Below the pieces are notes generated by a model. That model had not been told where the DNA came from, did not search any database, and saw nothing but the letters and a program-made list of their open reading frames with translations. The position numbers and the translations under genes were made by a program. 64,000 bases of DNA, from positions 124,001 through 188,000 of the forward strand of contig NZ_JADQDR010000004.1 in the NCBI RefSeq assembly GCF_015694705.1, read 5' to 3'. The stretch is from Pontibacter rufus (GTDB lineage Bacteria; Bacteroidota; Bacteroidia; Cytophagales; Hymenobacteraceae). Below are positions 1 to 64,000 of the stretch, piece after piece (position 1 is the stretch's first letter; the number at the start of each line of letters is the position of its first letter).

Positions 1-7
1 CCCCGAT

Positions 8-36
8 TTTAATTCGTAATTCGTAATTTTTAATTA
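8..36. repeat. AT-rich AATTCGTAATT dispersed repeat
   Basis: Tandem AATTCG/TAATTCG units lie directly before tsf. The same units flank the S23 gene near 26.2 and 26.6 kb, lie on both sides of the panB-rluA spacer, and follow the acyl-CoA carboxylase stop near 49.6 kb. The left side is cut by the window edge, so a partner arm cannot be seen. Confidence 0.6.
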
Positions 37-45
37 AACAAAAAT

Positions 46-879
46 ATGGCTATTACAGCACAAGACGTTAACAAACTCCGTCAGGAAACAGGAGCAGGTA
101 TGATGGACTGCAAAAAAGCGCTGACAGAAGCAAACGGCGATTTTGAAACAGCAAAAGATATTCTGCGCAAGCAAGGTCAAAAGATTGCCAACAAGCGTGC
201 TGACAATGCTACTTCTGAAGGTATTGTTCTGACACAGGTAAATGCTGAGGGCACTACAGGTAAAATAGTAGCTGTGGCCTGCGAAACGGAGCCGGTATCC
301 AAGGTTGCTGACTTCCAGAACGTGGCAAAAGCAGTGCTCGATACAGCTGTATCTTCTAATGCAACTTCTAAAGAAGAACTGCTGGCAACACCACAGGCTG
401 ATGGCCGTCCGCTACAGGACCACATCACCGACCTGATGGGCAAAATCGGTGAGAAAGTAGACTTGGTAGCTTACGAAACTGTTTCGGCTGATAAAGTAGT
501 GGCGTATAACCACTCTAATGGCAAGCTGGGCGTATTGGTTGGCCTGAACAACACCAACGGCACCGACGCAACAGAAGTTGGCAAGGACATAGCCATGCAG
601 ATTGCAGCCATGAAGCCGATTGCTTTGGACAAAGACGGCGTGGATGCTGCTACTATTGAGCGCGAAATTGAAATTGGCAAAGAGCAGGCACGTGCCGAAG
701 GCAAGCCCGAAGCAATGCTGGAGAAAATCGCGCAAGGCAAGTTGAACAAGTTCTACAAAGAAAACACCCTGCTGAACCAGGAATTTGTAAAAGACCCGTC
801 GCTGAACATTTCACAGCTGCTGGAGAAAACGAGCAAGGGCTTAAAAGTAAGCGAGTTCAAGCGTGTAGCTATCGGCTAA
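46..879 (+). CDS. tsf: Translation elongation factor Ts
   Basis: EF-Ts is the cytoplasmic nucleotide exchange factor that reloads EF-Tu with GTP. The 277-residue protein has the N-terminal UBA-like segment with the EF-Ts signature around residues 11-26 (LRQETGAGMMDCKKAL) and a conserved ANKRAxNATSEG-like stretch near residue 48, followed by the dimerisation domain. Length is normal for the family. The start is the first ATG after an AT-rich leader. In relatives tsf follows rpsB, which would lie outside the window. A strong terminator follows the stop by about 30 bases, so tsf ends its transcription unit. Confidence 0.97.
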   Translation: MAITAQDVNKLRQETGAGMMDCKKALTEANGDFETAKDILRKQGQKIANKRADNATSEGIVLTQVNAEGTTGKIVAVACETEPVSKVADFQNVAKAVLDTAVSSNATSKEELLATPQADGRPLQDHITDLMGKIGEKVDLVAYETVSADKVVAYNHSNGKLGVLVGLNNTNGTDATEVGKDIAMQIAAMKPIALDKDGVDAATIEREIEIGKEQARAEGKPEAMLEKIAQGKLNKFYKENTLLNQEFVKDPSLNISQLLEKTSKGLKVSEFKRVAIG

Positions 880-906
880 TTGCTGGTTACAAGTATAAGT
901 ATAAAG

Positions 907-940
907 AAAGGCCCGCAGAGATGCGGGCCTTTCTGTTTTG
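907..940 (+). terminator. Rho-independent terminator of tsf
   Basis: A 10-bp perfect stem (AAAGGCCCGC with GCGGGCCTTT) with a 6-base loop is followed by a T-rich tail. It lies 28 bases after the tsf stop. Confidence 0.85.
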
Positions 941-1005
941 GGTTATATAATTACTCAGGAACAAAGTCATGCCACGGCATGATGCTATAGAGCACACTTT
1001 CGGTT

Positions 1006-1272
1006 TCAGGGAAAATATCTGTATATTTCTCTCCGGTGAAGCACTCTTTCAAATGTCAGAACTTCATCTTCATACTTTACCCCAACTCTATAATTCCCGA
1101 ATCTAACGCGGTAGAAGTGATGATAACCTTTGAGCTTTTCGAATGTTCCAGCAGATTCAATTGATTCAAGATTTGCACTCTCATCAAAAACGAAAGCTTC
1201 TATCTTCTGCCGATCGCCTGCCGGAATTTCGGCCAAATCTTTCAGGAATCTTTTATTGATTTTAACTTTCAC
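1006..1272 (-). CDS. RelE/ParE-type toxin
   Basis: An 88-residue protein of the RelE/ParE superfamily, whose members are mostly ribosome-dependent mRNA interferases or gyrase inhibitors. It shows the small alpha/beta pattern of the family: KINKRFLKDLAEIP at the N-terminus, a central basic strand YRVRFGNYRVGVKYED and the C-terminal LHRREIYRYFP typical of RelE-like toxins. I chose the GTG at 1272 because it follows the antitoxin stop by one base; the open frame runs further upstream inside the antitoxin gene but without family similarity. The gene forms a two-gene operon with the upstream antitoxin. Whether it cuts mRNA or targets gyrase cannot be told. Confidence 0.82.
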   Translation of the reverse strand: MKVKINKRFLKDLAEIPAGDRQKIEAFVFDESANLESIESAGTFEKLKGYHHFYRVRFGNYRVGVKYEDEVLTFERVLHRREIYRYFP

Positions 1273-1273
1273 G

Positions 1274-1477
1274 CTATTGCGCTTTACCCAGCTGATTATA
1301 AAATTCTCTGGCTTCCTGCAAATCCAGATTCTCGACAGGATCATTTTCTTCCATTAATTTGCCGAGTGCATAATCCTCCAGGATCTGCTCTATCTTTTCA
1401 AAGTCAGCTATGTCAATTTGTACTGCTAATTTGTTCTGATGCTCATCAATGATGTATGTTTTCTTTATCAATTCCAT
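1274..1477 (-). CDS. Antitoxin partner of RelE-type toxin
   Basis: A small acidic protein (67 residues from the ATG at 1477) encoded immediately upstream of the RelE-type toxin, the usual antitoxin-first order. The N-terminal half looks like a short beta/helix DNA-binding segment; the acidic C-terminal half (KLMEENDPVENLDLQEAREFYNQL) would wrap the toxin. I do not recognise the exact antitoxin family. A TTG at 1495 with AGGAG directly before it would add six residues, but the spacing is too tight, so the ATG is preferred. Antitoxins of this class usually repress their own operon. Confidence 0.7.
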   Translation of the reverse strand: MELIKKTYIIDEHQNKLAVQIDIADFEKIEQILEDYALGKLMEENDPVENLDLQEAREFYNQLGKAQ

Positions 1478-1602
1478 GGTATTGTGTTTATCCAACTCCT
1501 GTAATCCTTATATCTGACAAACCTCTTAAAAGTTTCGTTCGCATTGTCAGTGGCTTTTATAAGATATAGCCAATCAAAAGCCTTTAGGAGATATATATTG
1601 CA

Positions 1603-1845
1603 TTACCCATTCCGCCGGACAGTACTGACGAAGGCATCGCGCATGTCAACGAACCTGTTCATGGCAGCTTCAAGGAATTCCTCGTCCAGCAGGGCTTTGG
1701 CTCCTTCATCGCCGGTTACGTTCATTTCGCTGATTTTATAGGTCTGCTCGAAGTCGGCTTTCTCCAGTTTCAGCAGGTACTTGCCGTTCCACGACAGCAG
1801 GGTTACTTTCATGTTCGGGTTTGGGATATCGGCTACTACTCTCAT
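1603..1845 (-). CDS. Small conserved hypothetical protein
   Basis: An 80-residue protein that begins MRVVADIPNPNMKVTLLSWN and reads as a plausible soluble alpha/beta protein, with aromatic-rich strands first and an acidic helix later. It has no signal peptide or membrane segment. I recognise no named domain. The ATG is at the end of the frame, and the upstream spacer holds TAATGTGCTAA repeats. The reading frame has natural codon use, so I take it as real; function unknown. Confidence 0.7.
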   Translation of the reverse strand: MRVVADIPNPNMKVTLLSWNGKYLLKLEKADFEQTYKISEMNVTGDEGAKALLDEEFLEAAMNRFVDMRDAFVSTVRRNG

Positions 1846-1849
1846 AGGT

Positions 1850-1898
1850 TAATGTGCTAACGTTTAATGTGCTAAGTAGATTAGGTGTGATGTGCTAT
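1850..1898. repeat. TAATGTGCTAA tandem-like repeat
   Basis: TAATGTGCTAA occurs at 1850-1860 and 1865-1875, with a degenerate copy (GATGTGCTAT) at 1889-1898, in the spacer between the small hypothetical gene and the MutS-like gene. The complementary units (AGCACATTAA, TAGCACAT) recur after the aldehyde dehydrogenase stop near 6.72 kb. Confidence 0.6.
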
Positions 1899-1975
1899 AC
1901 CCGGAAGTATAAATCATCAGCAAAGTATAAAAGTCTTTTGTCTAAAACTCCTGTATCAAAGATTCTTCTAAAAAC

Positions 1976-3787
1976 TCAACCCCGGCCCTGCATATCAATG
2001 CCCATCAGTTCCATCAGTTTGCTGGCGTTAAAGCTGCGGCAGAGGCCGCGTTGCAGCTTGTAATCGAATATAATCTCGTCCCCCACAATGTCGCTGTTGA
2101 AGCTGTAGTTGTGTACGCTGCCGGCGAGTTCCTCCTCCATTGCACCAAGTTCCAGGTCATGGGTGGAGATGAGGCCGGAGGCATTGCGCTTGTGTAACTG
2201 CCGGATAAGCGCCATTGCACCCTGGTGCCGGTCGCGGGAGTTGGTACCTTTCAGGATTTCGTCGAGCAGGTAGAAAACCGGCTGCTCTTCTTCCGTGAGT
2301 TCCAGCAGCACGCGCAGGCGCTTTAGTTCGGCATAAAAAGAAGACGTGTTCTCGGCCAGGTTATCAACGGTACGCATGGCGGTGTATACTTGTGCGGGGG
2401 CAAGTATAAGCTTGTCCGCACAGGCCGGCGCACCCATCAGCGCCAGCACCATGTTGATGCCAATAGTACGCAGAAAAGTGGTTTTGCCGGACATGTTAGA
2501 ACCTGTTACCACGATGGTCTGGCCAATGCCCGCCATTCCGAAATCATTCGTAACCGGCGATACCGAGAAGATAAGCGGATGTGCCAGCGCCATTGCCTTA
2601 AACTCAAAAGGCTGCGTGCTAAGTTGCGGAATAGCGTATGTTGGGTGGGCATGCTGATAGCAGGCCATACTTGCCAGAGTCTCCGTTTCGGCCAGCACTT
2701 CCACTGCCTGCTCCAGCTGCGCCAGGTGCTTTTGCTTCCACTGCTCCAGGCGATACATCCAGATAAAATCCCACATCAGGATCGTATTCAGGAAAAAGCT
2801 CATGAGGGTGCTGAGGCGCCAGGAGAAATAATCTATAATGGTAGAAAGCCTGCCCACTGCTACAGAAGCTTTGCCCCTCTCCGTTATAAGCCCTGACTGT
2901 AAACCCCGTAGCAGGCCGGACCCAAAGGTATGGCTTTCCAGGTGCTGCAATTGCCGCGTATAACTCCGCACAGCCTCATACATCGCCATGCTGTTCTCGT
3001 AATAAGCTTCGCGCGCTGCTCTAAACTTGTACCCCAGCAGGTACTGCACTGCCAGAAAAAAAGATGGTACGTAGCCGCTCACGCCATTAAACCAGGCCAC
3101 CACAGCCGCCAGCGTAAGTATGGGCAGCACCCAGATCAGCAGCTTCATGTAGGCGTGGCGCTGGTAAAAGTCTGTGTGCTGCCGCATCCAGGCAATAAAT
3201 TCCGTTGCCGGGGCCGCAGCCTGTTTGTAGTAGCGCGGCAGCACCAGAAACGTCTGCAGCCAGTTTAGCTGCTGTGTGAGCTCCTGTACGGCTTCCTGGC
3301 GCTGCTGTATGCTATTTATACTTGCAGCGTGTTGAAGCCATTGGGCCAGTCTGCTTTTGCCTATACTTGACACGGCCCTGTTCAGCAGTTGAAACAACGA
3401 ACTGTCACCAAATATATCCAGATCTGAAGTATAAGGATGCGCCGGATCAATAAACTCATTGCCACCGTTAAACCCTTTCAGGCGGCCGTGCAGCCGGTCT
3501 GTTTCCTGCAGGTTAAACTGCCGCAGCAGCACCAACTGCTGGTAATTAAAATCGAGACGCTGGTGCCACTTGAGCACAACCAGGAACAGCCCATAAAAAA
3601 CAAGTATGGCAACAACCCCCAAAGCCATGTTGCCGCTGCTGAAAAAATAATACGCCAGCACGGCTCCCACCAGAAACACCAGTACCCGCCCCCACGATAC
3701 CATACTCACTTTTGAGGTTGCACTTTTTTCCTGTTCAGCTAACTTATCAGCACGCTGCCGATAGAACTGTTCTGTAGTTTCGTTCAC
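1976..3787 (-). CDS. Membrane-anchored MutS-like ATPase
   Basis: A 603-residue protein whose C-terminal third is a MutS-type ABC ATPase: Walker A GSNMSGKTT near residue 429, Walker B FYLLDEILKGTNSR near 502 and the H-loop STHD near 542. The MutS mismatch-recognition domain is absent. Instead two hydrophobic helices lie at about residues 30-75 and another pair near 205-245, followed by a lever-like helical region. This matches the MutS-related membrane proteins seen in Bacteroidota, whose role is not established; a direct part in mismatch repair is unlikely without the clamp and recognition domains. It looks monocistronic. Confidence 0.88.
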   Translation of the reverse strand: MNETTEQFYRQRADKLAEQEKSATSKVSMVSWGRVLVFLVGAVLAYYFFSSGNMALGVVAILVFYGLFLVVLKWHQRLDFNYQQLVLLRQFNLQETDRLHGRLKGFNGGNEFIDPAHPYTSDLDIFGDSSLFQLLNRAVSSIGKSRLAQWLQHAASINSIQQRQEAVQELTQQLNWLQTFLVLPRYYKQAAAPATEFIAWMRQHTDFYQRHAYMKLLIWVLPILTLAAVVAWFNGVSGYVPSFFLAVQYLLGYKFRAAREAYYENSMAMYEAVRSYTRQLQHLESHTFGSGLLRGLQSGLITERGKASVAVGRLSTIIDYFSWRLSTLMSFFLNTILMWDFIWMYRLEQWKQKHLAQLEQAVEVLAETETLASMACYQHAHPTYAIPQLSTQPFEFKAMALAHPLIFSVSPVTNDFGMAGIGQTIVVTGSNMSGKTTFLRTIGINMVLALMGAPACADKLILAPAQVYTAMRTVDNLAENTSSFYAELKRLRVLLELTEEEQPVFYLLDEILKGTNSRDRHQGAMALIRQLHKRNASGLISTHDLELGAMEEELAGSVHNYSFNSDIVGDEIIFDYKLQRGLCRSFNASKLMELMGIDMQGRG

Positions 3788-3963
3788 GGATCTTGTTTTT
3801 GATAGCTATACTTGTTGCGGCATATTGACAGTAGCAATAGACTTCAACTTGATAACAATAGGCGTTGGCAGCTTGTTTACTTCTACCATGACGAGTGAAG
3901 GATGTCTTCTTCTATTGCCAAGTCCAAAGATAAACATTACCGGCATTTCCGCCCGGCCAGAAA

Positions 3964-3989
3964 CAAAAAGAGCCGGCAACAGCCAGCTC
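3964..3989 (-). terminator. Terminator of the ECF sigma operon
   Basis: On the minus strand the hairpin GAGCTGGC / GCCGGCTC (8 bp with one G-U pair) is followed by TTTTTGTTT. It lies 35 bases beyond the stop of the DUF4097-like gene. Confidence 0.7.
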
Positions 3990-4023
3990 CTTTCTCACCT
4001 TAGACTAACAATCAACACTGCCT

Positions 4024-5127
4024 TTATTGTGTAAACTTCACGTCGCCATACTTAGAGGTGATGGTTACCAGGCCTTTAGATGTTGCGCCGCCGAAGTTAC
4101 CTTTATACTCCGCAGAGGTATAATCCTTATCAGAGGAAGTAATATTGATTAACGATTTATCTACTTTAAAATCACCAAACTGCACGCTCACATCAAATCT
4201 GAAAGTGGTGTTATCCTCAAAATTTAAAGCGATTGGCGTAAAGCCGCTGTCGAGCGAAATACGGCGGATGCCCTTGCTCACTTTATCCACTTTAAACGAG
4301 CCATACTTTACTTCCAGGTTCAGCTCTTCGCCAAGGCTGCCGATTTTAAAGTCGCTGTATCTTGAGGAGCCCTGCAGGCCGTTGGTGCCGCTAAGGTTGA
4401 AATCAGCATATGCCACCTGTATGTTACCGCCATTTATAAAACCGCAGCTGCCCGAGCCGTACGTCAGTTTTACGTTGTTGCCGCTGTTGCTCAGGCGTTC
4501 GCTCTTCAGGGTGCCATACTTTACCGTGATGTCTGCTTTGCCCTGCAGGTCGGCCAGGTATACATCGCCATAGGTATTTTTTACTGCCAGCGGATTTTCG
4601 GAAGGCATAAAAACAGTATAGTTTACCTCAAAGCTTTTTTGCGTATTTCCGTTGATGCGCATCGGCGACATTTCTGTTTTAAAAGAGATAGCATCTCCTT
4701 CGCGGAACTCTACAATCCTGATGTTGTCCAGTATCTCCTGCGCTTTGCTGTCGGAGGCGGCGCGGGCAATAACATCTACCTTCACCCGCATTTCGTTTTT
4801 GCTCCAGGTGTTTACCTGCACCTTGCCGAAGCTGTTTTCGATGTCGAGCAAATTGGCTTTGCTCACTTTATAGCTTTTATCAATGGTTTTGCGCTTTTCC
4901 GCATCGAAAGCAGCAGGCTGTTGCTGTTCCAGGTATACGGTTTTCAGACTTGGGTCCAGCATGGCCAGTTTGCCCGGCTCCGCAAGCGCAGCCAGCCCTG
5001 ACAAATCGACTGAAACAACCCTGAAAGGAGCAGCAGGAGCACAAGGTGCATCTGTTGCCTTTTGCGCCAGGGCCATCATCGGGAACATTACCAGCAATAA
5101 AAATAGAGATTGTATAGCGTTACGCAT
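4024..5127 (-). CDS. Secreted DUF4097-like beta-helix protein
   Basis: A 367-residue protein with a signal peptide ending near residue 21 (MMALAQ). The body is built of repeated short strands of the form V-K-x-T-Y-G-D/S-x, for example NTYGDVYLADL, VKYGTLKSERL, VKYGSFKVDKV and SKYGDVKFTQ. These resemble the DUF4097/DUF2807 adhesin-like beta-helix fold, and it is probably exported to periplasm or outer membrane. Its start overlaps the end of the anti-sigma gene by 8 bases, so the two are co-translated. Such proteins often travel with ECF sigma/anti-sigma pairs and may sense or protect the envelope; that role is inference. Confidence 0.75.
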   Translation of the reverse strand: MRNAIQSLFLLLVMFPMMALAQKATDAPCAPAAPFRVVSVDLSGLAALAEPGKLAMLDPSLKTVYLEQQQPAAFDAEKRKTIDKSYKVSKANLLDIENSFGKVQVNTWSKNEMRVKVDVIARAASDSKAQEILDNIRIVEFREGDAISFKTEMSPMRINGNTQKSFEVNYTVFMPSENPLAVKNTYGDVYLADLQGKADITVKYGTLKSERLSNSGNNVKLTYGSGSCGFINGGNIQVAYADFNLSGTNGLQGSSRYSDFKIGSLGEELNLEVKYGSFKVDKVSKGIRRISLDSGFTPIALNFEDNTTFRFDVSVQFGDFKVDKSLINITSSDKDYTSAEYKGNFGGATSKGLVTITSKYGDVKFTQ

Positions 5128-5752
5128 GGGTTGTATTATTTTTTACAGGTTCAGAATCAGGTTGTTTTTGCTTGTGTTCTATCTTTTGGAGCACTTCTAA
5201 CTGGCGGTTGAGCACCTCCATCCGGATTTGTAAATTTTGGATCATGGCCTCCACCACCCTGTCGGTATTGGGCGTCGTATAAAGTTCTTTTTTGAGCTGT
5301 GTATAGCTGCTGTCGAGGCGGGCCAGCTCCTGATCGATATCCGCATCACCGTTCAGGCCGAGTAGTTTCAGGTCATAGGCGCTCAGTTCGCTTTTTTTCT
5401 TCTGTATCTGGCTGGTATAATAAGCTTCGACCTCTACTATCTCCGGCGAAATTTTCTGCAGCCTGGCCTGGTTCGCTGTGGCTATGGTGTTAGCTGCCCC
5501 AGGCGAGGCCTGCTTCATCAGGAACAGCGTAAGGCCACAGGCGAACAGGAGCAGAATTGCCGCCGCCACACGCATAAACAGGGCATCGGCGCTAAAGCTG
5601 GCGCGCTGGCCAAACGAAATCTTTATCACCTTCGCCTCCCTGGGTGCAGCGGGTAGATCCCGGCAGATTTCCTGCCACAGATCGGCGCGGGGCTCGAACG
5701 TGTCGAACGCCTCCCGGTGTTCGTGCACAAAATCTTTTAGTTTATCTCTCAT
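5120..5752 (-). CDS. Putative anti-sigma factor, single-pass membrane protein
   Basis: A 210-residue protein encoded 21 bases after the ECF sigma gene. It has a cytoplasmic N-terminus of about 58 residues, one hydrophobic helix at about 59-79 (MRVAAAILLLFACGLTLFLM) and an outer region of about 130 residues predicted to be a long coiled coil (IVEVEAYYTSQIQKKKSEL and onward). No zinc-binding HxxxCxxC motif is visible, so it is not a ZAS-type anti-sigma. The order sigma, membrane protein, exported protein makes an anti-sigma role likely. The C-terminus overlaps the start of the next gene. Confidence 0.75.
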   Translation of the reverse strand: MRDKLKDFVHEHREAFDTFEPRADLWQEICRDLPAAPREAKVIKISFGQRASFSADALFMRVAAAILLLFACGLTLFLMKQASPGAANTIATANQARLQKISPEIVEVEAYYTSQIQKKKSELSAYDLKLLGLNGDADIDQELARLDSSYTQLKKELYTTPNTDRVVEAMIQNLQIRMEVLNRQLEVLQKIEHKQKQPDSEPVKNNTTHA

Positions 5753-5773
5753 GGTACTTCTCTGTTTGTTATG

Positions 5774-6334
5774 CTAGGCCACCAACAGTGGCTCCCGCAT
5801 CAGTTCTATCAGTTTCTTTTTGGCGCGGCTATACTGCGATTTCGATGTTGACTCCGTGATGTCCAGTACTTCGCCGATTTCGGCATGATCGTAACCTTCC
5901 AGCAAGTATAAACTCAGTACCACGCGATAACCGTCGGGCAGCTTCTGGATAGCCCGCCGCACCTTGTCTGCCTGCCATTCCGTGTCATCGTCGTATCCCT
6001 GTTCGTCGGCTATCTCACCAGCAAGCCGTTCATCTATCGGCACCAGTTCCGCGCGTCTTCTGCGGATAGCATTGATGGCTGCATTCACTACAATCTTTTT
6101 AAGCCAGCTCCCGAACGAGGCCTCTGCTTTGTAAGTATGCAGGTTCTTGAAAGCGCTGATAAAAGCCTCCTGCAACACATCCTCGGCTTCGGCATAGTCG
6201 TTGGTGATGCGCATACACACGTTGAACATCGCTTTGGAATAAAGCTTGTATAGCTCATACTGCGCCCGGTTCTCGCCGTTTCTGCAGCGATCTATCACGT
6301 GCCGGTTCACATCCTGGTAGCTGAGTGTCTCCAA
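5774..6334 (-). CDS. ECF RNA polymerase sigma factor
   Basis: A 186-residue sigma-70 family factor of the extracytoplasmic function class. Region 2 is at about residues 25-90 (LYKLYSKAMFNVCMRITNDYAEAEDVLQEAF...GSWLKKIVVNAAINAIRRRR) and region 4 at about 125-180 (LPDGYRVVLSLYLLEGYDHAEIGEVLDI, with helix-turn-helix S-KSQYSRAKKKL). Regions 1 and 3 are missing, as expected. It heads a three-gene operon with a membrane anti-sigma and a secreted protein. ECF factors usually activate their own operon; no clear autoregulated promoter was identified by eye. Confidence 0.93.
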   Translation of the reverse strand: METLSYQDVNRHVIDRCRNGENRAQYELYKLYSKAMFNVCMRITNDYAEAEDVLQEAFISAFKNLHTYKAEASFGSWLKKIVVNAAINAIRRRRAELVPIDERLAGEIADEQGYDDDTEWQADKVRRAIQKLPDGYRVVLSLYLLEGYDHAEIGEVLDITESTSKSQYSRAKKKLIELMREPLLVA

Positions 6335-6559
6335 AGTCAGTGTTATTAGCTTTGCTGTTTAAGTAGCCTGCGCGTTTAACTTTATACTTCTGTATCCCTT
6401 TCTCCAACATCCACTACAAAGACAAAAGCATTGATGCAAGGTTGCATGATTAACAAAATATTTCAAGATGATTTTAGTTGATAAGTATTTTTTGTGTTTT
6501 GAGCTGTGGGACGGGTAAATTATACTTTGGCAGAAGCCGGACTAGCAAAGTTTAGAAAT

Positions 6560-6592
6560 AGAAAAGCCAGCCCTGAATAGAGCCGGCTTTTC
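6560..6592 (-). terminator. Candidate terminator downstream of aldehyde dehydrogenase
   Basis: The stem AGAAAAGCCAGC / GCCGGCTTTTCT has one mismatch and T-rich flanks on both sides. It lies about 155 bases after the aldehyde dehydrogenase stop, with a repeat segment between, so its assignment to that gene is tentative. Confidence 0.5.
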
Positions 6593-6718
6593 TGTTTTAG
6601 ATTTGGCAGGTTTTATACTTTCTCAACCCTCACATGTCTTTCGTACCCAAGGCGCCTTTGGTGGCTCGGGTCTTTGGCACAGACGCTGCACACGCCGCGA
6701 GGTCTTTCTGTCAACACA

Positions 6719-6743
6719 TCAGCACATTAAAAAAATAGCACAT
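6719..6743. repeat. TAGCACATTAA dispersed repeat
   Basis: Units TCAGCACATTAA (6719-6730) and TAGCACAT (6736-6743) lie just beyond the aldehyde dehydrogenase stop. They are the reverse complement of the TAATGTGCTAA units at 1850-1898. Confidence 0.5.
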
Positions 6744-6747
6744 CCAT

Positions 6748-8325
6748 TTAGTCCATAATATCAAACCTGATGCCCTGGGCGAGTGGCATTTCGCGGCTGT
6801 AGTTAATGGTGTTGGTCTGGCGGCGCATGTAGACGCGCCAGGCATCAGAACCGGACTCGCGGCCACCGCCAGTCTCCTTTTCGCCGCCAAAAGCGCCGCC
6901 AATCTCGGCACCCGACGTGCCGATGTTTACGTTGGCGATACCACAGTCAGAGCCCCGGTGGCTTAAAAATGCTTCCGTTTCCAGCAGGTTGGTAGAGAAG
7001 ATAGCCGATGACAAGCCCTGCCGCACACCATTTTGGATGTCAATAGCATTTTCTATGTCGCCGCTGTACTTGATGAGGTATAAAATAGGCGCAAAGGTTT
7101 CTTCCTGCACCGTTGCGTAGTTGTTGTCGGCTTCTACGATGGCAGGCGTCACGTACGTGCCTGTTTCGTAGCCGCGGCCTTCCAGCACTTCGCCGCCCAC
7201 TATCAGTTGGCCGCCTTCCTGCTGCACTTTATCTAACGCGTCCCGGAAGGCATCAACCGCCGCTTTGTCAATCAGCGGGCCCACCAGGGTAGTGCTGTTC
7301 AGCGGATGGCCGATCGGCAGGTTTGCGTAAATCCTAGCCAGGCGATCTTTTACCTGATCGTATATATTTTCGTGGATAATGAGGCGTCGGGTAGACGTGC
7401 ACCGCTGGCCGCAGGTGCCCACTGCCCCAAACACTACCGCAGGTATCGCCATATCGATATCGGCACTTTCGGTGATGATGATGGCGTTGTTCCCGCCCAG
7501 TTCCAGCAGCGACTTGCCCAGCCGGGCACCTACTGCTTCGCCCACTTTTTTGCCCATGCGCGTAGATCCGGTAGCTGACACCAGTGCCACACGGTTGTCG
7601 TGGCTCATCAGGCTGCCAATTTCCGCATCGCCGATTATCACGTTAAACACGCCTTCCGGAACCTCATTCTCTGCTAAAACCTCGCGGATAATGTGCTGGC
7701 AGGCAACTGCCGCAAGTGGTGTTTTTTCAGAAGGCTTCCAGATCATTACATCGCCGCATACGCCGGCCAGCATGGCATTCCAGCTCCAGACAGCTACCGG
7801 AAAGTTGAAGGCAGAAATGATTCCCACGATTCCCAACGGATGGTACTGCTCATACATACGGTGCTGCGGGCGCTCGGAGTGCATGGTATAGCCGTGCAGC
7901 TGGCGCGACAAGCCAACGGCAAAATCACAGATATCTATCATTTCCTGCACTTCGCCAAGGCCTTCCTGCAGAATTTTGCCCATCTCGTAACTCACCAGCT
8001 TGCCCAGCGCCTCTTTGTGCTCGCGCAGCTTCAGGCCTATCTGGCGCACCACTTCGCCGCGCTTGGGTGCCGGTACCTTGCGCCATACTTTAAAAGCTTC
8101 CTGCGCTGTTTGCACCACGTGATCATAGTCTTCCCGGGAGGCCATACTTACAGAAGCAATCAGGTTGCCATCGGCCGGCGAATAAATTTCGCGCGTAGTG
8201 CCGCTTCCCTGCCCACCCCAGGCCAGGCCGGTGCTGTACGCGGGATTTACGTCTTTGATGCCTAACTGCCGCAGCACATCGTGCAGCTCCTTGTTCAGGG
8301 GGATTTCGTTTATCGTTTGTTTCAT
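6748..8325 (-). CDS. Aldehyde dehydrogenase, antiquitin (ALDH7) type
   Basis: A 525-residue NAD(P)-dependent aldehyde dehydrogenase. The catalytic glutamate lies in LELGGNN near residue 275 and the nucleophilic cysteine in GQRCTST near 307. The sequence pattern (NPAYSTGLAWGG at the N-terminus, AFNFPVAVWSWN, GGAFGGEKETGGGRESGSDAWRVYMRRQTNTINYS at the C-terminus) is that of the ALDH7/antiquitin group, which oxidises alpha-aminoadipate semialdehyde in lysine breakdown. No other lysine catabolism gene lies nearby, so the substrate is inferred from family only. It is monocistronic and probably cytoplasmic. Confidence 0.93.
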   Translation of the reverse strand: MKQTINEIPLNKELHDVLRQLGIKDVNPAYSTGLAWGGQGSGTTREIYSPADGNLIASVSMASREDYDHVVQTAQEAFKVWRKVPAPKRGEVVRQIGLKLREHKEALGKLVSYEMGKILQEGLGEVQEMIDICDFAVGLSRQLHGYTMHSERPQHRMYEQYHPLGIVGIISAFNFPVAVWSWNAMLAGVCGDVMIWKPSEKTPLAAVACQHIIREVLAENEVPEGVFNVIIGDAEIGSLMSHDNRVALVSATGSTRMGKKVGEAVGARLGKSLLELGGNNAIIITESADIDMAIPAVVFGAVGTCGQRCTSTRRLIIHENIYDQVKDRLARIYANLPIGHPLNSTTLVGPLIDKAAVDAFRDALDKVQQEGGQLIVGGEVLEGRGYETGTYVTPAIVEADNNYATVQEETFAPILYLIKYSGDIENAIDIQNGVRQGLSSAIFSTNLLETEAFLSHRGSDCGIANVNIGTSGAEIGGAFGGEKETGGGRESGSDAWRVYMRRQTNTINYSREMPLAQGIRFDIMD

Positions 8326-8367
8326 GGTCTTATCTCTAAATTCAGCGTCTTATACAAAGCTATAAAA

Positions 8368-8407
8368 AATAAGAAAGCTTCTGCTGTATGGCAGAAGCTT
8401 TCTTATT
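8368..8407 (-). terminator. Terminator of htrA
   Basis: A 17-bp perfect stem (arms 8368-8384 and 8391-8407, loop TGTATG) lies 23 bases past the htrA stop. On the minus strand it is followed by a T-run. Confidence 0.9.
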
Positions 8408-8429
8408 CTCAGCAAAAGTTGCTTTCTAA

Positions 8430-9923
8430 TTATTTGCCAATAGGATAATAGGCTTTCAGGCCATCAGGGTATACCCCTTCAATATATACAACGCCATCTT
8501 CAAAATCCTCCAGGTATTTCTTCACATCTGAAGGTACATTTACCGGGTATTTGTCGATTTTGGTGATGATGAATCCATCTTTCATACCTGTATCGCGGAA
8601 CTCGCTGTTGCGGATGCCGGTAATTTTAGCGCCGCCTGTAATGCCCAGCTTATTCATTTCCTGCTTCGACAAAGGAGCAAATGTTGCACCATCAAATGTA
8701 ATGGCTTTGGCATTGCTTCGTTTCACCAGCTCGGTGCTGTTATTCAGGCTTTTCAGCGTTACGTTGGCTGAATGCTCCTTGCCGTCGCGCAGGTAAGTTA
8801 CTTTTACCTTATCGCCGGGACGGTAACGGGCTACCTGCTCCAGCAACTGCGACGAATGTGTTACAGCTACGCCATTAATTCCGGTCAGTACATCGCCTGC
8901 CTGCAGGCCGGCTTCTTTTGCACCGCTTTTATCCTCTACACCGGCAATGTATACGCCATTCAGCGTTTTCAGATCTTTATCTTTAGCCAAGGTAGCATCC
9001 ACCTCCTGAATAGTAGCACCCAGCAAAGCGCGCTGCACCTCGCCATACTTCAGCAGGTCGTCTACCACCTTGCTTACAATAGAAGATGGCACAGCAAAAG
9101 AATAACCGGCAAATGAGCCCGTTTGCGATGCAATGGCCGTGTTGATACCTACCAGGTCACCGTTCAGGTTCACCAAAGCACCACCGCTGTTGCCGGGGTT
9201 TACGGCAGCGTCAGTCTGTATAAAAGATTCGATACTAATGTCTCTGTTCTGATTGGTTCGCAGGATATTGATGTTACGCGCTTTGGCACTCACAATACCA
9301 GCTGTTACGGTAGAGTTCAGGTTCAGGGGGTTTCCTACAGCCAGTACCCATTCACCCACCTGTAAATCATCCGAATTTCCGTAACGGATGGTTGGCAGTT
9401 TGTCTTCATCTATTTTAATGAGTGCTATGTCGGTGGTTGGGTCAGCGCCAACCAGGGTAGCCTTGTACGTACGCTTGTCGTCGAGCACTACTTTAATTTC
9501 GTCTGCTTTGTCGATAACGTGGTTGTTGGTAACGATATAACCATTTGTAGCAATAATAACGCCTGAACCCGATGCCTCCTGTGGTCCGCGCGGTACGCGC
9601 TCACCAAATCCGTCGCCAAAGAAATCACGCAGGAATGGGTCCATGGGTGTGCGGTTATCCGCCGTTGCCTGTGCTGTATATGTAGTCATCACGTGCACCA
9701 CTGCAGGTGTAGCAACCTGCGCCGCTTTTACAAAATTAAGACCTTCGGGCACAATAACATTGCTGCTGCGCATGGCACTGGTGTAGCGAACCATGGGATA
9801 TTGCTGCCCGGTTACATCAGTGGTAATAATATTATCTTCCAGCAGCTTGTAACTGCCAACGGCCACACCGCCACCAAGTATGGCTGAAAGCGTTAAGCCT
9901 ACAATAAACTGTTTTGTCTTCAT
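8430..9923 (-). CDS. htrA: Periplasmic serine protease HtrA/DegP family
   Basis: A 497-residue Do-type protease with an N-terminal signal or anchor helix (FIVGLTLSAILGGGVAVGSY) and a trypsin-like domain. The catalytic triad is His in TNNHVID near residue 136, Asp in TTDIALIKID near 165 and Ser in NPGNSGGAL near 244. Two PDZ domains follow at about 275-370 and 400-490; the second (KLGITGGAKITGIRNSEFRDTGMKDGFIITKIDK) is degenerate. It degrades or refolds damaged envelope proteins. It stands alone between two hairpins and lies next to hsp20, with rseP elsewhere in the window, but I see no stress promoter. Confidence 0.95.
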   Translation of the reverse strand: MKTKQFIVGLTLSAILGGGVAVGSYKLLEDNIITTDVTGQQYPMVRYTSAMRSSNVIVPEGLNFVKAAQVATPAVVHVMTTYTAQATADNRTPMDPFLRDFFGDGFGERVPRGPQEASGSGVIIATNGYIVTNNHVIDKADEIKVVLDDKRTYKATLVGADPTTDIALIKIDEDKLPTIRYGNSDDLQVGEWVLAVGNPLNLNSTVTAGIVSAKARNINILRTNQNRDISIESFIQTDAAVNPGNSGGALVNLNGDLVGINTAIASQTGSFAGYSFAVPSSIVSKVVDDLLKYGEVQRALLGATIQEVDATLAKDKDLKTLNGVYIAGVEDKSGAKEAGLQAGDVLTGINGVAVTHSSQLLEQVARYRPGDKVKVTYLRDGKEHSANVTLKSLNNSTELVKRSNAKAITFDGATFAPLSKQEMNKLGITGGAKITGIRNSEFRDTGMKDGFIITKIDKYPVNVPSDVKKYLEDFEDGVVYIEGVYPDGLKAYYPIGK

Positions 9924-10062
9924 GAATTACCTAGAAATAAATTAAATTAAAAATATAATTGATGACCTATATACATTAAGAATAACGCTACTTAAGTATA
10001 CGGTAGTATGTGCTCATTCGATTGTAGATAAGGTTACATCTTTAAACTAATCAATAATAAAC

Positions 10063-10095
10063 AAAAAAGAGGCCAGAATGCCCGGCCTCTTTTTT
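10063..10095 (-). terminator. Terminator of hsp20
   Basis: A 12-bp stem (AAAAAAGAGGCC / GGCCTCTTTTTT) with a 9-base loop lies 20 bases after the Hsp20 stop, and the minus strand supplies a T-run. Confidence 0.85.
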
Positions 10096-10114
10096 TATTT
10101 ATCTGATTCTCTGC

Positions 10115-10618
10115 TTAGTGCTTGCCATCATCCGAAGTGGCAGAAACTTTTTTAGGCGCTGACTGGCCTTTCTTTTCTGTCTCAGCGGATGAGATATTTA
10201 TCCTGCGTTTCATTATTTTCTGTTCGTCTTTCGGAACAGTTACATGCAGTACACCATCGTTCAAATCAGCTTTAATCTTGTCCGGATTCACGTTGTCGGG
10301 CAGGTAGAAGGTTCGGGTGAAGGAACCATATTGGGTTTCAAGCATATGATAATGCTTGTTATCCTCTTTCTTCTCAAACTTACGCTCACCTGTAATCGTC
10401 AGCTTTCCTTCCTGAAAGTCTATATCGATATCCTCCTTCTTCACACCCGGCAATGCCAGCTCAATCTCAAAGCCTTTTTCTGTCTCGCTGGCGTCTACAT
10501 GGGGTGTAAAACCAGAAAAGTTTCTGGTGTTAACAGACTCATTAAAGAATCTGTCGAGCATTGAAGTGAATGTTTGCGGCATTGTTTCGTTGATGCCGTT
10601 ATACTTTGTAAGTGCCAT
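10115..10618 (-). CDS. Hsp20/alpha-crystallin small heat shock protein
   Basis: A 167-residue ATP-independent holdase chaperone. The alpha-crystallin domain spans about residues 37-140 and shows the family signatures EIELALPGVKKEDIDIDFQEGKLTI and LNDGVLHVTVPK; an IxI-like tail motif (INI) follows. The C-terminal extension is lysine/serine rich. An unusually good Shine-Dalgarno sequence (AAGGAGG, six bases before the ATG) precedes it, which is uncommon in this phylum and suggests high translation. It has its own terminator. Confidence 0.95.
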   Translation of the reverse strand: MALTKYNGINETMPQTFTSMLDRFFNESVNTRNFSGFTPHVDASETEKGFEIELALPGVKKEDIDIDFQEGKLTITGERKFEKKEDNKHYHMLETQYGSFTRTFYLPDNVNPDKIKADLNDGVLHVTVPKDEQKIMKRRINISSAETEKKGQSAPKKVSATSDDGKH

Positions 10619-10914
10619 AACTACCTCCTTGTCAAAAGTTGTTTAACATCTTATACACTTACACTATAGTAAAAAGTATACCAACCCGCTGCTCAAATGA
10701 AATAATGTCGCACTCTGCTTTTAAAATCACGCAATTACCCGAAAACTTGTCAGTTAAGTTTTGTCTGGTAAGTAAAACTGGCAGTGCTGCCTTACCTTCA
10801 AAGCTGTATCCTGGCTTTAGCCCGCACAAAGGCTGCTGTTTTGCATAGCCACTTGAAGTATAATTCTCCGTGCTGTTGCCCGATATCGAATAGCGGAACA
10901 TGAAGCGCGCCGCC

Positions 10915-12105
10915 TTATTCCGCCAGCTCCTGCAGGGCCACAAAGGCCATCAGCCCGATGCTTGTTTCGAGGGCTGCCTCGTCGATATCAAAAGTAGGCG
11001 TGTGTACCCCCGACGTAATGCCGCGCGCTTCGTTGCGGGTGCCAAGCCGGTAAAAGCAGGCCGGTACCTGCTGCGAATAATAGGCAAAATCCTCTGCGCC
11101 CATCCACAATTCCAGATCCACTACGTTTTCCGCACCCAGGTACGCTACTGCGGCAGCACGCGCGCGTTCCGTTAAAGCCGGATCATTTTTCAGGTATGGG
11201 TAACCATACTTTATGTCGATATCGCAGTGGCCGCCCATACTTTCACAAAGCCCTTCGGCCAGTTTCCGGATTTTCTGGTGCGCCTCTTTGCGCCATGCCT
11301 CGTCCATGGTCCTGAAAGTACCTTCCAGCTTCACCTCGTCCGGGATAACGTTGGTAGCGCCCTTGGCCTCAACTTTGCCGAACGACAATACCGTTGGGAC
11401 CTTGGGGCTGGCCCGGCGGCTTACAATCTGCTGCAGGGCTACTATCAGGTGCGATGCCATTAGTACCGGGTCTATGTTTGCCTCCGGCATGGCAGCGTGG
11501 CCGCCTTTACCTTTCACGGTAATATATATCTCATCGGCGCTGGCCATGTACATGCCGGCGCGAAAGCCTACCTTACCCGCAGGCAGCAACGGGAACACAT
11601 GCTGCCCGATAATGCCTGCCGGCGCCGGCTGCTGCAATACGCCTTCCTTAATCATGAGCGAAGCGCCTCCCGGAAACTTCTCCTCCCCAGGCTGAAACAC
11701 CAGTTTTATACTTCCTTCAAACTCGTGGCGCAACTCCTGCAGTATGCGCGCGGCGCCCAGCAGCGAGGCTGTATGCACATCGTGGCCGCAGGCATGCATC
11801 ACGCCCTCGTTTTTGGATTTATACGTTACCTCGTTTGCTTCCGTAATCGGCAGCGCATCCAGGTCAGCACGCAGCGCAATGGTTTTCTTCTCCGGATTTT
11901 TCCCTTCAATGAGCGCGACCAAACCCGTTCCGGCCATACTTACCGCCTGTATACCATAGCTTTCCAGCGCCTGCTTAACATAAGCCGCCGTGTTATGCTC
12001 CTCAAACGACAACTCGGGGTGGGCATGCAGGTGACGGCGCAGTTGCACTGTGCCGGAAGCGTAAGTATGGGCGAGTTGCTGTATTTTTTGTAATATCTGA
12101 GCCAT
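10915..12105 (-). CDS. M20-family amidohydrolase (N-acyl-amino acid hydrolase type)
   Basis: A 396-residue cytoplasmic metallo-amidohydrolase of the M20D group (hippurate/IAA-amino acid hydrolase like). It begins with the typical LRRHLHAHPELSFEE, then has the metal ligands in MHACGHDVHTA near residue 105, FQPGEE near 140 and the C-terminal GAEDFAYYSQQVPACFYRLG. The dimerisation lid lies roughly at 180-295. Members release amino acids from N-acyl conjugates. It is a paralogue of the secreted enzyme at 34.65 kb. There is no partner gene; substrate unknown. Confidence 0.93.
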   Translation of the reverse strand: MAQILQKIQQLAHTYASGTVQLRRHLHAHPELSFEEHNTAAYVKQALESYGIQAVSMAGTGLVALIEGKNPEKKTIALRADLDALPITEANEVTYKSKNEGVMHACGHDVHTASLLGAARILQELRHEFEGSIKLVFQPGEEKFPGGASLMIKEGVLQQPAPAGIIGQHVFPLLPAGKVGFRAGMYMASADEIYITVKGKGGHAAMPEANIDPVLMASHLIVALQQIVSRRASPKVPTVLSFGKVEAKGATNVIPDEVKLEGTFRTMDEAWRKEAHQKIRKLAEGLCESMGGHCDIDIKYGYPYLKNDPALTERARAAAVAYLGAENVVDLELWMGAEDFAYYSQQVPACFYRLGTRNEARGITSGVHTPTFDIDEAALETSIGLMAFVALQELAE

Positions 12106-12496
12106 GGTGTAAAAGTATGATTCGTTGATTTGGATGCCTAAGTGCTGTGCACAATTTTATAGTGCGATGTAGATAGGAGTGTATTCTATTTGTCTAAAGA
12201 TAAGTATTCCGGCAAAAGTATTAAGAGATAAGGTATAGACTTTTATACTTGCTGTATTTAATAATGGGGTATTAGATGAATGCCTGACCTGCTTCGTTCA
12301 TCTATGACTATTTAGAAGCTAGAAGCAAGAGAGACTTCAGCCTGTACTAGTTGCCTCATTTTCAATCCGCCTTATGAAGTTTTATAGCATGTTGGTGTAG
12401 GTACTTTGAATCAGCTGATTTTTGAAGCTCACGTACTGTAACAACCTAGCTTTGCAGATGCCTGCTTGCTTTGAATCATCGCTGTGCCTCCGGGCT
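12106..12496. other. Intergenic region, no gene seen
   Basis: A 391-bp AT-rich spacer between the M20 gene and the HepT toxin. It contains an 8-bp inverted repeat (TAGATGAA at 12273-12280, TTCATCTA at 12297-12304) and one TATACTT motif. Short open frames here have no convincing coding character. Confidence 0.5.
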
Positions 12497-12847
12497 TTAC
12501 TTTTCTTTATCCAGTATAGCTTCTATCTGGAGTTTGTTGTCCGGCAGATAATTTGTAGCGACATCCCAAAGTATTTCATAATCAACTCCAAAGTATTCGT
12601 GAGATACTTTGTTCCTTAGTAAGTACATCTCGGCCCATGGAACCTCTGGGTATTTATCCTTAACTTTTTGCGGTAAGTTTTTCGATGCTTCTCCAATAAT
12701 CTCAAAGTTTCTGACTACCGCATCTACTGTTTTATAATCTCTCTTAAAGTCAATAAAAGTATAGCCCTCTACGTATTCAGCAATACGGTTTATAGACACC
12801 AGAATATCTTCCAGATACATCCGATACGTTCTGCTGGCCTTTCTCAT
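12497..12847 (-). CDS. hepT: HepT-type ribonuclease toxin (DUF86)
   Basis: A 116-residue helical HEPN-domain protein. The RX4HXY catalytic motif is intact as RNKVSHEY near residues 78-85, which argues for an active RNase. HepT toxins are held inactive by AMPylation by the partner MntA on a tyrosine close to this motif. The ATG overlaps the stop of mntA in the sequence TAATG, so the two are translationally coupled. The toxin/antitoxin assignment rests on family knowledge; both genes keep their key residues. Confidence 0.9.
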   Translation of the reverse strand: MRKASRTYRMYLEDILVSINRIAEYVEGYTFIDFKRDYKTVDAVVRNFEIIGEASKNLPQKVKDKYPEVPWAEMYLLRNKVSHEYFGVDYEILWDVATNYLPDNKLQIEAILDKEK

Positions 12848-13137
12848 TAAACGTATTCAACCTGTTTCAAAATGCCGTCTTTAATCTGGTCTTTAAGGGC
12901 GTTTTTAGTAACCAAGTCTATTTTCCGGCCAAAGATTTTTTCAAGGTGAAGTTCCAGGGAGAAGAATTTCCACCCAATAGGTTTTTCCAATTCAACCAGT
13001 AAGTCAATGTCGCTGCTCTCATTGTATGATTCGTCAGAAAAAGACCCAAATAATCCGATTTCTTTAACTGCATAGTCTTTATAGAGTTCCGGTTTTAGCT
13101 CTTTCAGTTTGGAAAGGATATCTTGCTTTGTCATCAT
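12847..13137 (-). CDS. mntA: MntA-type minimal nucleotidyltransferase antitoxin
   Basis: A 96-residue minimal nucleotidyltransferase. The active-site signature GSX10DXD is exact: GSFSDESYNESSDID at about residues 30-44, with a further acidic strand LLVELE. In characterised pairs MntA adds AMP to HepT and neutralises it. It lies upstream of hepT with a one-base stop/start overlap. The alternative start MTKQ is one codon downstream. The pair probably forms a defence or stabilisation module. Confidence 0.9.
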   Translation of the reverse strand: MMTKQDILSKLKELKPELYKDYAVKEIGLFGSFSDESYNESSDIDLLVELEKPIGWKFFSLELHLEKIFGRKIDLVTKNALKDQIKDGILKQVEYV

Positions 13138-13231
13138 ATCTCGAGTATAGTTGGCAAGTATTTATTCTTCCAGTTCATCAATAAGTCCATAAAAAGATGT
13201 CCTCCCGCTAACAATAGTATAAGATTAAGCA

Positions 13232-13265
13232 TACGGTTATCTGTTGAAGACAACAGATAACCGTA
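13232..13265 (-). terminator. Hairpin after acs
   Basis: A 15-bp perfect inverted repeat (TACGGTTATCTGTTG / CAACAGATAACCGTA, loop AAGA) lies 25 bases past the acs stop. The T-tract is weak (TGCTTAATCTTATAC), so termination is likely but not certain. Confidence 0.65.
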
Positions 13266-13289
13266 ATTGCTCAGGCACAAGTATGCATC

Positions 13290-15188
<1,899 letters not shown>

Positions 15189-15259
15189 GGCGTAGGGTTG
15201 CTTTTTGGTTTATAGATTTTAAAGTAAGAAGCTGCGTTTATACTTGCTGCATGTATAAG

Positions 15260-15988
15260 CTACATATTTCGCACCGATACCAGCACTTCGTTATACTTGT
15301 GAGCGTGGTGCAGGAAGTTTACGATTTTGCGGCCCACTTCTTCCGGTGAGGCCAGTTCGTTGCGGGCTTTATACTGCCTGAACTTTTCTACGGTACTGAA
15401 TTTCTCTGCGTCACTTTCGCGGATATGTTCCTGCATGTCGGTATCTACCACGCCCGGCGAGAGCGCGTATACTTTTACGCCGGTACCGCGCTTGTCCTGC
15501 TCCAGCTGCACTGTTTGCGAGAGCATGTCAATGGCGGCTTTGGAAGCGCAGTAACTGGCCCAGCCATCAATCGGGTACTGGCCCGCGCCGGAGCTTACAT
15601 TCACAATTATCTTTTTGGCCGGATGTTGCCCGTATACTTGTAGAAACGTGTTCATCAGCATGGCAGGCACCACTACGTTTACATCAAACACAAATTCAAA
15701 GCGCTCGTTTGGCATATCCTCGCCTACATAGCCAATATCACCCAGCACACCCGCATTGTTGACAAGCACCAACTGCTCCGCCTCCGGGTATGGTAAAAAT
15801 ACTTTCTGCAGGTTATGCTCCACGGCAGCAATATCCGACAGATCAAGCGGCTGATGGCGATAGTTGAGGTGTTGTATGCTACTGGTCCGCGACACGCCTA
15901 CTACGTGGTTTCCCGCGTCTTTCAACAGCTCCTCAGCAATGGCTTTGCCGATACCTTTGCTCGCCCCAGTGATGATGTAGATGTTCAC
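15260..15988 (-). CDS. Short-chain dehydrogenase/reductase
   Basis: A 242-residue classical SDR. It has the Rossmann motif TGASKGIG at residues 7-14, NNAG near 85 and the active-site YCASK near 147. The GTG at 15988 gives a normal SDR start (VNIYIITGASKG). A longer open frame reaches 16153 but would translate through the hslU terminator, so I reject the extension. The substrate cannot be told; the closest pattern is the sepiapterin reductase/YwfD-like group that often acts on carbonyls. There is no operon partner. Confidence 0.88.
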   Translation of the reverse strand: MNIYIITGASKGIGKAIAEELLKDAGNHVVGVSRTSSIQHLNYRHQPLDLSDIAAVEHNLQKVFLPYPEAEQLVLVNNAGVLGDIGYVGEDMPNERFEFVFDVNVVVPAMLMNTFLQVYGQHPAKKIIVNVSSGAGQYPIDGWASYCASKAAIDMLSQTVQLEQDKRGTGVKVYALSPGVVDTDMQEHIRESDAEKFSTVEKFRQYKARNELASPEEVGRKIVNFLHHAHKYNEVLVSVRNM

Positions 15989-16098
15989 GTGTATAAAGTT
16001 AAAATTTATGTGTTTAGAGTTATAAGTTACGGATATGTCAGTTAGAAAGATTATACTGCGCAGCATCCCTACCCAAAGTATAAAACATCTGCCAAAAT

Positions 16099-16140
16099 AA
16101 AAAGCCGGTGCTCCTGCCTTAACAGAAACACCGGCTTTTT
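16099..16140 (-). terminator. Terminator of hslU
   Basis: A 12-bp stem (AAAAAGCCGGTG / CACCGGCTTTTT) with an 18-base loop lies 49 bases after the hslU stop and is followed by TTTATTTT on the minus strand. Confidence 0.85.
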
Positions 16141-16188
16141 GAAGTATAACCACCGCAAGTAAAAGCTGCTTTACACTTCCATCCGTAA

Positions 16189-17583
16189 TTAAAGTATGTA
16201 CTGGCTCAGATCACGGTTTTTCACCATGCCGCTTAGCTTCTCCTGTACCATAGCGCGATCTACCAGAATGTGGGCGTTGGCGCCTATTTTGTCCGGCACA
16301 TCGAACAGGATGTCGTTGAGCAGGCGGCTCATCACGGTGTGCAGGCGACGGGCACCGATGTTTTCCACTTCCGTATTCACCTCAAAAGCAATGGAAGCGA
16401 TTTCGTCCAGCGCTTCGTCGTTAAAAGCCAGCTCCACACCTTCGGAGGCCAGCAAAGCCACGTATTGTTTGGTAAGGGCGTTTTTCGGGAACTTCAGAAT
16501 CTGGTAGAAGTCGTCTTTGGTCAGGCTGTCGAGCTCCACGCGAATCGGGAAGCGGCCCTGCAACTCCGGGATCAGATCGGAAGGCTTGGCCACGTGGAAC
16601 GCGCCGGCAGCAATGAACAGAATATGGTCGGTGTTGATGATGCCATACTTGGTGTTCACCGCAGAGCCTTCCACAATCGGCAGCAGGTCGCGCTGCACCC
16701 CTTCGCGGCTCACGTCGGGTCCGCCACCGCCTTTTTTGCTGGAGCTGGCTACTTTGTCGATTTCGTCTATAAAAATAACGCCGGAGTTCTCGGCTTTAAA
16801 AATAGCTTCCTCCTTCACCTCGTCCATGTCGATGAGTTTGGATGCTTCTTCTTCCAGCAGGATTTTACGGGCTTCCGCGATAGTAACTTTGCGCTTTTTG
16901 GTTTTCTTGGGCATCATGCCGCTGATCATCTCCTGGATATTCATCATCGAGGCCTCGTCCATACCAGGCCCCATCACGCCCATGCCCGGCATGGCGCTTT
17001 GCTGAATCCGGATTTCGATGGTACGGTCTTCCAGGTCACCGTTGCGGATTTTCTCACGGAACTTCTCGCGGGTGCGCTCATTTAGTTCGTAATCCGTTTC
17101 CGGCATAGCGTTCGGGTGCGCTGTAACGCTGACGGGCGACGTATTGCGGCCCTGAATCGGCGGAATCAGTGCATCCAGGATGATGTCTTCCACCATTTCG
17201 GCAGCTTTCTGCTTCACTTCCTCTTTCTTGCGCGTCTTCACCATGTTCACCGACTGCTCCACCAGGTCGCGTACCATACTTTCTACGTCGCGGCCTACGT
17301 AGCCCACTTCGGTAAATTTAGAAGCCTCTACTTTCGTGAAAGGCGCATCGGCAATCTTGGCCAGGCGGCGGGCAATTTCTGTTTTACCCACACCGGTAGC
17401 GCCAATCATCAGGATGTTATTGGGCACAATTTCACGTTGCATGTTTTCATCGGCGTTCATGCGGCGCCAGCGATTGCGGAGCGCAATGGCTACGTTGCGT
17501 TTGGCGTCTTTTTGCCCGATGATGTATTTATCCAGCTCCGCTACAATCTGAGCTGGCGTTAAGGCTGCGATATTTTCTAACAT
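16189..17583 (-). CDS. hslU: ATP-dependent protease ATPase subunit HslU
   Basis: A 464-residue AAA+ unfoldase that feeds substrates to the HslV peptidase. Walker A GATGVGKT is at residues 61-68, Walker B VIFIDEIDK near 272, the I-domain lies roughly at 110-240 and includes the Met-rich insert GMGVMGPGMDEASMMN, and the C-terminal tail DLSQYIL matches the motif that docks on HslV. Length is typical. hslV, which often sits immediately upstream, is not found in this window, so it must lie elsewhere or be absent. It is monocistronic with a strong terminator. Confidence 0.97.
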   Translation of the reverse strand: MLENIAALTPAQIVAELDKYIIGQKDAKRNVAIALRNRWRRMNADENMQREIVPNNILMIGATGVGKTEIARRLAKIADAPFTKVEASKFTEVGYVGRDVESMVRDLVEQSVNMVKTRKKEEVKQKAAEMVEDIILDALIPPIQGRNTSPVSVTAHPNAMPETDYELNERTREKFREKIRNGDLEDRTIEIRIQQSAMPGMGVMGPGMDEASMMNIQEMISGMMPKKTKKRKVTIAEARKILLEEEASKLIDMDEVKEEAIFKAENSGVIFIDEIDKVASSSKKGGGGPDVSREGVQRDLLPIVEGSAVNTKYGIINTDHILFIAAGAFHVAKPSDLIPELQGRFPIRVELDSLTKDDFYQILKFPKNALTKQYVALLASEGVELAFNDEALDEIASIAFEVNTEVENIGARRLHTVMSRLLNDILFDVPDKIGANAHILVDRAMVQEKLSGMVKNRDLSQYIL

Positions 17584-17954
17584 TGTAATTCCCTTTGTTT
17601 AAAAATCATGTTTACTGCTGCTACAGTAACAACTTAAAAGTATACCTAAACTGTAGGCGTAATTACGTTAATCAATTGTTTATGCTTTAAGCTGGCTTTT
17701 CGCCTCGCCGGTTGGGTCTAAATTCCTGCTTCAAGTTTTCAACTTGGAGCTTACCTTAGCGCCAGTTTTCAACTGGCGTGTACTCTTTCGTATACTTTCG
17801 CCAGTTGAAAACCGGCCTCATTTTTACTCCAAGTTGAAAACTTGAGGTAGGAAAATGTTCTAAAACAATCCAGCAATGGAGCTTTAAATACAGCACTTCG
17901 GCAAATCATCTGCTGCGTCGCTCCTAAAGTATGTTAAAGTATAAAGTCTAATGT
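17584..17954. other. Intergenic region dominated by nested palindromes
   Basis: A 371-bp spacer between the hslU start and the porQ stop. It carries no gene that I can support. Its centre is a nested set of four palindromic units (17731-17845), described separately. A phrase CTCGCCGGTTGG near 17704 also occurs in the palindrome at 30427-30444. Confidence 0.6.
17731..17845. repeat. Nested REP-like palindromes
   Basis: Outer arms TCAAGTTTTCAACTTGGAG (17731-17749) and its exact reverse complement (17827-17845) enclose inner arms CGCCAGTTTTCAACTGGCG (17760-17778) and CGCCAGTTGAAAACCGGC (17799-17816). Each arm is itself a palindrome around TTC or GAA. The whole could form a cruciform DNA or a branched RNA. 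Confidence 0.85.
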
Positions 17955-18998
17955 CTAAGTCGCTTTCCTCTTCAGAAACGTGCGGGTGTTGGTACTAACG
18001 GTAATATAATGCGTTGCACCCGACGGATGAAAAAAGGCGCTGCTGTAGTCCAGTTCAAAACTCCGCACACGCAACATGGCTCCCACCGAAAATCCCGCGC
18101 CGCCTGCGTTGGTATCGAGGCGCAGCTCTTTACGCCGCAGGTGGTTATAACCGGCACGCACCTCAAAATTTTTGCTGAACACAAACTCGGCTCCTACCAC
18201 AAAATGGCGTGCAATCTTATCTCCCAGTGCTTTTTCCTCCTTCACTTCATTGCCGTTCCCGTCCAGCCCGCCTTTTGTGGCCGGGTCCAGGTATACGATG
18301 TCGAACTGGTAGAGGCGGTGCGCTGTGAACGAGAGCCGCACGGGCATGTGCTCCGGCTTGTAGCTCAGCCCCAGTTGCGCATCAAAAGGCATCGGCTGCC
18401 GCTTGCCGCCGTCGTAGGTTTTTACCTGGTAGCCCATATTCTTAAACGCCAGTCCCACAGTCAGGTCTTTCTCCGGATGTTTAAACACCACGCCTGCATC
18501 GGCCAGAATCCCAACCGCTTTGTAACCGGCTATACTCGATACCGCTACTTTGGCTGTAGCACCAATAGTAAAAGCCTCCACTTGCTGCGCATGCGTCAGG
18601 CTTAAAGTATAATCATTTACGCTGAAGCTGCCTTCTGCTGCTCCCGTGGCATCGCGCTGTACAAAATCGCCGTAATTGAGGTAGTTTATACCTGCTGCCC
18701 AACGGCCGTACTTCTCTGTATTAAACCCATAAACGACGCTGCTCTGCCTGATATCAGCCAGATAGCCTACATAAGCCAGGCTAAGCTGGTTGTCCATTGC
18801 TGCATGCAGCAGCGCCGGATTTGCCGCCACCATACTTACATCATGCGCGCCAGCCGTTACATTCACGCCCCCTAATGCCGCTTGTTTGGCGCTGCCGGGC
18901 AGCTCCAGAAAAGTAAAACCACGCTGCCCTCCTACCTGCGCCTGCGCCGTGAGCGAAAAGCCCCATAAGGTGCAAAGTATAAGGGCGGCAGTTTTCAT
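17955..18998 (-). CDS. porQ: Type IX secretion system protein PorQ
   Basis: A 347-residue outer-membrane beta-barrel protein of the PorV/PorQ family. The signal peptide is at residues 1-20 (ALILCTLWGFSLTAQAQ), followed by GGQRGFTFLELPGSAKQAALGGVNVTAGAHDVSMVAANPALL, the family hallmark. The rest is amphipathic strands ending in aromatic residues. In the type IX system PorQ works with PorZ/PorU-like partners in the cell-surface attachment complex. Its presence marks the organism as Bacteroidota. No other T9SS gene lies in the window. Confidence 0.9.
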   Translation of the reverse strand: MKTAALILCTLWGFSLTAQAQVGGQRGFTFLELPGSAKQAALGGVNVTAGAHDVSMVAANPALLHAAMDNQLSLAYVGYLADIRQSSVVYGFNTEKYGRWAAGINYLNYGDFVQRDATGAAEGSFSVNDYTLSLTHAQQVEAFTIGATAKVAVSSIAGYKAVGILADAGVVFKHPEKDLTVGLAFKNMGYQVKTYDGGKRQPMPFDAQLGLSYKPEHMPVRLSFTAHRLYQFDIVYLDPATKGGLDGNGNEVKEEKALGDKIARHFVVGAEFVFSKNFEVRAGYNHLRRKELRLDTNAGGAGFSVGAMLRVRSFELDYSSAFFHPSGATHYITVSTNTRTFLKRKAT

Positions 18999-19011
18999 GG
19001 GCTTTTCAATT

Positions 19012-19185
19012 CTGAATAACTGAATTTAAATAACCGAATATCTCAGGTCCTGGCATCTTGTGAAGATCTATGTTGCGAAGCATAAGGGCTATTGCGACTC
19101 GCCACCAAGATCCTTCCAGGATGACATAGCGTAAGTAACTCGAAACTCACCCACTTATTCAATTATTCAAAATTCAGTTACTCAG
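19012..19185. repeat. Inverted-repeat element between porQ and lon
   Basis: Arms CTGAATAACTGAATTT (19012-19027) and the reverse complement of CTGAGTAACTGAATTT (19170-19185) match 15 of 16 and enclose about 140 bp. The right arm contains the lon stop codon. The interior holds AAGATCCTTCCAGGATGACA, a phrase like the dispersed TCATCCTG-AAGGATCTT repeats of many Bacteroidota genomes (from memory). Confidence 0.65.
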
Positions 19186-21668
19186 TCATTCAAAGTTTTT
19201 CCCTCCGTCAGCGTCAGTTTAAGCGGATGCTTTACTGTTTCCTGCAGCAGCGCAATTTTCACTACATCATCTACCCGGTCTACATAATGTATGTGCAGGC
19301 CTTTGATGTACTGATCCGGAATCTCGTTAATATCCTTTTTGTTTTTCTGGCAGAGTATCACATCCACAATACCCGCACGGCGGGCTGCCAGCATTTTCTC
19401 TTTAATACCGCCCACCGGCAGCACCTTGCCACGCAGCGTAATTTCGCCCGTCATGGCCAGGCGCGGTTTCACTTTGCGCTGCGTGAACACCGACGCAATA
19501 GAAGTAAAAATAGCAATGCCGGCTGATGGCCCGTCTTTCGGCACCGCACCTTCCGGAAAGTGGATGTGCAAATCGTACTGATCGAACAGGCGGTAATCGA
19601 TGTCGAGCAAATCAGCGTGCGCTTTTAAGTATGAGATGGCCGTCATGGCAGATTCTTTCATCACATCACCCAGCTGGCCGGATAAGGTCAGCTTGCCTTT
19701 ACCTTTGCTTAGGATGGATTCGATGAACAGGATATCGCCGCCTACCGACGTCCAGGCCAGGCCTGTTACCACGCCGGCGGTATCAATGTCCTGGTACATT
19801 TCCTTATCGAAAATCTCAGAACCGAGGCGTTTCACCACATCTTCAGGCTTAATGGTTGTCGGATACTCCTCGTCCATCGCTTTCAGTTTGGCCGTGTGCC
19901 GCACCAACTGACCAATCTTGCGCTCTAAATTTCTGACACCTGATTCGCGGGTATAATCTTCGATCACCTTCTGGATCGTCTGCTTCGGCACCTTCGCATC
20001 TTCCTCCTGCAGGCCATGCTCTGCTACCTGCTTGGGCACCAGATGGCGTTTGGCAATTTCTGTTTTCTCCTCTAACGTATAACCGGTCAGCTCGATGATT
20101 TCCATGCGGTCGCGCAGGGCAGGCTGTATGGTATCCAGCGCGTTGGCCGTGGCAATAAACAACACTTTAGACAGGTCATACTCCACATCCAGGTAGTTGT
20201 CCATAAAGGTATGGTTCTGCTCCGGGTCCAGCACTTCGAGCAAGGCCGAAGAAGGATCGCCCCGGAAATCAGAGGCAATCTTGTCTATCTCATCCAGTAT
20301 GATGACGGGATTGGAGGAACCTACTTTTTTTATCTGGCTGATAATCTTGCCCGGCATAGCACCCACATACGTGCGGCGGTGCCCCCTTATTTCAGCCTCA
20401 TCCCGAATGCCGCCCAATGACATTCTGACATACTTACGGCCCAGTGCTTTGGCTATCGAGCGTCCCAGTGATGTTTTACCCACTCCCGGCGGGCCATAGA
20501 GGCAAAGTATGGGCGCTTTCATATCGTTCTTCAGCTTCAGCACTGCCAGGTATTCCAGGATGCGCTCCTTTACCTTCTCCAGCCCGTAATGGTCGTTGTC
20601 GAGGATCTTTTTGGTGCGCTTCAGGTTGAAGTTGTCTTTGGTAAATTCGCTCCAGGGCAGGTCGAGCATAAACTCCACATAATTTACCGCCACCGGATAT
20701 TCTGCTGCCTGCGGATTCAGGCGTGCCAGTTTATCCAGCTCCCTCTGAAAATGCTTTGCTACCGGCTCTGCCCATTTCTTCTTTTCTGCGCGCGCTCTGA
20801 AGCGCTCAATTTCCTGGTCGGGACCTTCCTGCCCCAGTTCGTCCTGCAGCACTTTTATCTGCTGGCGCAGGAAATAGTCGCGCTGCTGCTGGTCTATATC
20901 GGTGTGTACTTTGGTATGAATTTCCTGCTTCAGCTCCAGCATCTGCACTTCGCGCAGCATTAGTTGCAGCAACTGCGTGCCGCGCTCCACGCCATCGTTC
21001 ACCTCCAGCAATTGCTGCTTCTGGGTTACTTCCACGTTCAGGTTGCTGGAGAGGAAATGTGTCAGAAAGGCGGGGCTATCGATGTTATCCAGCGCCACCT
21101 GTGCCTCCTGCGGTATTTCGGGGCTCAGCTTCAGCATTTTAGCTGCTGCATCTTTCAGCGACTGCACCAGGGCTTTTACTGATTTATTTTTTTTATCGAG
21201 CCTGGTTTCCTCACACAAGCTCACCTTGCCTGCCAGGTATGGGTCTTCCTGCGTTACAGCATCTATTCTAAAACGGCTCTGGCCCTGAATGATAATCGTG
21301 GTATTGCCATCCGGCAGCACCAGCATTTTCAGGATGCGGGCCACCGTGCCTACGTTATACAAGTCCTCGGCTGTGGGATCTTCGGAGTTAGTATTTTTCT
21401 GCGCTACCACACCCACCATCTTGCCGCTTTTATGTGCTTTACGCACCAGCCGCACCGATTTTTTGCGGCTTACGGTAATCGGCAGCACCACCCCCGGAAA
21501 AAGGACCGTGTTGCGCACTGCCAGCAAAGGCAGTTCGTCGGGCAGTTCTTCCGCGGCTGTCTCCTCATCCACGTCTGCAGTGGTAATGGGTATAAGTTCT
21601 ACGCCGTCTTCCTCCTGAAGTCCGCTAAGCAACAGGCTCTGTAAAAAGTTGTTTTGTGAATAGTTCAT
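19182..21668 (-). CDS. lon: ATP-dependent protease Lon
   Basis: An 828-residue LonA protease from the chosen ATG ([13 protein letters not shown]). It has the N-terminal LON domain (about 45-240), a coiled coil, the AAA+ domain with Walker A GPPGVGKT near residue 393 and Walker [10 protein letters not shown] near 455, and the C-terminal peptidase domain with the catalytic Ser in KDGPSAG near 711 and Lys about 43 residues later in [14 protein letters not shown]. The frame extends upstream to 21743 through two further ATG codons (one at 21686 adds six residues) but the extension lacks similarity. The stop codon lies in a dispersed inverted repeat. Confidence 0.96.
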
Positions 21669-22264
21669 AGTATGGTTCAATGCCATCCTGACAGAAAAAC
21701 ACCACATGGTTCCCAGTTTTCTGCCGTGGCTAGTTAGTGTCAACTCTTATGCCAAGCCTGCAACGCAGCATTCCTGACGATGGGCAGGCGCCGGCGTTTA
21801 TGGTCGCTCATAACAAGTATAGCCTGCGCCTTTTCCTGCAAGACAAAGTAAAAATACCTGATTACCGGATAAAGTGTAGGCCGGCAAACGTTTATGCCTC
21901 AGATAAATTGCTGCCACGAGCGGCTTCAAAGTATAAACGGCAATGCCCGGAACAGTACTTCACCCAAAACCTCCATTGCAAATGCAAACCTTTGCTAAGT
22001 TAAAGCGCATCAGGCACAAGGCTTTTAAAATAGCTGTAGGTTTTTATAAAAAGTAAAATTAAGGATTATGAAAGTATAAAGTTCATTTTGTTCCTATACT
22101 TATGGCCTTACTGCTCCTTTTTCAGGCTTAAATTTCCTTTTCCCCGGCTTTTCTTTAAATCGGGAGAGAATAAAAGCAGGATTGCAGCAGATGCGCTGAT
22201 AAATAAATTTGCGCCGGAGTACATCACTTTACCGCTGAAAACGTTTGAGTGGTAAAAAATTATT
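21669..22264. other. Intergenic region, divergent promoters expected
   Basis: A 596-bp spacer between divergently transcribed lon and the DUF4184 gene, so it should carry both promoters. I see no convincing gene, tRNA or hairpin. Several AAGTATA/TATACTT motifs occur (near 21817, 21928, 22070 and 22095). Confidence 0.5.
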
Positions 22265-23020
22265 ATGCCCTTTACCGCCGCGCACCCTGCTGTTATACTT
22301 CCGTTAATTCACAGGCGTAGCCGTTTTCTATCTGCCACCGGCCTTGTTGTTGGGGCCATAGTGCCTGATTTTGAGTATTTTTTTGAGATCGAGAAGCCTT
22401 TCCGCACCAGCCATACGTTGCCGGGCATATTTTTATTCAACCTGCCTGTGGCTATACTGATTGCGCTGCTTTTCCATGCGTTTGTGCGGGAAGTAGTAGT
22501 GGAGCACCTGCCTCCATTTCTTCGGAAAAAGATAAAACCGCAAGGCAACAGCAAATGGTTTTCTTATTTGCGTCGGAACTGGCCCTTCTTTCTCATTTCG
22601 ATTATTATCGGCACGCTGTCGCACCTTCTCTGGGACTCGTTTACAGAACTGGACGGCCGCCTCCTGGAAAAGCTGTCGCCATTTCTGGTAGAGAAAGTTT
22701 TTATACTTGGATTTGGGATGGAACGCGGCCGGATATTACAGCACCTGAGTACAGCCGCCGGCCTGGTAGTAGTTATATGGTATATTATGAAACAGCCTGC
22801 CGTAAGGCCCCAAATAGAGCAACAAAAAGTATGGGAATGGCTGAAGTTCTGGGTTATGATATCGCTGTTTGCTTTGCTGTACCTATACCTGGCGTGGCCG
22901 AAGCAAGCTATTGCAGAACCGCTCACCAGAGCTGTGGTAATCTTAATCAGCGGCGGCTTGCTTGGCCTGCTTTTCCTGAGCCTGGTTTACAGGTTAAAAG
23001 CCAATCTGGCAAGGGCCTAA
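22265..23020 (+). CDS. DUF4184-family membrane protein
   Basis: A 251-residue integral membrane protein starting MPFTAAHPAVILPLIHRR, the signature of DUF4184. It has a conserved GAIVPDFEYFF motif near residue 30 and the HLLWDSFTE motif near 120, reminiscent of membrane metal-dependent hydrolases (histidine and aspartates near the membrane face). About five hydrophobic segments are visible. No biochemical role is established for the family. Its 3' end overlaps the convergent DUF6702-like gene by 4 bases. Confidence 0.88.
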   Translation: MPFTAAHPAVILPLIHRRSRFLSATGLVVGAIVPDFEYFFEIEKPFRTSHTLPGIFLFNLPVAILIALLFHAFVREVVVEHLPPFLRKKIKPQGNSKWFSYLRRNWPFFLISIIIGTLSHLLWDSFTELDGRLLEKLSPFLVEKVFILGFGMERGRILQHLSTAAGLVVVIWYIMKQPAVRPQIEQQKVWEWLKFWVMISLFALLYLYLAWPKQAIAEPLTRAVVILISGGLLGLLFLSLVYRLKANLARA

Positions 23021-23517
23021 AAAGATACTTTTTTCTCCTGCTCGTCTTTCTGTAGCAGCATACTTTCTGTTTTGCCTTTATAGCTGATATTAACGATGTT
23101 CATCTGGTCACTGAATGTGTCCATCAGCACCGCATTTTTGACGTATAACTGCGGCAGCGTAGCTTGTTTTAAGGGGACTTCTATGTATAGCCAGATGGCG
23201 TCGTCCTCTTCTTCAGAACCCAGCAAAGTATAAGCAAGTGGCTTGCCCGGCTGCAGTGCAAAAGCCAGTGTGCTATGTAGATAATTGCTTAATTGCTGCT
23301 TCACTGCTGCGCTGTTACTATAATGTATATCTTTTTTGGCGCGCCGCGAGAGGGCGCTTTCCAGATCATCTGTAAATACTTTTACGGCTACCTCCAGGCT
23401 TTGGGAGCGCGGGTTATACTTTACGTCGGTGATGCTGGTGTGATAGTTGTGGGCAAAGGCAGCACGGCTCCCCCCGAATACAACAAACAACAGCAAAAAC
23501 AGGAATTTATACTTCAT
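23017..23517 (-). CDS. DUF6702-like exported protein
   Basis: A 166-residue protein from the ATG at 23517 with a clear signal peptide (MKYKFLFLLLFVVFGGSRAAFAHN). The mature part starts with HNYHTSITDVKYNPRSQSLEVAVKVFTDDLESALSRR, the pattern of the DUF6702 family of Bacteroidota, which is thought to be periplasmic. A 54-base upstream extension of the frame is cysteine rich and unlikely to be translated. It is convergent with the DUF4184 gene. Function unknown. Confidence 0.82.
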   Translation of the reverse strand: MKYKFLFLLLFVVFGGSRAAFAHNYHTSITDVKYNPRSQSLEVAVKVFTDDLESALSRRAKKDIHYSNSAAVKQQLSNYLHSTLAFALQPGKPLAYTLLGSEEEDDAIWLYIEVPLKQATLPQLYVKNAVLMDTFSDQMNIVNISYKGKTESMLLQKDEQEKKVSF

Positions 23518-23695
23518 AAGGCACCAGAAACATACTATGTTGCAAAAGCTTCTGCAAAAACAACACCACAAAAGTAGCAGTTCCTGCTTGACGCCTGGTT
23601 ATCAAATTTAAGCACATAGCAAGTAGCCAAAGGCCGCTTATCCGCATCCGGCGTTAAAGGAACAGCACGCAGCGCAATGTATAGCGCATACCTGT

Positions 23696-25009
23696 TTAAA
23701 AGAAGGTCTGAAACACATCATTAAAGATGGCAAAGCCCATCAGGCACAGCAGGATAACCATGCCTACTTTCTGCGCATTCTCCAGGAAGTTATCGGATGG
23801 TTTGCGGCCGCTCACTATTTCATAAGTCAGGAACATGACGTGGCCGCCATCCAGCGCCGGTATGGGTAAAAAGTTCATAAAAGCCAGCACCATCGACAGC
23901 AGGCCCGTCATCGACCAAAACTTAAACCAGTCGAAATTACCGCCATAGATCTGTGCAATTTTAATGGGACCTCCAATGGATTTGGTTGGATCTACCTCGC
24001 CGCGGAACATTTTACCGAAGCCTTTTAGCTGCGCCGAAACCACGCCAAATGCCTGCTCTGCACCCAACGGAATAGACTCACCGAGGCTATAGTCGCGGGT
24101 GGCATAGTGCAGCATCGGTTTCGGAAAAAAGCCAAGGTGGCCTTCGCTGTCTACTTTTGCACTCAGTTTAATAGGCTTTCCGTCGCGCTCTACCTGCATG
24201 GTTATCTGCTTGCCGGCATTTTCCAGCAGCATGCTCTGGAACACATCGAAAAATTTCGCATCCTTGCCGTTCACTGTTAAAATGAGGTCTCCCGGTTTCA
24301 GGCCTGCTTTGGCGGCGTTGCTGCCCGCCTGTATGTCGCCAATCTCAAAGGTCTGCCGCGGCTGCACAAAAAACATACGTTCTTCTTTATCGGCCAGCCG
24401 GTCCATCAGGTTGGCAGGCACCTGAATGTCCACGCGTTTGCCGTCGCGCAGCACCGTATAATAAGCATTCCGCCCCAGCAGCACATCCATCGAGTATACA
24501 TCCTCAAACTCCTTTAGTTCCTTGCCGTTCACAGCCACAATCTTATCACCTGTCCGGAAGCCGATATCTTTGCCGATTTCATTGGCCACCACACCATACT
24601 TGGCTTCGCTTGCCGGCAGGTAGCTGTCGCCGTAGTGATAGGTCAGGGCCGCGTAAATTACGATGCCCGTAATCACATTCACGATAATGCCGCCCATCAT
24701 TACGATCAGGCGCTGCCAGGCGGGCTTGGCCCGGAATTCATAGGGCTTGGGCTCTTCTTTCAGCGCTTCCGTGTCCATGGACTCATCCACCATACCTGAA
24801 ATTTTCACGAAGCCGCCCAGCGGAATCATCCCCAGCATGTATTCTGTTTCGCCGAACTTTTTGCTGATAATTTTTGGCGGAAACCCGATCGCGTACTTCT
24901 CTACGCGCATCCCGAACCACTTGGCAGCCAGCATATGGCCCAGCTCGTGCAATCCTACCAGTATTGTAAGGCCCAGGATCAACTGAGCTACCATTATCAC
25001 TACATCCAT
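23696..25009 (-). CDS. rseP: Site-2 intramembrane metalloprotease RseP
   Basis: A 437-residue membrane protease. The zinc motif HELGH is at residues 21-25 in the first transmembrane helix, and the third ligand lies in LPIPALDGGHVMF near 385. Two PDZ-like domains lie between (about 125-200 and 215-290). RseP enzymes cleave membrane anti-sigma factors and signal peptide remnants; the membrane anti-sigma at 5.1 kb is a conceivable substrate, but this is inference. It lies 43 bases after dxr on the same strand, a neighbourhood common in bacteria. Confidence 0.95.
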   Translation of the reverse strand: MDVVIMVAQLILGLTILVGLHELGHMLAAKWFGMRVEKYAIGFPPKIISKKFGETEYMLGMIPLGGFVKISGMVDESMDTEALKEEPKPYEFRAKPAWQRLIVMMGGIIVNVITGIVIYAALTYHYGDSYLPASEAKYGVVANEIGKDIGFRTGDKIVAVNGKELKEFEDVYSMDVLLGRNAYYTVLRDGKRVDIQVPANLMDRLADKEERMFFVQPRQTFEIGDIQAGSNAAKAGLKPGDLILTVNGKDAKFFDVFQSMLLENAGKQITMQVERDGKPIKLSAKVDSEGHLGFFPKPMLHYATRDYSLGESIPLGAEQAFGVVSAQLKGFGKMFRGEVDPTKSIGGPIKIAQIYGGNFDWFKFWSMTGLLSMVLAFMNFLPIPALDGGHVMFLTYEIVSGRKPSDNFLENAQKVGMVILLCLMGFAIFNDVFQTFF

Positions 25010-25052
25010 CTAAAAAGAGTAAATTTTATACTTTGTATTTTGATGCCAGCGG

Positions 25053-26204
25053 CTACTTATCGGTTACCGTTGCCGCTGCTGCACGGGCCTCCCTGTCTGT
25101 ATCAACATAGTCGTCGTAAGAAGGATGCGCAATATACGCAACTTTTGCCAGACAGCTTTCCAGGATATCGGACATCTGCAGGAAACCGATTTTATCCTTT
25201 AAAAAAGCACTGACGGCTACTTCATTGGCTGCATTCAGGATACAGGGCATGTTGCCGCCTTTTTCCATGGCATCATACGCCAACTGTAAATTCCGGAATG
25301 TCTTTAAATCCGGCTGCTCAAACGTCAGTTGCGGGTAATCCATAAAACTAAAGCGCGGGTAATCCGATTTCAGGCGATTGGGATAACCCAATGCGTACTG
25401 TATCGGCAGTTTCATGTCGGGCAGGCCCAGCTGCGCTTTAAGCGAACCATCCTCAAACTGCACTAGCGAATGCACGATAGACTGCGGATGCACCACCACT
25501 TCTATCTGCTCGTTGCGCAGCCCGAACAGCCACTTGGCTTCTATCACTTCCAGGCCTTTGTTCATGAGCGACGCCGAGTCGATCGTGATTTTGGCGCCCA
25601 TGTCCCAATTCGGGTGTTTGAGGGCCTGCGCCTTGGTTACGTGCCGCAGCTCTTCTGCCGTGCGTCCTCTAAACGGCCCGCCAGAGGCAGTTAGTATAAT
25701 TTTCTCGATAGGGTTGTGAAACTCGCCGGCCAGGCACTGAAAAATAGCGCTGTGCTCTGAGTCTACCGGGTAAATGTTTACACCATGCGCCCGCGCCAGC
25801 TCCGTAATCAGCTGCCCGGCCACTACCAGCGTTTCCTTGTTGGCCAGCGCAATCTGCTTGCCCGCTTTAATGGCACGGATGGTGGGCAGCAATCCGGCAT
25901 AGCCTACCATGGCAGTCAGCACCATGTCTATGTCGCCCATTTCTACTACCGAGCACAGGGCATTGGTTCCGGCATATACTTTGATGTTCTCGTGCTGCAA
26001 TGCGTCCTGCACCTGCTCATACAAATCCTCCCGGGCTATTACCACCGCGTTCGGCTTAAACGCCAGCGCCTGTGCTATCAGCAGGTCAGCATTGCTGTGG
26101 GCAGTGATGACCTCCAGCTCAAAATGCTCAGGGTTGGCTTTTATCACCTCCAGGGCCTGCGTGCCGATGGAACCGGTGGAGCCCAATATGGCGATTCTCT
26201 TCAT
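25053..26204 (-). CDS. dxr: 1-deoxy-D-xylulose-5-phosphate reductoisomerase
   Basis: A 383-residue enzyme of the MEP isoprenoid pathway that converts DXP to MEP using NADPH. The nucleotide-binding motif GSTGSIG is at residues 7-13, the metal and substrate residues are in DSEHSA near 147 and TASGGPFRG near 172, and NKGLEVIEA lies near 210. Length is standard. It is followed by rseP on the same strand. Its ATG lies directly after an AATTACGAATT repeat that also contains the stop of the preceding S23-type gene. Confidence 0.97.
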   Translation of the reverse strand: MKRIAILGSTGSIGTQALEVIKANPEHFELEVITAHSNADLLIAQALAFKPNAVVIAREDLYEQVQDALQHENIKVYAGTNALCSVVEMGDIDMVLTAMVGYAGLLPTIRAIKAGKQIALANKETLVVAGQLITELARAHGVNIYPVDSEHSAIFQCLAGEFHNPIEKIILTASGGPFRGRTAEELRHVTKAQALKHPNWDMGAKITIDSASLMNKGLEVIEAKWLFGLRNEQIEVVVHPQSIVHSLVQFEDGSLKAQLGLPDMKLPIQYALGYPNRLKSDYPRFSFMDYPQLTFEQPDLKTFRNLQLAYDAMEKGGNMPCILNAANEVAVSAFLKDKIGFLQMSDILESCLAKVAYIAHPSYDDYVDTDREARAAAATVTDK

Positions 26205-26240
26205 CCAATTACGAATTATGAATTACGAATTACGAATTGG
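26205..26240. repeat. Right inverted repeat of the S23 cassette
   Basis: Three to four AATTACG units bounded by CCAATT and AATTGG. On the minus strand it contains the stop codon of the four-helix gene and ends just before the dxr ATG. It is the inverted partner of the repeat at 26600-26630. Confidence 0.8.
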
Positions 26241-26601
26241 ACTTATCTTCCAGCTTCGCTTTACTCGTAATGATGATGCTATTCAATATTTTAACTATTT
26301 CCTCACAGTCTGCATGTATACTTTCAAATTGAGGCGCTGCGATATAACCAGTATCACACAACAGCCGCAGCCAATAAGATGTTTCTCTGGCTTCTTTCCG
26401 GGCTATACTCAGCTTATGTATAAAATCGACCGTAGACTGGCCTGCTACAGCCTCCTCGATGTTAGCACCAATAGAAGTTCCGCTACGCAGCATCTGCTTT
26501 GCCAATACAAATTCCTGCTTTTCTTTTTTCAGAAATTCATAAAGCTTCACAACCCGAATAGCGAAAGCATAAGACTTATTAACAATTACATTCTCCTTCA
26601 T
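26230..26601 (-). CDS. S23-type four-helix bundle protein
   Basis: A 123-residue helical protein of the S23 / four-helix bundle family (the 23S rRNA intervening sequence protein group). Family hallmarks are visible: SYAFAIRVVKLYEFLKKEKQEFVLAKQMLRSGTSIGANIEEAVAG, then FIHKLSIARKEARETSYWLRLL. Despite the family name it is not inside an rRNA gene here; it sits between GH3 and dxr. Start and stop codons both lie in flanking AATTACGAATT repeats, as if the gene moved as a cassette. Function is unknown; RNA binding has been suggested for the family. Confidence 0.9.
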   Translation of the reverse strand: MKENVIVNKSYAFAIRVVKLYEFLKKEKQEFVLAKQMLRSGTSIGANIEEAVAGQSTVDFIHKLSIARKEARETSYWLRLLCDTGYIAAPQFESIHADCEEIVKILNSIIITSKAKLEDKSNS

Positions 26602-26630
26602 TCGTAATTAGTAATTCTTAATTCGTAATT
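26600..26630. repeat. Left inverted repeat of the S23 cassette
   Basis: ATTCGTAATTAGTAATTC followed by TTAATTCGTAATT. It supplies the stop codon of the GH3 gene (LAITN-stop) and the ATG of the four-helix gene. It is an approximate inverted match to 26205-26240. Confidence 0.8.
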
Positions 26631-28114
26631 GCCAGCAGGCCAGAGGCCAGGTGGCGGTCGTTGCTCAGGCGCGGCACTTTGTTCTGGCCGCCCAGCTTTC
26701 CCTGCGATTTCATGTAGTTGCGGAACGTGCCTAGCGGCAGCGATGTAATTTTAAGGTTTTGCAGAATGTTGCCTTTTATCAGGTCGTCGTAGTAGGAATT
26801 GAGCTTTTGCAGCTGGCTTTCCAGTTCTTTTTCAAAATTGTCCATGTTAAGCGGCGGACGGGCAAACTCTACCAGCCACTCGTGGTACGACTGCCCCTGA
26901 TTCTGGCTTACGTATGGCGCCACCGTAAACTCTACCAGTTCTACATTGCTGAACTTGGCCATGGTGCGCTGCATGGCTTTTTCCACCTCCTCGCCTATCA
27001 CGTGCTCGCCAAAGGCAGAAATAAAATGCTTGATGCGGCCGCTCACCACCACCTTGTATGGCTGTATGGATGTAAACTTCACCGTATCGCCGATGGCGTA
27101 GCTCCACAAGCCGGCATTGCTGCTTATTACCAGCGCATAATTCACATCAGGCTCCACCTCCCCAATGGTCAGGCGGGTGGGCTGCGGGCTAAAATATTCT
27201 TCGGCAGGTATAAACTCGTAGAAAATGCCCGCATTCAGCAGCAGCAGCAAGCCACGGTCGTTTTGCTCGTTCTGGTAAGCAAAAAAACCTTCGGATGCCG
27301 GAAACAGCTCAATAGAATCCACCTCTTTGCCTACAGATTCGATAAGCTTTTTGCGGTAAGGCTCAAAGTTCACCCCGCCGTATACAAACAGCGAGAAGTT
27401 CGGAAAAATATCCTTTATCTTTTTGCCCGTCTGCCGCATCAGCTTATCAAAGTACATTTGCACCCATGGCGGAATACCCGAGATGAGCGTCATGTCCTCT
27501 TCAATGGTTTCTTCGATTATCTGGTCCAGCTTGGTTTCCCAGTCTTCAATACAGTTGGTTTCGTAGCTGGGCAGCTGGTTGGTGCGCAAATAGCCTGGCA
27601 CGTGGTGGTTGGCAATACCCGACAGGCGGCCGGTTTTAATACCGCCTACCTCCTCCAGTTCGGGGCTGCCCGACAGGAAGATCATCTTGCCATCAATAAA
27701 CTGCGCTTTACCCGTTTCATGCACGTAATTCAGCAAAGCATCGCGGGCGCCGTTAATGTGGTTGGGTATGGAATCGCGGGTGATGGGGATATACTTGGTG
27801 CCGGAAGTAGTGCCCGACGTTTTAGCCAAATAGAGTGGTTTGCCCGGCCAGAGTACATCCGCCTGGCCCTGCTTTACCAAATCAAAATACATAGACAACC
27901 CCTCATAATCGCGCACCGGCACAGCTTTTACATAATCTGCATGACTTTTTATATTTGAGAAGCCATGATCCCGGCCGAAGCGGGTGTGCTGTGCTTTATG
28001 CAGAATCTCTTCAAAAACAGCCTGCTGCGCCGCTACCGGATGCTGCACCCAGCTTTGGTGCTTTTTGTGCACAAAGGCAGCCAGCGGCTTACTCAACAAC
28101 GCTTTTACACCCAT
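26618..28114 (-). CDS. GH3 auxin-responsive promoter family protein
   Basis: A 498-residue protein of the GH3 superfamily of acyl-adenylate-forming acid-amido synthetases. The adenylating P-loop-like motif is KTSGTTSGTKYIPIT near residue 100, with YGGVNFEPYR near 245 and the C-terminal VVSGRIKHFISAFGEHV near 360. Plant members conjugate hormones to amino acids; bacterial substrates are unknown. The ATG at 28114 (MGVKALLSKPLAAF) fits the family; an upstream extension to 28192 does not. Its last codons (AITN-stop) are formed by an AATTACGAATT repeat, so the native C-terminus may have been altered. Confidence 0.9.
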   Translation of the reverse strand: MGVKALLSKPLAAFVHKKHQSWVQHPVAAQQAVFEEILHKAQHTRFGRDHGFSNIKSHADYVKAVPVRDYEGLSMYFDLVKQGQADVLWPGKPLYLAKTSGTTSGTKYIPITRDSIPNHINGARDALLNYVHETGKAQFIDGKMIFLSGSPELEEVGGIKTGRLSGIANHHVPGYLRTNQLPSYETNCIEDWETKLDQIIEETIEEDMTLISGIPPWVQMYFDKLMRQTGKKIKDIFPNFSLFVYGGVNFEPYRKKLIESVGKEVDSIELFPASEGFFAYQNEQNDRGLLLLLNAGIFYEFIPAEEYFSPQPTRLTIGEVEPDVNYALVISSNAGLWSYAIGDTVKFTSIQPYKVVVSGRIKHFISAFGEHVIGEEVEKAMQRTMAKFSNVELVEFTVAPYVSQNQGQSYHEWLVEFARPPLNMDNFEKELESQLQKLNSYYDDLIKGNILQNLKITSLPLGTFRNYMKSQGKLGGQNKVPRLSNDRHLASGLLAITN

Positions 28115-28219
28115 AGAATCCGTTTGTATATGGTAAATATAGGCAGATAAACGTTTATTGCCATCATGCCGGCCATTTTCAGGCCAAAGCAATCCGAAAT
28201 TTCCGGTAAACAGTAAAGC

Positions 28220-28251
28220 TTTGTTAACCTTATGCGCTTAAATTAGTTTTA
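28220..28251 (+). promoter_or_regulatory. Candidate promoter of the OsmC gene
   Basis: TTTG (28220-28223), a 20-base spacer and TAGTTTTA (28244-28251) match the Bacteroidota consensus TTTG / TAnnTTTG in 11 of 12 defined or near-defined positions. The start codon is 28 bases downstream. Confidence 0.4.
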
Positions 28252-28279
28252 AAGTAGTATAAACAAAAAATCGACATCT

Positions 28280-28714
28280 ATGAAAAAGCACACTGCAAAA
28301 GCAAAATGGGAAAAAGGCCTGAAAGATGGCTCCGGAGAGTTACAGACAGGAAATGGCGCTGTTCAGGCCAAGTATAGTTATGCCTCCCGCTTCGGCGACA
28401 GCACCAGCGGCACAAGTCCCGAAGAACTGATTGGCGCTGCCCATGCCGGCTGTTACTCCATGTTTCTGAGCGCCCTGATGGGCAATGAAAATATTACACC
28501 AGACTACATCGAGACGACTGCCAGCGTATGGCTGGGCGAGAAAGACGGCGGACCGCTGATTCAGAAGATAGAATTGCGTACCGAAGCCAAAGCTAACGGC
28601 CTGAGTGAAGAGAAATTCCAGCAGCTGGTACAGCAAGCCAAAGCGGGCTGCCCGGTATCGAAAGCGCTGGCTGCCGTACCGGAGATAACGGTTGAGGCAA
28701 CGCTGAAAGGATAA
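28280..28714 (+). CDS. OsmC-family peroxidase
   Basis: A 144-residue OsmC/Ohr-fold thiol peroxidase that reduces organic hydroperoxides. The two reactive cysteines are present at residue 58 (HAGCYS) and 123 (KAGCPVSKAL), with the conserved GTSPEELIGAAHA before the first. The pattern KWEKGLKDGSGELQTGNGAV is of the OsmC rather than the Ohr subgroup. Cytoplasmic and probably monocistronic; a promoter-like site lies 28 bases upstream. Confidence 0.94.
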   Translation: MKKHTAKAKWEKGLKDGSGELQTGNGAVQAKYSYASRFGDSTSGTSPEELIGAAHAGCYSMFLSALMGNENITPDYIETTASVWLGEKDGGPLIQKIELRTEAKANGLSEEKFQQLVQQAKAGCPVSKALAAVPEITVEATLKG

Positions 28715-28776
28715 ATTTATTATATTGCGCCAAAGTCATCCTTCTGGCAGCAATTGTTTCACTAAATTTATACTTT

Positions 28777-29286
28777 ATGGCAGCGTCTGGTAGTAATGCC
28801 CGATCGACGTTGGTGGTACAGCTTGGTCCTACCCGCAGTGCAAAACTATCTTTTAGTGTTCTGATGGCGCTCTCCCTGCTTTGGCTGGGCTGGGCTGCCT
28901 TCCTGCTTTTTTCCGACAGAACCAGCGGAAGCGAGGCTTACCTGTACTACATCTTTTTCGGGTTGGCTGTTGTTTTCCTGCTTTATGTGGTGCTTCAGAA
29001 TACTTCTGTGTTTGGCGTACAGTCTTACATCGAAGTAACGCCAGAGTACATTGTGCAGAAGCAGGGCGCTTTCCGGACCAAGCACATCATCCCCATACCT
29101 GAGATTAAGGAAGTGCACATTTCGCCACTGGCCCTGCAGGTTACCAGGAGAGATGAATCAAAAGTCTACCTGAATCTGAAACAGGTGCGCAAAAGGCGCG
29201 ATTTGGAAAAGATTAAAATGAAAGTGCGTGACATGGCGCAGGAGCACGGCTATACCGTTACAGAATCGGCCAGCTTCCACGCTTAA
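28777..29286 (+). CDS. Two-pass membrane protein with PH-like domain
   Basis: A 169-residue protein with two hydrophobic helices at about 24-46 and 55-77 and a cytoplasmic C-terminal domain. That domain reads SYIEVTPEYIVQKQGAFRTKHIIPIPEIKEVHISPLALQVTRRDESKVYLNLKQV, which fits the bacterial PH-like fold. I recognise no named family and no catalytic motif. It follows the OsmC gene by 62 bases and is closed by a very strong terminator. Function unknown. Confidence 0.78.
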   Translation: MAASGSNARSTLVVQLGPTRSAKLSFSVLMALSLLWLGWAAFLLFSDRTSGSEAYLYYIFFGLAVVFLLYVVLQNTSVFGVQSYIEVTPEYIVQKQGAFRTKHIIPIPEIKEVHISPLALQVTRRDESKVYLNLKQVRKRRDLEKIKMKVRDMAQEHGYTVTESASFHA

Positions 29287-29306
29287 ACAGGCAGCGCTTA
29301 TAGTAT

Positions 29307-29353
29307 AAAACAGCGGCGGCTATACTTAGAGCAAGTATAGCCGCCGCTGTTTT
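29307..29353 (+). terminator. Terminator with 21-bp perfect stem
   Basis: Arms 29307-29327 and 29333-29353 are exact complements, with loop AGAGC and a T-run on both strands. The loop-side part of the stem is TATACTT/AAGTATA, the heptamer common across this window. Confidence 0.92.
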
Positions 29354-29521
29354 TATCAGGCCGGATCAGCTTGGTTTCTTAGCACTGATTATCGTTACTT
29401 AAGTACCCGGACAAAATCAACTTGCACTATCTATAAAAGCATCATGCCCCTCAAGCTACTGCATACCAATCGCAGATAGCATAAAAAGGCCTGTGTCTTG
29501 ATACCTGATACTTGTGTCCTT

Positions 29522-30142
29522 TTACTTATCTGTAGCGAAGTTTAAATTGGAGGGTTTGGCGATGATACCTACGGGCAGTAGTGTTTTCCCATATACTTCG
29601 TTCAGCAAAGTAGCCGCTGCCGTATAGATAGCAGAAGCGCCGCATACGATACCCTCATACCCGGTAAATGTTTTGATGGCTGCATTGCCGGTGGCATCGC
29701 CGAGGGCTAGTAAAAAAAACAGGATGGTTAAGGTCGCAAACACAAATTGCAGGGCCCTGCTTATTCTTAGTGTGCCAACAAAAAGCAGCGCTGTAAAAAT
29801 GCCCCACATAACTAAATAAGCAACCATACCTGTTTCAGAAGCAGGAACAACCCAGCCCAGTTTAGGCATCACGAGCAAACCCACCAGTGTAAGCCAGAAA
29901 AACCCATAAGAAATGAAGGCGGTGAAGCCAAAGGTATTGTTCTTCTTTGCCTCCATAATGCCTGCAATAATTTGTGCCAGCCCGCCATAAAAAATCCCCA
30001 TGGCAAAAATCATTGCGTTCATCTCAAAAATGCCTGCATTGTGCAGGTTCAGTAATACAGTGGTCATACCAAATCCAAAAAGGCCCAGGGGAGCAGGATT
30101 TGCAGAAGTGTCTTTTATGGCAATAACATCCGTTTGGCTCAT
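29522..30142 (-). CDS. satP: Acetate uptake transporter (AceTr/SatP family)
   Basis: A 206-residue, six-helix membrane protein of the GPR1/FUN34/YaaH family. The hallmark NPAPLGL motif is at residues 15-21 before helix 1, and the helices follow closely. Family members import acetate and succinate as the acid or with protons. Together with acs at 13.3 kb it suggests growth on or scavenging of acetate. It is monocistronic; the upstream spacer of 500 bp separates it from dnaA. Confidence 0.94.
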
Positions 30143-30426
30143 GGTATATCTATGTTTGTTTGGCTAAATGCTTTGCAGGTAAATCCGCGATAGCAAGCAG
30201 AAGCTCTTTATTTCAGATGTTGTACTATGCTTCTACTGGAGGTATTTCCCTTTACAGCTATCTCCGCAGTGCTATACTACACATTTACAACAATAAGTGC
30301 AATACTTCAGCTGCTACGCGCTCGTTAGCAAGCGCTCAACCTGTTAACCATTTCCCTGATCTCTGCGGGATACCAGGGAAGTTTATGTTCAGGCACATTT
30401 CGCTTCTCAAAGCTTCTTAGGCGCCT

Positions 30427-30444
30427 CAACCGGCTCGCCGGTTG
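30427..30444. repeat. Short REP-like palindrome
   Basis: CAACCGGC-TC-GCCGGTTG is a perfect palindrome with a 2-base centre. CTCGCCGGTTGG recurs near 17704 in the spacer with nested palindromes. Confidence 0.5.
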
Positions 30445-30555
30445 GTATAGTGTATGCAGAAAGGAGTTGCCAGCAGCTTACGGAGCAGCAGAACCGCTAT
30501 GTCTTCACTCCTGTAAAGAAGTATAAGGGAAGTAAGGAATAAGGGGAAGGAAATT

Positions 30556-30601
30556 ACCGGCACAGTTTCGGCACAGCACCTGGAATGCTGTTTTTGCCGG
30601 T
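30556..30601 (-). terminator. Possible dnaA terminator hairpin
   Basis: Outer arms ACCGGCA (30556-30562) and TGCCGGT (30595-30601) enclose inner arms CAGCA / TGCTG. It lies 64 bases past the dnaA stop. The T-tract is poor, so confidence is low. Confidence 0.35.
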
Positions 30602-30664
30602 CGGTGCAGAAGTAATATTCAATATGATGCTAAAGCCGAACTGCAGAAAAGCGGTTGTAGCTTA

Positions 30665-32089
30665 TCAGCCTGCCTTCGATTTAAACTTTTTCTGAAGTTC
30701 CTGTATGCTGGCCTTAAATTTCTTATCGGTGTCGATGAGATCGGAAACGGTTTGTACGGAGTGAATGACGGTGCTGTGATCACGGCCGCCAAAGTGATAG
30801 CCAATGGATTTAAGGGAGTGACTGGTAAACTCCTTGGCAAAGTACATAGCTACCTGGCGTGCCGTTACAATTTCTTTCTTGCGCGTTTTGGCTTTAAGCG
30901 AGTCCAGGCTTACCTGGAAATATTCGGCCACTGTTTTCTGGATGAAGTCGAGATTTACCTCCGTTTCCACATCCTCGATGATGTGCTTGAGCGCCTGTTT
31001 GGCCAGCTCCAGGTCTATTTCCTTGCGGTTCAGCGACGACTGCGCAATCAGCGAAATCAATACGCCTTCCAGCTCCCGCACGTTGGTGTCTACGCTGTAG
31101 GCCAGGTATTCCACCACGTTATCCGGAATATCAATGCCGTCGCTCTGCATCTTCTTCTGGATGATGGCCATGCGCGTTTCAAAATCCGGGCTTTGCAGAT
31201 CGGCCGTCAGGCCCCACTTAAAGCGCGACAGCAGGCGCTCTTCCAGCCCTTTCAAATCGCGTGGCGGACAGTCAGAAGTCATCACGATTTGCTTGCCGGA
31301 TTGGTGCAAATGGTTGAAGATATGGAAAAACATCTCCTGCGTTTTATCCTTGCCGCTCAGAAACTGCACATCGTCGATGATTAGAATATCCACCAGCAGG
31401 TAAAAGTTAGCAAAGTCCTGCACGTTGTTGGTGCGCACCGATTCGATGAACTGGTTTACGAACTTCTCTGAAGACACATACAGCACAAACTTTTCGGGGT
31501 CGCTGTTTTTTATCTGGTTGCCGATGGCCTGCACCAGGTGCGTTTTGCCAAGCCCAACCCCGCCATACACCATCAGGGGGTTAAAAGAAGTAGTGCCGGG
31601 CTTGTTGGCTACCGCATATCCTGCCGAGCGCGCCAAACGGTTACAGTCGCCCTCAATGTAATTCTCGAAAGTATAAGTGGCGTTTAGCTGCGAGTTCAGA
31701 AAGTGCCGGTCGATGGTTTTCGACTCGAACGGATTCTTGATAAAGTTCTGCTCCGGCCTATAGGAATTAACAACAGCCTGCGGTATTTTTTTGGTGGGGA
31801 TATTGACTGTCTGCGGTTTGTTCGACTCATTGCCGCGGTCCACGATAATAGAGTATTCCAGCCTGCCCTCGCTGCCGAGTTCCTGGTAGATAACCTTCTT
31901 CAAAAGCTGCACATAGTGCTCCTCCAGCCATTCGTAGAAGAACTGGCTGGGCACCTGTATAGTTAGTACGCTGTCGCGGAGTGATATCGGCTTTATTGGC
32001 TCGAACCAGGTTTTAAAGCTCTGTTCGCCAATATTTTCCTTGATCACCTGCAGGCAGTTACTCCATACAGTAGAACAGTCTTTAATCAT
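30665..32089 (-). CDS. dnaA: Chromosomal replication initiator DnaA
   Basis: A 474-residue initiator that binds DnaA boxes and opens the origin. It has N-terminal domain I (CSTVWSNCLQVIKENIGEQSFKTWFEPI), AAA+ Walker A GGVGLGKTH near residue 180, Walker B ILIIDDVQFL near 240 and the C-terminal DNA-binding signature FGGRDHSTVIHS near 436. I chose the ATG at 32089; an upstream TTG (32101) would add four residues. A perfect DnaA box lies 124 bases upstream of the start codon, which could serve autoregulation or the origin. Confidence 0.97.
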   Translation of the reverse strand: MIKDCSTVWSNCLQVIKENIGEQSFKTWFEPIKPISLRDSVLTIQVPSQFFYEWLEEHYVQLLKKVIYQELGSEGRLEYSIIVDRGNESNKPQTVNIPTKKIPQAVVNSYRPEQNFIKNPFESKTIDRHFLNSQLNATYTFENYIEGDCNRLARSAGYAVANKPGTTSFNPLMVYGGVGLGKTHLVQAIGNQIKNSDPEKFVLYVSSEKFVNQFIESVRTNNVQDFANFYLLVDILIIDDVQFLSGKDKTQEMFFHIFNHLHQSGKQIVMTSDCPPRDLKGLEERLLSRFKWGLTADLQSPDFETRMAIIQKKMQSDGIDIPDNVVEYLAYSVDTNVRELEGVLISLIAQSSLNRKEIDLELAKQALKHIIEDVETEVNLDFIQKTVAEYFQVSLDSLKAKTRKKEIVTARQVAMYFAKEFTSHSLKSIGYHFGGRDHSTVIHSVQTVSDLIDTDKKFKASIQELQKKFKSKAG

Positions 32090-32221
32090 CCAGTTTTCCA
32101 AGATACACGAGATCCGTTTGGTGAAATAAGCCTCTCCTTAACGGCGGGGGGTTACAAAAATGCTCAAATAATTTAAAACAAAAAATTATTTATTCACGAA
32201 GTTAATACAGGGTTATCCACA
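32090..32221. other. dnaA upstream region, candidate origin element
   Basis: The spacer holds an A/T-only stretch at about 32166-32193 and a DnaA-box-like TTATTCACG near 32190. A perfect box TTATCCACA is at 32213-32221, inside the 3' end of the metallophosphatase gene. This is a plausible minimal initiator-binding or dnaA control region. Two boxes are few for an origin, so other elements would be needed. Confidence 0.4.
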
Positions 32222-33123
32222 GGCAGCACCAGGGCACTTACGCCTGTTTTTTGCCTGTTTTTTTTATTGAAGGTAAAGTCGATACGGCCTAAGAAGATAC
32301 CCGACCAGCCTACCTGGTTCACCAGGGTTTCGCCGCCGGCGTTTTGTACCACGGTAGGTTCGTCCAGAAAAGTATGGGTATGGCCACCGATAATTAAATC
32401 GATGCCGGGTACCTGTTTTGCCAGTTTTAGATCATCAATTTTATCAGTTTTGTAGCTATAGCCCAGGTGCGACAGGCAGATAACCAAGTCGCATTTCTGG
32501 TTCTGGCGTAATTCCTGCACCATTTCCTGCGCGACTGGCACCGGATCAATGTATTGGGTTTCGCCGTAGTTCTCTTTGCTCACCAGCCCCGCCAGTTCAA
32601 TACCCAGGCCGAAAACGCCAATGCGCAATCCCTGCTTTTCAAACACCTTGTACGGCTGAAACCGGTTTTCCAGAATAGTGCCGCCAAAGTTATAGTTAGC
32701 TATCAGAAACGGGAATGTTGCTTTTGGCAACTGGTTCTGCAGCCCTTGCAGGCCGTTGTCGAAATCGTGGTTGCCCAGCGTGGCTGCATCGTATTGCATC
32801 CGGCTCATCAGTTTATACTCCAACTCCCCGTTAAAGAAATTAAAGTATGGCGTGCCCTGCCAGATATCGCCTGCATCGAGCAGCAGCACGTTGGGTTGTT
32901 CTTTCCTGATTTTTTCGATAAGGGTGGCGCGTCGGGCCATGCCGCCCATGCCCCCATACTTGCGCCCGTCGTTTGGCATCGGGTCGATGCGCGAGTGCTG
33001 GTCGTTGGTGTGCAGGATGGTGAGCGTTACACTTTGCGCTGCCTCTGCCGGCAAAGGAAAGCCCAGCAAGCTGATACCCGCCGCCCCTACTGCCGATGCT
33101 TTCAGAAAGTCTCTTCTTTTCAT
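32194..33123 (-). CDS. 5'-nucleotidase-type metallophosphatase (catalytic half)
   Basis: A 309-residue exported metallophosphatase equal to the N-terminal catalytic half of UshA-like 5'-nucleotidases. A twin-arginine-like signal (MKRRDFLKASAVGAAGISLLGFP) starts it. Metal ligands are in LHTNDQHSR near residue 40, DAGDIWQG near 85, TLGNHDFDNG near 118 and GGHTHTF near 245. The protein ends right after the catalytic domain; the substrate-binding C-terminal domain is encoded by the gene 12 bases upstream. The pair probably acts in the periplasm on nucleotides. A DnaA box lies in its last codons. Confidence 0.92.
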   Translation of the reverse strand: MKRRDFLKASAVGAAGISLLGFPLPAEAAQSVTLTILHTNDQHSRIDPMPNDGRKYGGMGGMARRATLIEKIRKEQPNVLLLDAGDIWQGTPYFNFFNGELEYKLMSRMQYDAATLGNHDFDNGLQGLQNQLPKATFPFLIANYNFGGTILENRFQPYKVFEKQGLRIGVFGLGIELAGLVSKENYGETQYIDPVPVAQEMVQELRQNQKCDLVICLSHLGYSYKTDKIDDLKLAKQVPGIDLIIGGHTHTFLDEPTVVQNAGGETLVNQVGWSGIFLGRIDFTFNKKNRQKTGVSALVLPVDNPVLTS

Positions 33124-33135
33124 AAGATGATTATA

Positions 33136-33894
33136 CTATGGGAGCACTGTTACGCGTGAATCAGTGTCGGCCGTGACAGGCTGGCCTGCCGCTGTCAGCT
33201 GCCTGATTTGCTGCAGAATGGCATCGCGCAGCAGCAGGCCTACTTTCTCAGTTTTGGTTGCTTTTTTCAGCATGTTCAGGTCATCGCCGCCACCTGCCAG
33301 GTAATCTGAGGTGACCAGGGTATAACTTTTAGCCGGGTCAAAGGGCTGCCCGCCGATTTTAATGTCTGTCGGTTTGCCGTTTTTCACGGTATAAGTAGCG
33401 CCGCCAATGGGCGCCCACTTTTTTTCGACGGCATAATCAAACAGCTCCTGCACCGTACTTCCGTCCAGCGTCAGCACCACCAGTTCGTTCTCGAAAGGCA
33501 TGAGTTCAAATACATCGCCAACATTAATTTCTCCCTTCGGCAGCGGCTGGCGCAGTCCGCCATTGGTGGTGAGTGACAAGTCGATGGGCTTGCCATAGAG
33601 CGGCTGGCTTTGCGCTATTTGCAAATCAACCACAAAGTTACCCAGCGGCGACTCATACTCCGCTTTGCCGAGCGCTTCGGGTGCAAAGCCTATCACTTCG
33701 CTCATTTTCTCGGTTACCTGCCGACGGTAAGGCGCGATGACGGCTTCTGTCTGCGGATCGGCGGTAATGGTGCTGTCCACCGGCACGTCGGTATTGGCCA
33801 GGCTCGGTGAGGCTTGCCAGGCCAGCGGCTGGCAGGCGCCTACGAGCAATGCCACCAGCGCAACACCGAGGCTCTTCCGGAATCTGATTTTCAT
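33136..33894 (-). CDS. 5'-nucleotidase C-terminal domain lipoprotein
   Basis: A 252-residue protein equal to the C-terminal substrate-specificity domain of UshA-like 5'-nucleotidases. It starts with a lipoprotein signal (lipobox VGAC near residue 18). Domain signatures are SPLGNFVVDLQ, TNGGLRQPLPKGEINVGDVFELMPFENELVVLTLDG and VTSDYLAGGGDD. The catalytic half is the next gene, 12 bases downstream, so one enzyme is split over two genes in reversed order. I chose the ATG at 33894 because it gives the lipoprotein signal; a longer frame to 33990 has no similarity. Confidence 0.9.
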   Translation of the reverse strand: MKIRFRKSLGVALVALLVGACQPLAWQASPSLANTDVPVDSTITADPQTEAVIAPYRRQVTEKMSEVIGFAPEALGKAEYESPLGNFVVDLQIAQSQPLYGKPIDLSLTTNGGLRQPLPKGEINVGDVFELMPFENELVVLTLDGSTVQELFDYAVEKKWAPIGGATYTVKNGKPTDIKIGGQPFDPAKSYTLVTSDYLAGGGDDLNMLKKATKTEKVGLLLRDAILQQIRQLTAAGQPVTADTDSRVTVLP

Positions 33895-34019
33895 GTGAGG
33901 AGGTCTGTTGGATAACTTGTCCACAAAAGTACAGTCTTCGCCGGAGCGGCGCAAACGGAGTTGCAGAACGAGTCTGGTATTGTTAACCATCTATACTCGA
34001 AAAAACGAGAGCGTATGGT

Positions 34020-34044
34020 GCTGGTGCGAGTTTGCAGCTTGTAC
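34020..34044. repeat. Solo REP-like unit
   Basis: GCTGGTGCGAGTTTGCAGCT followed by TGTAC matches one arm of the REP-like hairpin at 48490-48565 in about 21 of 25 positions. No inverted partner lies nearby. Confidence 0.5.
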
Positions 34045-34154
34045 TAAATTGTCTGCTCCTTTTGCATCCTAAACGGCATGCTTTGCTGCTGTTTTATACT
34101 TCTCTGCCCATTTATACCAAGGCTATTTACCGTTGCATTTGCGGCTCGCTGTCT

Positions 34155-34547
34155 TTAGCTATAAAAGGAGGTGATTCTTTTATAGTGTTCCCATTCTACT
34201 AATTCATAACCAGCAACGATTGAGTCATTCGCTAATTCTATTATCAGATAGCTGCCACTAACGGGGTCAATATTCCAACCATAATCAACTTCGATTTGAT
34301 AGGCAATTTTGTTATAGTCCATATCAGCATAATTTTCTGGTTCGCCCAATAAATTAGTAACTTTTTGATATGTCATACCTTCATGCAGATGATTTTCCAT
34401 AAGGTCCGTCACCATTATTTTTCTGTTTGCATAAAGAAAATCTTCTCTATCATTCCATGTTGTTTTATCAAACTCAACTTCCTTTGCCCCACAAGAAGCC
34501 AAAATTACCGACATAAAAATGATTATTACAAGATTAGAATTTCTCAT
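34155..34547 (-). CDS. Small lipoprotein, BamE/SmpA-like motif
   Basis: A 130-residue protein with a lipoprotein signal (lipobox LASC near residue 19). The segment HLHEGMTYQKVTNLLGEPENYADMDYNKIAYQIEVDYGWNIDP resembles the SmpA/OmlA (BamE) repeat pattern GMT-xx-V-xx-LLG-P, but it is too short and divergent to assign. The gene is noticeably richer in A/T than its neighbours and uses AT-ending codons, which suggests acquisition by transfer. No partner gene. Function unknown. Confidence 0.75.
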   Translation of the reverse strand: MRNSNLVIIIFMSVILASCGAKEVEFDKTTWNDREDFLYANRKIMVTDLMENHLHEGMTYQKVTNLLGEPENYADMDYNKIAYQIEVDYGWNIDPVSGSYLIIELANDSIVAGYELVEWEHYKRITSFYS

Positions 34548-34649
34548 ACTTCAACTTGCACACATCTATACTATAAACAAGAAATATACTATAAATCACA
34601 AAGGCAGGCATATAAGACTACCTTTATAGTTAGCAGGAATAACTTTATT

Positions 34650-35984
34650 TTACTTCTTCCCTTTACCTGCCATGTAATTTAATGTCAGGCCTGTAAGCGT
34701 TTTCACGCCCAGTTTCATACCGCTTTCATCTATGTAAAAATCGGGCGTATGGTGCGGGGCAGCAGTGGCAGGATCTTTCCCTTTGGGCATGCCGCCTACA
34801 AAAATAAACAGGCCAGGTATTTTCTCCTGGTAAAAGGCAAAATCTTCGGCTCCTGTTACGGCTTTGGCCAGTATTACGTTCTGGGGGCCGGCAACCGCCT
34901 GCAGCGTGGGCAGCATTTTATCCGTCAGTGCAGGATCGTTGTAGGTAACGGGTGTTTGCGGAATAATTTCGACTTCAGCGGTAGCGCCGGCACTTTCGGC
35001 AATTTTCGTGGCTGTCAGCTTAATTTTGTCGTGTAACTGCTGTTGCATTTCCTTGTTCAGCGCACGGATGGTGCCTTCCAGTTGCACCTCTTCCGGAATA
35101 ATGTTGTTGCGCACGCCGCCATGTATCATGCCTACCGTTATCACGGCAGCATCCTCCGGCAGTTCTATCTGGCGGCTGATGATGGTTTGCAGGCCCATTA
35201 CAATCTGTGAGGCGGTCACCACCGGATCGATGCCGCCCCAGGGGTAAGCACCATGCACCTGCTTGCCTTTTACCTTGATGCGGAAGATATCGGCGCTGGC
35301 CATGGTGCCACCCGGTTTATACTTCAGTTTGCCAACTTCTGTCTGCGAGTTGATGTGCAGGCCGAAAATCACTTCCGGCTTTGGTCCCTTTTCCAGCACG
35401 CCTTCCTGCACCATCAGGTTGGCGCCGCCAATCTGCCCCACCGGAGAGCCTTCTTCAGCTGGTTGAAAGATAAATTTTACTGTACCTGGCAGCTCATTCT
35501 TCATACCTGCCAGTACTTCAGCCGTTGCCATCAGCATGGCGATATGTGTATCGTGGCCGCAGGCATGCATCACGCCTACCTGCTGCCCGTTATAGGTGGT
35601 AGTTACTTTAGAGGCAAAAGGCACATCGGTGCGCTCTGTCACCGGCAGGCCGTCAATGTCTGCGCGCAGCGCTACCACAGGTCCGGGTTTGCCGCCTTTC
35701 AGCACGCCTACTACGCCGGTGCGTGCTACGCCTGTCTGCACTTCTATGCCAAGCTTTTTCAGGTGAGCGGCTATTTTGGCAGCAGTTTCGGTTTCATGGT
35801 TCCCCAGCTCCGGGTGCTCATGAAAATCGCGGCGCCATTCAATCATCTGCGGCTCCAGCTTATCGGCCATGGTGTTGGCACGGGCAATCAGTTTGCTTTG
35901 CTGCGCAAAAGCAGGCGCTGCCAGCAAGCCGAGCCCCAGGGCAGCAAGCAGGATGCGTTTGCAGAAAATATCGTTGCTGTTCAT
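34650..35984 (-). CDS. Secreted M20-family amidohydrolase
   Basis: A 444-residue M20D amidohydrolase with a signal peptide (KRILLAALGLGLLAAPAFAQQ). It has the family start WRRDFHEHPELGNHE, metal ligands in MHACGHDTHIA near residue 130, FQPAEEGSP near 168 and GAEDFAFYQEKIPGLFIFVGG near 395. It is a paralogue of the cytoplasmic enzyme at 10.9 kb and should act in the periplasm or outside. The ATG at 35984 is preferred over one five codons upstream because it sits nearer the signal peptide; both are possible. Confidence 0.93.
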   Translation of the reverse strand: MNSNDIFCKRILLAALGLGLLAAPAFAQQSKLIARANTMADKLEPQMIEWRRDFHEHPELGNHETETAAKIAAHLKKLGIEVQTGVARTGVVGVLKGGKPGPVVALRADIDGLPVTERTDVPFASKVTTTYNGQQVGVMHACGHDTHIAMLMATAEVLAGMKNELPGTVKFIFQPAEEGSPVGQIGGANLMVQEGVLEKGPKPEVIFGLHINSQTEVGKLKYKPGGTMASADIFRIKVKGKQVHGAYPWGGIDPVVTASQIVMGLQTIISRQIELPEDAAVITVGMIHGGVRNNIIPEEVQLEGTIRALNKEMQQQLHDKIKLTATKIAESAGATAEVEIIPQTPVTYNDPALTDKMLPTLQAVAGPQNVILAKAVTGAEDFAFYQEKIPGLFIFVGGMPKGKDPATAAPHHTPDFYIDESGMKLGVKTLTGLTLNYMAGKGKK

Positions 35985-36142
35985 ATGTATTGTTACCATA
36001 AATAAAGCGATAAATATACAATAATTTCAGGATGGATGATGAAGATGCGATTTATACCTGCGCACACTGCGAGGTCTTTGTTGTAGCAAGCAGATTCCAC
36101 ATCTCCCGAACATCTCACCCAGTTGCTCCCGTACAATAAAGT

Positions 36143-36523
36143 ATGCTAAGACGCTGGAAAGAAACCGTTCGGAAACTTAAGGAGGATATTTATACCTTAT
36201 ACCTGGCTGCCAATGATCCGCGCATTCCGTTTGGGGCCCGGCTGGTGCTGGTTATAACGGTAGCCTATGCCTTCAGCCCCATCGACATCATACCTGACTT
36301 TATACCGTTGATAGGCTATCTGGATGACCTGCTGCTGTTGCCGCTCGGTATCTGGCTTTGTATTAAACTGATGCCGGATGAGGTGCTGGCCGAGTACAGA
36401 GCCAAGGCAAAAGCACAAATGATGGAGCGAAAACCCAACTACATCATGGCTGCTGTTATCGTTATCCTCTGGCTGCTGCTGGGTTACTGGTTTTATCAAA
36501 ACTGGATAGCCCGCATCGACTAA
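36143..36523 (+). CDS. YkvA-like DUF1232 membrane protein
   Basis: A 126-residue protein with the DUF1232 core at about residues 28-75 (PFGARLVLVITVAYAFSPIDIIPDFIPLIGYLDDLLLLPLGI), the hallmark being SPIDIIPDF-P-GYLDD. A second hydrophobic helix lies at about 100-120. Family members are small membrane proteins without an agreed role. It lies 88 bases before mutA and may be cotranscribed with it. It is the first gene after the strand switch near 36 kb. Confidence 0.88.
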   Translation: MLRRWKETVRKLKEDIYTLYLAANDPRIPFGARLVLVITVAYAFSPIDIIPDFIPLIGYLDDLLLLPLGIWLCIKLMPDEVLAEYRAKAKAQMMERKPNYIMAAVIVILWLLLGYWFYQNWIARID

Positions 36524-36610
36524 ACCTCGTATAAGCTGCGTATTTAGCCACCTGGCTCCGTGTAGCCGGTAAGGTATAAAGCTCTATATTTACAGGAAAA
36601 TAAATAAGGT

Positions 36611-38449
36611 ATGATGACTGACGAGCAGAAATTATTTCCGGATTTCAGCCCTGCAACGGCAGCTGCGTGGGAGCAGAAAGCACGCAAAGACCTGCGCGAC
36701 ATACCGCTCGAAAGCCTGACCTGGCACACCTACGAGGGCATTGACGTAAAGCCATACTATAGCCGCGAAGACATACAAAATCTGCCGCTGGCACAGCAGC
36801 AACCCGGCCGCTTTCCGTTTCTGCGGGGTCATAAAACCAACAGCAACAACTGGCTGAACATACAACAACTGAAGGCAGAAAACGACGGCCATACCGCTAT
36901 AGACAAAGCCGCTGATGCGTTGGCGCGAGGCGCCGATGGTATTCTCTTCGTGGTGCTGCAGCCGGATTTGTTCGATGTGGCCTATCTCACCGAAAAGATA
37001 AACCTGAGCCAATGCTCCGTTGGTTATACTTTGGCGCAGCAGCCTGAGGCTTTTCTAACAAAGCTTTATGCCGAACCGGAGGCAAAGCAGCTATCGCCTT
37101 ATAGCTTACACGGTTTTGTGAACTTCGACCCGATGACGGGCAAAGGCCAGCTTACGGATGAGGAGAATAACAGCCTTATCCGGGTACTGGAGCTAACCAA
37201 AGACAGTCCCGATTTTTACGGCGTTACGGTTTGTGGCACCAGTTTCAGCAGCATCGGCGCTTCCATCACGCAGGAGATTGCCTATACTTTGAACGCCGCC
37301 GTTGCTTACGTGCACCGCCTGACAGATGCCCGGGCAGCGCCCGGGCACGTGCTGCGCAACATGCAGTTTTATATGGCTTCGGGCACTAATTACTTTTTCG
37401 AGATTGCCAAGTTACGCGCATTACGCCTGTTGTGGGCTGCCATAACAGAAGCCTATCAGGCCGGACCAGGTACAGCCGCTAACCTACGCATTCATAGTAT
37501 CACCTCCAGCTGGTATCAGACGACATTGGACCCTTACGTAAACATGCTGCGCGTAACCACCGAAGCCATGGCCGCCATTATTGCGGGTTGCGACAGCCTG
37601 ACCGTTGTGCCGTTTGATAACACCTTTAAGCAGCCGGATGAATTTTCGGAGCGCATTGCCCGCAACGTGTCCGTTATCCTGAAAGAGGAAGCTTATTTAG
37701 ATAAAGCCATCGATCCGGCTGCGGGCTCTTATTACCTGGAGTCGCTTACCAACAAACTGGCGCAAAAAGCCTGGGCACTGTTTAAAGAAGTGGAGGCCAA
37801 AGGCGGCTTTGAAGCAGCCTATAAAAGCGGGTTTATACTTGGCTCCATCACCGAAATCAGCCGCCGCAAGTTCCGGGATATTGCCACTGGCCGTGAGGTG
37901 CTGGTGGGCACCAACAAATACCCGAACCCCCATGAGAAAATTGATTTTGAACCGGAGGAACTGATACAGAGCGCCGGTTTTGATACCACCCGCGCCGCGT
38001 ACCCTACCGAAGTAATGCGTATGGCCACAGAACTGCACCTGCGTAAACGCAAACGCCGGCCGAAGGCAGTGGTGGCCACTGTTGGAGACACAGAAGAGCG
38101 CCGCCTGAAAACTTCGTTTGCCCTTGAGTTCTTCAGGTGCTCCGGCTTTGAAATCGAATTACAGGAATATGCTTCTACAGCAGAAGCAGCCGACATCCTG
38201 CTGCATGCCGCTGCCGAAGTGGTGGTGGTTTCCTCATCAGAAGCGGCCTTTGTACGTGCGTTTGGCCCTAAACTGCGCCACCATCACAACAAGCCCATTG
38301 TTATACTGGCAGATGACCCGCAGCACATGAAAGCCGAAATGGTAGAGCATGGCTACGATGAATTCATTTTTGAAGGTTGTGACATGTCCGCTATCCTGAA
38401 GGCAGTGCAGCAAAGGCTGAAGCAGGAGGACATAAACGGCAACACTTAA
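36611..38449 (+). CDS. mutA: Methylmalonyl-CoA mutase small subunit
   Basis: A 612-residue non-catalytic subunit of the heterodimeric B12-dependent mutase that interconverts succinyl-CoA and methylmalonyl-CoA. The barrel domain occupies residues 1-440 (QQPGRFPFLRGHKT, MLRVTTEAMAAIIAGCDSLTVVPFD). The C-terminal B12-like domain (about 475-605) lacks the DxHxxG cobalamin-binding motif, as expected for this subunit. mutB follows at 39.2 kb with a frameshifted acetyltransferase remnant between, and meaB lies 5 kb downstream. The start could be the first or second Met. Confidence 0.95.
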   Translation: MMTDEQKLFPDFSPATAAAWEQKARKDLRDIPLESLTWHTYEGIDVKPYYSREDIQNLPLAQQQPGRFPFLRGHKTNSNNWLNIQQLKAENDGHTAIDKAADALARGADGILFVVLQPDLFDVAYLTEKINLSQCSVGYTLAQQPEAFLTKLYAEPEAKQLSPYSLHGFVNFDPMTGKGQLTDEENNSLIRVLELTKDSPDFYGVTVCGTSFSSIGASITQEIAYTLNAAVAYVHRLTDARAAPGHVLRNMQFYMASGTNYFFEIAKLRALRLLWAAITEAYQAGPGTAANLRIHSITSSWYQTTLDPYVNMLRVTTEAMAAIIAGCDSLTVVPFDNTFKQPDEFSERIARNVSVILKEEAYLDKAIDPAAGSYYLESLTNKLAQKAWALFKEVEAKGGFEAAYKSGFILGSITEISRRKFRDIATGREVLVGTNKYPNPHEKIDFEPEELIQSAGFDTTRAAYPTEVMRMATELHLRKRKRRPKAVVATVGDTEERRLKTSFALEFFRCSGFEIELQEYASTAEAADILLHAAAEVVVVSSSEAAFVRAFGPKLRHHHNKPIVILADDPQHMKAEMVEHGYDEFIFEGCDMSAILKAVQQRLKQEDINGNT

Positions 38450-38609
38450 GTATACTGCAGCACACTGATGATGGCAGCAAATACATTAGTTTCAGCTTAA
38501 CACGTTTGCCGGAAAAAAAGACTGAAATGCTGGTTCCGCCTTAAACACTAAGGCGCTCTTTACAACCGGCAGCAGGATTAATTACAGCATACCTCTATTA
38601 TTATACTTT

Positions 38610-39100
38610 ATGCAACTGGATGATATTACCATCAGAACCTCTCTGAAACCGGGCGATATCGGGTACGTTATTTACGGCATGGTGCCCTTTACCAGCACGA
38701 ATGCGGCTATGGCATTGCGTTTGAAAGTTACGTTGCCCAGGGGCTGCACGAGTTCTACAGCGGGTATAATCCGGAACTGGACAGGGTTTGGGTGGCAGAA
38801 CATCAACATAAAATGGTAGGGTTCCTGCTGCTCCTGCATCGCCCCGGCAACACAGCGCAACTACGATACTTTTTGATTGAGCCGGAGTACAGAGGTATCG
38901 GGTTAGGTAAAAAGCTGATGGACCTGTATATGGCTTTTTTCAGGGCCATGGGCTATACTTCGTCTTACCTCTGGACCACACACGAGCAGGAAGCTGCCAT
39001 AGCCCTGTACAAGCGCTATGGTTTCCGGCTGACCGAAGAAAAACCATCTACGGCCTTTGGCAAACCTTTAACAGAGCAGCGATATGATTTAAAAGTCTAG
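38610..39100 (+). pseudogene. GNAT acetyltransferase, disrupted by a frameshift
   Basis: The reading frame starts at 38610 (MQLDDITIRTSLKPGDIGYV) and at about 38667-38669 must shift by one base to continue as YLRHGALYQHECGYGIAFESYVAQGL and then VWVAEHQHKMVGFLLL...EPEYRGIGLGKKLMDLYM, which is a typical GNAT domain with the acetyl-CoA loop RGIGLGKK. A single missing T after GTT at 38667-38669 restores an intact protein of about 163 residues. It is either a recent pseudogene or a sequencing error in a short T-run. It lies between mutA and mutB. Confidence 0.8.
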
Positions 39101-39190
39101 TATCGCTTCTCCTGAAAACAAAGTATACTTAAAGTGAGCGGATTGGCCGGACTCCGCCATACTTCGCTCGCCTACAATCAAAACTGAAAC

Positions 39191-41335
39191 ATGAAGCCTG
39201 ACTTCTCTGACATTGACATAAACAAAATTGCCCCGGCTGCGGCCCAGCCCGAAGGCGCTTCAGAAGCAAAACCCTGGAGAACCGCCGAGCAAATCAAGGT
39301 GAAGCGCTTTTATACTTCGGAAGATGTAAAGGACTTTGAACACCTGGATTTTGCCGCCGGGTTGCCGCCCTACTTACGCGGCCCCTACAGCACCATGTAT
39401 GTGCAAAAGCCCTGGACAATACGCCAGTATGCCGGTTTCTCGACTGCGGAGGAAAGCAATGCTTTTTACCGCCGTAACCTGGCCGGTGGCCAAAAGGGTC
39501 TTTCCGTCGCGTTTGATTTGGCCACACACCGCGGCTACGATTCCGACCATCCGCGCGTGGTAGGCGATGTGGGCAAGGCTGGTGTGGCTATTGATTCGGT
39601 GGAGGATATGAAAATCCTTTTCGACCAGATTCCACTTGATGAGATGTCGGTTTCCATGACGATGAACGGAGCGGTGCTGCCGATTATGGCCTTTTACATT
39701 GTAGCCGCCGAAGAACAGGGCGTGCTACCGGAGCAACTCAGCGGCACCATCCAGAACGACATCCTGAAGGAATTTATGGTGCGCAACACCTACATTTATC
39801 CGCCGGAGCCAAGTATGAAAATTATCGCGGATATTTTTGAATTTACTTCCCGCCACATGCCGCGCTTCAACTCGATCTCTATTTCGGGTTACCACATGCA
39901 GGAAGCCGGCGCCACTGCCGACCTGGAATTGGCTTATACCCTCGCGGATGGTTTGGAGTATGTGCGCACCGGTTTACAGGCAGGCATGGACATAGATGAA
40001 TTCGCGCCACGGCTTTCGTTTTTCTGGGCTATCGGGATGAACCATTTTATGGAGATTGCCAAAATGCGCGCCGCCCGGATGTTATGGGCCAAGCTTATCA
40101 AGCAGTTTAACCCGAAAAACCCGAAATCGCTGATGCTGCGCACGCATTGCCAGACTTCCGGCTGGAGCCTGACGGAACAGGACCCGTTCAACAACGTTGC
40201 CCGCACCTGCGTGGAGGCGCTGGCCGCCGCGCTTGGCGGCACACAAAGCCTGCACACCAATGCGCTGGATGAGGCGATGGCGCTGCCCACCGATTTTTCG
40301 GCCCGCATTGCCCGCAACACACAGATTTACCTGCAGCAGGAAGCCAACATCACCAAAGTGGTAGATCCCTGGGGCGGCTCTTATTATGTGGAAACGCTGA
40401 CGCACGAGCTGGCGCACAAAGCCTGGGAACTGATTCAGGAAGTGGAAGAACTGGGCGGCATGGCCAAAGCCATTGAAACAGGTTTGCCGAAAATGCGCAT
40501 CGAAGAAGCCGCTGCCCGTAAGCAGGCCCGCATCGACTCAGGCAAAGACGTGATTGTCGGCGTAAACAAGTATAAACCGGATCAGATACAGGAAATCGAC
40601 ATCCTTGACATCGACAACACGGCCGTGCGCGAATCGCAGTTGCAGCGCCTGGCAAGTATAAAAGTCTCGCGCGACGAAGGCAGCGTGCTGAACGCGTTGC
40701 AGGCTTTAACCAATGCTGCCGAATCATGTGTGGGTAATTTGCTGGAACTGGCCGTGGAGGCCACCCGCCGCCGTGCTACGTTGGGTGAGATTTCGGATGC
40801 GCTGGAAAAAGTGTATGGAAGACATAAAGCCGTGATAAGATCGATTTCAGGTATTTACAGTGCCGAGCTCTCGGATGACGAGAATTTTGAACGCGCCAAA
40901 GCCCTTGCTGATAAGTTTGACGGGTTGGAAGGCCGCCGTCCGCGCATCATGGTTGCCAAAATGGGGCAGGACGGCCACGACCGCGGCTCCAAAGTTATCG
41001 CAACCTCCTTCGCCGACCTCGGCTTTGATGTGGACATCGGCCCGCTGTTCCAGACGCCTGCCGAAGTAGCCATGCAAGCCGCCGAAAACGATGTGCACGT
41101 GGTAGGTGTTTCTTCGCTCGCAGCCGGCCACAAAACGCTGGTGCCGCAACTCATTGAAGAACTCCGCAAACTCAACCGCGGCGACATCATGGTGATTGTC
41201 GGCGGTGTGATTCCGGCCCAGGATTATGATTTCCTGTTTAGAGCCGGTGCAACAGGTGTTTTTGGCCCGGGCACCATCATTTCCGTAGCTGCGCAGCATA
41301 TTTTAGAGAAGCTGATAGAAAAAGTTGAAGGTTAA
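39191..41335 (+). CDS. mutB: Methylmalonyl-CoA mutase large (catalytic) subunit
   Basis: A 714-residue catalytic subunit with the TIM-barrel domain (about 1-560; signatures [49 protein letters not shown]) and the C-terminal cobalamin domain (about 580-710) with the base-off motif DGHDRGSK near residue 595 followed by [12 protein letters not shown]. Key substrate residues of the family are in place. It works with mutA, with MeaB protecting the cofactor. The 1.8-kb gap to meaB holds two or three genes of unrelated appearance. Confidence 0.97.
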
Positions 41336-41503
41336 GAGTTTAATTAAAGAATGAAAAGTATAAAAAGCCACAGTTGATTCATGTCAGCAGTGGCCTTATA
41401 CGTCCTACATTCCGGCGTTGGACTTAGTCCCGCGCCAGGAAACAGGTATTTAACCCCATACTTTAATTATCTTTGCTGCAGCCAATACTCTATTCTCCAC
41501 ACC

Positions 41504-41908
41504 ATGTCCTCCAAAACCATCAAATATCTCTTCACAGCTGCAGCAGCCGTCCTCATCATCTGGTTCATCTATGATGCCTCGTCTCAGCCCGGCGTAGATG
41601 ATCTGAAGGGCAACTTTAAAGAAATAGCCATGTACCGGAACGAAAACAACACGGGCCCTATCGTCCGGATTTACGCCGTAACTGTGGCGGATACGCTCTG
41701 GAACGAAATGCGCAAATATGGCGATTACATGCCGCACACCAAGTATGGCAACACCAAAGTATACTTCTTTTTGGCAGATAAACCGGCGCCAACAGCGGTT
41801 TATCCCGGCGATGCAAACTTTGATGCACGATTTCATAACAACGCGGTAGCCAGGTATGAAAAAGATGCGATGGGCCAGATAGCATTCGTAAAATATCCCT
41901 TCCGGTAG
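41504..41908 (+). CDS. Hypothetical membrane-anchored protein
   Basis: A 134-residue protein with an N-terminal hydrophobic helix (IKYLFTAAAAVLIIWFIY) and a short soluble domain (VDDLKGNFKEIAMYRNENNTGPIVRIYAVTVADTLWNEMRKYGDYMPHTKYGNTKVYFF). I recognise no domain. The ATG at 41504 is preferred to one at 41381 because it places the helix at the N-terminus and lies 28 bases after a TATCTTTG box like the -7 element of this phylum. Function unknown. Confidence 0.72.
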   Translation: MSSKTIKYLFTAAAAVLIIWFIYDASSQPGVDDLKGNFKEIAMYRNENNTGPIVRIYAVTVADTLWNEMRKYGDYMPHTKYGNTKVYFFLADKPAPTAVYPGDANFDARFHNNAVARYEKDAMGQIAFVKYPFR

Positions 41909-41909
41909 C

Positions 41910-42083
41910 ATGCTTGCTAGTTTGCGTATGAATAATCCCATCAACTCCGGCGTCCTGCCTGCTACTCTCACCCAGAACGGTTTAGGCTGGACGAACAGTA
42001 CGCTACTGAAATTGCTTGTACTTTGCCCCGAGCTGCTGCAAGTGAAGCAGGAAGCCACTTTGCAGGAGCAACAACAAGTATAA
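41910..42083 (+). CDS. Possible small protein
   Basis: A 57-codon open frame (MLASLRMNNPINSGVLPATL..., ending EATLQEQQQV) directly after the previous gene. Its codon use looks natural and the predicted C-terminus is a Gln/Glu-rich helix. There is no family match that I recognise and no clear ribosome binding site, so it may be chance. Confidence 0.28.
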   Translation: MLASLRMNNPINSGVLPATLTQNGLGWTNSTLLKLLVLCPELLQVKQEATLQEQQQV

Positions 42084-42193
42084 ACTACTATTGCTGAGGT
42101 GCAAAGTTTTGCGCAGATACAGCGCGTAAAACTTCCTGCATGCACCTGGCACTAGGTTTGCAGATAGCTCGTTTAAGAATCAAAGGAGCTATC

Positions 42194-43345
42194 ATGACTA
42201 TACTTAAACACTTTGTAGCGGCAGTTATACTTTGTGTTGGCAGCTTTTCGGCTTTTGCGCAAGGCGAAACCGCCAACTGGTACTTCGGCAAGAACGCAGG
42301 TATCACTTTTAAGGGCGATTCGGCCATTGCCCAAACCAACGGCCGGCTGGTGACCGAGGAAGGCAGCGCCACACTGTCAGATAAAAATGGCAATCTGCTG
42401 CTGTATACCAATGGCATCACCGTCTGGAACGGCAAGCACCGCGTGATGCCCAACGGCAATGGCCTGATGGGCGGCAAATCCTCTACACAATCAGCGCTTA
42501 TACTTCCCAAGCCCGGCACTGACAGCACCTTTTACATTTTCACGACCGATATCCAGGCGCAGTCCGATGGTTTGCGCTACAGTGTGGTGGATCTAAGCAA
42601 GGCCGGCGGCACCGGCGACATCGTTTCCAGGAATGTGTTTATGATTGCACCTGTTACCGAGAAGCTCACTGCCGTGCGCCACAGCAACGGCCGCGACTGG
42701 TGGGTGCTCGCGCACCGCTGGAACAGCAATGCGTACATCGCTTACCTGGTATCGGCGGATGGCGTAAGCGTGGAGCCGGTGATGAGCAACGTAGGCACGG
42801 TGCATGGCGGCCCCAACCGCAAGGCCATCGGCTATTTAGTGCCCTCGCCGGATGGCAGCCGCCTGGCTGCCGCCCTCTGGAACGACGACAGCAATTTCGA
42901 AATACTCGACTTTAACCGCAGCACCGGTGAAGTATCGAACCCTATACTGCTGAAAGGCTATACAGAAGCGTATGGGGTAGCTTTTTCGCCGGATGGCACC
43001 AAGCTCTATGGTACGACCAACAACGGCAAAGTGGGCAAAGGTCAGATCGTGCAGTTTGATTTAAAGGCAGGTAATGCCGCTGCGGTGTCCAAATCGGCGG
43101 TAGTGGTGGCTACCTCCGGCAGCCCGACATTGGGCGCTTTAGCATTGGGGCCAGACGGTAAAATATATGTGGCGCGAAAAGACAACAATTACCTCGGCGT
43201 CATCAGCAAGCCTGATTTAAAAGGCGTCGCCAGCACTTATACCGACGATGGCTTCTACCTGGCAGGACGAAAAAGCGATCTGGGCCTGCCAAACTTTGCC
43301 CAGGGCATCCGCACAGGATCTCCTCACAAAACCACCAGCCGCTAA
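42194..43345 (+). CDS. Secreted beta-propeller protein
   Basis: A 383-residue protein with a signal peptide (TILKHFVAAVILCVGSFSAFAQ). The mature part starts GETANWYFGKNAGITF and has propeller-like blades (NGNLLLYTNGITVWNGKHRVMPNGNGL, VPSPDGSRLAAALWNDDSNFEILDF, GVAFSPDGTKLYGTTNN, LGPDGKIYVARKDNNYLGVIS). This is the N-terminal propeller found in many gliding and T9SS surface proteins, but the usual C-terminal sorting domain is missing, so it may stay in the periplasm. The ATG has a good AAGGAG box six bases upstream. The partner is unknown. Confidence 0.85.
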   Translation: MTILKHFVAAVILCVGSFSAFAQGETANWYFGKNAGITFKGDSAIAQTNGRLVTEEGSATLSDKNGNLLLYTNGITVWNGKHRVMPNGNGLMGGKSSTQSALILPKPGTDSTFYIFTTDIQAQSDGLRYSVVDLSKAGGTGDIVSRNVFMIAPVTEKLTAVRHSNGRDWWVLAHRWNSNAYIAYLVSADGVSVEPVMSNVGTVHGGPNRKAIGYLVPSPDGSRLAAALWNDDSNFEILDFNRSTGEVSNPILLKGYTEAYGVAFSPDGTKLYGTTNNGKVGKGQIVQFDLKAGNAAAVSKSAVVVATSGSPTLGALALGPDGKIYVARKDNNYLGVISKPDLKGVASTYTDDGFYLAGRKSDLGLPNFAQGIRTGSPHKTTSR

Positions 43346-43472
43346 GTATCATACTTGTACTTAGGTGAAAGTGCATCCTGATAATCCTTACTCAAAGCTA
43401 TATCATCTATTTTATACTTTAAGGACTTCATTTTTGGCTATACTCTCTTCTATCTGTTTACCTTATGGCACT

Positions 43473-43503
43473 TATGGCACTTCGCTCAAAAATTCTACAT
43501 TTG
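43473..43503 (+). promoter_or_regulatory. Candidate meaB promoter
   Basis: TATG (43473-43476), 19-base spacer, TACATTTG (43496-43503) resembles TTTG / TAnnTTTG, with the -7 box perfect and one mismatch in the -33 box. Transcription would start about 20 bases before the TTG start codon of meaB. Confidence 0.45.
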
Positions 43504-43528
43504 TAAGAGCATCACTTAAATAAAAGCT

Positions 43529-44509
43529 TTGGCCAAACGATACAGCCCCGAAACTTACGTGCAAGGCATTTTAGCCGGAGATCGCGTGCTGCTCAGCCGG
43601 GCCATCACGTTAGTGGAAAGCAAGCTACCCGCCGACCAGGAGCTGGCCCAGCAGGTAATCAGCCAGGTGCTGCCCCACGCCGGAAAATCGGTGCGCATCG
43701 GCATAACGGGCGTGCCGGGCGTGGGCAAGAGCACGTTTATCGAAGCGTTTGGTGATTTCCTGATAAAAGAGGCGGGCAACAAACTGGCGGTGCTGGCCAT
43801 AGATCCTACCAGCCAGCGCTCCGGCGGCAGTATACTGGGCGATAAAACACGTATGGATTTGCTGGCCGTAAACCCGCAGGCCTACATCCGGCCTTCCCCG
43901 GCGGGCAAGTCGCTGGGTGGCGTAACCAAGAGCACCCGTGAAACCATTATACTTTGCGAAGCAGCAGGTTTTGACACTATTTTCGTGGAGACCGTAGGGG
44001 TAGGGCAGTCAGAAACGGCAGTGCATGCCATGGTAGACTTTTTCCTGCTGCTGATGCTGGCCGGCGCTGGCGATGAATTACAGGGCATCAAGCGCGGGAT
44101 CATCGAAATGGCTGACGCCATCGCCATCACCAAAGCCGACGGGAGCAATACAGACAAAGCCAAAGCCGCCCGTGCCGAATACCAGAACGCACTGCACCTC
44201 TACCCGCCTGCCGCTTCCGGCTGGTTACCGAAAGTCAGTACTTGCTCTGCCCTGCAGCATATGGGCCTTGATACTATCCGGCAAACGATAATTGCTTATG
44301 TGGAGCTTACCAAGCGCAACGGCTTTTTTGAGCAAAAGCGCCGCGACCAGAACCTGCAGTGGATGTATGAAACTATCCGCCATGCACTGGAAGAAAATTT
44401 CTTTGCCCGTGAACAAGTAAAAGATCAGTTGCCGGGTATAGCGCAGGCGGTAAAAGAAGGACAGAAATCAGCTTTTGCTGCCGCAGCAGAATTGCTGAAG
44501 ATTGTCTGA
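43529..44509 (+). CDS. meaB: Methylmalonyl-CoA mutase-associated GTPase MeaB
   Basis: A 326-residue G3E-type P-loop GTPase that protects and reloads methylmalonyl-CoA mutase. Walker A GVPGVGKST is near residue 63, the DPTSQRSGGSILGDKTRM switch near 92 and VETVGVGQSE near 152 with the NKAD-like TKAD near 212. The only usable start is a TTG at 43529: an in-frame stop lies four codons upstream and the first internal ATG is inside the conserved domain. The promoter-like site upstream agrees with this start. It follows mutA and mutB, though not in one operon. Confidence 0.95.
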   Translation: MAKRYSPETYVQGILAGDRVLLSRAITLVESKLPADQELAQQVISQVLPHAGKSVRIGITGVPGVGKSTFIEAFGDFLIKEAGNKLAVLAIDPTSQRSGGSILGDKTRMDLLAVNPQAYIRPSPAGKSLGGVTKSTRETIILCEAAGFDTIFVETVGVGQSETAVHAMVDFFLLLMLAGAGDELQGIKRGIIEMADAIAITKADGSNTDKAKAARAEYQNALHLYPPAASGWLPKVSTCSALQHMGLDTIRQTIIAYVELTKRNGFFEQKRRDQNLQWMYETIRHALEENFFAREQVKDQLPGIAQAVKEGQKSAFAAAAELLKIV

Positions 44510-44565
44510 ACCTTTTCGTTTCAAACTGTACAGCTTTTCCTATGTAGCCGGTGCCACTCAGGTAA

Positions 44566-44597
44566 ACAAAAAGGCCGGCTCTTTTCCAGAACCAGCC
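44566..44597 (-). terminator. Terminator of the WD40-DivIVA-folB operon
   Basis: On the minus strand GGCTGGTTCT pairs with AGAGCCGGCC (10 bp, two G-U pairs), followed by TTTTTGTTT. It lies 26 bases after the folB stop. Confidence 0.75.
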
Positions 44598-44622
44598 TCA
44601 TTTATATTCTTCCAGGAGTACC

Positions 44623-44979
44623 TTATCTTGCTTCCTCCAGCACCACTTTTGCCCATTTGCAGATGCCTCCGAGGGGTGGGTTATACTTGTACACGCTTAC
44701 TTTTACCGAAGCTACAAAAGGAAACTGATCGTATACTTTGTCGATGATGCGGTGGCCGAGGTGCTCCAGCAAACGGGCAGGTGTGCCCATTTCCTCCAGC
44801 ACCAGCGCGTACAGCACTTCGTAGTTTACGGTCTGGTGTAAATCATCTGTTTCGGCGGCACGGCGCAGGTCGGTGTCAATGTATAAATCGATGCCATACT
44901 TGTTGCCGATTTTCTGCTCTTCGTCGTAATAGCCGTGGAAGGCAAAGAACTCCATTCCCTCCAGTGCAATCTGCCCCAT
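44623..44979 (-). CDS. folB: Dihydroneopterin aldolase
   Basis: A 118-residue folate-pathway enzyme that cleaves dihydroneopterin to hydroxymethyl-dihydropterin. It has the family start IALEGMEFFAFHGYYDEEQKIGNKYGID, the conserved Glu in TVNYEVLY and the catalytic Lys near the C-terminus (SVYKYNPPLGG). Length is standard. It is the last gene of a WD40-DivIVA-folB run (8 bases after DivIVA). folE and queD lie at 59-60 kb. Octameric and cytoplasmic by family. Confidence 0.93.
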   Translation of the reverse strand: MGQIALEGMEFFAFHGYYDEEQKIGNKYGIDLYIDTDLRRAAETDDLHQTVNYEVLYALVLEEMGTPARLLEHLGHRIIDKVYDQFPFVASVKVSVYKYNPPLGGICKWAKVVLEEAR

Positions 44980-44987
44980 TTTTATAC

Positions 44988-45956
44988 TTAGCTGATATCG
45001 TCGAAGAAAGATCCTGCGCTTTGCTTTACAGCAGCGCCGCCGGCGTAGTTGCGCGATGGCTCCGTAAGCGGACGCTGGATTTCAGGCTTGTCGGGCGTAA
45101 CCGGCTGTATGTCCGGAATTGGTTTCTCGATATCGGGAGCGGGTACCTGGCCGGGATAATCAGGCGAAGGCTGCTCAATTTCCGGAGCCGGCACGTTGGG
45201 TACCATGGGCTCCGCCGGGCTTGGCACCTCCGGCTGCGGCTGTGTTACATCCGGAGCCGGATCGCCAATCGGATCATAACTGTTACTGATAGCTACAGGT
45301 ACATTTGCCGCTGTAGAAGCTGCGAGCTGGTATGGTTTGTTTTCGTAGGTTGTGTCCATTTCTTTCAGGTTTTTTAAAAGCCCGGCATCCTCTACTTTTA
45401 CGCCTGCAGCTCCTGAAAGAATACTGTTTATAGTTGTTTTGGGTTTTGCTTTCGTTTTTTCTGCTTTCTCCAGCGCCTCGTTGGCCAGGTTCTTCAGGTC
45501 GCGCACCAACGAATCGAGGTATCCCTCCAGGCGCTGGTGATCCTGCTCCATGGCCCTAACTTCCTGCTGCATTTCTGCCACCACTTTTTCGGCGTCTGTT
45601 TTAGCCTGTTCCAGCATCTGGCGGGCCTGGTTGCGTGCCTGGTTCAGCAGTTCGTTTGCCTTCAGTTCGGCCTCCCGGGCCTGCAGTTCCGCCGATTTGG
45701 TTGCCTGTTCCAGAATGCTGTTGCCGGTATCTTCAGCTGTTTTCAGGGTTTTATAAAGCGATGATTCCACCTCGCGGAGCTTTTGCGTTTCGCGGTGCGA
45801 TGTGTCCAGCTTCATGCGCAGATCCTTGTTTTCGTCCAGCAGTTTTTCCCATTGCTGCGAGAGGGTGAGCAGAAATGCGTTTACCTCATCCTTGTCTAAT
45901 CCTCTGAATGCCTTCTCAAACGTTTTTTGCCTGATCTCTAATGGTGTAATCTTCAT
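44988..45956 (-). CDS. DivIVA-domain protein
   Basis: A 322-residue protein with the DivIVA N-terminus (MKITPLEIRQKTFEKAFRGLDKDEVNAFLLTLSQQWEKLL), a long coiled coil at about residues 35-175, and a Pro-rich low-complexity tail (about 225-300) with near-repeats such as PAPEIEQPSPDYPG and PAPDIEKPIPDIQP. DivIVA proteins bind curved membranes at poles and septa and recruit partners. Unlike Gram-positive DivIVA, this one carries a long acidic proline tail. Its start overlaps the WD40 gene by 4 bases, implying coupled translation and a shared role. Confidence 0.9.
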   Translation of the reverse strand: MKITPLEIRQKTFEKAFRGLDKDEVNAFLLTLSQQWEKLLDENKDLRMKLDTSHRETQKLREVESSLYKTLKTAEDTGNSILEQATKSAELQAREAELKANELLNQARNQARQMLEQAKTDAEKVVAEMQQEVRAMEQDHQRLEGYLDSLVRDLKNLANEALEKAEKTKAKPKTTINSILSGAAGVKVEDAGLLKNLKEMDTTYENKPYQLAASTAANVPVAISNSYDPIGDPAPDVTQPQPEVPSPAEPMVPNVPAPEIEQPSPDYPGQVPAPDIEKPIPDIQPVTPDKPEIQRPLTEPSRNYAGGAAVKQSAGSFFDDIS

Positions 45957-46882
45957 AAACGTACCTTTTTAATGTCCCAGACCGAAATGGTGCGGTCGTC
46001 GCTACACGAAACTAACTGATTCTGATGAGCCGACCAAAATAATTTATTCACAGAAGTGCCATGGCCGGCATTTCGTACTTTGTCTATCACTTTCAGCAAT
46101 TTAAAAGTTTCAGCATCCCAGAGCTTGATAGATTTATCCATGCTGCACGTAGCAAAATATTGCCCGTCAGGGCTGTACGTAATATGGTTGATGGTATACA
46201 TGTGTGCAATCTGGTAGCCGCGCGCCTTATAGTTTTCAGCCACCTCCCACACCCACAGGTGCGCATCGCGGCCGGCGGTGAGCAGCAACCGGCCATCCGG
46301 CGAATAAGCGACCGTAAACACCGAGTTGGTATGCGCTGTAAGCTCCTGTTGCAGCGCCATACTTGCTGCATCAAACACGCGCACCACATTATCGCTGTAG
46401 CCCACGGCCAGTTCGCCCGTATGCTTGTTGTAAGCCAGGCAACGGGCGCTCTGGTCGGTTTTCCGGATAATGGTTTGCAGCTCAAACGTGTCGCCATCCA
46501 GCACGCCAACGCCGCCGTTACCCAACGCCACGTATACTTTGCCCTGCTCCGAAGTATAAAGTATGTCGAAGATTGCAGCTTTCGGCAGCGGCACCGATTT
46601 TAAGATTTGTTTGCTGTTAAGGCCTATCACCTGCAGTCCTTCCTGGTTCTGGCCGATGAGCAGCAGGTTACGGTCCGGCACGTATTGCAGCGCATATACC
46701 GAGGTGCTTACCCGCGCCACCAATTCCCCGTTTTCCGGCTTATCAAAGTCCCAAGCTGCCACCATGCCATCCCCTCCGGCAGAGAAGAAGATGTTTTCCT
46801 GCCCGGATGGTTCCAGCGTGTACACGCAGTCGCGGTGGCCAGTAAGGGTCGTTATTTTTTGTACCTGTAAGTTGCCGGCCAT
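45953..46882 (-). CDS. WD40-repeat beta-propeller protein
   Basis: A 309-residue cytoplasmic protein made of seven WD40-type repeats, each ending in forms such as VAAWDF, VRVFDA, LWVWEV, IKLWDA and ISVWDI, with GH dipeptides (TGHRDCVYTLE, ELTAHTNSVFTV). No signal peptide and no other domain. WD40 propellers are protein-binding platforms. It overlaps the DivIVA gene by 4 bases, so I infer a partner role for DivIVA; there is no direct evidence for what it binds. Confidence 0.9.
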   Translation of the reverse strand: MAGNLQVQKITTLTGHRDCVYTLEPSGQENIFFSAGGDGMVAAWDFDKPENGELVARVSTSVYALQYVPDRNLLLIGQNQEGLQVIGLNSKQILKSVPLPKAAIFDILYTSEQGKVYVALGNGGVGVLDGDTFELQTIIRKTDQSARCLAYNKHTGELAVGYSDNVVRVFDAASMALQQELTAHTNSVFTVAYSPDGRLLLTAGRDAHLWVWEVAENYKARGYQIAHMYTINHITYSPDGQYFATCSMDKSIKLWDAETFKLLKVIDKVRNAGHGTSVNKLFWSAHQNQLVSCSDDRTISVWDIKKVRL

Positions 46883-46934
46883 GTTACCACACTGCTTGTT
46901 TTAAAATTTAGCTAAATTTACAATAATTAAGTAA

Positions 46935-47012
46935 GATGACACAAGCATCAGGATGTTAGGCAAAAGACTTTCCCGCTGATCCGATTATCAACAGGAAAGT
47001 CTTTGTGTCATC
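46935..47012. repeat. Interrupted inverted repeat in a divergent promoter region
   Basis: The right arm (46994-47012) is GGAAAGTCTTTGTGTCATC. Its complement occurs on the left in two pieces, GATGACACAA (46935-46944) and AGACTTTCC (46965-46973), separated by about 20 extra bases. It lies between the divergent WD40 and phosphopantetheinyl transferase genes. Confidence 0.7.
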
Positions 47013-47109
47013 CACAGAATTTTAAAATAGCTGATTTATTATGCCTGTCAGCTGTCTTGCAGCTTTGTTTTTTATACTTATACAACCACCCTTACCTGTT
47101 CTATTGCCT

Positions 47110-47745
47110 ATGCCCCTGCTGCTTACCCGACAACTGAACCCGCACACCATACTTGGCATCTGGCAGCTGACAGAGCCTGTTGCGGAACTGCAGCAGTTGT
47201 TGCCGCCTTACCTGGATGCCAGCCAGCTAACGGGGCAGGTGCATGCACGGCGGCAGCGTGAGTGGCTCGCCAGCCGGACGCTCGTGTACCACCTGCTAAA
47301 ACACTTTACGGATGAACCGCTTCTGCTCAGGCGCAATGTACACGGCAAGCCATACTTCGAGGAAAAGGGCTACTGTGTATCTATCACACACTCGCCGCAC
47401 CTGGCTGCCGTTATACTTTCGGATAAGTATGAGGTTGGCACAGATATTGAACTTATCACTCCGAAAGCGCTGCGCGTAGCAGATAAGTTTTTGTCGGAAG
47501 CAGAAAAAGAAAGTACAAAATCCGACGAAAAAGAAACCTGCCTGTACTGGAGCGCCAAAGAAACTTTGTACAAAATGTATAGCCGTAAAAAGCTGATTTT
47601 CAAGGAAAATTTACTGATTGAGCCTGCCATGCAGCCAAATACACTGCTGGGACGTGTGCAAACGGATAATTTTTCTAAATTGTACCAGATTTCCTTTGAA
47701 ATGGTACTGAACCATGTGCTTACCTATAGTATCGACCAAAACTGA
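47110..47745 (+). CDS. 4'-phosphopantetheinyl transferase superfamily protein
   Basis: A 211-residue Sfp-type enzyme that transfers phosphopantetheine from CoA to carrier proteins. The motifs are HGKPYF near residue 78, SITHSPHLAAVILSD, then VGTDIEL near 112 (metal-binding D and E) and LYWSAKETLYKMYSRKK near 152. The ATG at 47110 is chosen; upstream codons to 47041 form a hydrophobic stretch not typical of the family. It is likely the general PPTase for fatty acid or secondary metabolism carrier proteins, but the target is not known. Confidence 0.92.
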   Translation: MPLLLTRQLNPHTILGIWQLTEPVAELQQLLPPYLDASQLTGQVHARRQREWLASRTLVYHLLKHFTDEPLLLRRNVHGKPYFEEKGYCVSITHSPHLAAVILSDKYEVGTDIELITPKALRVADKFLSEAEKESTKSDEKETCLYWSAKETLYKMYSRKKLIFKENLLIEPAMQPNTLLGRVQTDNFSKLYQISFEMVLNHVLTYSIDQN

Positions 47746-47771
47746 ATTTGAATAACCCAAACCACAACACA

Positions 47772-48362
47772 ATGAAATACCTTGCCTCCATTGCCGCAGC
47801 TACCTTCCTTTCGGTGAATGCTTTTGCACAATCCGGCGGGTATGCATTAGGCGATAAAGTCGCTGATTTCTCGCTGAAGGACAGCCACAACCAACCTGTT
47901 TCGCTCAGCGATTTTGCCAACACTAAAACTGTAGCGCTGGTGTTTACCAACAACCAGTGTCCTTATGCCAAATTGTACGAAAACCGCCTGGTTGATCTGG
48001 CAAACAGCTATGGCAGCAAAGGGGTGCAGTTTGTGTTTATCAACCCCGGCGTGGGCAGCGGCGACGGCAGTGAAACGCTGGCTGATATGGCCGCCAAAAA
48101 CTACAGCTTTCCTTACCTGGCTGATGAGGGCCAGAAAGTAAGCAGGCAGTTTGGCGCCACCAAAACGCCCGAAGTATACGTGCTGCAGAACAACAATGGC
48201 GCGTTTGTGCTGAAGTATAAAGGCGCTATAGACGACAATCCGCAACTGGAGAGCGGCGTAAAGAACTTTTACCTGAAAAACGTATTGGACGAAGTGCTGG
48301 CCAATAAAACAGTCACTGCCCTGAATAAACGCCCGACAGGTTGCCTAATAAAAGCATATTAA
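47772..48362 (+). CDS. Exported redoxin-domain protein
   Basis: A 196-residue thioredoxin-fold protein of the AhpC/TSA-redoxin group with a signal peptide (KYLASIAAATFLSVNAFAQ). The active-site region reads FTNNQCPYAKLYENRL, a single Cys followed by PYAK, without the CxxC of true thioredoxins. A second Cys is near the C-terminus (RPTGCLIKAY). This looks like the periplasmic redoxins of the phylum, which may be peroxiredoxin-like. The start at 47772 follows the phosphopantetheinyl transferase stop by 26 bases. Confidence 0.85.
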   Translation: MKYLASIAAATFLSVNAFAQSGGYALGDKVADFSLKDSHNQPVSLSDFANTKTVALVFTNNQCPYAKLYENRLVDLANSYGSKGVQFVFINPGVGSGDGSETLADMAAKNYSFPYLADEGQKVSRQFGATKTPEVYVLQNNNGAFVLKYKGAIDDNPQLESGVKNFYLKNVLDEVLANKTVTALNKRPTGCLIKAY

Positions 48363-48388
48363 GCTACTTAAAGAACGAATATTCTGAA

Positions 48389-48484
48389 ATGGAAATAGCG
48401 CTTTGCCTTTTAGGAATTATAGCTGCTGCCATAGGTGGCGCGGGTGTATATTATTTGTTGCAACGCGCGAAGGCTAGGCTATAG
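48389..48484 (+). CDS. Possible 31-residue membrane peptide
   Basis: A 32-codon frame (MEIALCLLGIIAAAIGGAGVYYLL...RL-stop) 26 bases after the redoxin stop. It encodes one hydrophobic helix with a GxxxG-like stretch and a basic tail, the form of small single-pass peptides. Its last three codons (AGG CTA TAG) are part of the outer arm of the REP-like hairpin. It may be chance. Confidence 0.3.
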   Translation: MEIALCLLGIIAAAIGGAGVYYLLQRAKARL

Positions 48485-48588
48485 CGCTGGCTGGCTGGTG
48501 CGAGCTTGTAGCTCGTAACTTTCTTAAGCAGCAAAAGTACGAGCTACAAGCTCGCACCAGCCAGCACCAATCAGTGATATAGCCTAGC
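48473..48588. repeat. REP-like hairpin with 28-bp perfect arms
   Basis: Arms 48490-48517 and 48538-48565 are exact complements, with core GAGCTTGTAGCTC being itself palindromic. They are enclosed by perfect outer arms GCTAGGCTATA (48473-48483) and TATAGCCTAGC (48578-48588). A solo unit occurs near 34,020. This resembles paired REP units of the BIME type that depend on a RAYT transposase elsewhere. Confidence 0.8.
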
Positions 48589-48669
48589 GGAAATACTGCG
48601 CACAGCCATGCCCTGCTAAATTTAATCGTATATAATATCAAACTTTAGCTCCTGGCCTGCGTCTGCCCT

Positions 48670-49515
48670 CTACACAGCCGTATCATCAGAAATGGCTTCC
48701 AGTAACTTAGTAACTTCAGCCGCCTTGTCCAGATCATCCATTTTTTCGAAAGAGAAAGCCAGGTTGCGCAGCGCCCGCCGGATGATGTCCAGGTTGGTGC
48801 AGGGCTCATAAAAAATATCAACGGGGTTGAGGTTAAGCTGCAGGATGTAATTGTCGATGTCGGCTTTGGACAGGATAAGGCCTTTGTTGTACACGTTGAT
48901 ATAAAACTGTATGCCATCCATTTTATAGGTAAGTATAAACAGATTGGGCAGGTTTACGCCATATACGGGCATCTCCAGGCGCTTGGCAATAATCATATAA
49001 ATAACGCACAGCGTCAGCGGATTGCCGCGTTTGGTTTCCAGCACCAGGTGCAGCATGGAATTGGCCGGCGAGTGAAAATTTTTGGTGTTGGCAGAAAACT
49101 TCTTCTCCCGGAAAATCACGTTGTTAAGCGATTTCACCTGATCAAACGGGTGCATTTCGTTCTTCATATGCGTCCAGGCATCAAAGTATAACTGATCCAT
49201 GGCCTGGGTAATGGTGCCATACTCCACATCGGGGTACAGGTAAGAGTTTACAAGCCAGAGGCCTTTCAGCAGATCCGGGTCATCCTCCTGCTTCCATTCC
49301 CGCAGGCGGTGCATCAGCCCGCCAAACTGCAGGTTATGTATCAGGTCTTCGATCTTTTTCTGTAAATCCGGGTTCAGGGTTTCTTCCCACTCCTCCTCCA
49401 GAAAGGGAATAATGCCCTCACCCAAGGATACTATTCTTCGCTCTATATGCAACGCCACATCCTCGTCGCTGTCGTCCAGCAACGATATCATCGCTTTTAT
49501 TTCTGTTTTGTTCAC
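48670..49515 (-). CDS. SirB1-like transglutaminase-fold protein
   Basis: A 281-residue protein. Residues 1-115 are helical (LDDSDEDVALHIERRIVSLGEGIIPFLEEEW, HEAT-like). Residues about 120-240 match the SirB1/transglutaminase-like family (SLNNVIFREKKFSANTKNFHSPANSMLHLVLETKRGNPLTLCVIYMIIAKRLEMPVYGVNLPNLFIL). The nucleophile-region Cys (LTLCV) is present, but the GHF histidine that usually follows GVNLP is replaced by NLF, so it may be inactive. In other bacteria SirB1 adjoins release-factor methylation genes; here it does not. Confidence 0.85.
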   Translation of the reverse strand: MNKTEIKAMISLLDDSDEDVALHIERRIVSLGEGIIPFLEEEWEETLNPDLQKKIEDLIHNLQFGGLMHRLREWKQEDDPDLLKGLWLVNSYLYPDVEYGTITQAMDQLYFDAWTHMKNEMHPFDQVKSLNNVIFREKKFSANTKNFHSPANSMLHLVLETKRGNPLTLCVIYMIIAKRLEMPVYGVNLPNLFILTYKMDGIQFYINVYNKGLILSKADIDNYILQLNLNPVDIFYEPCTNLDIIRRALRNLAFSFEKMDDLDKAAEVTKLLEAISDDTAV

Positions 49516-49601
49516 GCTATGCTTTACTTTAATTAGAAATTCAAAATTAGAAGTTAAAAATGCTGGCTTACTCCTCCATCCAGGTATAACATCTCATCAC
49601 C

Positions 49602-49624
49602 AAATTTAAATTCGTAATTCAAAA
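49602..49624. repeat. AATTCGTAATT dispersed repeat at a stop codon
   Basis: AAATTTAAATTCGTAATTC adjoins the carboxylase stop (49625). A related unit AATTAGAAATTCAAAATTAG is near 49,533-49,552, with about 50 bp between. Confidence 0.55.
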
Positions 49625-51253
49625 TCACGTCTGTATCACACCTACATTGTATGGTTTTTCGATAGGCGCATGGTTAGCAGCCTCAATGCCCGTTGATATA
49701 ACCTGCCGTGTTTCCAGCGGGTCAATAATGCCATCTACCCACAGCCTGGCTGCCGCATAGTAGGGCGAGAGTTCTTCGTTATACTTGTCAGTAATACGGC
49801 TGAGCAGCTCTTGCTCCGCTTCAGGCGTAATCTCCTCGCCTTTTGCTTTCAGCGACGACACATGGATTTGCAGCAGGGTGTTGGCCGCCGCCGCACCACT
49901 CATTACAGCCAGTTGCGCGGTGGGCCAGGCGTAAATCAGGCGCGGGTCGTAAGCTTTGCCGCACATGGCATAGTTGCCAGCACCGTAGCTGTTGCCTACC
50001 AGTATGGTAAACTTAGGCACTACCGAGTTGGCCATAGCACTTACCATTTTAGCGCCGTCCTTGATGATGCCGCCCTGCTCCGACTTGCTGCCCACCATAA
50101 AACCCGATACATCCTGCAGAAACACCAACGGGATTTTTTTCTGGTTACAGTTCATGATAAAGCGCGCGGCCTTGTCGGCTGAGTCGGAGTAAATAACGCC
50201 ACCCATCTGCATTTCGCCTTTTTTGCTCTTCACAATCTTACGCTGGTTGGCCACTATCCCCACCGACCAGCCATCGATGCGGGCGAGGCCGCAGATAAGC
50301 GTCTGTCCATACAGATCTTTGTACGCTTCGAACTCCGAGTTGTCTACCAGGCGCAGGATAATGTCCATCATATCGTATGGTTTTACGCGATCGGAAGGCA
50401 GCAGGCCGTAGATTTCCTGCTCATCCAGCTTTGGCGCAGCCGGCGCAGCGCGGTTAAAACCAGCCTTCGGGTTATCGCCCAGCTTATCGAATATATTGCG
50501 GATATGATCCAGTGCTTCTTTGTCGTCCTTGCATTTATAGTCTGTTACGCCGGATATTTCTGAATGTGTGGTCGCGCCGCCCAGGCTTTCGTTGTCTATT
50601 GTTTCGCCTATGGCGGATTTCACTAAATAGGAGCCGGCCAGAAAAACAGAGCCGGTACCTTCCACTATCAATGCTTCGTCGCTCATGATGGGCAGGTAAG
50701 CGCCGCCTGCCACGCAGCTGCCCATAATGGCGGCAATCTGCACAATGCCCATGGCGCTCATTACGGCATTGTTGCGGAAGATGCGCCCAAAATGCTCTTT
50801 ATCCGGGAATATTTCATCCTGCATCGGCAGAAACACGCCTGCACTATCCACGAGGTACACGATGGGCAGCTTGTTTTCCATGGCGATTTCCTGGGCACGC
50901 AGGTTTTTCTTAGCTGTGATGGGGAACCAGGCGCCAGCTTTTACGGTGGCATCGTTGGCTACCACCACGCACTGCCGGCCTTTGATGTAACCGATACCAG
51001 TTACCACGCCGCCACTCGGGCAACCACCCACTTCCTGGTACATGCCCTCACCGGCAAAAGCGCCCACTTCCAGAAACGGCGCGCCTTCATCGAGCAGGTA
51101 TGTAATGCGCTCGCGGGCCGTCATCTTGCCTTTGTCATGCTCTTTTTGGATGCGTTTTTCACCGCCGCCCAGGTATACCTTCTTTAGTTTACTTTTCAGC
51201 TGGTAAGTCAGCTGCTTCAGTGCGTCTTCGTTTTTATTGAATTCGATGTCCAT
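49625..51253 (-). CDS. Acyl-CoA carboxylase, carboxyltransferase beta subunit
   Basis: A 542-residue carboxyltransferase of the biotin-dependent acyl-CoA carboxylases. N- and C-crotonase domains are visible with GGVVTGIGYIKGRQCVVVANDATVKAG, then SAGVFLPMQDEIFPDKEHFGRIF, GSCVAGGAYLPIMSDE and VGNSYGAGNYAMCGKAYDPRLIYAWPTAQLAVMSG. The pattern GGAYLP and FPDKEHFGRIF is closest to methylcrotonyl-CoA carboxylase beta, but propionyl-CoA activity is possible. A biotin carboxylase alpha subunit is not in the window. If it acts on propionyl-CoA it would feed mutA/mutB. Confidence 0.93.
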   Translation of the reverse strand: MDIEFNKNEDALKQLTYQLKSKLKKVYLGGGEKRIQKEHDKGKMTARERITYLLDEGAPFLEVGAFAGEGMYQEVGGCPSGGVVTGIGYIKGRQCVVVANDATVKAGAWFPITAKKNLRAQEIAMENKLPIVYLVDSAGVFLPMQDEIFPDKEHFGRIFRNNAVMSAMGIVQIAAIMGSCVAGGAYLPIMSDEALIVEGTGSVFLAGSYLVKSAIGETIDNESLGGATTHSEISGVTDYKCKDDKEALDHIRNIFDKLGDNPKAGFNRAAPAAPKLDEQEIYGLLPSDRVKPYDMMDIILRLVDNSEFEAYKDLYGQTLICGLARIDGWSVGIVANQRKIVKSKKGEMQMGGVIYSDSADKAARFIMNCNQKKIPLVFLQDVSGFMVGSKSEQGGIIKDGAKMVSAMANSVVPKFTILVGNSYGAGNYAMCGKAYDPRLIYAWPTAQLAVMSGAAAANTLLQIHVSSLKAKGEEITPEAEQELLSRITDKYNEELSPYYAAARLWVDGIIDPLETRQVISTGIEAANHAPIEKPYNVGVIQT

Positions 51254-51349
51254 GCAGGTATGCTAAAAGTATAGAAAGTGGCATAATGAAAAATCCGCCG
51301 GCTAAAGCAGCGGATTCTATAAAGATATAATTTTTATATGGCTTATGCC

Positions 51350-52447
51350 CTACTGTTCCGCTTTTAAGGAATCTGCTTTTACCCTGACTGGCGCCTGTGC
51401 TTCTGCAGTATTCGTTATCGGCACGTATACCGTGTCCGGCACAGGGTTGTTAAACTCCTGCGGATGCTCGTCCTGCATGTCTTTCACCTCCTCCAGCGTA
51501 ATCACGCGCCCGGTGGCATCTACTTTATACTTGTCTTTGCGGCCCAGGAGCGAAAAATGCACGTAGCGCTTCGGGTATGCCTGTATGTCGCGCAGCAGCA
51601 GGTTCAGCGCCTCTGTGGAGTTAGCCATGTTGTTATAGAGCTCTTTGTCGGTCATCAGCTTACCGAGGGAGCCCTGATCAGAATTAAGTTTGGCAACAGC
51701 GGCTTCCATTTCCTGTACGGCACTGTTGGCATTATTCACCAGTTTGGTTACCTCCGCCTGCTTCAGCGTATCCGTAATCTCCGCCATGTTCATAGCTATC
51801 CGGTCGATATAGACCTGCGTTTCCTTGAGCGAGGCGGTAAGCTGGCTCAGGTTATCGGCTATCTGCCCGATATTTTGCTGGTTAGCCCGCAGGATCTGAT
51901 TTACAGCATCAGTAGTGGCTTTGGTGTTGGCGAGTATGGATTGCAGGTCGCCTGTGGCATCGCTGCCCAGCAACCGGTTTACACGGGCCAGCGTGGTGTC
52001 TACTTTATCGATGATCGGCACCGTTTTGGATGAAATCATGTCGGTGATACTGCTCTCCTTGAAAGCAATCAGTTGCTCGCCGCCATCAAATAGTTTGGTA
52101 CTGTTGCCGATGTAGAGTGTAATAGCCTTGCCACCAAGCAGATCTGAACTGGCCAGGCTGGCGATGGTAGAGTCGCCTATGGCCAAATCCTTCATCACCT
52201 CAATCTGTACTTTTACTTTGTTGTCCTGCTCTGTCAGCAGTTTCATGCTTTGCACCCCGCCCACCTGCACACCATTAAGAATAACAGGATTAGACACGTT
52301 TAGCCCGTCTACGTTGTCATATATCACATAATAGCGCTTGCTGTCCGAAAAAAGATTCGAACCTTTCAGGAACATAAACCCGAAGTACAGGATAACAATG
52401 GCTACTATTCCGAGCAGCGCAACTTTTACTTCTTTAGATAGCTTCAC
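51350..52447 (-). CDS. MlaD/MCE-domain lipid transport protein
   Basis: A 365-residue protein with an N-terminal membrane anchor (about residues 8-27, VALLGIVAIVILYFGFMFLKG) and one MCE domain at about 38-115 (YVIYDNVDGLNVSNPVILNGVQVGGVQSM, DLLGGKAITLYIG). A long coiled-coil follows to residue 280, then a disordered tail. MCE proteins form hexameric rings for phospholipid transfer between membranes. The partner permease and ATPase are not adjacent. It ends 24 bases after the amidase, a likely envelope operon. Confidence 0.93.
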   Translation of the reverse strand: MKLSKEVKVALLGIVAIVILYFGFMFLKGSNLFSDSKRYYVIYDNVDGLNVSNPVILNGVQVGGVQSMKLLTEQDNKVKVQIEVMKDLAIGDSTIASLASSDLLGGKAITLYIGNSTKLFDGGEQLIAFKESSITDMISSKTVPIIDKVDTTLARVNRLLGSDATGDLQSILANTKATTDAVNQILRANQQNIGQIADNLSQLTASLKETQVYIDRIAMNMAEITDTLKQAEVTKLVNNANSAVQEMEAAVAKLNSDQGSLGKLMTDKELYNNMANSTEALNLLLRDIQAYPKRYVHFSLLGRKDKYKVDATGRVITLEEVKDMQDEHPQEFNNPVPDTVYVPITNTAEAQAPVRVKADSLKAEQ

Positions 52448-52470
52448 GTGGGGGATATTTGGCTTACAGA

Positions 52471-53253
52471 TTAATTCATCGCCTCCAGCTCCTGTTTATA
52501 AGCTTTGAAAGCACGATATATACCTGATGCCATATACGATTGTCCGGACTTATCGTTAAGATATTTTTCTTCCGTCGGGTTCGTCAGAAAGCCGCACTCT
52601 ATCAGCACGCTGGGCATGTACGACCGCCAGAGCACCAAAAAGGGGGCCTGCTTCACGCCGCGGCTGCTTCGGCCTACTTTGGTTTTAAATTCCTGCTCCA
52701 CTTTTCCGGCAAAGCGCAGGCTGTTGTCGATATAGGCGCTTTGCTGCAGGGCAAACAAAATATGGCTCTGCGGCGAATTGGGATCAAAGCCGTCATACTT
52801 GTCCTGGTAGTTGTCTTCTTTCAGAATAACGGCGTTTTCACGCTTGGCCACCATCAGGTTGCCCTCCGATTTCTGCAGGCCCATAGTATAGGACTCGGTG
52901 CCATGGGCGGCAGAAGGCCCGGCGTTGAGGTGGATGGAGATAAACAGGTCGGCGTTGTTCTTGTTGGCAATGCCTGCACGGTCGGCCAGTTCCACAAACG
53001 TGTCGTCGTCGCGGGTATAAATCACTTTCACATCCGGCAGGTTTTTCTCAATTAAAGCGCCTACCTGTAATGCCAGCTCCAAGGCCACATCTGCCTCATG
53101 CGAAAATTTGCCGTTGCAGCCGATATCTTTGCCGCCGTGCCCGGCATCTATCACCACGGTACGCAGCTTGTAGGCTTTGCGGAATGTTAATTTACTGGAG
53201 GAGCAAAGTAAAAGAATGAGGGCCAGAAACGAAACAGCAACAATATTTCTCAC
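52471..53253 (-). CDS. N-acetylmuramoyl-L-alanine amidase (Amidase_3)
   Basis: A 260-residue peptidoglycan amidase with an N-terminal signal anchor (IVAVSFLALILLLCSSS; LLLC could also be a lipobox). Zinc ligands are His39 (DAGHGG), Glu53 (SHEADV) and a His in SIHLNAGPSAAHGTE near residue 107, with the catalytic Glu in LIECGFLTN near 219. No LysM or AMIN domain. It is divergent from lptD by 72 bases and upstream of the MCE gene, so envelope remodelling genes cluster here. Confidence 0.93.
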   Translation of the reverse strand: MRNIVAVSFLALILLLCSSSKLTFRKAYKLRTVVIDAGHGGKDIGCNGKFSHEADVALELALQVGALIEKNLPDVKVIYTRDDDTFVELADRAGIANKNNADLFISIHLNAGPSAAHGTESYTMGLQKSEGNLMVAKRENAVILKEDNYQDKYDGFDPNSPQSHILFALQQSAYIDNSLRFAGKVEQEFKTKVGRSSRGVKQAPFLVLWRSYMPSVLIECGFLTNPTEEKYLNDKSGQSYMASGIYRAFKAYKQELEAMN

Positions 53254-53257
53254 AACG

Positions 53258-53288
53258 TTCGTTAGTTAAAAGTTAAACAATAACTTTG
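53258..53288 (+). promoter_or_regulatory. Candidate lptD promoter
   Basis: TTCG (53258-53261), 19-base spacer, TAACTTTG (53281-53288). The -7 box is perfect for TAnnTTTG, and the -33 box has one mismatch. The predicted start of transcription is about 30 bases before the TTG start codon. Confidence 0.5.
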
Positions 53289-53325
53289 TACAAATTAAAT
53301 AAAACTTCAGGGAAGTTCGGAAGAT

Positions 53326-55995
53326 TTGCGCTACATTTTGTTTTTTTTACTGCTACTGCAGTTCAGCATACTTTCTCCACCAGCCGTAAGGGCGCAGGTA
53401 ACGCCGCGCCCGCCTGCACCACCCCGGGACAGCCTGGCCACCGGACAGGATTCCGTGGCGCGCGCCACTCCAAAAGGCGACATTGAAACGGTTATCAAAT
53501 ACTCTGCCAGGGACTCCATCCGCTTTGAGGTAGAACGCAAAGTAGTGCACCTGTATGGCGATGCCAAGATAAACTATGGCCCTATGTCGCTGGAGGCGGC
53601 CTACATCGAGATAAATTACGACAGCACCACCCTGAACGCCACCTCCATGACCGACTCTACAGGCAAGGAAATCGGGGTACCCGAATTTACGAATGGCGGC
53701 GAGAATTACGCCGCTAAGCGCATTGCCTATAACTACAAAACAAAAAAAGGGCGCATCGCTGAAGTAGTAACGAAAGAAGGCGATGCATTTATACATGCCG
53801 AAGTAATAAAGAAGAGTGGGGAGGAGGATTTTTATGGCCTTCATGCCCGCTACACCACCTGTAGCTTGGAGCACCCGCACTTTTATATTAACGCCAGCAA
53901 AATAGCCAAGTCCGGAAATAAAGTAATGTCTGGGCCCTTCAACCTGGTTATTAGCGATATTCCCACGCCGCTGGGTTTCCTGTTCGGCCTGTTCCCTACG
54001 CCAGAGGCTGGGCGCGCATCAGGCATAATTGTGCCCAGCTTCGGCGAAGAACGCCTGAGAGGCTTTTCTTTAGAACATGGCGGCTATTACTTTGCCTGGA
54101 ACGATTATATCGGCACCAGCCTGACCGGCAGTATTTACTCGCTTGGCAGCTACGATATCAGCGTAGCTAACACCTACAACAAACGCTATGCTTACCGGGG
54201 CAGCTTTAATGTTCAGTATAATTACCTCAAATTAGATGAAGCGGATATCGCAGATTCACGCTCTACCGACGACATCTCCAGATATCTGCCGAAGAATAAT
54301 AAGTCTTTTGCCGTTCAGTGGTCGCACTCGCCTGTTCCCAAACCCGGACAGGGCTCGTTTTCTGCCAGCGTGAACGTCAGGAGCAGTATGGAAAGAAGCT
54401 TGCAGTATAACAGTACCGCAAATTACCTGGCTGCCACCCTTAACTCTACCATTTCATACCAGAAAACCATTCAGAATTCTCCGTTCAGCTATGCTATTAC
54501 GCTGTCGCAGGGGCAGAATACGAGTGGCGTGATGCACTTCGTGCTGCCCGACATCAACCTGAGCATGACGCAGACCAGCATATCAGAGTTGCTTACCAAT
54601 AAGCCCCCGATGGGCAAATGGTACGATAAGTTTCAACTGGGTTATGGCGTGCGTTTTCAGAACACCATCGACAACGTTATTACAGCCCGCCAGATTTCGG
54701 GCATAGATGCTATCGGCGAAACCCTCAATACCGACACCATCGCCGTCAACATGAACAACCTGGGCGAGTTGTGGAAGAATGGCCGCCGCAGCGCCATACA
54801 TAACTTCTCCTTCAGTTTAGGTAACTATAAACTGCTGCGTTATCTCAACTTTACGCCGAGCGTAAGCTATAGCGAAACATGGCTCGACCAGAAGTATAGC
54901 TACAGCTTTGATCCGGATTCGCAGAAAGTACGGATTGATACCGCTAACTTCGGCAGGGTGTATAACTATAACGCAAGCGCTTCGGTAACCACCCAGATTT
55001 TCGGCACCTATGTTTTTAAGAAAGGCAAACGGGTGCAGGCTATCCGCCATACCATCCGGCCAAGTGTGGGCTACTCGTACCGGCCAGACTTCGGCGCCAG
55101 CAGTTTTGGATTTTACCAGGACTTCCAGACCGGAATAGACCCTGTTACCAACCTGCCAATCTATAACACGCTGGGGCGCTTTTCTACCGGACTACCCGGC
55201 AGGGGTTTGCAAAGTGCCGTCACATTTTCGGTGCAGCAAAACGTAGAGATGAAGGTTAAAGCTGAAAACGATTCCACAGGCTCCCAGACAGAGAAAGTGA
55301 GCCTGATTGATAACCTGGGCATAAGCGGAAGTTACAACATGGCTGCGGAGGCTTTCAAGCTCAGCAACATCAACATGAACATGAATACGCGCCTGTTCAA
55401 AACGTTTGATGTTTCCTTTCATGCTACCTTCGACCCTTACAAGCGCGACAGTGTGGGCACGCGTATCGACGAGTATATATTTGATATCTCTAAATTTAAG
55501 CTCGCCTCGCTTACGAACGCCGGATTAAGCATTAGCGCCAACTTTAACCCCGAAGACCGAAGCAGCTCCACCACGGTGCCATCTAACCTGCCTGTACTGC
55601 AGCGCGACACAGATCCGCTCACCCCGGAGTACATCGACTTTAAAATTCCGTGGACGCTCAGTATGAATTATACTGTTAACTATACCAGGGGCTTTGGCTT
55701 CAACCCAATCACCCGGCTTGGAAACGAAACCAACATCACGCAGACGATTGGGTTCAACGGTTCTCTCAGCCTCACTGAGAAGTGGAAAATTACCTATAAT
55801 ACAGGGTATGACTTTGTTCAGAAGAATATTTCCTACACCAACATCAATATTGCCCGTGACCTGCACTGCTGGGATATGACAATTGGCTGGACACCCTTCG
55901 GCCTGCAGCGCGGCTACAACTTCACCATCCAGGCCCGTGGGTCGCTGCTCCAGGATCTGCGCCTGACCAAAAGCAGGTCTGGCTGGAACAGGTAA
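53326..55995 (+). CDS. lptD: LPS assembly protein LptD-like
   Basis: An 889-residue outer-membrane protein with a signal peptide (ILFFLLLLQFSILSPPAVRAQ), an OstA-like beta-jellyroll at about 50-220 (RKVVHLYGDAKINYGPMSLEAAYIEINYDSTTLNATSM, YAAKRIAYNYKTKKGRIAEVVT) and a C-terminal barrel of about 24 strands. It places LPS in the outer leaflet. The only start that keeps the signal is a TTG at 53326, supported by the promoter-like site 38 bases upstream. It shares a 72-bp divergent spacer with the amidase gene. Confidence 0.93.
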   Translation: MRYILFFLLLLQFSILSPPAVRAQVTPRPPAPPRDSLATGQDSVARATPKGDIETVIKYSARDSIRFEVERKVVHLYGDAKINYGPMSLEAAYIEINYDSTTLNATSMTDSTGKEIGVPEFTNGGENYAAKRIAYNYKTKKGRIAEVVTKEGDAFIHAEVIKKSGEEDFYGLHARYTTCSLEHPHFYINASKIAKSGNKVMSGPFNLVISDIPTPLGFLFGLFPTPEAGRASGIIVPSFGEERLRGFSLEHGGYYFAWNDYIGTSLTGSIYSLGSYDISVANTYNKRYAYRGSFNVQYNYLKLDEADIADSRSTDDISRYLPKNNKSFAVQWSHSPVPKPGQGSFSASVNVRSSMERSLQYNSTANYLAATLNSTISYQKTIQNSPFSYAITLSQGQNTSGVMHFVLPDINLSMTQTSISELLTNKPPMGKWYDKFQLGYGVRFQNTIDNVITARQISGIDAIGETLNTDTIAVNMNNLGELWKNGRRSAIHNFSFSLGNYKLLRYLNFTPSVSYSETWLDQKYSYSFDPDSQKVRIDTANFGRVYNYNASASVTTQIFGTYVFKKGKRVQAIRHTIRPSVGYSYRPDFGASSFGFYQDFQTGIDPVTNLPIYNTLGRFSTGLPGRGLQSAVTFSVQQNVEMKVKAENDSTGSQTEKVSLIDNLGISGSYNMAAEAFKLSNINMNMNTRLFKTFDVSFHATFDPYKRDSVGTRIDEYIFDISKFKLASLTNAGLSISANFNPEDRSSSTTVPSNLPVLQRDTDPLTPEYIDFKIPWTLSMNYTVNYTRGFGFNPITRLGNETNITQTIGFNGSLSLTEKWKITYNTGYDFVQKNISYTNINIARDLHCWDMTIGWTPFGLQRGYNFTIQARGSLLQDLRLTKSRSGWNR

Positions 55996-56047
55996 TCAGC
56001 AACAGCGGCACAACCTAAATAAGTGGCTGTTTTTGGTTTGAATTTTA

Positions 56048-56055
56048 TAGCTTTG
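56048..56055 (+). promoter_or_regulatory. -7-like box before panB
   Basis: TAGCTTTG is a perfect match to TAnnTTTG and lies 23 bases before the panB ATG. No -33 box is found at the usual distance (the nearest TTTG is 12 bases upstream), so confidence is low. Confidence 0.3.
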
Positions 56056-56077
56056 CGGCCTAACTATAGTATAAGCT

Positions 56078-56896
56078 ATGTCTGTTCATAAATCTGAGGT
56101 AAAGATTATTACGACGCACCAGCTGCAGAACATGAAGGAGCGCGGCGAGAAGATATCTATGCTCACGGCCTACGACTTTTCTATGGCCGGCATCCTGGAT
56201 GCCGCCGGTGTTGACGTGTTGCTGGTAGGCGACTCAGCCTCTAACGTAATGGCTGGCCACGAAACCACGCTGCCCATTACGCTGGACCAGATGATATACC
56301 ATGCCTCTTCGGTGGTGCGCGCCGTAAAGCGTGCGTTTGTGGTGGTGGATATGCCGTTTGGCTCTTACCAGGGAAACTCCTCTGAGGCGCTCCGCTCTGC
56401 TATCCGCATCATGAAGGAGTCCGGCGCACATGGCATTAAGCTGGAAGGTGGCGCTGAAATAAAAGAATCTGTTACGCGTATTCTGAGCGCCGGCGTACCC
56501 GTAATGGGCCACCTGGGACTAACGCCGCAATCGATCTATAAATTTGGCACCTATACGGTGCGGGCAAAGGAGGAAGAAGAAGCGGAGAAGCTGTTGCAGG
56601 ACGCGCAGTTATTGCAGGATCTCGGCTGCTTTGCCATAGTGCTGGAGAAAATACCTGCAGACCTGGCACAGCGCGTAGCCACTCAGCTTCATATCCCGAT
56701 TATAGGCATAGGCGCCGGCCCGCACGTAGACGGACAGGTGCTGGTGGTACACGACATGCTGGGTATCAACAAAGAGTTTAAGCCCCGCTTTCTGCGCCGC
56801 TACGCCGACCTGCACAGCATTATGACAGATGCCGTGCAAAACTACGTGAAAGACGTAAAAAGCCGCGACTTCCCGAGCGACAAAGAAGCTTATTAA
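56078..56896 (+). CDS. panB: 3-methyl-2-oxobutanoate hydroxymethyltransferase
   Basis: A 272-residue enzyme for the first committed step of pantothenate and CoA synthesis. It has the family motifs [59 protein letters not shown] and [20 protein letters not shown], with metal ligands D and E in LVGDS and LEGG. Length is standard. The stop TAA is the first part of an AATTACGAATT repeat. panC is not nearby. Confidence 0.96.
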
Positions 56897-57027
56897 TTAC
56901 GAATTACGAATGTTGGTGTTCTTTGATGTAGGTAATTGGATTGACGAAAGGCTATACAGTGGTTGATATGTTCCATACTTTACTTATCACTCGTAGTTCT
57001 TAATTCGGAACTCATAATTCGTAATTC
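56894..57027. repeat. Short inverted-repeat element between panB and the RluA gene
   Basis: TAATTACGAATTACGAAT (56894-56911) and the inverted, longer arm at about 56993-57027 (ending CATAATTCGTAATTC) enclose about 80 bp without coding capacity. The left arm holds the panB stop, and the right arm ends three bases before the ATG of the next gene. It looks like a gene-less version of the S23 cassette flanks. Confidence 0.7.
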
Positions 57028-57030
57028 AGA

Positions 57031-57699
57031 ATGATAGAGGTTTTGTTTGAAGACAACCATGTGCTGGCGGTAAATAAACCTGCCGGGCTGCTGGTGCACG
57101 GCGACGAAACCGGTGACACGACTCTGGCCGACCTGGCGAGAGAATACATCAGAGAGAAGTATAACAAGCCGGGCAACGTGTTTGTAGGAGTGGTGCACCG
57201 CCTCGACAGGCCCGTAAGCGGCGTGGTGCTGCTGGCCAAAACCTCTAAAGCACTTGCCCGCCTGAACGAGCTTTTCCGAAATAAAAAGACGCAGAAAACG
57301 TACTGGGCCGTGGTGCACAAACGGCCGCAGCCGGAGCAGGGCACGCTGGTGCACTGGCTGGTAAAAGACAGTGCTAAAAATATAACCAAAGCTTTTGCCA
57401 AAGAAAATAAGCAGGGCCAGCGGGCAGAGTTGCACTACCAGCTTATCAGCAGCCACGGCGATGCGCATTTGCTGGAGGTAAATCCCATTACCGGAAGGCC
57501 CCACCAGATCCGGGTACAGCTGGCCTCGCTGCGCTGCCCGATATTGGGCGATTTAAAGTATGGCGCCGCCCGGCCTCTGCCCGATAAAAGCATTGCCCTG
57601 CATGCACGCCAGCTGCAGTTTGAGCATCCTACACTCAAAAAACCCATTACCATAAGCGCGCCGCTTCCTGCCAACCCGGTATGGTCGCCTTTCCGGTAA
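57031..57699 (+). CDS. RluA-family pseudouridine synthase
   Basis: A 222-residue RNA pseudouridine synthase. The catalytic Asp is residue 59 in HRLDRPVSG, and the C-terminal motif NPITGRPHQIRVQL lies near 153. No S4 domain is present, so it belongs to the RluA/TruC-like small subgroup. Which uridine it modifies cannot be told. The ATG lies three bases after a dispersed repeat. No operon partner. Confidence 0.94.
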   Translation: MIEVLFEDNHVLAVNKPAGLLVHGDETGDTTLADLAREYIREKYNKPGNVFVGVVHRLDRPVSGVVLLAKTSKALARLNELFRNKKTQKTYWAVVHKRPQPEQGTLVHWLVKDSAKNITKAFAKENKQGQRAELHYQLISSHGDAHLLEVNPITGRPHQIRVQLASLRCPILGDLKYGAARPLPDKSIALHARQLQFEHPTLKKPITISAPLPANPVWSPFR

Positions 57700-57873
57700 A
57701 GCAGCAGTAGCATGCCAGGGTAAAAAATGATTCATATCATTATATGAACTTTTAGCCTCCAATATCTATTTAACTTAAGATCCGTGTTGTAAATTTGTAG
57801 CGCAAGCAGCCGGGTTATACTTTATTGCCTGCCTGCGCGAAACTCATACTTTATCCATTTTACATTTATTTTA

Positions 57874-58638
57874 ATGGCTATTCTTATATTTTTTGTGGCA
57901 CACTGGTACTTGTCGCTGTTTGTGCAGACTTTCTTTCTGCACCGTTACGGCGCACACAAGATGTTTACCATGAATCCTTTCTGGGAGAAAGCGTTTTACC
58001 TGCTTACCTATATCGCGCAGGGCTCTTCGTTCCTGTCGCCACGCGCCTACGCCATACTGCACCGCATGCACCACGCGTTTTCCGATACGGAGCGCGATCC
58101 ACACTCACCGCATTTCTCGAACAATGCGTTTACGATGATGTGGAAGACCAAAGAAATTTACAACAACGTACTCCATAACCGCGTGGAACCGGAGCGCCGC
58201 TTTGAAGGCAATTACCCGATGTGGCCGGCTATAGAAAAGGTAGGTGATTCCTACTTTTCAAGAATTGGCTGGGGCGTGGGCTACGTGCTGTTCTACATCG
58301 CCTTTGCCACGCAGTGGTGGATGTTCCTGCTGCTGCCTGTTCACTTTTTAATGGGCCCGATACACGGCGCTATTGTTAACTGGAGCGGCCACAAGTATGG
58401 CTACCAGAACTTCGACAACCACGACAAATCGCGCAACTCGCTGTTCTTCGATTTCCTGACAGGCGGCGAGCTGTTCCAGAACAACCACCACAAACTGCCC
58501 AACCGTGTAAACTTCGGCGTGAAGTGGTGGGAAGTGGACCCGACATGGCCCGTTATCTGGACGCTGAACAAGCTGAACATCATCAAGCTGAAACCTGCGA
58601 AAGCAAAGGCCAAAGCAAAAATGAAGATAGCTGCCTAA
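57874..58638 (+). CDS. Acyl-CoA (fatty acid) desaturase
   Basis: A 254-residue membrane di-iron desaturase. The three histidine boxes are HRYGAH (residues 23-28), HRMHH (63-67) and NNHHK (about 204-208), with H-GH in NWSGHKYGYQNF between. It has four to five membrane helices and ends in a Lys/Ala-rich tail (KAKAKAKMKIAA). It inserts a double bond into acyl chains for membrane fluidity, probably at delta-9. It lacks a fused cytochrome b5 domain. It is monocistronic with its own terminator. Confidence 0.93.
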   Translation: MAILIFFVAHWYLSLFVQTFFLHRYGAHKMFTMNPFWEKAFYLLTYIAQGSSFLSPRAYAILHRMHHAFSDTERDPHSPHFSNNAFTMMWKTKEIYNNVLHNRVEPERRFEGNYPMWPAIEKVGDSYFSRIGWGVGYVLFYIAFATQWWMFLLLPVHFLMGPIHGAIVNWSGHKYGYQNFDNHDKSRNSLFFDFLTGGELFQNNHHKLPNRVNFGVKWWEVDPTWPVIWTLNKLNIIKLKPAKAKAKAKMKIAA

Positions 58639-58642
58639 GTAT

Positions 58643-58674
58643 AAAAAAGCCCTCCCGCAACGGAGGGCTTTTTT
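58643..58674 (+). terminator. Terminator of the desaturase gene
   Basis: A 13-bp stem (AAAAAAGCCCTCC / GGAGGGCTTTTTT) with a 6-base loop lies 5 bases after the stop. Confidence 0.93.
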
Positions 58675-59207
58675 CTTTATCGCCGGTTAAATACCAAAAT
58701 TACCCTGTAACCACTTTGGGAGCGAGGGCCACCGAAAGCTGCTGTCCGCGCTGCCGCACGCTATGTATAGATTGTTCCTGCTCCTTTATTTGTACCGGCT
58801 GCGCCTGGCATAAATCGCCTTATACCAGAAGCAACCCGGGTAAACATCCTTTCAAGTTCATGAGGAGATAGAATTTATTTGCACTCTTTCAGGTATGGCG
58901 AAGTGCTTAAGTTATACTTTACTTTGGTATCAGACTGATATAAACATCTTATAATCAACAACTATGCTTCTAAAGTATTATATTGATGTTTTTAGCAGGT
59001 GCAATCTTTATTTCAGATGCGCTGTTGCGTACGGAAATGTAGAATTGATTTGATAAGCAGGCGCCCCGGAGGGATTATTTTAGCCGGAAATTGATTTGGG
59101 TTTCCGGGAGGCTGCACTACCTTTGTATAGGTATGGCTGTAAATAGTAGGTAAATACAGCGCCAGAGCAAGAACATTTAGGCACCGCTGCCTGTTAGGAC
59201 AGACACT
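58675..59207. other. Intergenic region, no gene seen
   Basis: A 533-bp spacer between desaturase and queD. No supported gene, hairpin or RNA was found except the queD promoter candidate at 59095-59125. Several TATACTT motifs are present. Confidence 0.5.
59095..59125 (+). promoter_or_regulatory. Promoter of queD-folE, full consensus match
   Basis: TTTG (59095-59098), 19-base spacer, TACCTTTG (59118-59125): a perfect match to the Bacteroidota TTTG / TAnnTTTG consensus. Transcription would start near 59132, leaving a leader of about 75 bases. Confidence 0.65.
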
Positions 59208-59615
59208 ATGAGGATAACCGTATGCCGCCAAGAACACTTTAATGCAGCCCACCGCCTGCACAATGCCGCCTGGAGCGATGCCCGGAATGCCGCCGTGTTT
59301 GGTAAATGCAACAATCCCAACTACCATGGCCACAACTACCGGCTTATTGTGAAGCTGACAGGCCCCGTAAACCCGGAAACAGGATATGTATACGACCTGA
59401 AAAAGCTGAGCGACCTGGTAAAGCAGGAAGTAACAGACAGGTTTGACCATAAAAACCTGAACCTGGACACAGAAGAATTTAAGCACCTGAACCCCACCGC
59501 TGAAAACATAGCCATGGTTATCTGGCAGAAGTTGCGGAAAGAGATTGACGTGCAATACGATTTAGCCGTAACACTGTATGAGACCGAACGAAACTTTGTG
59601 GAATATAATGGATAA
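59208..59615 (+). CDS. queD: 6-carboxytetrahydropterin synthase (QueD/PTPS)
   Basis: A 135-residue pterin synthase. Zinc ligands are His15 (HFNAAHRL) and His40/His42 (NYHGHNY), and the active-site Cys is residue 34 (KCNNPN). It acts on dihydroneopterin triphosphate, the product of FolE, for queuosine or tetrahydropterin synthesis. Its last 8 bases overlap the start of folE, so substrate supply and use are coupled. Other queuosine genes are not in the window, so a PTPS role is equally possible. Confidence 0.94.
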   Translation: MRITVCRQEHFNAAHRLHNAAWSDARNAAVFGKCNNPNYHGHNYRLIVKLTGPVNPETGYVYDLKKLSDLVKQEVTDRFDHKNLNLDTEEFKHLNPTAENIAMVIWQKLRKEIDVQYDLAVTLYETERNFVEYNG

Positions 59616-60273
59616 CCCACACACGGATAACGATGCCGAGGCTATGGATGACCTCATCATGACCTCACTGAAGACGCCCCTTCGTGCGGATGCCTTTGAT
59701 ATGCCGGATGATGAGAAAATCAGGATCATTGCTGAGCATTTCCGCCAGATAATGCACACGCTGGGCCTGGACCTGACCGACGACAGCCTGAAAGGCACCC
59801 CTGACCGCGTGGCGAAAATGTATGTAAAGGAAATATTCAGCGGCCTCGATCCGAAAAACAAACCCGTGATACGCCGCTTTGAAAATAAATACCAGTATAA
59901 CCGGATGCTGGTAGAGCGTGATATTACCGTATACTCTTCCTGCGAGCATCATTTTGTACCCATCATCGGCAAAGCACATGTGGCTTATATTCCCAACGGG
60001 CACGTAATCGGCTTGTCGAAGTTAAACCGCATTGTGCATTACTATGCCCGACGCCCGCAGGTGCAGGAACGCATGACAATGCAGATTGCAAATGAATTGA
60101 AGGAGGCCCTGCAAACCGAAAATGTGGCTGTACTGATAGAAGCCGATCACCTGTGCGTGATGAGCCGCGGCGTAAACGACGTGAGCAGCAGCACCATCAC
60201 AGCAGAGTATGGCGGGCTGTTTCAGGAGGAGCAGTACCGCAGCGAGTTCCTGGGCCACCTCCACAGAAAATAA
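59608..60273 (+). CDS. folE: GTP cyclohydrolase I
   Basis: A 221-residue type I GTP cyclohydrolase that makes dihydroneopterin triphosphate for folate and pterins. Zinc ligands are Cys112 and His115 in SSCEHHFVP and Cys183 in HLCVMSRG; the conserved GLSKLNRIVHYYARRPQVQERMT lies near 135-155. The ATG at 59608 sits inside the last codons of queD (overlap of 8 bases); an upstream in-frame ATG at 59578 would only lengthen the overlap. folB lies 15 kb upstream. Confidence 0.96.
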   Translation: MDNPHTDNDAEAMDDLIMTSLKTPLRADAFDMPDDEKIRIIAEHFRQIMHTLGLDLTDDSLKGTPDRVAKMYVKEIFSGLDPKNKPVIRRFENKYQYNRMLVERDITVYSSCEHHFVPIIGKAHVAYIPNGHVIGLSKLNRIVHYYARRPQVQERMTMQIANELKEALQTENVAVLIEADHLCVMSRGVNDVSSSTITAEYGGLFQEEQYRSEFLGHLHRK

Positions 60274-60398
60274 GCGGCAGCAACACTTTCTTCCGCAGCC
60301 CGAATACGCTTATACAACTCTAAAGCAACTAAATACAACAGCATGATGCCGTTTACTCGTAACAGGCTCAATACCATACTTTACGCTAAAGAAGAACT

Positions 60399-61316
60399 AT
60401 GTCAGGTAAAATACTGATCACAGGAGGGTCTGGTTTAGTAGGCATGCGCCTCTCCGAAATGCTCATAGATCTGGGCTACGAAGTGGCGCATCTCAGCAGA
60501 AATCCAGATAAAATCACCAAATACAAAGCTTTTAAGTGGGATTTTAAAGATGATTTTATCGATGACAGCGCCATCACTTATGCCGATTACATTATCCACC
60601 TGGCGGGAGCAAATGTGGGTGATGAAAAATGGACAGAGGACCGCAAAAAAGAAATTTACTATAGCCGCGTAAAAGGTTCTGATCTGCTTTACCGCTGTCT
60701 GAAAGAAAGTAAACATCATGTAAAGGCTTTAATTTCTGCTTCGGGCATCAGTATTTACGGCAATTCCGGTGAACAGCTTGTGTCGGAAGAAAGTACCTAT
60801 GCCGATGATTTCCTGGCAGATGTTTGTAAAGTCTGGGAAGCAGGTGTGTGGAAAATTAACGAGTTAGGCATCCGGATAGTTATACTGCGGTTGGGCATTG
60901 TACTGAGCAGAAACGGGGGTGCGCTGCCGCAGATGGCGCTCCCCATGAAGCTCATGGCCGGCGCACCGCTGGGGTCCGGCAGGCAGTATATGTCCTGGAT
61001 CCATATCGATGATCTGTGCCGCATCTTTATCAAAGCCATGGAAGACCGCCAGATGGAAGGCGTTTACAATGCTGTTGCGCCGCACCCGGTAACCAATAAG
61101 GAATTTATGCAGGAACTATCGGAGGTAATGCACCGCCCGCTGGTGCTGCCTAAAGTGCCGGCCTTTGCCATTAACTTTATGTTTGGAGAGAAGAGTGAGG
61201 TGGTACTGGTTAGCCAACGTGTCAGCGCCAATAAGATTATGCATACCGGTTTTACCTTCGAGTACAATTATCTGAAAGAAGCCCTGGAATCTCTTTACGG
61301 CCACGACAATGACTAA
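60399..61316 (+). CDS. TIGR01777-family NAD-dependent epimerase-like protein
   Basis: A 305-residue extended SDR (YfcH/SDR39U1 group). The Rossmann motif TGGSGLVG is at residues 7-14, with LAGANVGDEKWTEDRKKEIYYSRVKGS near 70-95 and the C-terminal family part (VYNAVAPHPVTNKEFMQELSEVMHRPLVLPKVPAFAINFMFGE). The usual YxxxK is replaced, with GISIYGNSGE in its place, as in the family. The substrate is unknown. It is convergent with PBP1A across a shared terminator. Confidence 0.92.
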   Translation: MSGKILITGGSGLVGMRLSEMLIDLGYEVAHLSRNPDKITKYKAFKWDFKDDFIDDSAITYADYIIHLAGANVGDEKWTEDRKKEIYYSRVKGSDLLYRCLKESKHHVKALISASGISIYGNSGEQLVSEESTYADDFLADVCKVWEAGVWKINELGIRIVILRLGIVLSRNGGALPQMALPMKLMAGAPLGSGRQYMSWIHIDDLCRIFIKAMEDRQMEGVYNAVAPHPVTNKEFMQELSEVMHRPLVLPKVPAFAINFMFGEKSEVVLVSQRVSANKIMHTGFTFEYNYLKEALESLYGHDND

Positions 61317-61344
61317 ACCTATACTTTTAAGATACCGATGAAAC

Positions 61345-61391
61345 TAAAAGAACGCGGGCCGGCTACAGTATAGCCGGCCCGCGTTCTTTTA
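61345..61391. terminator. Bidirectional terminator with about 20-bp perfect stem
   Basis: Arms 61346-61365 and 61371-61390 are exact complements with loop CAGTA, and both strands give T-runs. It serves the convergent TIGR01777 gene and PBP1A. Confidence 0.93.
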
Positions 61392-61410
61392 TACTTCTCC
61401 TGCGCCCTGC

Positions 61411-63741
61411 TCAAAGTAGGGTATCCATGTTCAGCAGGTTCACCAGCGAGTCTATGGCCGTAGAATCTACAACTACTTTTTTTGGCAGCACCGTGGTGCA
61501 GTTATACTCCTTTGTGATCTCTACAGTTGGCTTCGGAAATGGCCCCATGGTGTAACCCAGATCTTTGTCCTTGTACAGCTTTTCCATAAAAAGGCCAAAC
61601 ACAGGCAGTGCCGTTTTGGAGCCCTCGCCCAGTTGTGAGGTACGGAAGTGAATGCTGCGATCCTCACCGCCCACCCAAACGCCGGTTACCAGGTCTTTGG
61701 TCACGCCCATGTACCAGCCATCAGAATGGTTAGAGGTGGTGCCGGTTTTGCCGCCAATCTGGTTGCCATTCTTCCAGAGATCATACTCCCACAGCGCCTG
61801 CGAGGTGCCACCCGGTTCTTCCATGCCGCCTTTGAGCATGTGCATCATCAGGAAAGCTGTTTCGGTGTTCAGCACCTTTTTCTGCTTAGGCACAAACTGG
61901 TGCAGCAGGTTGCCGTTGCGGTCTTCGATGCGGGTGATAAACATGGGCTTGGTATAAAAACCACGGTTCGGGAACGTGCTGTAGGCGGCTACCATCTCGT
62001 AAACAGACACATCGCTCGGGCCCAGGCCAATAGAAGGCACCGACTCCAGCGGGCTTGTGATGCCCAGGCGGTGCGCATATTTCACTACTGTTTCCCAGCC
62101 TATCTTCTCTGTGAGCCGCGCTGTCACCACGTTCACCGACTTGCCCATAGCCCGCCGAAGCGTCATGGGTGCACCCGTATATTCCCAGTCAGCATTGGTG
62201 GGCGACCAGCTCTTCTTCTCCCCTTTTTCCTCATAATTGATGGTAATGCGCTGGTCCACGATTTTGTCGCAGGGCGAATAACCATTGTCGATGGCGGCCA
62301 CGTACACAAAGGGTTTAAAGGTAGAGCCCGGCTGCCGGTGCGCCTGCTTTACGTGGTCGTACTTAAAGTATTTAAAATTGATGCCGCCTACCCAGGCTTT
62401 GATGTGACCGGTGAAAGGGTCCATCGTCATCATGCCGCCATGCAGAAAGTGCTTGTAATACGCCAGTGAATCCAGCGGGCTCATCACCACCCGTTTTTCG
62501 AGCGAGTCGTTGTCCCAGGTAAACACCTTCATTTCGTGCGGCGTGTTCAACTCCCGGTTGATGGCCGCCGTGTCGTTGCCATACTTTTCTTTCAGGCGAT
62601 GATAGTATGCCGTGCGCTTAATGGTTTCTTCGATAAAGCCCGGAATCTCGTTGTTATCTTCGTCAACCCATGGGTTGCGGCCTTTCCAGTGGTTATCGAA
62701 ACGGCGTTGTAGGGTGCGCATCTGCTTTTCCATGGCTTCCTCGGCATACTTCTGCATGCGCGAATCTATCGTCGTATAAATCTTCAGGCCATCGCGGTAC
62801 AGGTCGTATCCATTTTGTTTGCACCACTCGTTCAGGTATTCCGCCACCGCGCCCCTGAAATAGGTAGCCGGCCCTTCGTAATGCGATTCTACCTTGTAAT
62901 TAAGCTCTAGCGGCAGCTTTTGAAGCGAGTCGGCTTCGGCTTGGGTGATGTACTTATACTTGGCCATCTGGGCCAGCACCGTATTGCGGCGGCGCGTAGA
63001 ATTTTTGGGGTTATACCTGGGGCTGTAGTAAGTGGGCGCTTTCAGAAGGCCTACCAGCACCGCTGCCTGCTCTGTTTTCAGGCTGTCGGGCGACGTATGG
63101 AAAAACGTTTTGGAAGCTACTTTTATGCCGAAAGAGTTAGATCCAAAATCCACGGTGTTCAGGTACATAGCCAGGATTTCGTCTTTGGTATAGCGTTGCT
63201 CCAGTTTGATGGCCGTGAGCCATTCTTTGGTTTTGGAGATGATGATGTCTGCTACCGGAATGTGCCCCAGCAGGCCCTGTGAGTTATCTGTACGGGTTTT
63301 GTAGAGGTTCTTGGCCAGCTGTTGCGTAATGGTACTCGCCCCGCGCGCATCGCCCTGCAAACTACCGTATACCGCCGAAACAATGGCGGCCGGGTCAATG
63401 CCGGAGTGTTCGTAAAAGCGCACGTCTTCGGTGGCCACCAGCGCATTTATCAGCTTTGGCGACATTTTCCTGAACGGCACCGGGCTGCGGTTTTCCTCAA
63501 AATACTTGCCTATCAGCTGTCCGTCAGAAGTATAAAGTTCCGACGCCTGATCAGTGCGCGGGTTCTCCAGCCGGTCCAGGCTGGGCGAGGCACCAAACAG
63601 GTACAAAAAGTTGTATTCTACACTTACCAGGTATAGCACAACCAGGGAAAAGCCCAGAAGAAATGCCTTCCAGACGAAGCTGATAACACTGCTATACATG
63701 GATTTCTGGGGTACTGCTATTGTTTCTTGCTCTTGCGGCAT
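61411..63741 (-). CDS. mrcA: Penicillin-binding protein 1A (glycosyltransferase/transpeptidase)
   Basis: A 776-residue class A PBP with a short cytoplasmic tail, a membrane helix at about 19-43, a GT51 glycosyltransferase domain (about 75-250; EDVRFYEHSGID and RGASTITQQLAKNLY) and a transpeptidase domain with the catalytic Ser in PGSTFKPF near 477, SVN near 535 and KTGT near 662. It polymerises and cross-links peptidoglycan. I chose the ATG at 63741 (MPQEQET); the frame also opens at a TTG three codons before. Symbol by family; the exact orthologue is uncertain. Confidence 0.94.
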   Translation of the reverse strand: MPQEQETIAVPQKSMYSSVISFVWKAFLLGFSLVVLYLVSVEYNFLYLFGASPSLDRLENPRTDQASELYTSDGQLIGKYFEENRSPVPFRKMSPKLINALVATEDVRFYEHSGIDPAAIVSAVYGSLQGDARGASTITQQLAKNLYKTRTDNSQGLLGHIPVADIIISKTKEWLTAIKLEQRYTKDEILAMYLNTVDFGSNSFGIKVASKTFFHTSPDSLKTEQAAVLVGLLKAPTYYSPRYNPKNSTRRRNTVLAQMAKYKYITQAEADSLQKLPLELNYKVESHYEGPATYFRGAVAEYLNEWCKQNGYDLYRDGLKIYTTIDSRMQKYAEEAMEKQMRTLQRRFDNHWKGRNPWVDEDNNEIPGFIEETIKRTAYYHRLKEKYGNDTAAINRELNTPHEMKVFTWDNDSLEKRVVMSPLDSLAYYKHFLHGGMMTMDPFTGHIKAWVGGINFKYFKYDHVKQAHRQPGSTFKPFVYVAAIDNGYSPCDKIVDQRITINYEEKGEKKSWSPTNADWEYTGAPMTLRRAMGKSVNVVTARLTEKIGWETVVKYAHRLGITSPLESVPSIGLGPSDVSVYEMVAAYSTFPNRGFYTKPMFITRIEDRNGNLLHQFVPKQKKVLNTETAFLMMHMLKGGMEEPGGTSQALWEYDLWKNGNQIGGKTGTTSNHSDGWYMGVTKDLVTGVWVGGEDRSIHFRTSQLGEGSKTALPVFGLFMEKLYKDKDLGYTMGPFPKPTVEITKEYNCTTVLPKKVVVDSTAIDSLVNLLNMDTLL

Positions 63742-63933
63742 GGTGTTCAAACAGAGAAAGGCTTCATAAAATTCCCGATTACTTCTGATTCAAAACGGTT
63801 GCAAATATACCTGAAGTATACCACTTATGATGTTTAAACCTCATAAAACTTGGTGAACCGTGCGTGCGCACCGCCATACTTTGTACAGCTCTGCCTATCT
63901 TTACCCAAACTTTATACTTCGCTTTTCGGCCAC

Positions 63934-64000
63934 ATGCATTATACTTTACAACAGGCGCTGGAGAAACTATCGGGACTGCCACTCACCAAAACCACACGGC
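63934..64000 (+). CDS. Start of a gene cut by the window edge
   Basis: An open frame begins at an ATG (MHYTLQQALEKLSGLPLTKT) and continues past the end. Twenty-two codons are visible, all natural in use. The gene is divergent from PBP1A across a spacer of about 190 bp. I cannot name a family from this fragment. Confidence 0.5.
   Translation, partial: MHYTLQQALEKLSGLPLTKTTR

Follow-up and report, generated by a model that had tools for sequence, protein, structure and literature searches.

The Avd protein of diversity-generating retroelements is a four-helix protein of S23-like type; it is pentameric and binds nucleic acid. TRAP winds RNA carrying repeated triplets. S23 proteins are also encoded in intervening sequences (IVSs) of 23S rRNA, where they have no settled function according to the Discussion of PMC4990558. 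The Coxiella IVS, as described in the relevant part of PMC4990558, is about 430 nt long, carries an S23 open reading frame (ORF) and ends in inverted repeats, with a 28-bp terminal stem that is cut by RNase III; heptamers (GACAGAT), noted there in this one IVS, lie before the ORF, near its start. Heptamer arrays such as TAACTGA occur before start codons and beside stop codons in Beggiatoaceae, Cyanobacteria and Bacteroidetes. Section 23 of PMC4679880 gives no identified partner for them, and the same source suggests that the binding protein may itself be the mobile element. The terms 'S23', 'four helix' and 'intervening' each occur 0 times in PMC4679880. In the REPIN/RAYT system, as presented in the pertinent part of PMC3116915, each repeat class has a single-copy gene, and the repeats are found beside that gene and as dispersed inverted extragenic doublets with less conserved spacers. 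No general link between S23 genes and heptamer arrays was found in the part of the open-licence literature that was covered.

The window, the whole 64,000-nt stretch of Pontibacter rufus DNA analysed here, contains on its minus strand a four-helix gene of 123 amino acids (26230..26601) that a profile search assigns to the S23 family (23S_rRNA_IVP, TIGR02436). The product scores 108.8 bits against PF05635 (cut-off 33.8) and 116.5 bits against TIGR02436. The gene is co-directional with its upstream neighbour, a GH3-type or lyso-ornithine lipid synthetase-like gene (26618..28192, minus strand; NF052613 below cut-off; TTG start in the ORF list), and with its downstream neighbour, dxr (25053..26204, minus strand). 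Array 1, on the 3' side of the S23 gene (26207..26238), has five AATT cores, at 26207, 26214, 26221, 26228 and 26235; it contains the S23 stop codon (26230-26232) and begins 2 nt from the dxr ATG (26202-26204). Array 2, on the 5' side (26599..26630), has AATT cores at 26606, 26613, 26620 and 26627 and an AATG core at 26599 that, in the sense of the gene, includes the S23 start codon (26599-26601). The GH3 stop codon (26618-26620) also lies in array 2, the right arm. The two arms (26206-26237 and 26600-26631) are inverted, 32 nt long and 94% complementary, with 362 nt between them, and both the start and the stop of the S23 gene are within them. These coordinates agree with the sequence-only reading, which had described an S23-type gene between GH3 and dxr with its start and stop inside facing repeats, one holding the GH3 stop and the other ending by the dxr ATG; its left and right are those of the reading direction. 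The make-up of each arm, five AATT-type cores placed 7 nt apart, goes beyond what that reading describes.

Terminal inverted repeats are thus present at this unit as in 23S rRNA IVS elements, and the likeness to the Coxiella IVS, as far as the description in PMC4990558 goes, extends to the S23 ORF, the length and the heptamers near the ORF start. Unlike that IVS, the S23 unit is located between protein genes (here GH3 and dxr), not in 23S rRNA; it has arrays on both sides and many different words, and there are pairs of arrays without an S23 gene. None of six rRNA motifs, looked for as exact strings in a crude scan, is present in the S23 loci examined. The S23 frame has PF05635 as its only profile match, a transposase was not found in the unit, and the two antisense frames that overlap it have no Pfam match above cut-off. 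Within the window, three period-7 arrays score at least 13, two of which are the S23 arms, compared with 0, 0, 0, 1 and 0 in five block-shuffles. The third is a solo array of the word TAATTCGTAATTCGTAATTTTTAATT at 10..35, shortly before an ATG and without an S23 gene; by our own reading, we take the frame after it to be EF-Ts-like and the frame upstream of it to be S2-like.

S23 genes were found in 47 of 50 genomes of the genus (G004, G024 and G043 have no PF05635 match). Among the matches listed, 127 distinct elements were analysed, 108 of them oriented and 19 further ones (locus L226 repeats L005). Their arms have a common architecture of about five 4-nt cores at period 7 or 8, in two arrays that face each other. 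In the 100-nt flanks of the 108 elements, self-match at lags 7, 14 and 21 is 0.405, 0.364 and 0.336, compared with 0.236, 0.243 and 0.269 in control DNA; at other lags it is 0.256-0.295. When at most one mismatch per core is allowed, the 216 genus arms contain five cores in 117 cases, four in 41, six in 22, three in 18, two in 14 and more than six in 4. Shuffled arms have a mode of two and reach five cores in 1 of 216, and the mode is also two when periods 5, 6, 8 and 9 are tried on the genus arms. Exact cores number five in 39 arms, four in 61, three in 42, two in 61, one in 12 and six in 1. Five is the modal number at nine of the ten period-7 sites, the exception being site 1 (four in ten arms, five in nine). 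The length of the lag-7 run, a measure independent of the choice of core, peaks at 31-33 nt, a range that holds 62 of 112 genus arms and 38 of 147 arms of a broader set described below; an array of five cores spaced 7 nt apart covers 32 nt. Period 8 is found at sites 9 and 11 and at many of 20 weaker S23 loci, and five cores are common, not dominant, in period-8 arms (12 of 27 by our own count, 2 of 10 and 4 of 9).

The core varies by locus (AATT, TAGA, GACA, GAGT) and is the same in both arms; between species both arms change. The facing arms of one element match with a score of at least 12 in 89 of 108 genus elements, compared with 29 of 320 mispaired arms and 0 of 108 pieces of control DNA. 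The earlier idea that gene and facing repeats form a recurrent unit is borne out by this match and by the recurrence of the layout in other phyla, whereas AATTACGAATT as a general border of S23 genes is not; the shared feature is the architecture of the arrays.

The broad set comprises 109 S23 loci, the best 80 of 584 matches from a contig scan and 29 from a search by phylum (45 of 61 genomes with an S23 match), and its query favours one subfamily of S23 proteins. One locus was left out for a short flank. In the 108 usable loci the best period is 7 in 97, 8 in 7 and 9 in 2, and the inverted score is at least 12 in 87. Four Pontibacter loci (L229, L263, L286 and L302) and L280, whose upstream arm is masked by a run of N, are included; without these five, period 7 is best in 92 of 103 loci, the inverted score is at least 12 in 84 of 103, and five cores are present in 86 of 173 counted arms. 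After shuffling of the flanks, 12 of the 103 loci still pass the array threshold, one of them with period 7; distant control DNA does so in 18 of 101 cases, five of them with period 7. The record titles name Deltaproteobacteria, Gemmatimonadota, Acidobacteria, Ignavibacteria, Planctomycetota, Clostridia, Nitrospirota, Thermoflexus, SAR202, Verrucomicrobiota, Lentisphaeria, gamma- and epsilonproteobacteria and a CPR genome (the locus with one masked arm). Agreement within arrays is 0.94-0.96 for cores and 0.76-0.77 for spacers, values biased to the core by its being picked as the best four positions. The 7-nt unit common to the arms of one locus agrees at 6.22 of 7 positions, compared with 4.22 for arms from other loci. 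On a tree of 219 proteins, period 7 or 8 changes 9 times, compared with a mean of 24.8 and a minimum of 20 after shuffling, a contrast that is inflated by related rows.

The RNA of the S23 unit is predicted to fold with a z of -3.93, both arms forming one stem. Under a longest-ORF rule, 93 of 108 elements have the S23 gene in the direction of both neighbours; at site 8 it is antisense to both. These features, together with the S23 ORF, the terminal inverted repeats and the Coxiella parallels (28-bp stem, RNase III cut and GACAGAT heptamers), speak for a free-standing relative of the 23S rRNA IVS, that is, a selfish S23 element whose arms would probably pair into an RNA stem for RNase III to cut, so that the element is tolerated in operon transcripts. 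The order of spacers points both ways. It is mirrored between the arms at sites 1, 2 and 3 (site 3 is that of the window), but not at sites 0, 4, 5, 6, 7, 8 and 10 nor at three junctions without S23; for the broad set the signal is weak (1 of 300 permutations reaches the observed value), and for the whole genus set the figure is 39 of 300. A first spacer-order test gave no order effect in any of three sets, and a register test that favoured mirrored spacers was biased, the register having been chosen by score, and is left out of our conclusions. Mirroring at sites 1, 2 and 3, with its weak signal in the broad set, makes copying between arms possible. Mismatches between arms are G-U and A-C in 66 and 47 cases in the genus, 49 and 42 in the broad set and 26 and 30 at the junctions, with no clear G-U excess. 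The mismatch counts and the spacer-order test weaken an RNA stem as the kept feature, although the window's own site is mirrored. Because spacer order is mostly not mirrored and G-U is not clearly above A-C, the data point to shared words more than to a stem maintained at each base. A stem also leaves the period of 7 and the five-core mode unexplained, and we consider the relative of the IVS an unlikely account.

We prefer a reading in which the words are recognized by the S23 protein. Its solved homologues are 2rld (E 3.9e-37) and 2gsc (E 5.1e-05), each a single entry with five chains; the pentamer is predicted from these chain counts. A ring with one word per subunit fits the roughly five words per site, the dependence of spacing on protein lineage, and the sharing of words by both arms in a mostly free spacer order. 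With a probability of roughly 0.5, the S23 four-helix protein, encoded between facing arrays of five 7-nt words, forms a ring of five that binds them, one word per subunit. For a TRAP-like ring one would expect as many words as subunits; what is seen here is the five-core mode and the five chains of 2rld and 2gsc. Like Avd, the protein is of the S23 four-helix type, likely pentameric and predicted to bind nucleic acid; unlike Avd, it has no reverse transcriptase partner found in this genome (PF00078 profile search, 0 of 1). Several points count against the ring. Fewer arms have five cores when the cores must be exact (39 of 216), regularity is lower in period-8 arms, and some arms of the broad set have up to 18 cores. 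If the cores must be single-stranded, base pairing between the two arms would also be in competition with binding.

Flank clustering places the 108 genus elements in 12 orthologous sites, and on an S23 protein tree of 98 rows the site changes 12 times, where 11 is the least possible and 67.4 the mean after shuffling. The neighbours, by our own reading, are operon partners such as odhA/odhB, odhB/lpd, scoA/scoB, tldD/pmbA and mraY/murD. Because the S23 sites are orthologous, recent transposition is not the main reading, and these sequences do not support recent jumping of the unit. At the GH3-dxr junction, 49 genomes with dxr have a near-full-length S23 gene in 10 cases, remnants in about 5 and a clean 35-nt gap in 11, which form one clade. 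The dxr-site genes of G002 and G038 have one in-frame stop each, and the remnants in G036 and G010 are weak matches, judged together with array remains. The presence of S23 at dxr changes 12 times on the dxr tree. This pattern points to loss, decay and perhaps swapping, not to a single fresh jump.

According to the sequence-only reading, the unit may be a mobile cassette that depends for its movement on another enzyme or on the S23 protein. The patchiness at dxr agrees with this proposal, as do sites 1 and 2, which are common to different protein clades, and a copy in G000 (C1:109497-109796; L005 and L226), where a pump gene, which we take to be CzcA/CusA-like, appears to be divided into two frames by an S23 gene whose arrays have period 8. 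However, all 108 elements lie in only 12 sites with a vertical signal, and neither a target duplication nor a precise empty site is definable at the S23 elements, the clean 35-nt junctions being too diverged to place edges; nor does the genome have a PF00078 reverse transcriptase. Of the earlier proposal, the recurrent unit is supported and a recent move is not; an S23-free junction of the kind it asked for is seen in 11 of 49 genomes. We regard such a cassette as distinctly improbable. Separately, in several species the GH3-dxr gaps without S23, in L056, L059, L061, L065, L068 and L071, are about 600-780 nt long and contain a similar stretch around CTTTGGGTTGAGCGCC, which may be another repeat family.

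Facing array pairs are also present without S23, at fixed intercistronic places beside stop and start codons. Three such junctions, which by our own reading are ilvN-ilvC, ccoO-ccoQ-like and transaldolase-like, were followed through the genus; the first was usable in 20 of 26 genomes examined (31 of 50 matched), and for the other two 30 genomes each were examined, of 49 and 50 matched. Both arms have at least four cores in 6 of 20, 15 of 30 and 24 of 30 genomes, respectively (shuffled, 0 of 400). At one junction the words are, by species, TAGA, AATTATG, AATTAGA, AATTACG, AATTAGG and TAATGAG. The mean arm match is 9.9, 11.8 and 16.5 for own arms, compared with 7.7, 7.1 and 9.9 for arms swapped between species. 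Junction words are closer to the genome's own site-0 S23 arms than to those of other genomes (2, 26 and 18 of 2000 permutations at or above the observed value), in a comparison that ignores phylogeny and at the third junction rests mainly on G008 and G030. They can also differ from the resident site-0 words (G020, G023 and G001 at ilvN-ilvC; G030, G028, G003 and G035 at the L194 site).

Some words are dispersed. The TAGA array pattern has 75 matches in G008 and 106 in G030. TAGA arrays are found in all 7 genomes with a TAGA-type site-0 S23 and in 7 of 43 others (own arms of the elements counted), and at least four matches in 5 of 7 and 2 of 43. AATTACG arrays are found in 14 of 15 genomes with an S23 element or remnant at dxr and in 4 of 34 others (own arms counted), and at least four matches in 8 of 15 and 2 of 34; the TAGA and AATTACG comparisons both ignore phylogeny. 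G017 is AATTACG-positive and has no dxr match. Against the ring, the AATTACG enrichment also takes in several of the 15 genomes whose dxr element has AGTT-type arms. Near TAGA pairs are convergent in 14 of 14 cases among 149 matches listed, one being an S23 element; the TAGAT pattern reads identically in both directions, which makes its built-in control void. One near TAGA pair in G008 (L197) surrounds another 128-codon frame. GACA words are hardly dispersed at all, with 10 matches altogether, found in 9 of 50 genomes, which rules out dispersal of every S23 word. Solo AATTACG arrays were also considered as decayed S23 genes and rejected, the best match near six arrays being E 0.076 among the matches listed. 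Two further arrangements were seen. In L202 (G030:C3), at 496-560 and 1987-2051, facing arrays are nested, a TAGA pair outside an AGTT pair, with about 1.4 kb between. In L006 (G000:C14:57901), at 1498-1530, a solo AATTACG-type array lies between tRNA-Arg and tRNA-Pro genes.

Pairs are kept in G004, G024 and G043, the genomes with no PF05635 match (for example, the pair that G024 has at the L190 site, with an inverted score of 20). This counts against the ring; such pairs would reflect recent loss, undetected S23 relatives or a host use without S23. It also suits an explanation by neutral repeats, in which words around intercistronic hairpins become uniform through slippage and through template switching from one inverted arm to the other, and the link with S23 is hitch-hiking. 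The mirrored spacers at sites 1, 2 and 3 are in line with this explanation, as are transitional arrays such as those in L206 (G005:C1) at 474-550 and 828-894, where a single array goes over from TAGA to GACA words, perhaps an intermediate stage of drift. Against neutral processes, S23 genes of many phyla are bordered by arrays alike in period and in their mode of five cores, period clusters on the protein tree, and at most sites the order of spacers is not copied between arms. We consider neutral repeats a very unlikely explanation.

Returning to the pentameric S23 ring, we infer by analogy that it would form with its five-word sites a partnership like that of REPIN/RAYT. As in the account of PMC3116915, there is a distinct resident gene for each repeat class, and the repeats adjoin the gene and occur as dispersed inverted doublets, the latter seen here for TAGA. 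Unlike in that account, the protein is PF05635 and not a tyrosine (HUH) transposase, the arms are arrays of direct repeats and not palindromes, and one of the three words tested, GACA, is without dispersal. The heptamer arrays beside start and stop codons resemble the TAACTGA arrays of PMC4679880, and TAACTGA units occur on the other strand of the CAGT arrays found at S23 site 1; unlike those arrays, the pairs here have an S23 gene inside, and in the part of PMC4679880 concerned no partner gene is named.

In the proposed mechanism, the ring would read the cores on single- or double-stranded nucleic acid. Word spacing would mirror the ring, and protein and words would drift together. S23 may be self-regulated, its start codon being inside its own array, and the array over the dxr start region may let the ring damp or separate the expression of operon partners. 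A repeat population and one resident gene per word would then work like REPIN/RAYT, with no transposase found; dispersal of the pairs by the ring would be the least certain step. We put forward, more tentatively, that the heptamer-repeat arrays of bacteria have their missing partners in the S23 four-helix proteins. These proteins might be pentameric rings throughout the bacteria, with one four-letter word per lineage; their five-word sites would lie as facing pairs between the genes of operons and would include orphan arrays, TAACTGA among them. The 23S rRNA IVS might be a special case of a unit that landed in rRNA.

The five-core, period-7 or -8 layout around S23 genes across phyla ties S23 proteins to heptamer arrays, and this tie makes both sides testable by one binding experiment. 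If the reading is true, a repeat family would be kept without a known transposase, with the number of words equal to the number of subunits, and it would possibly represent a layer of operon control.
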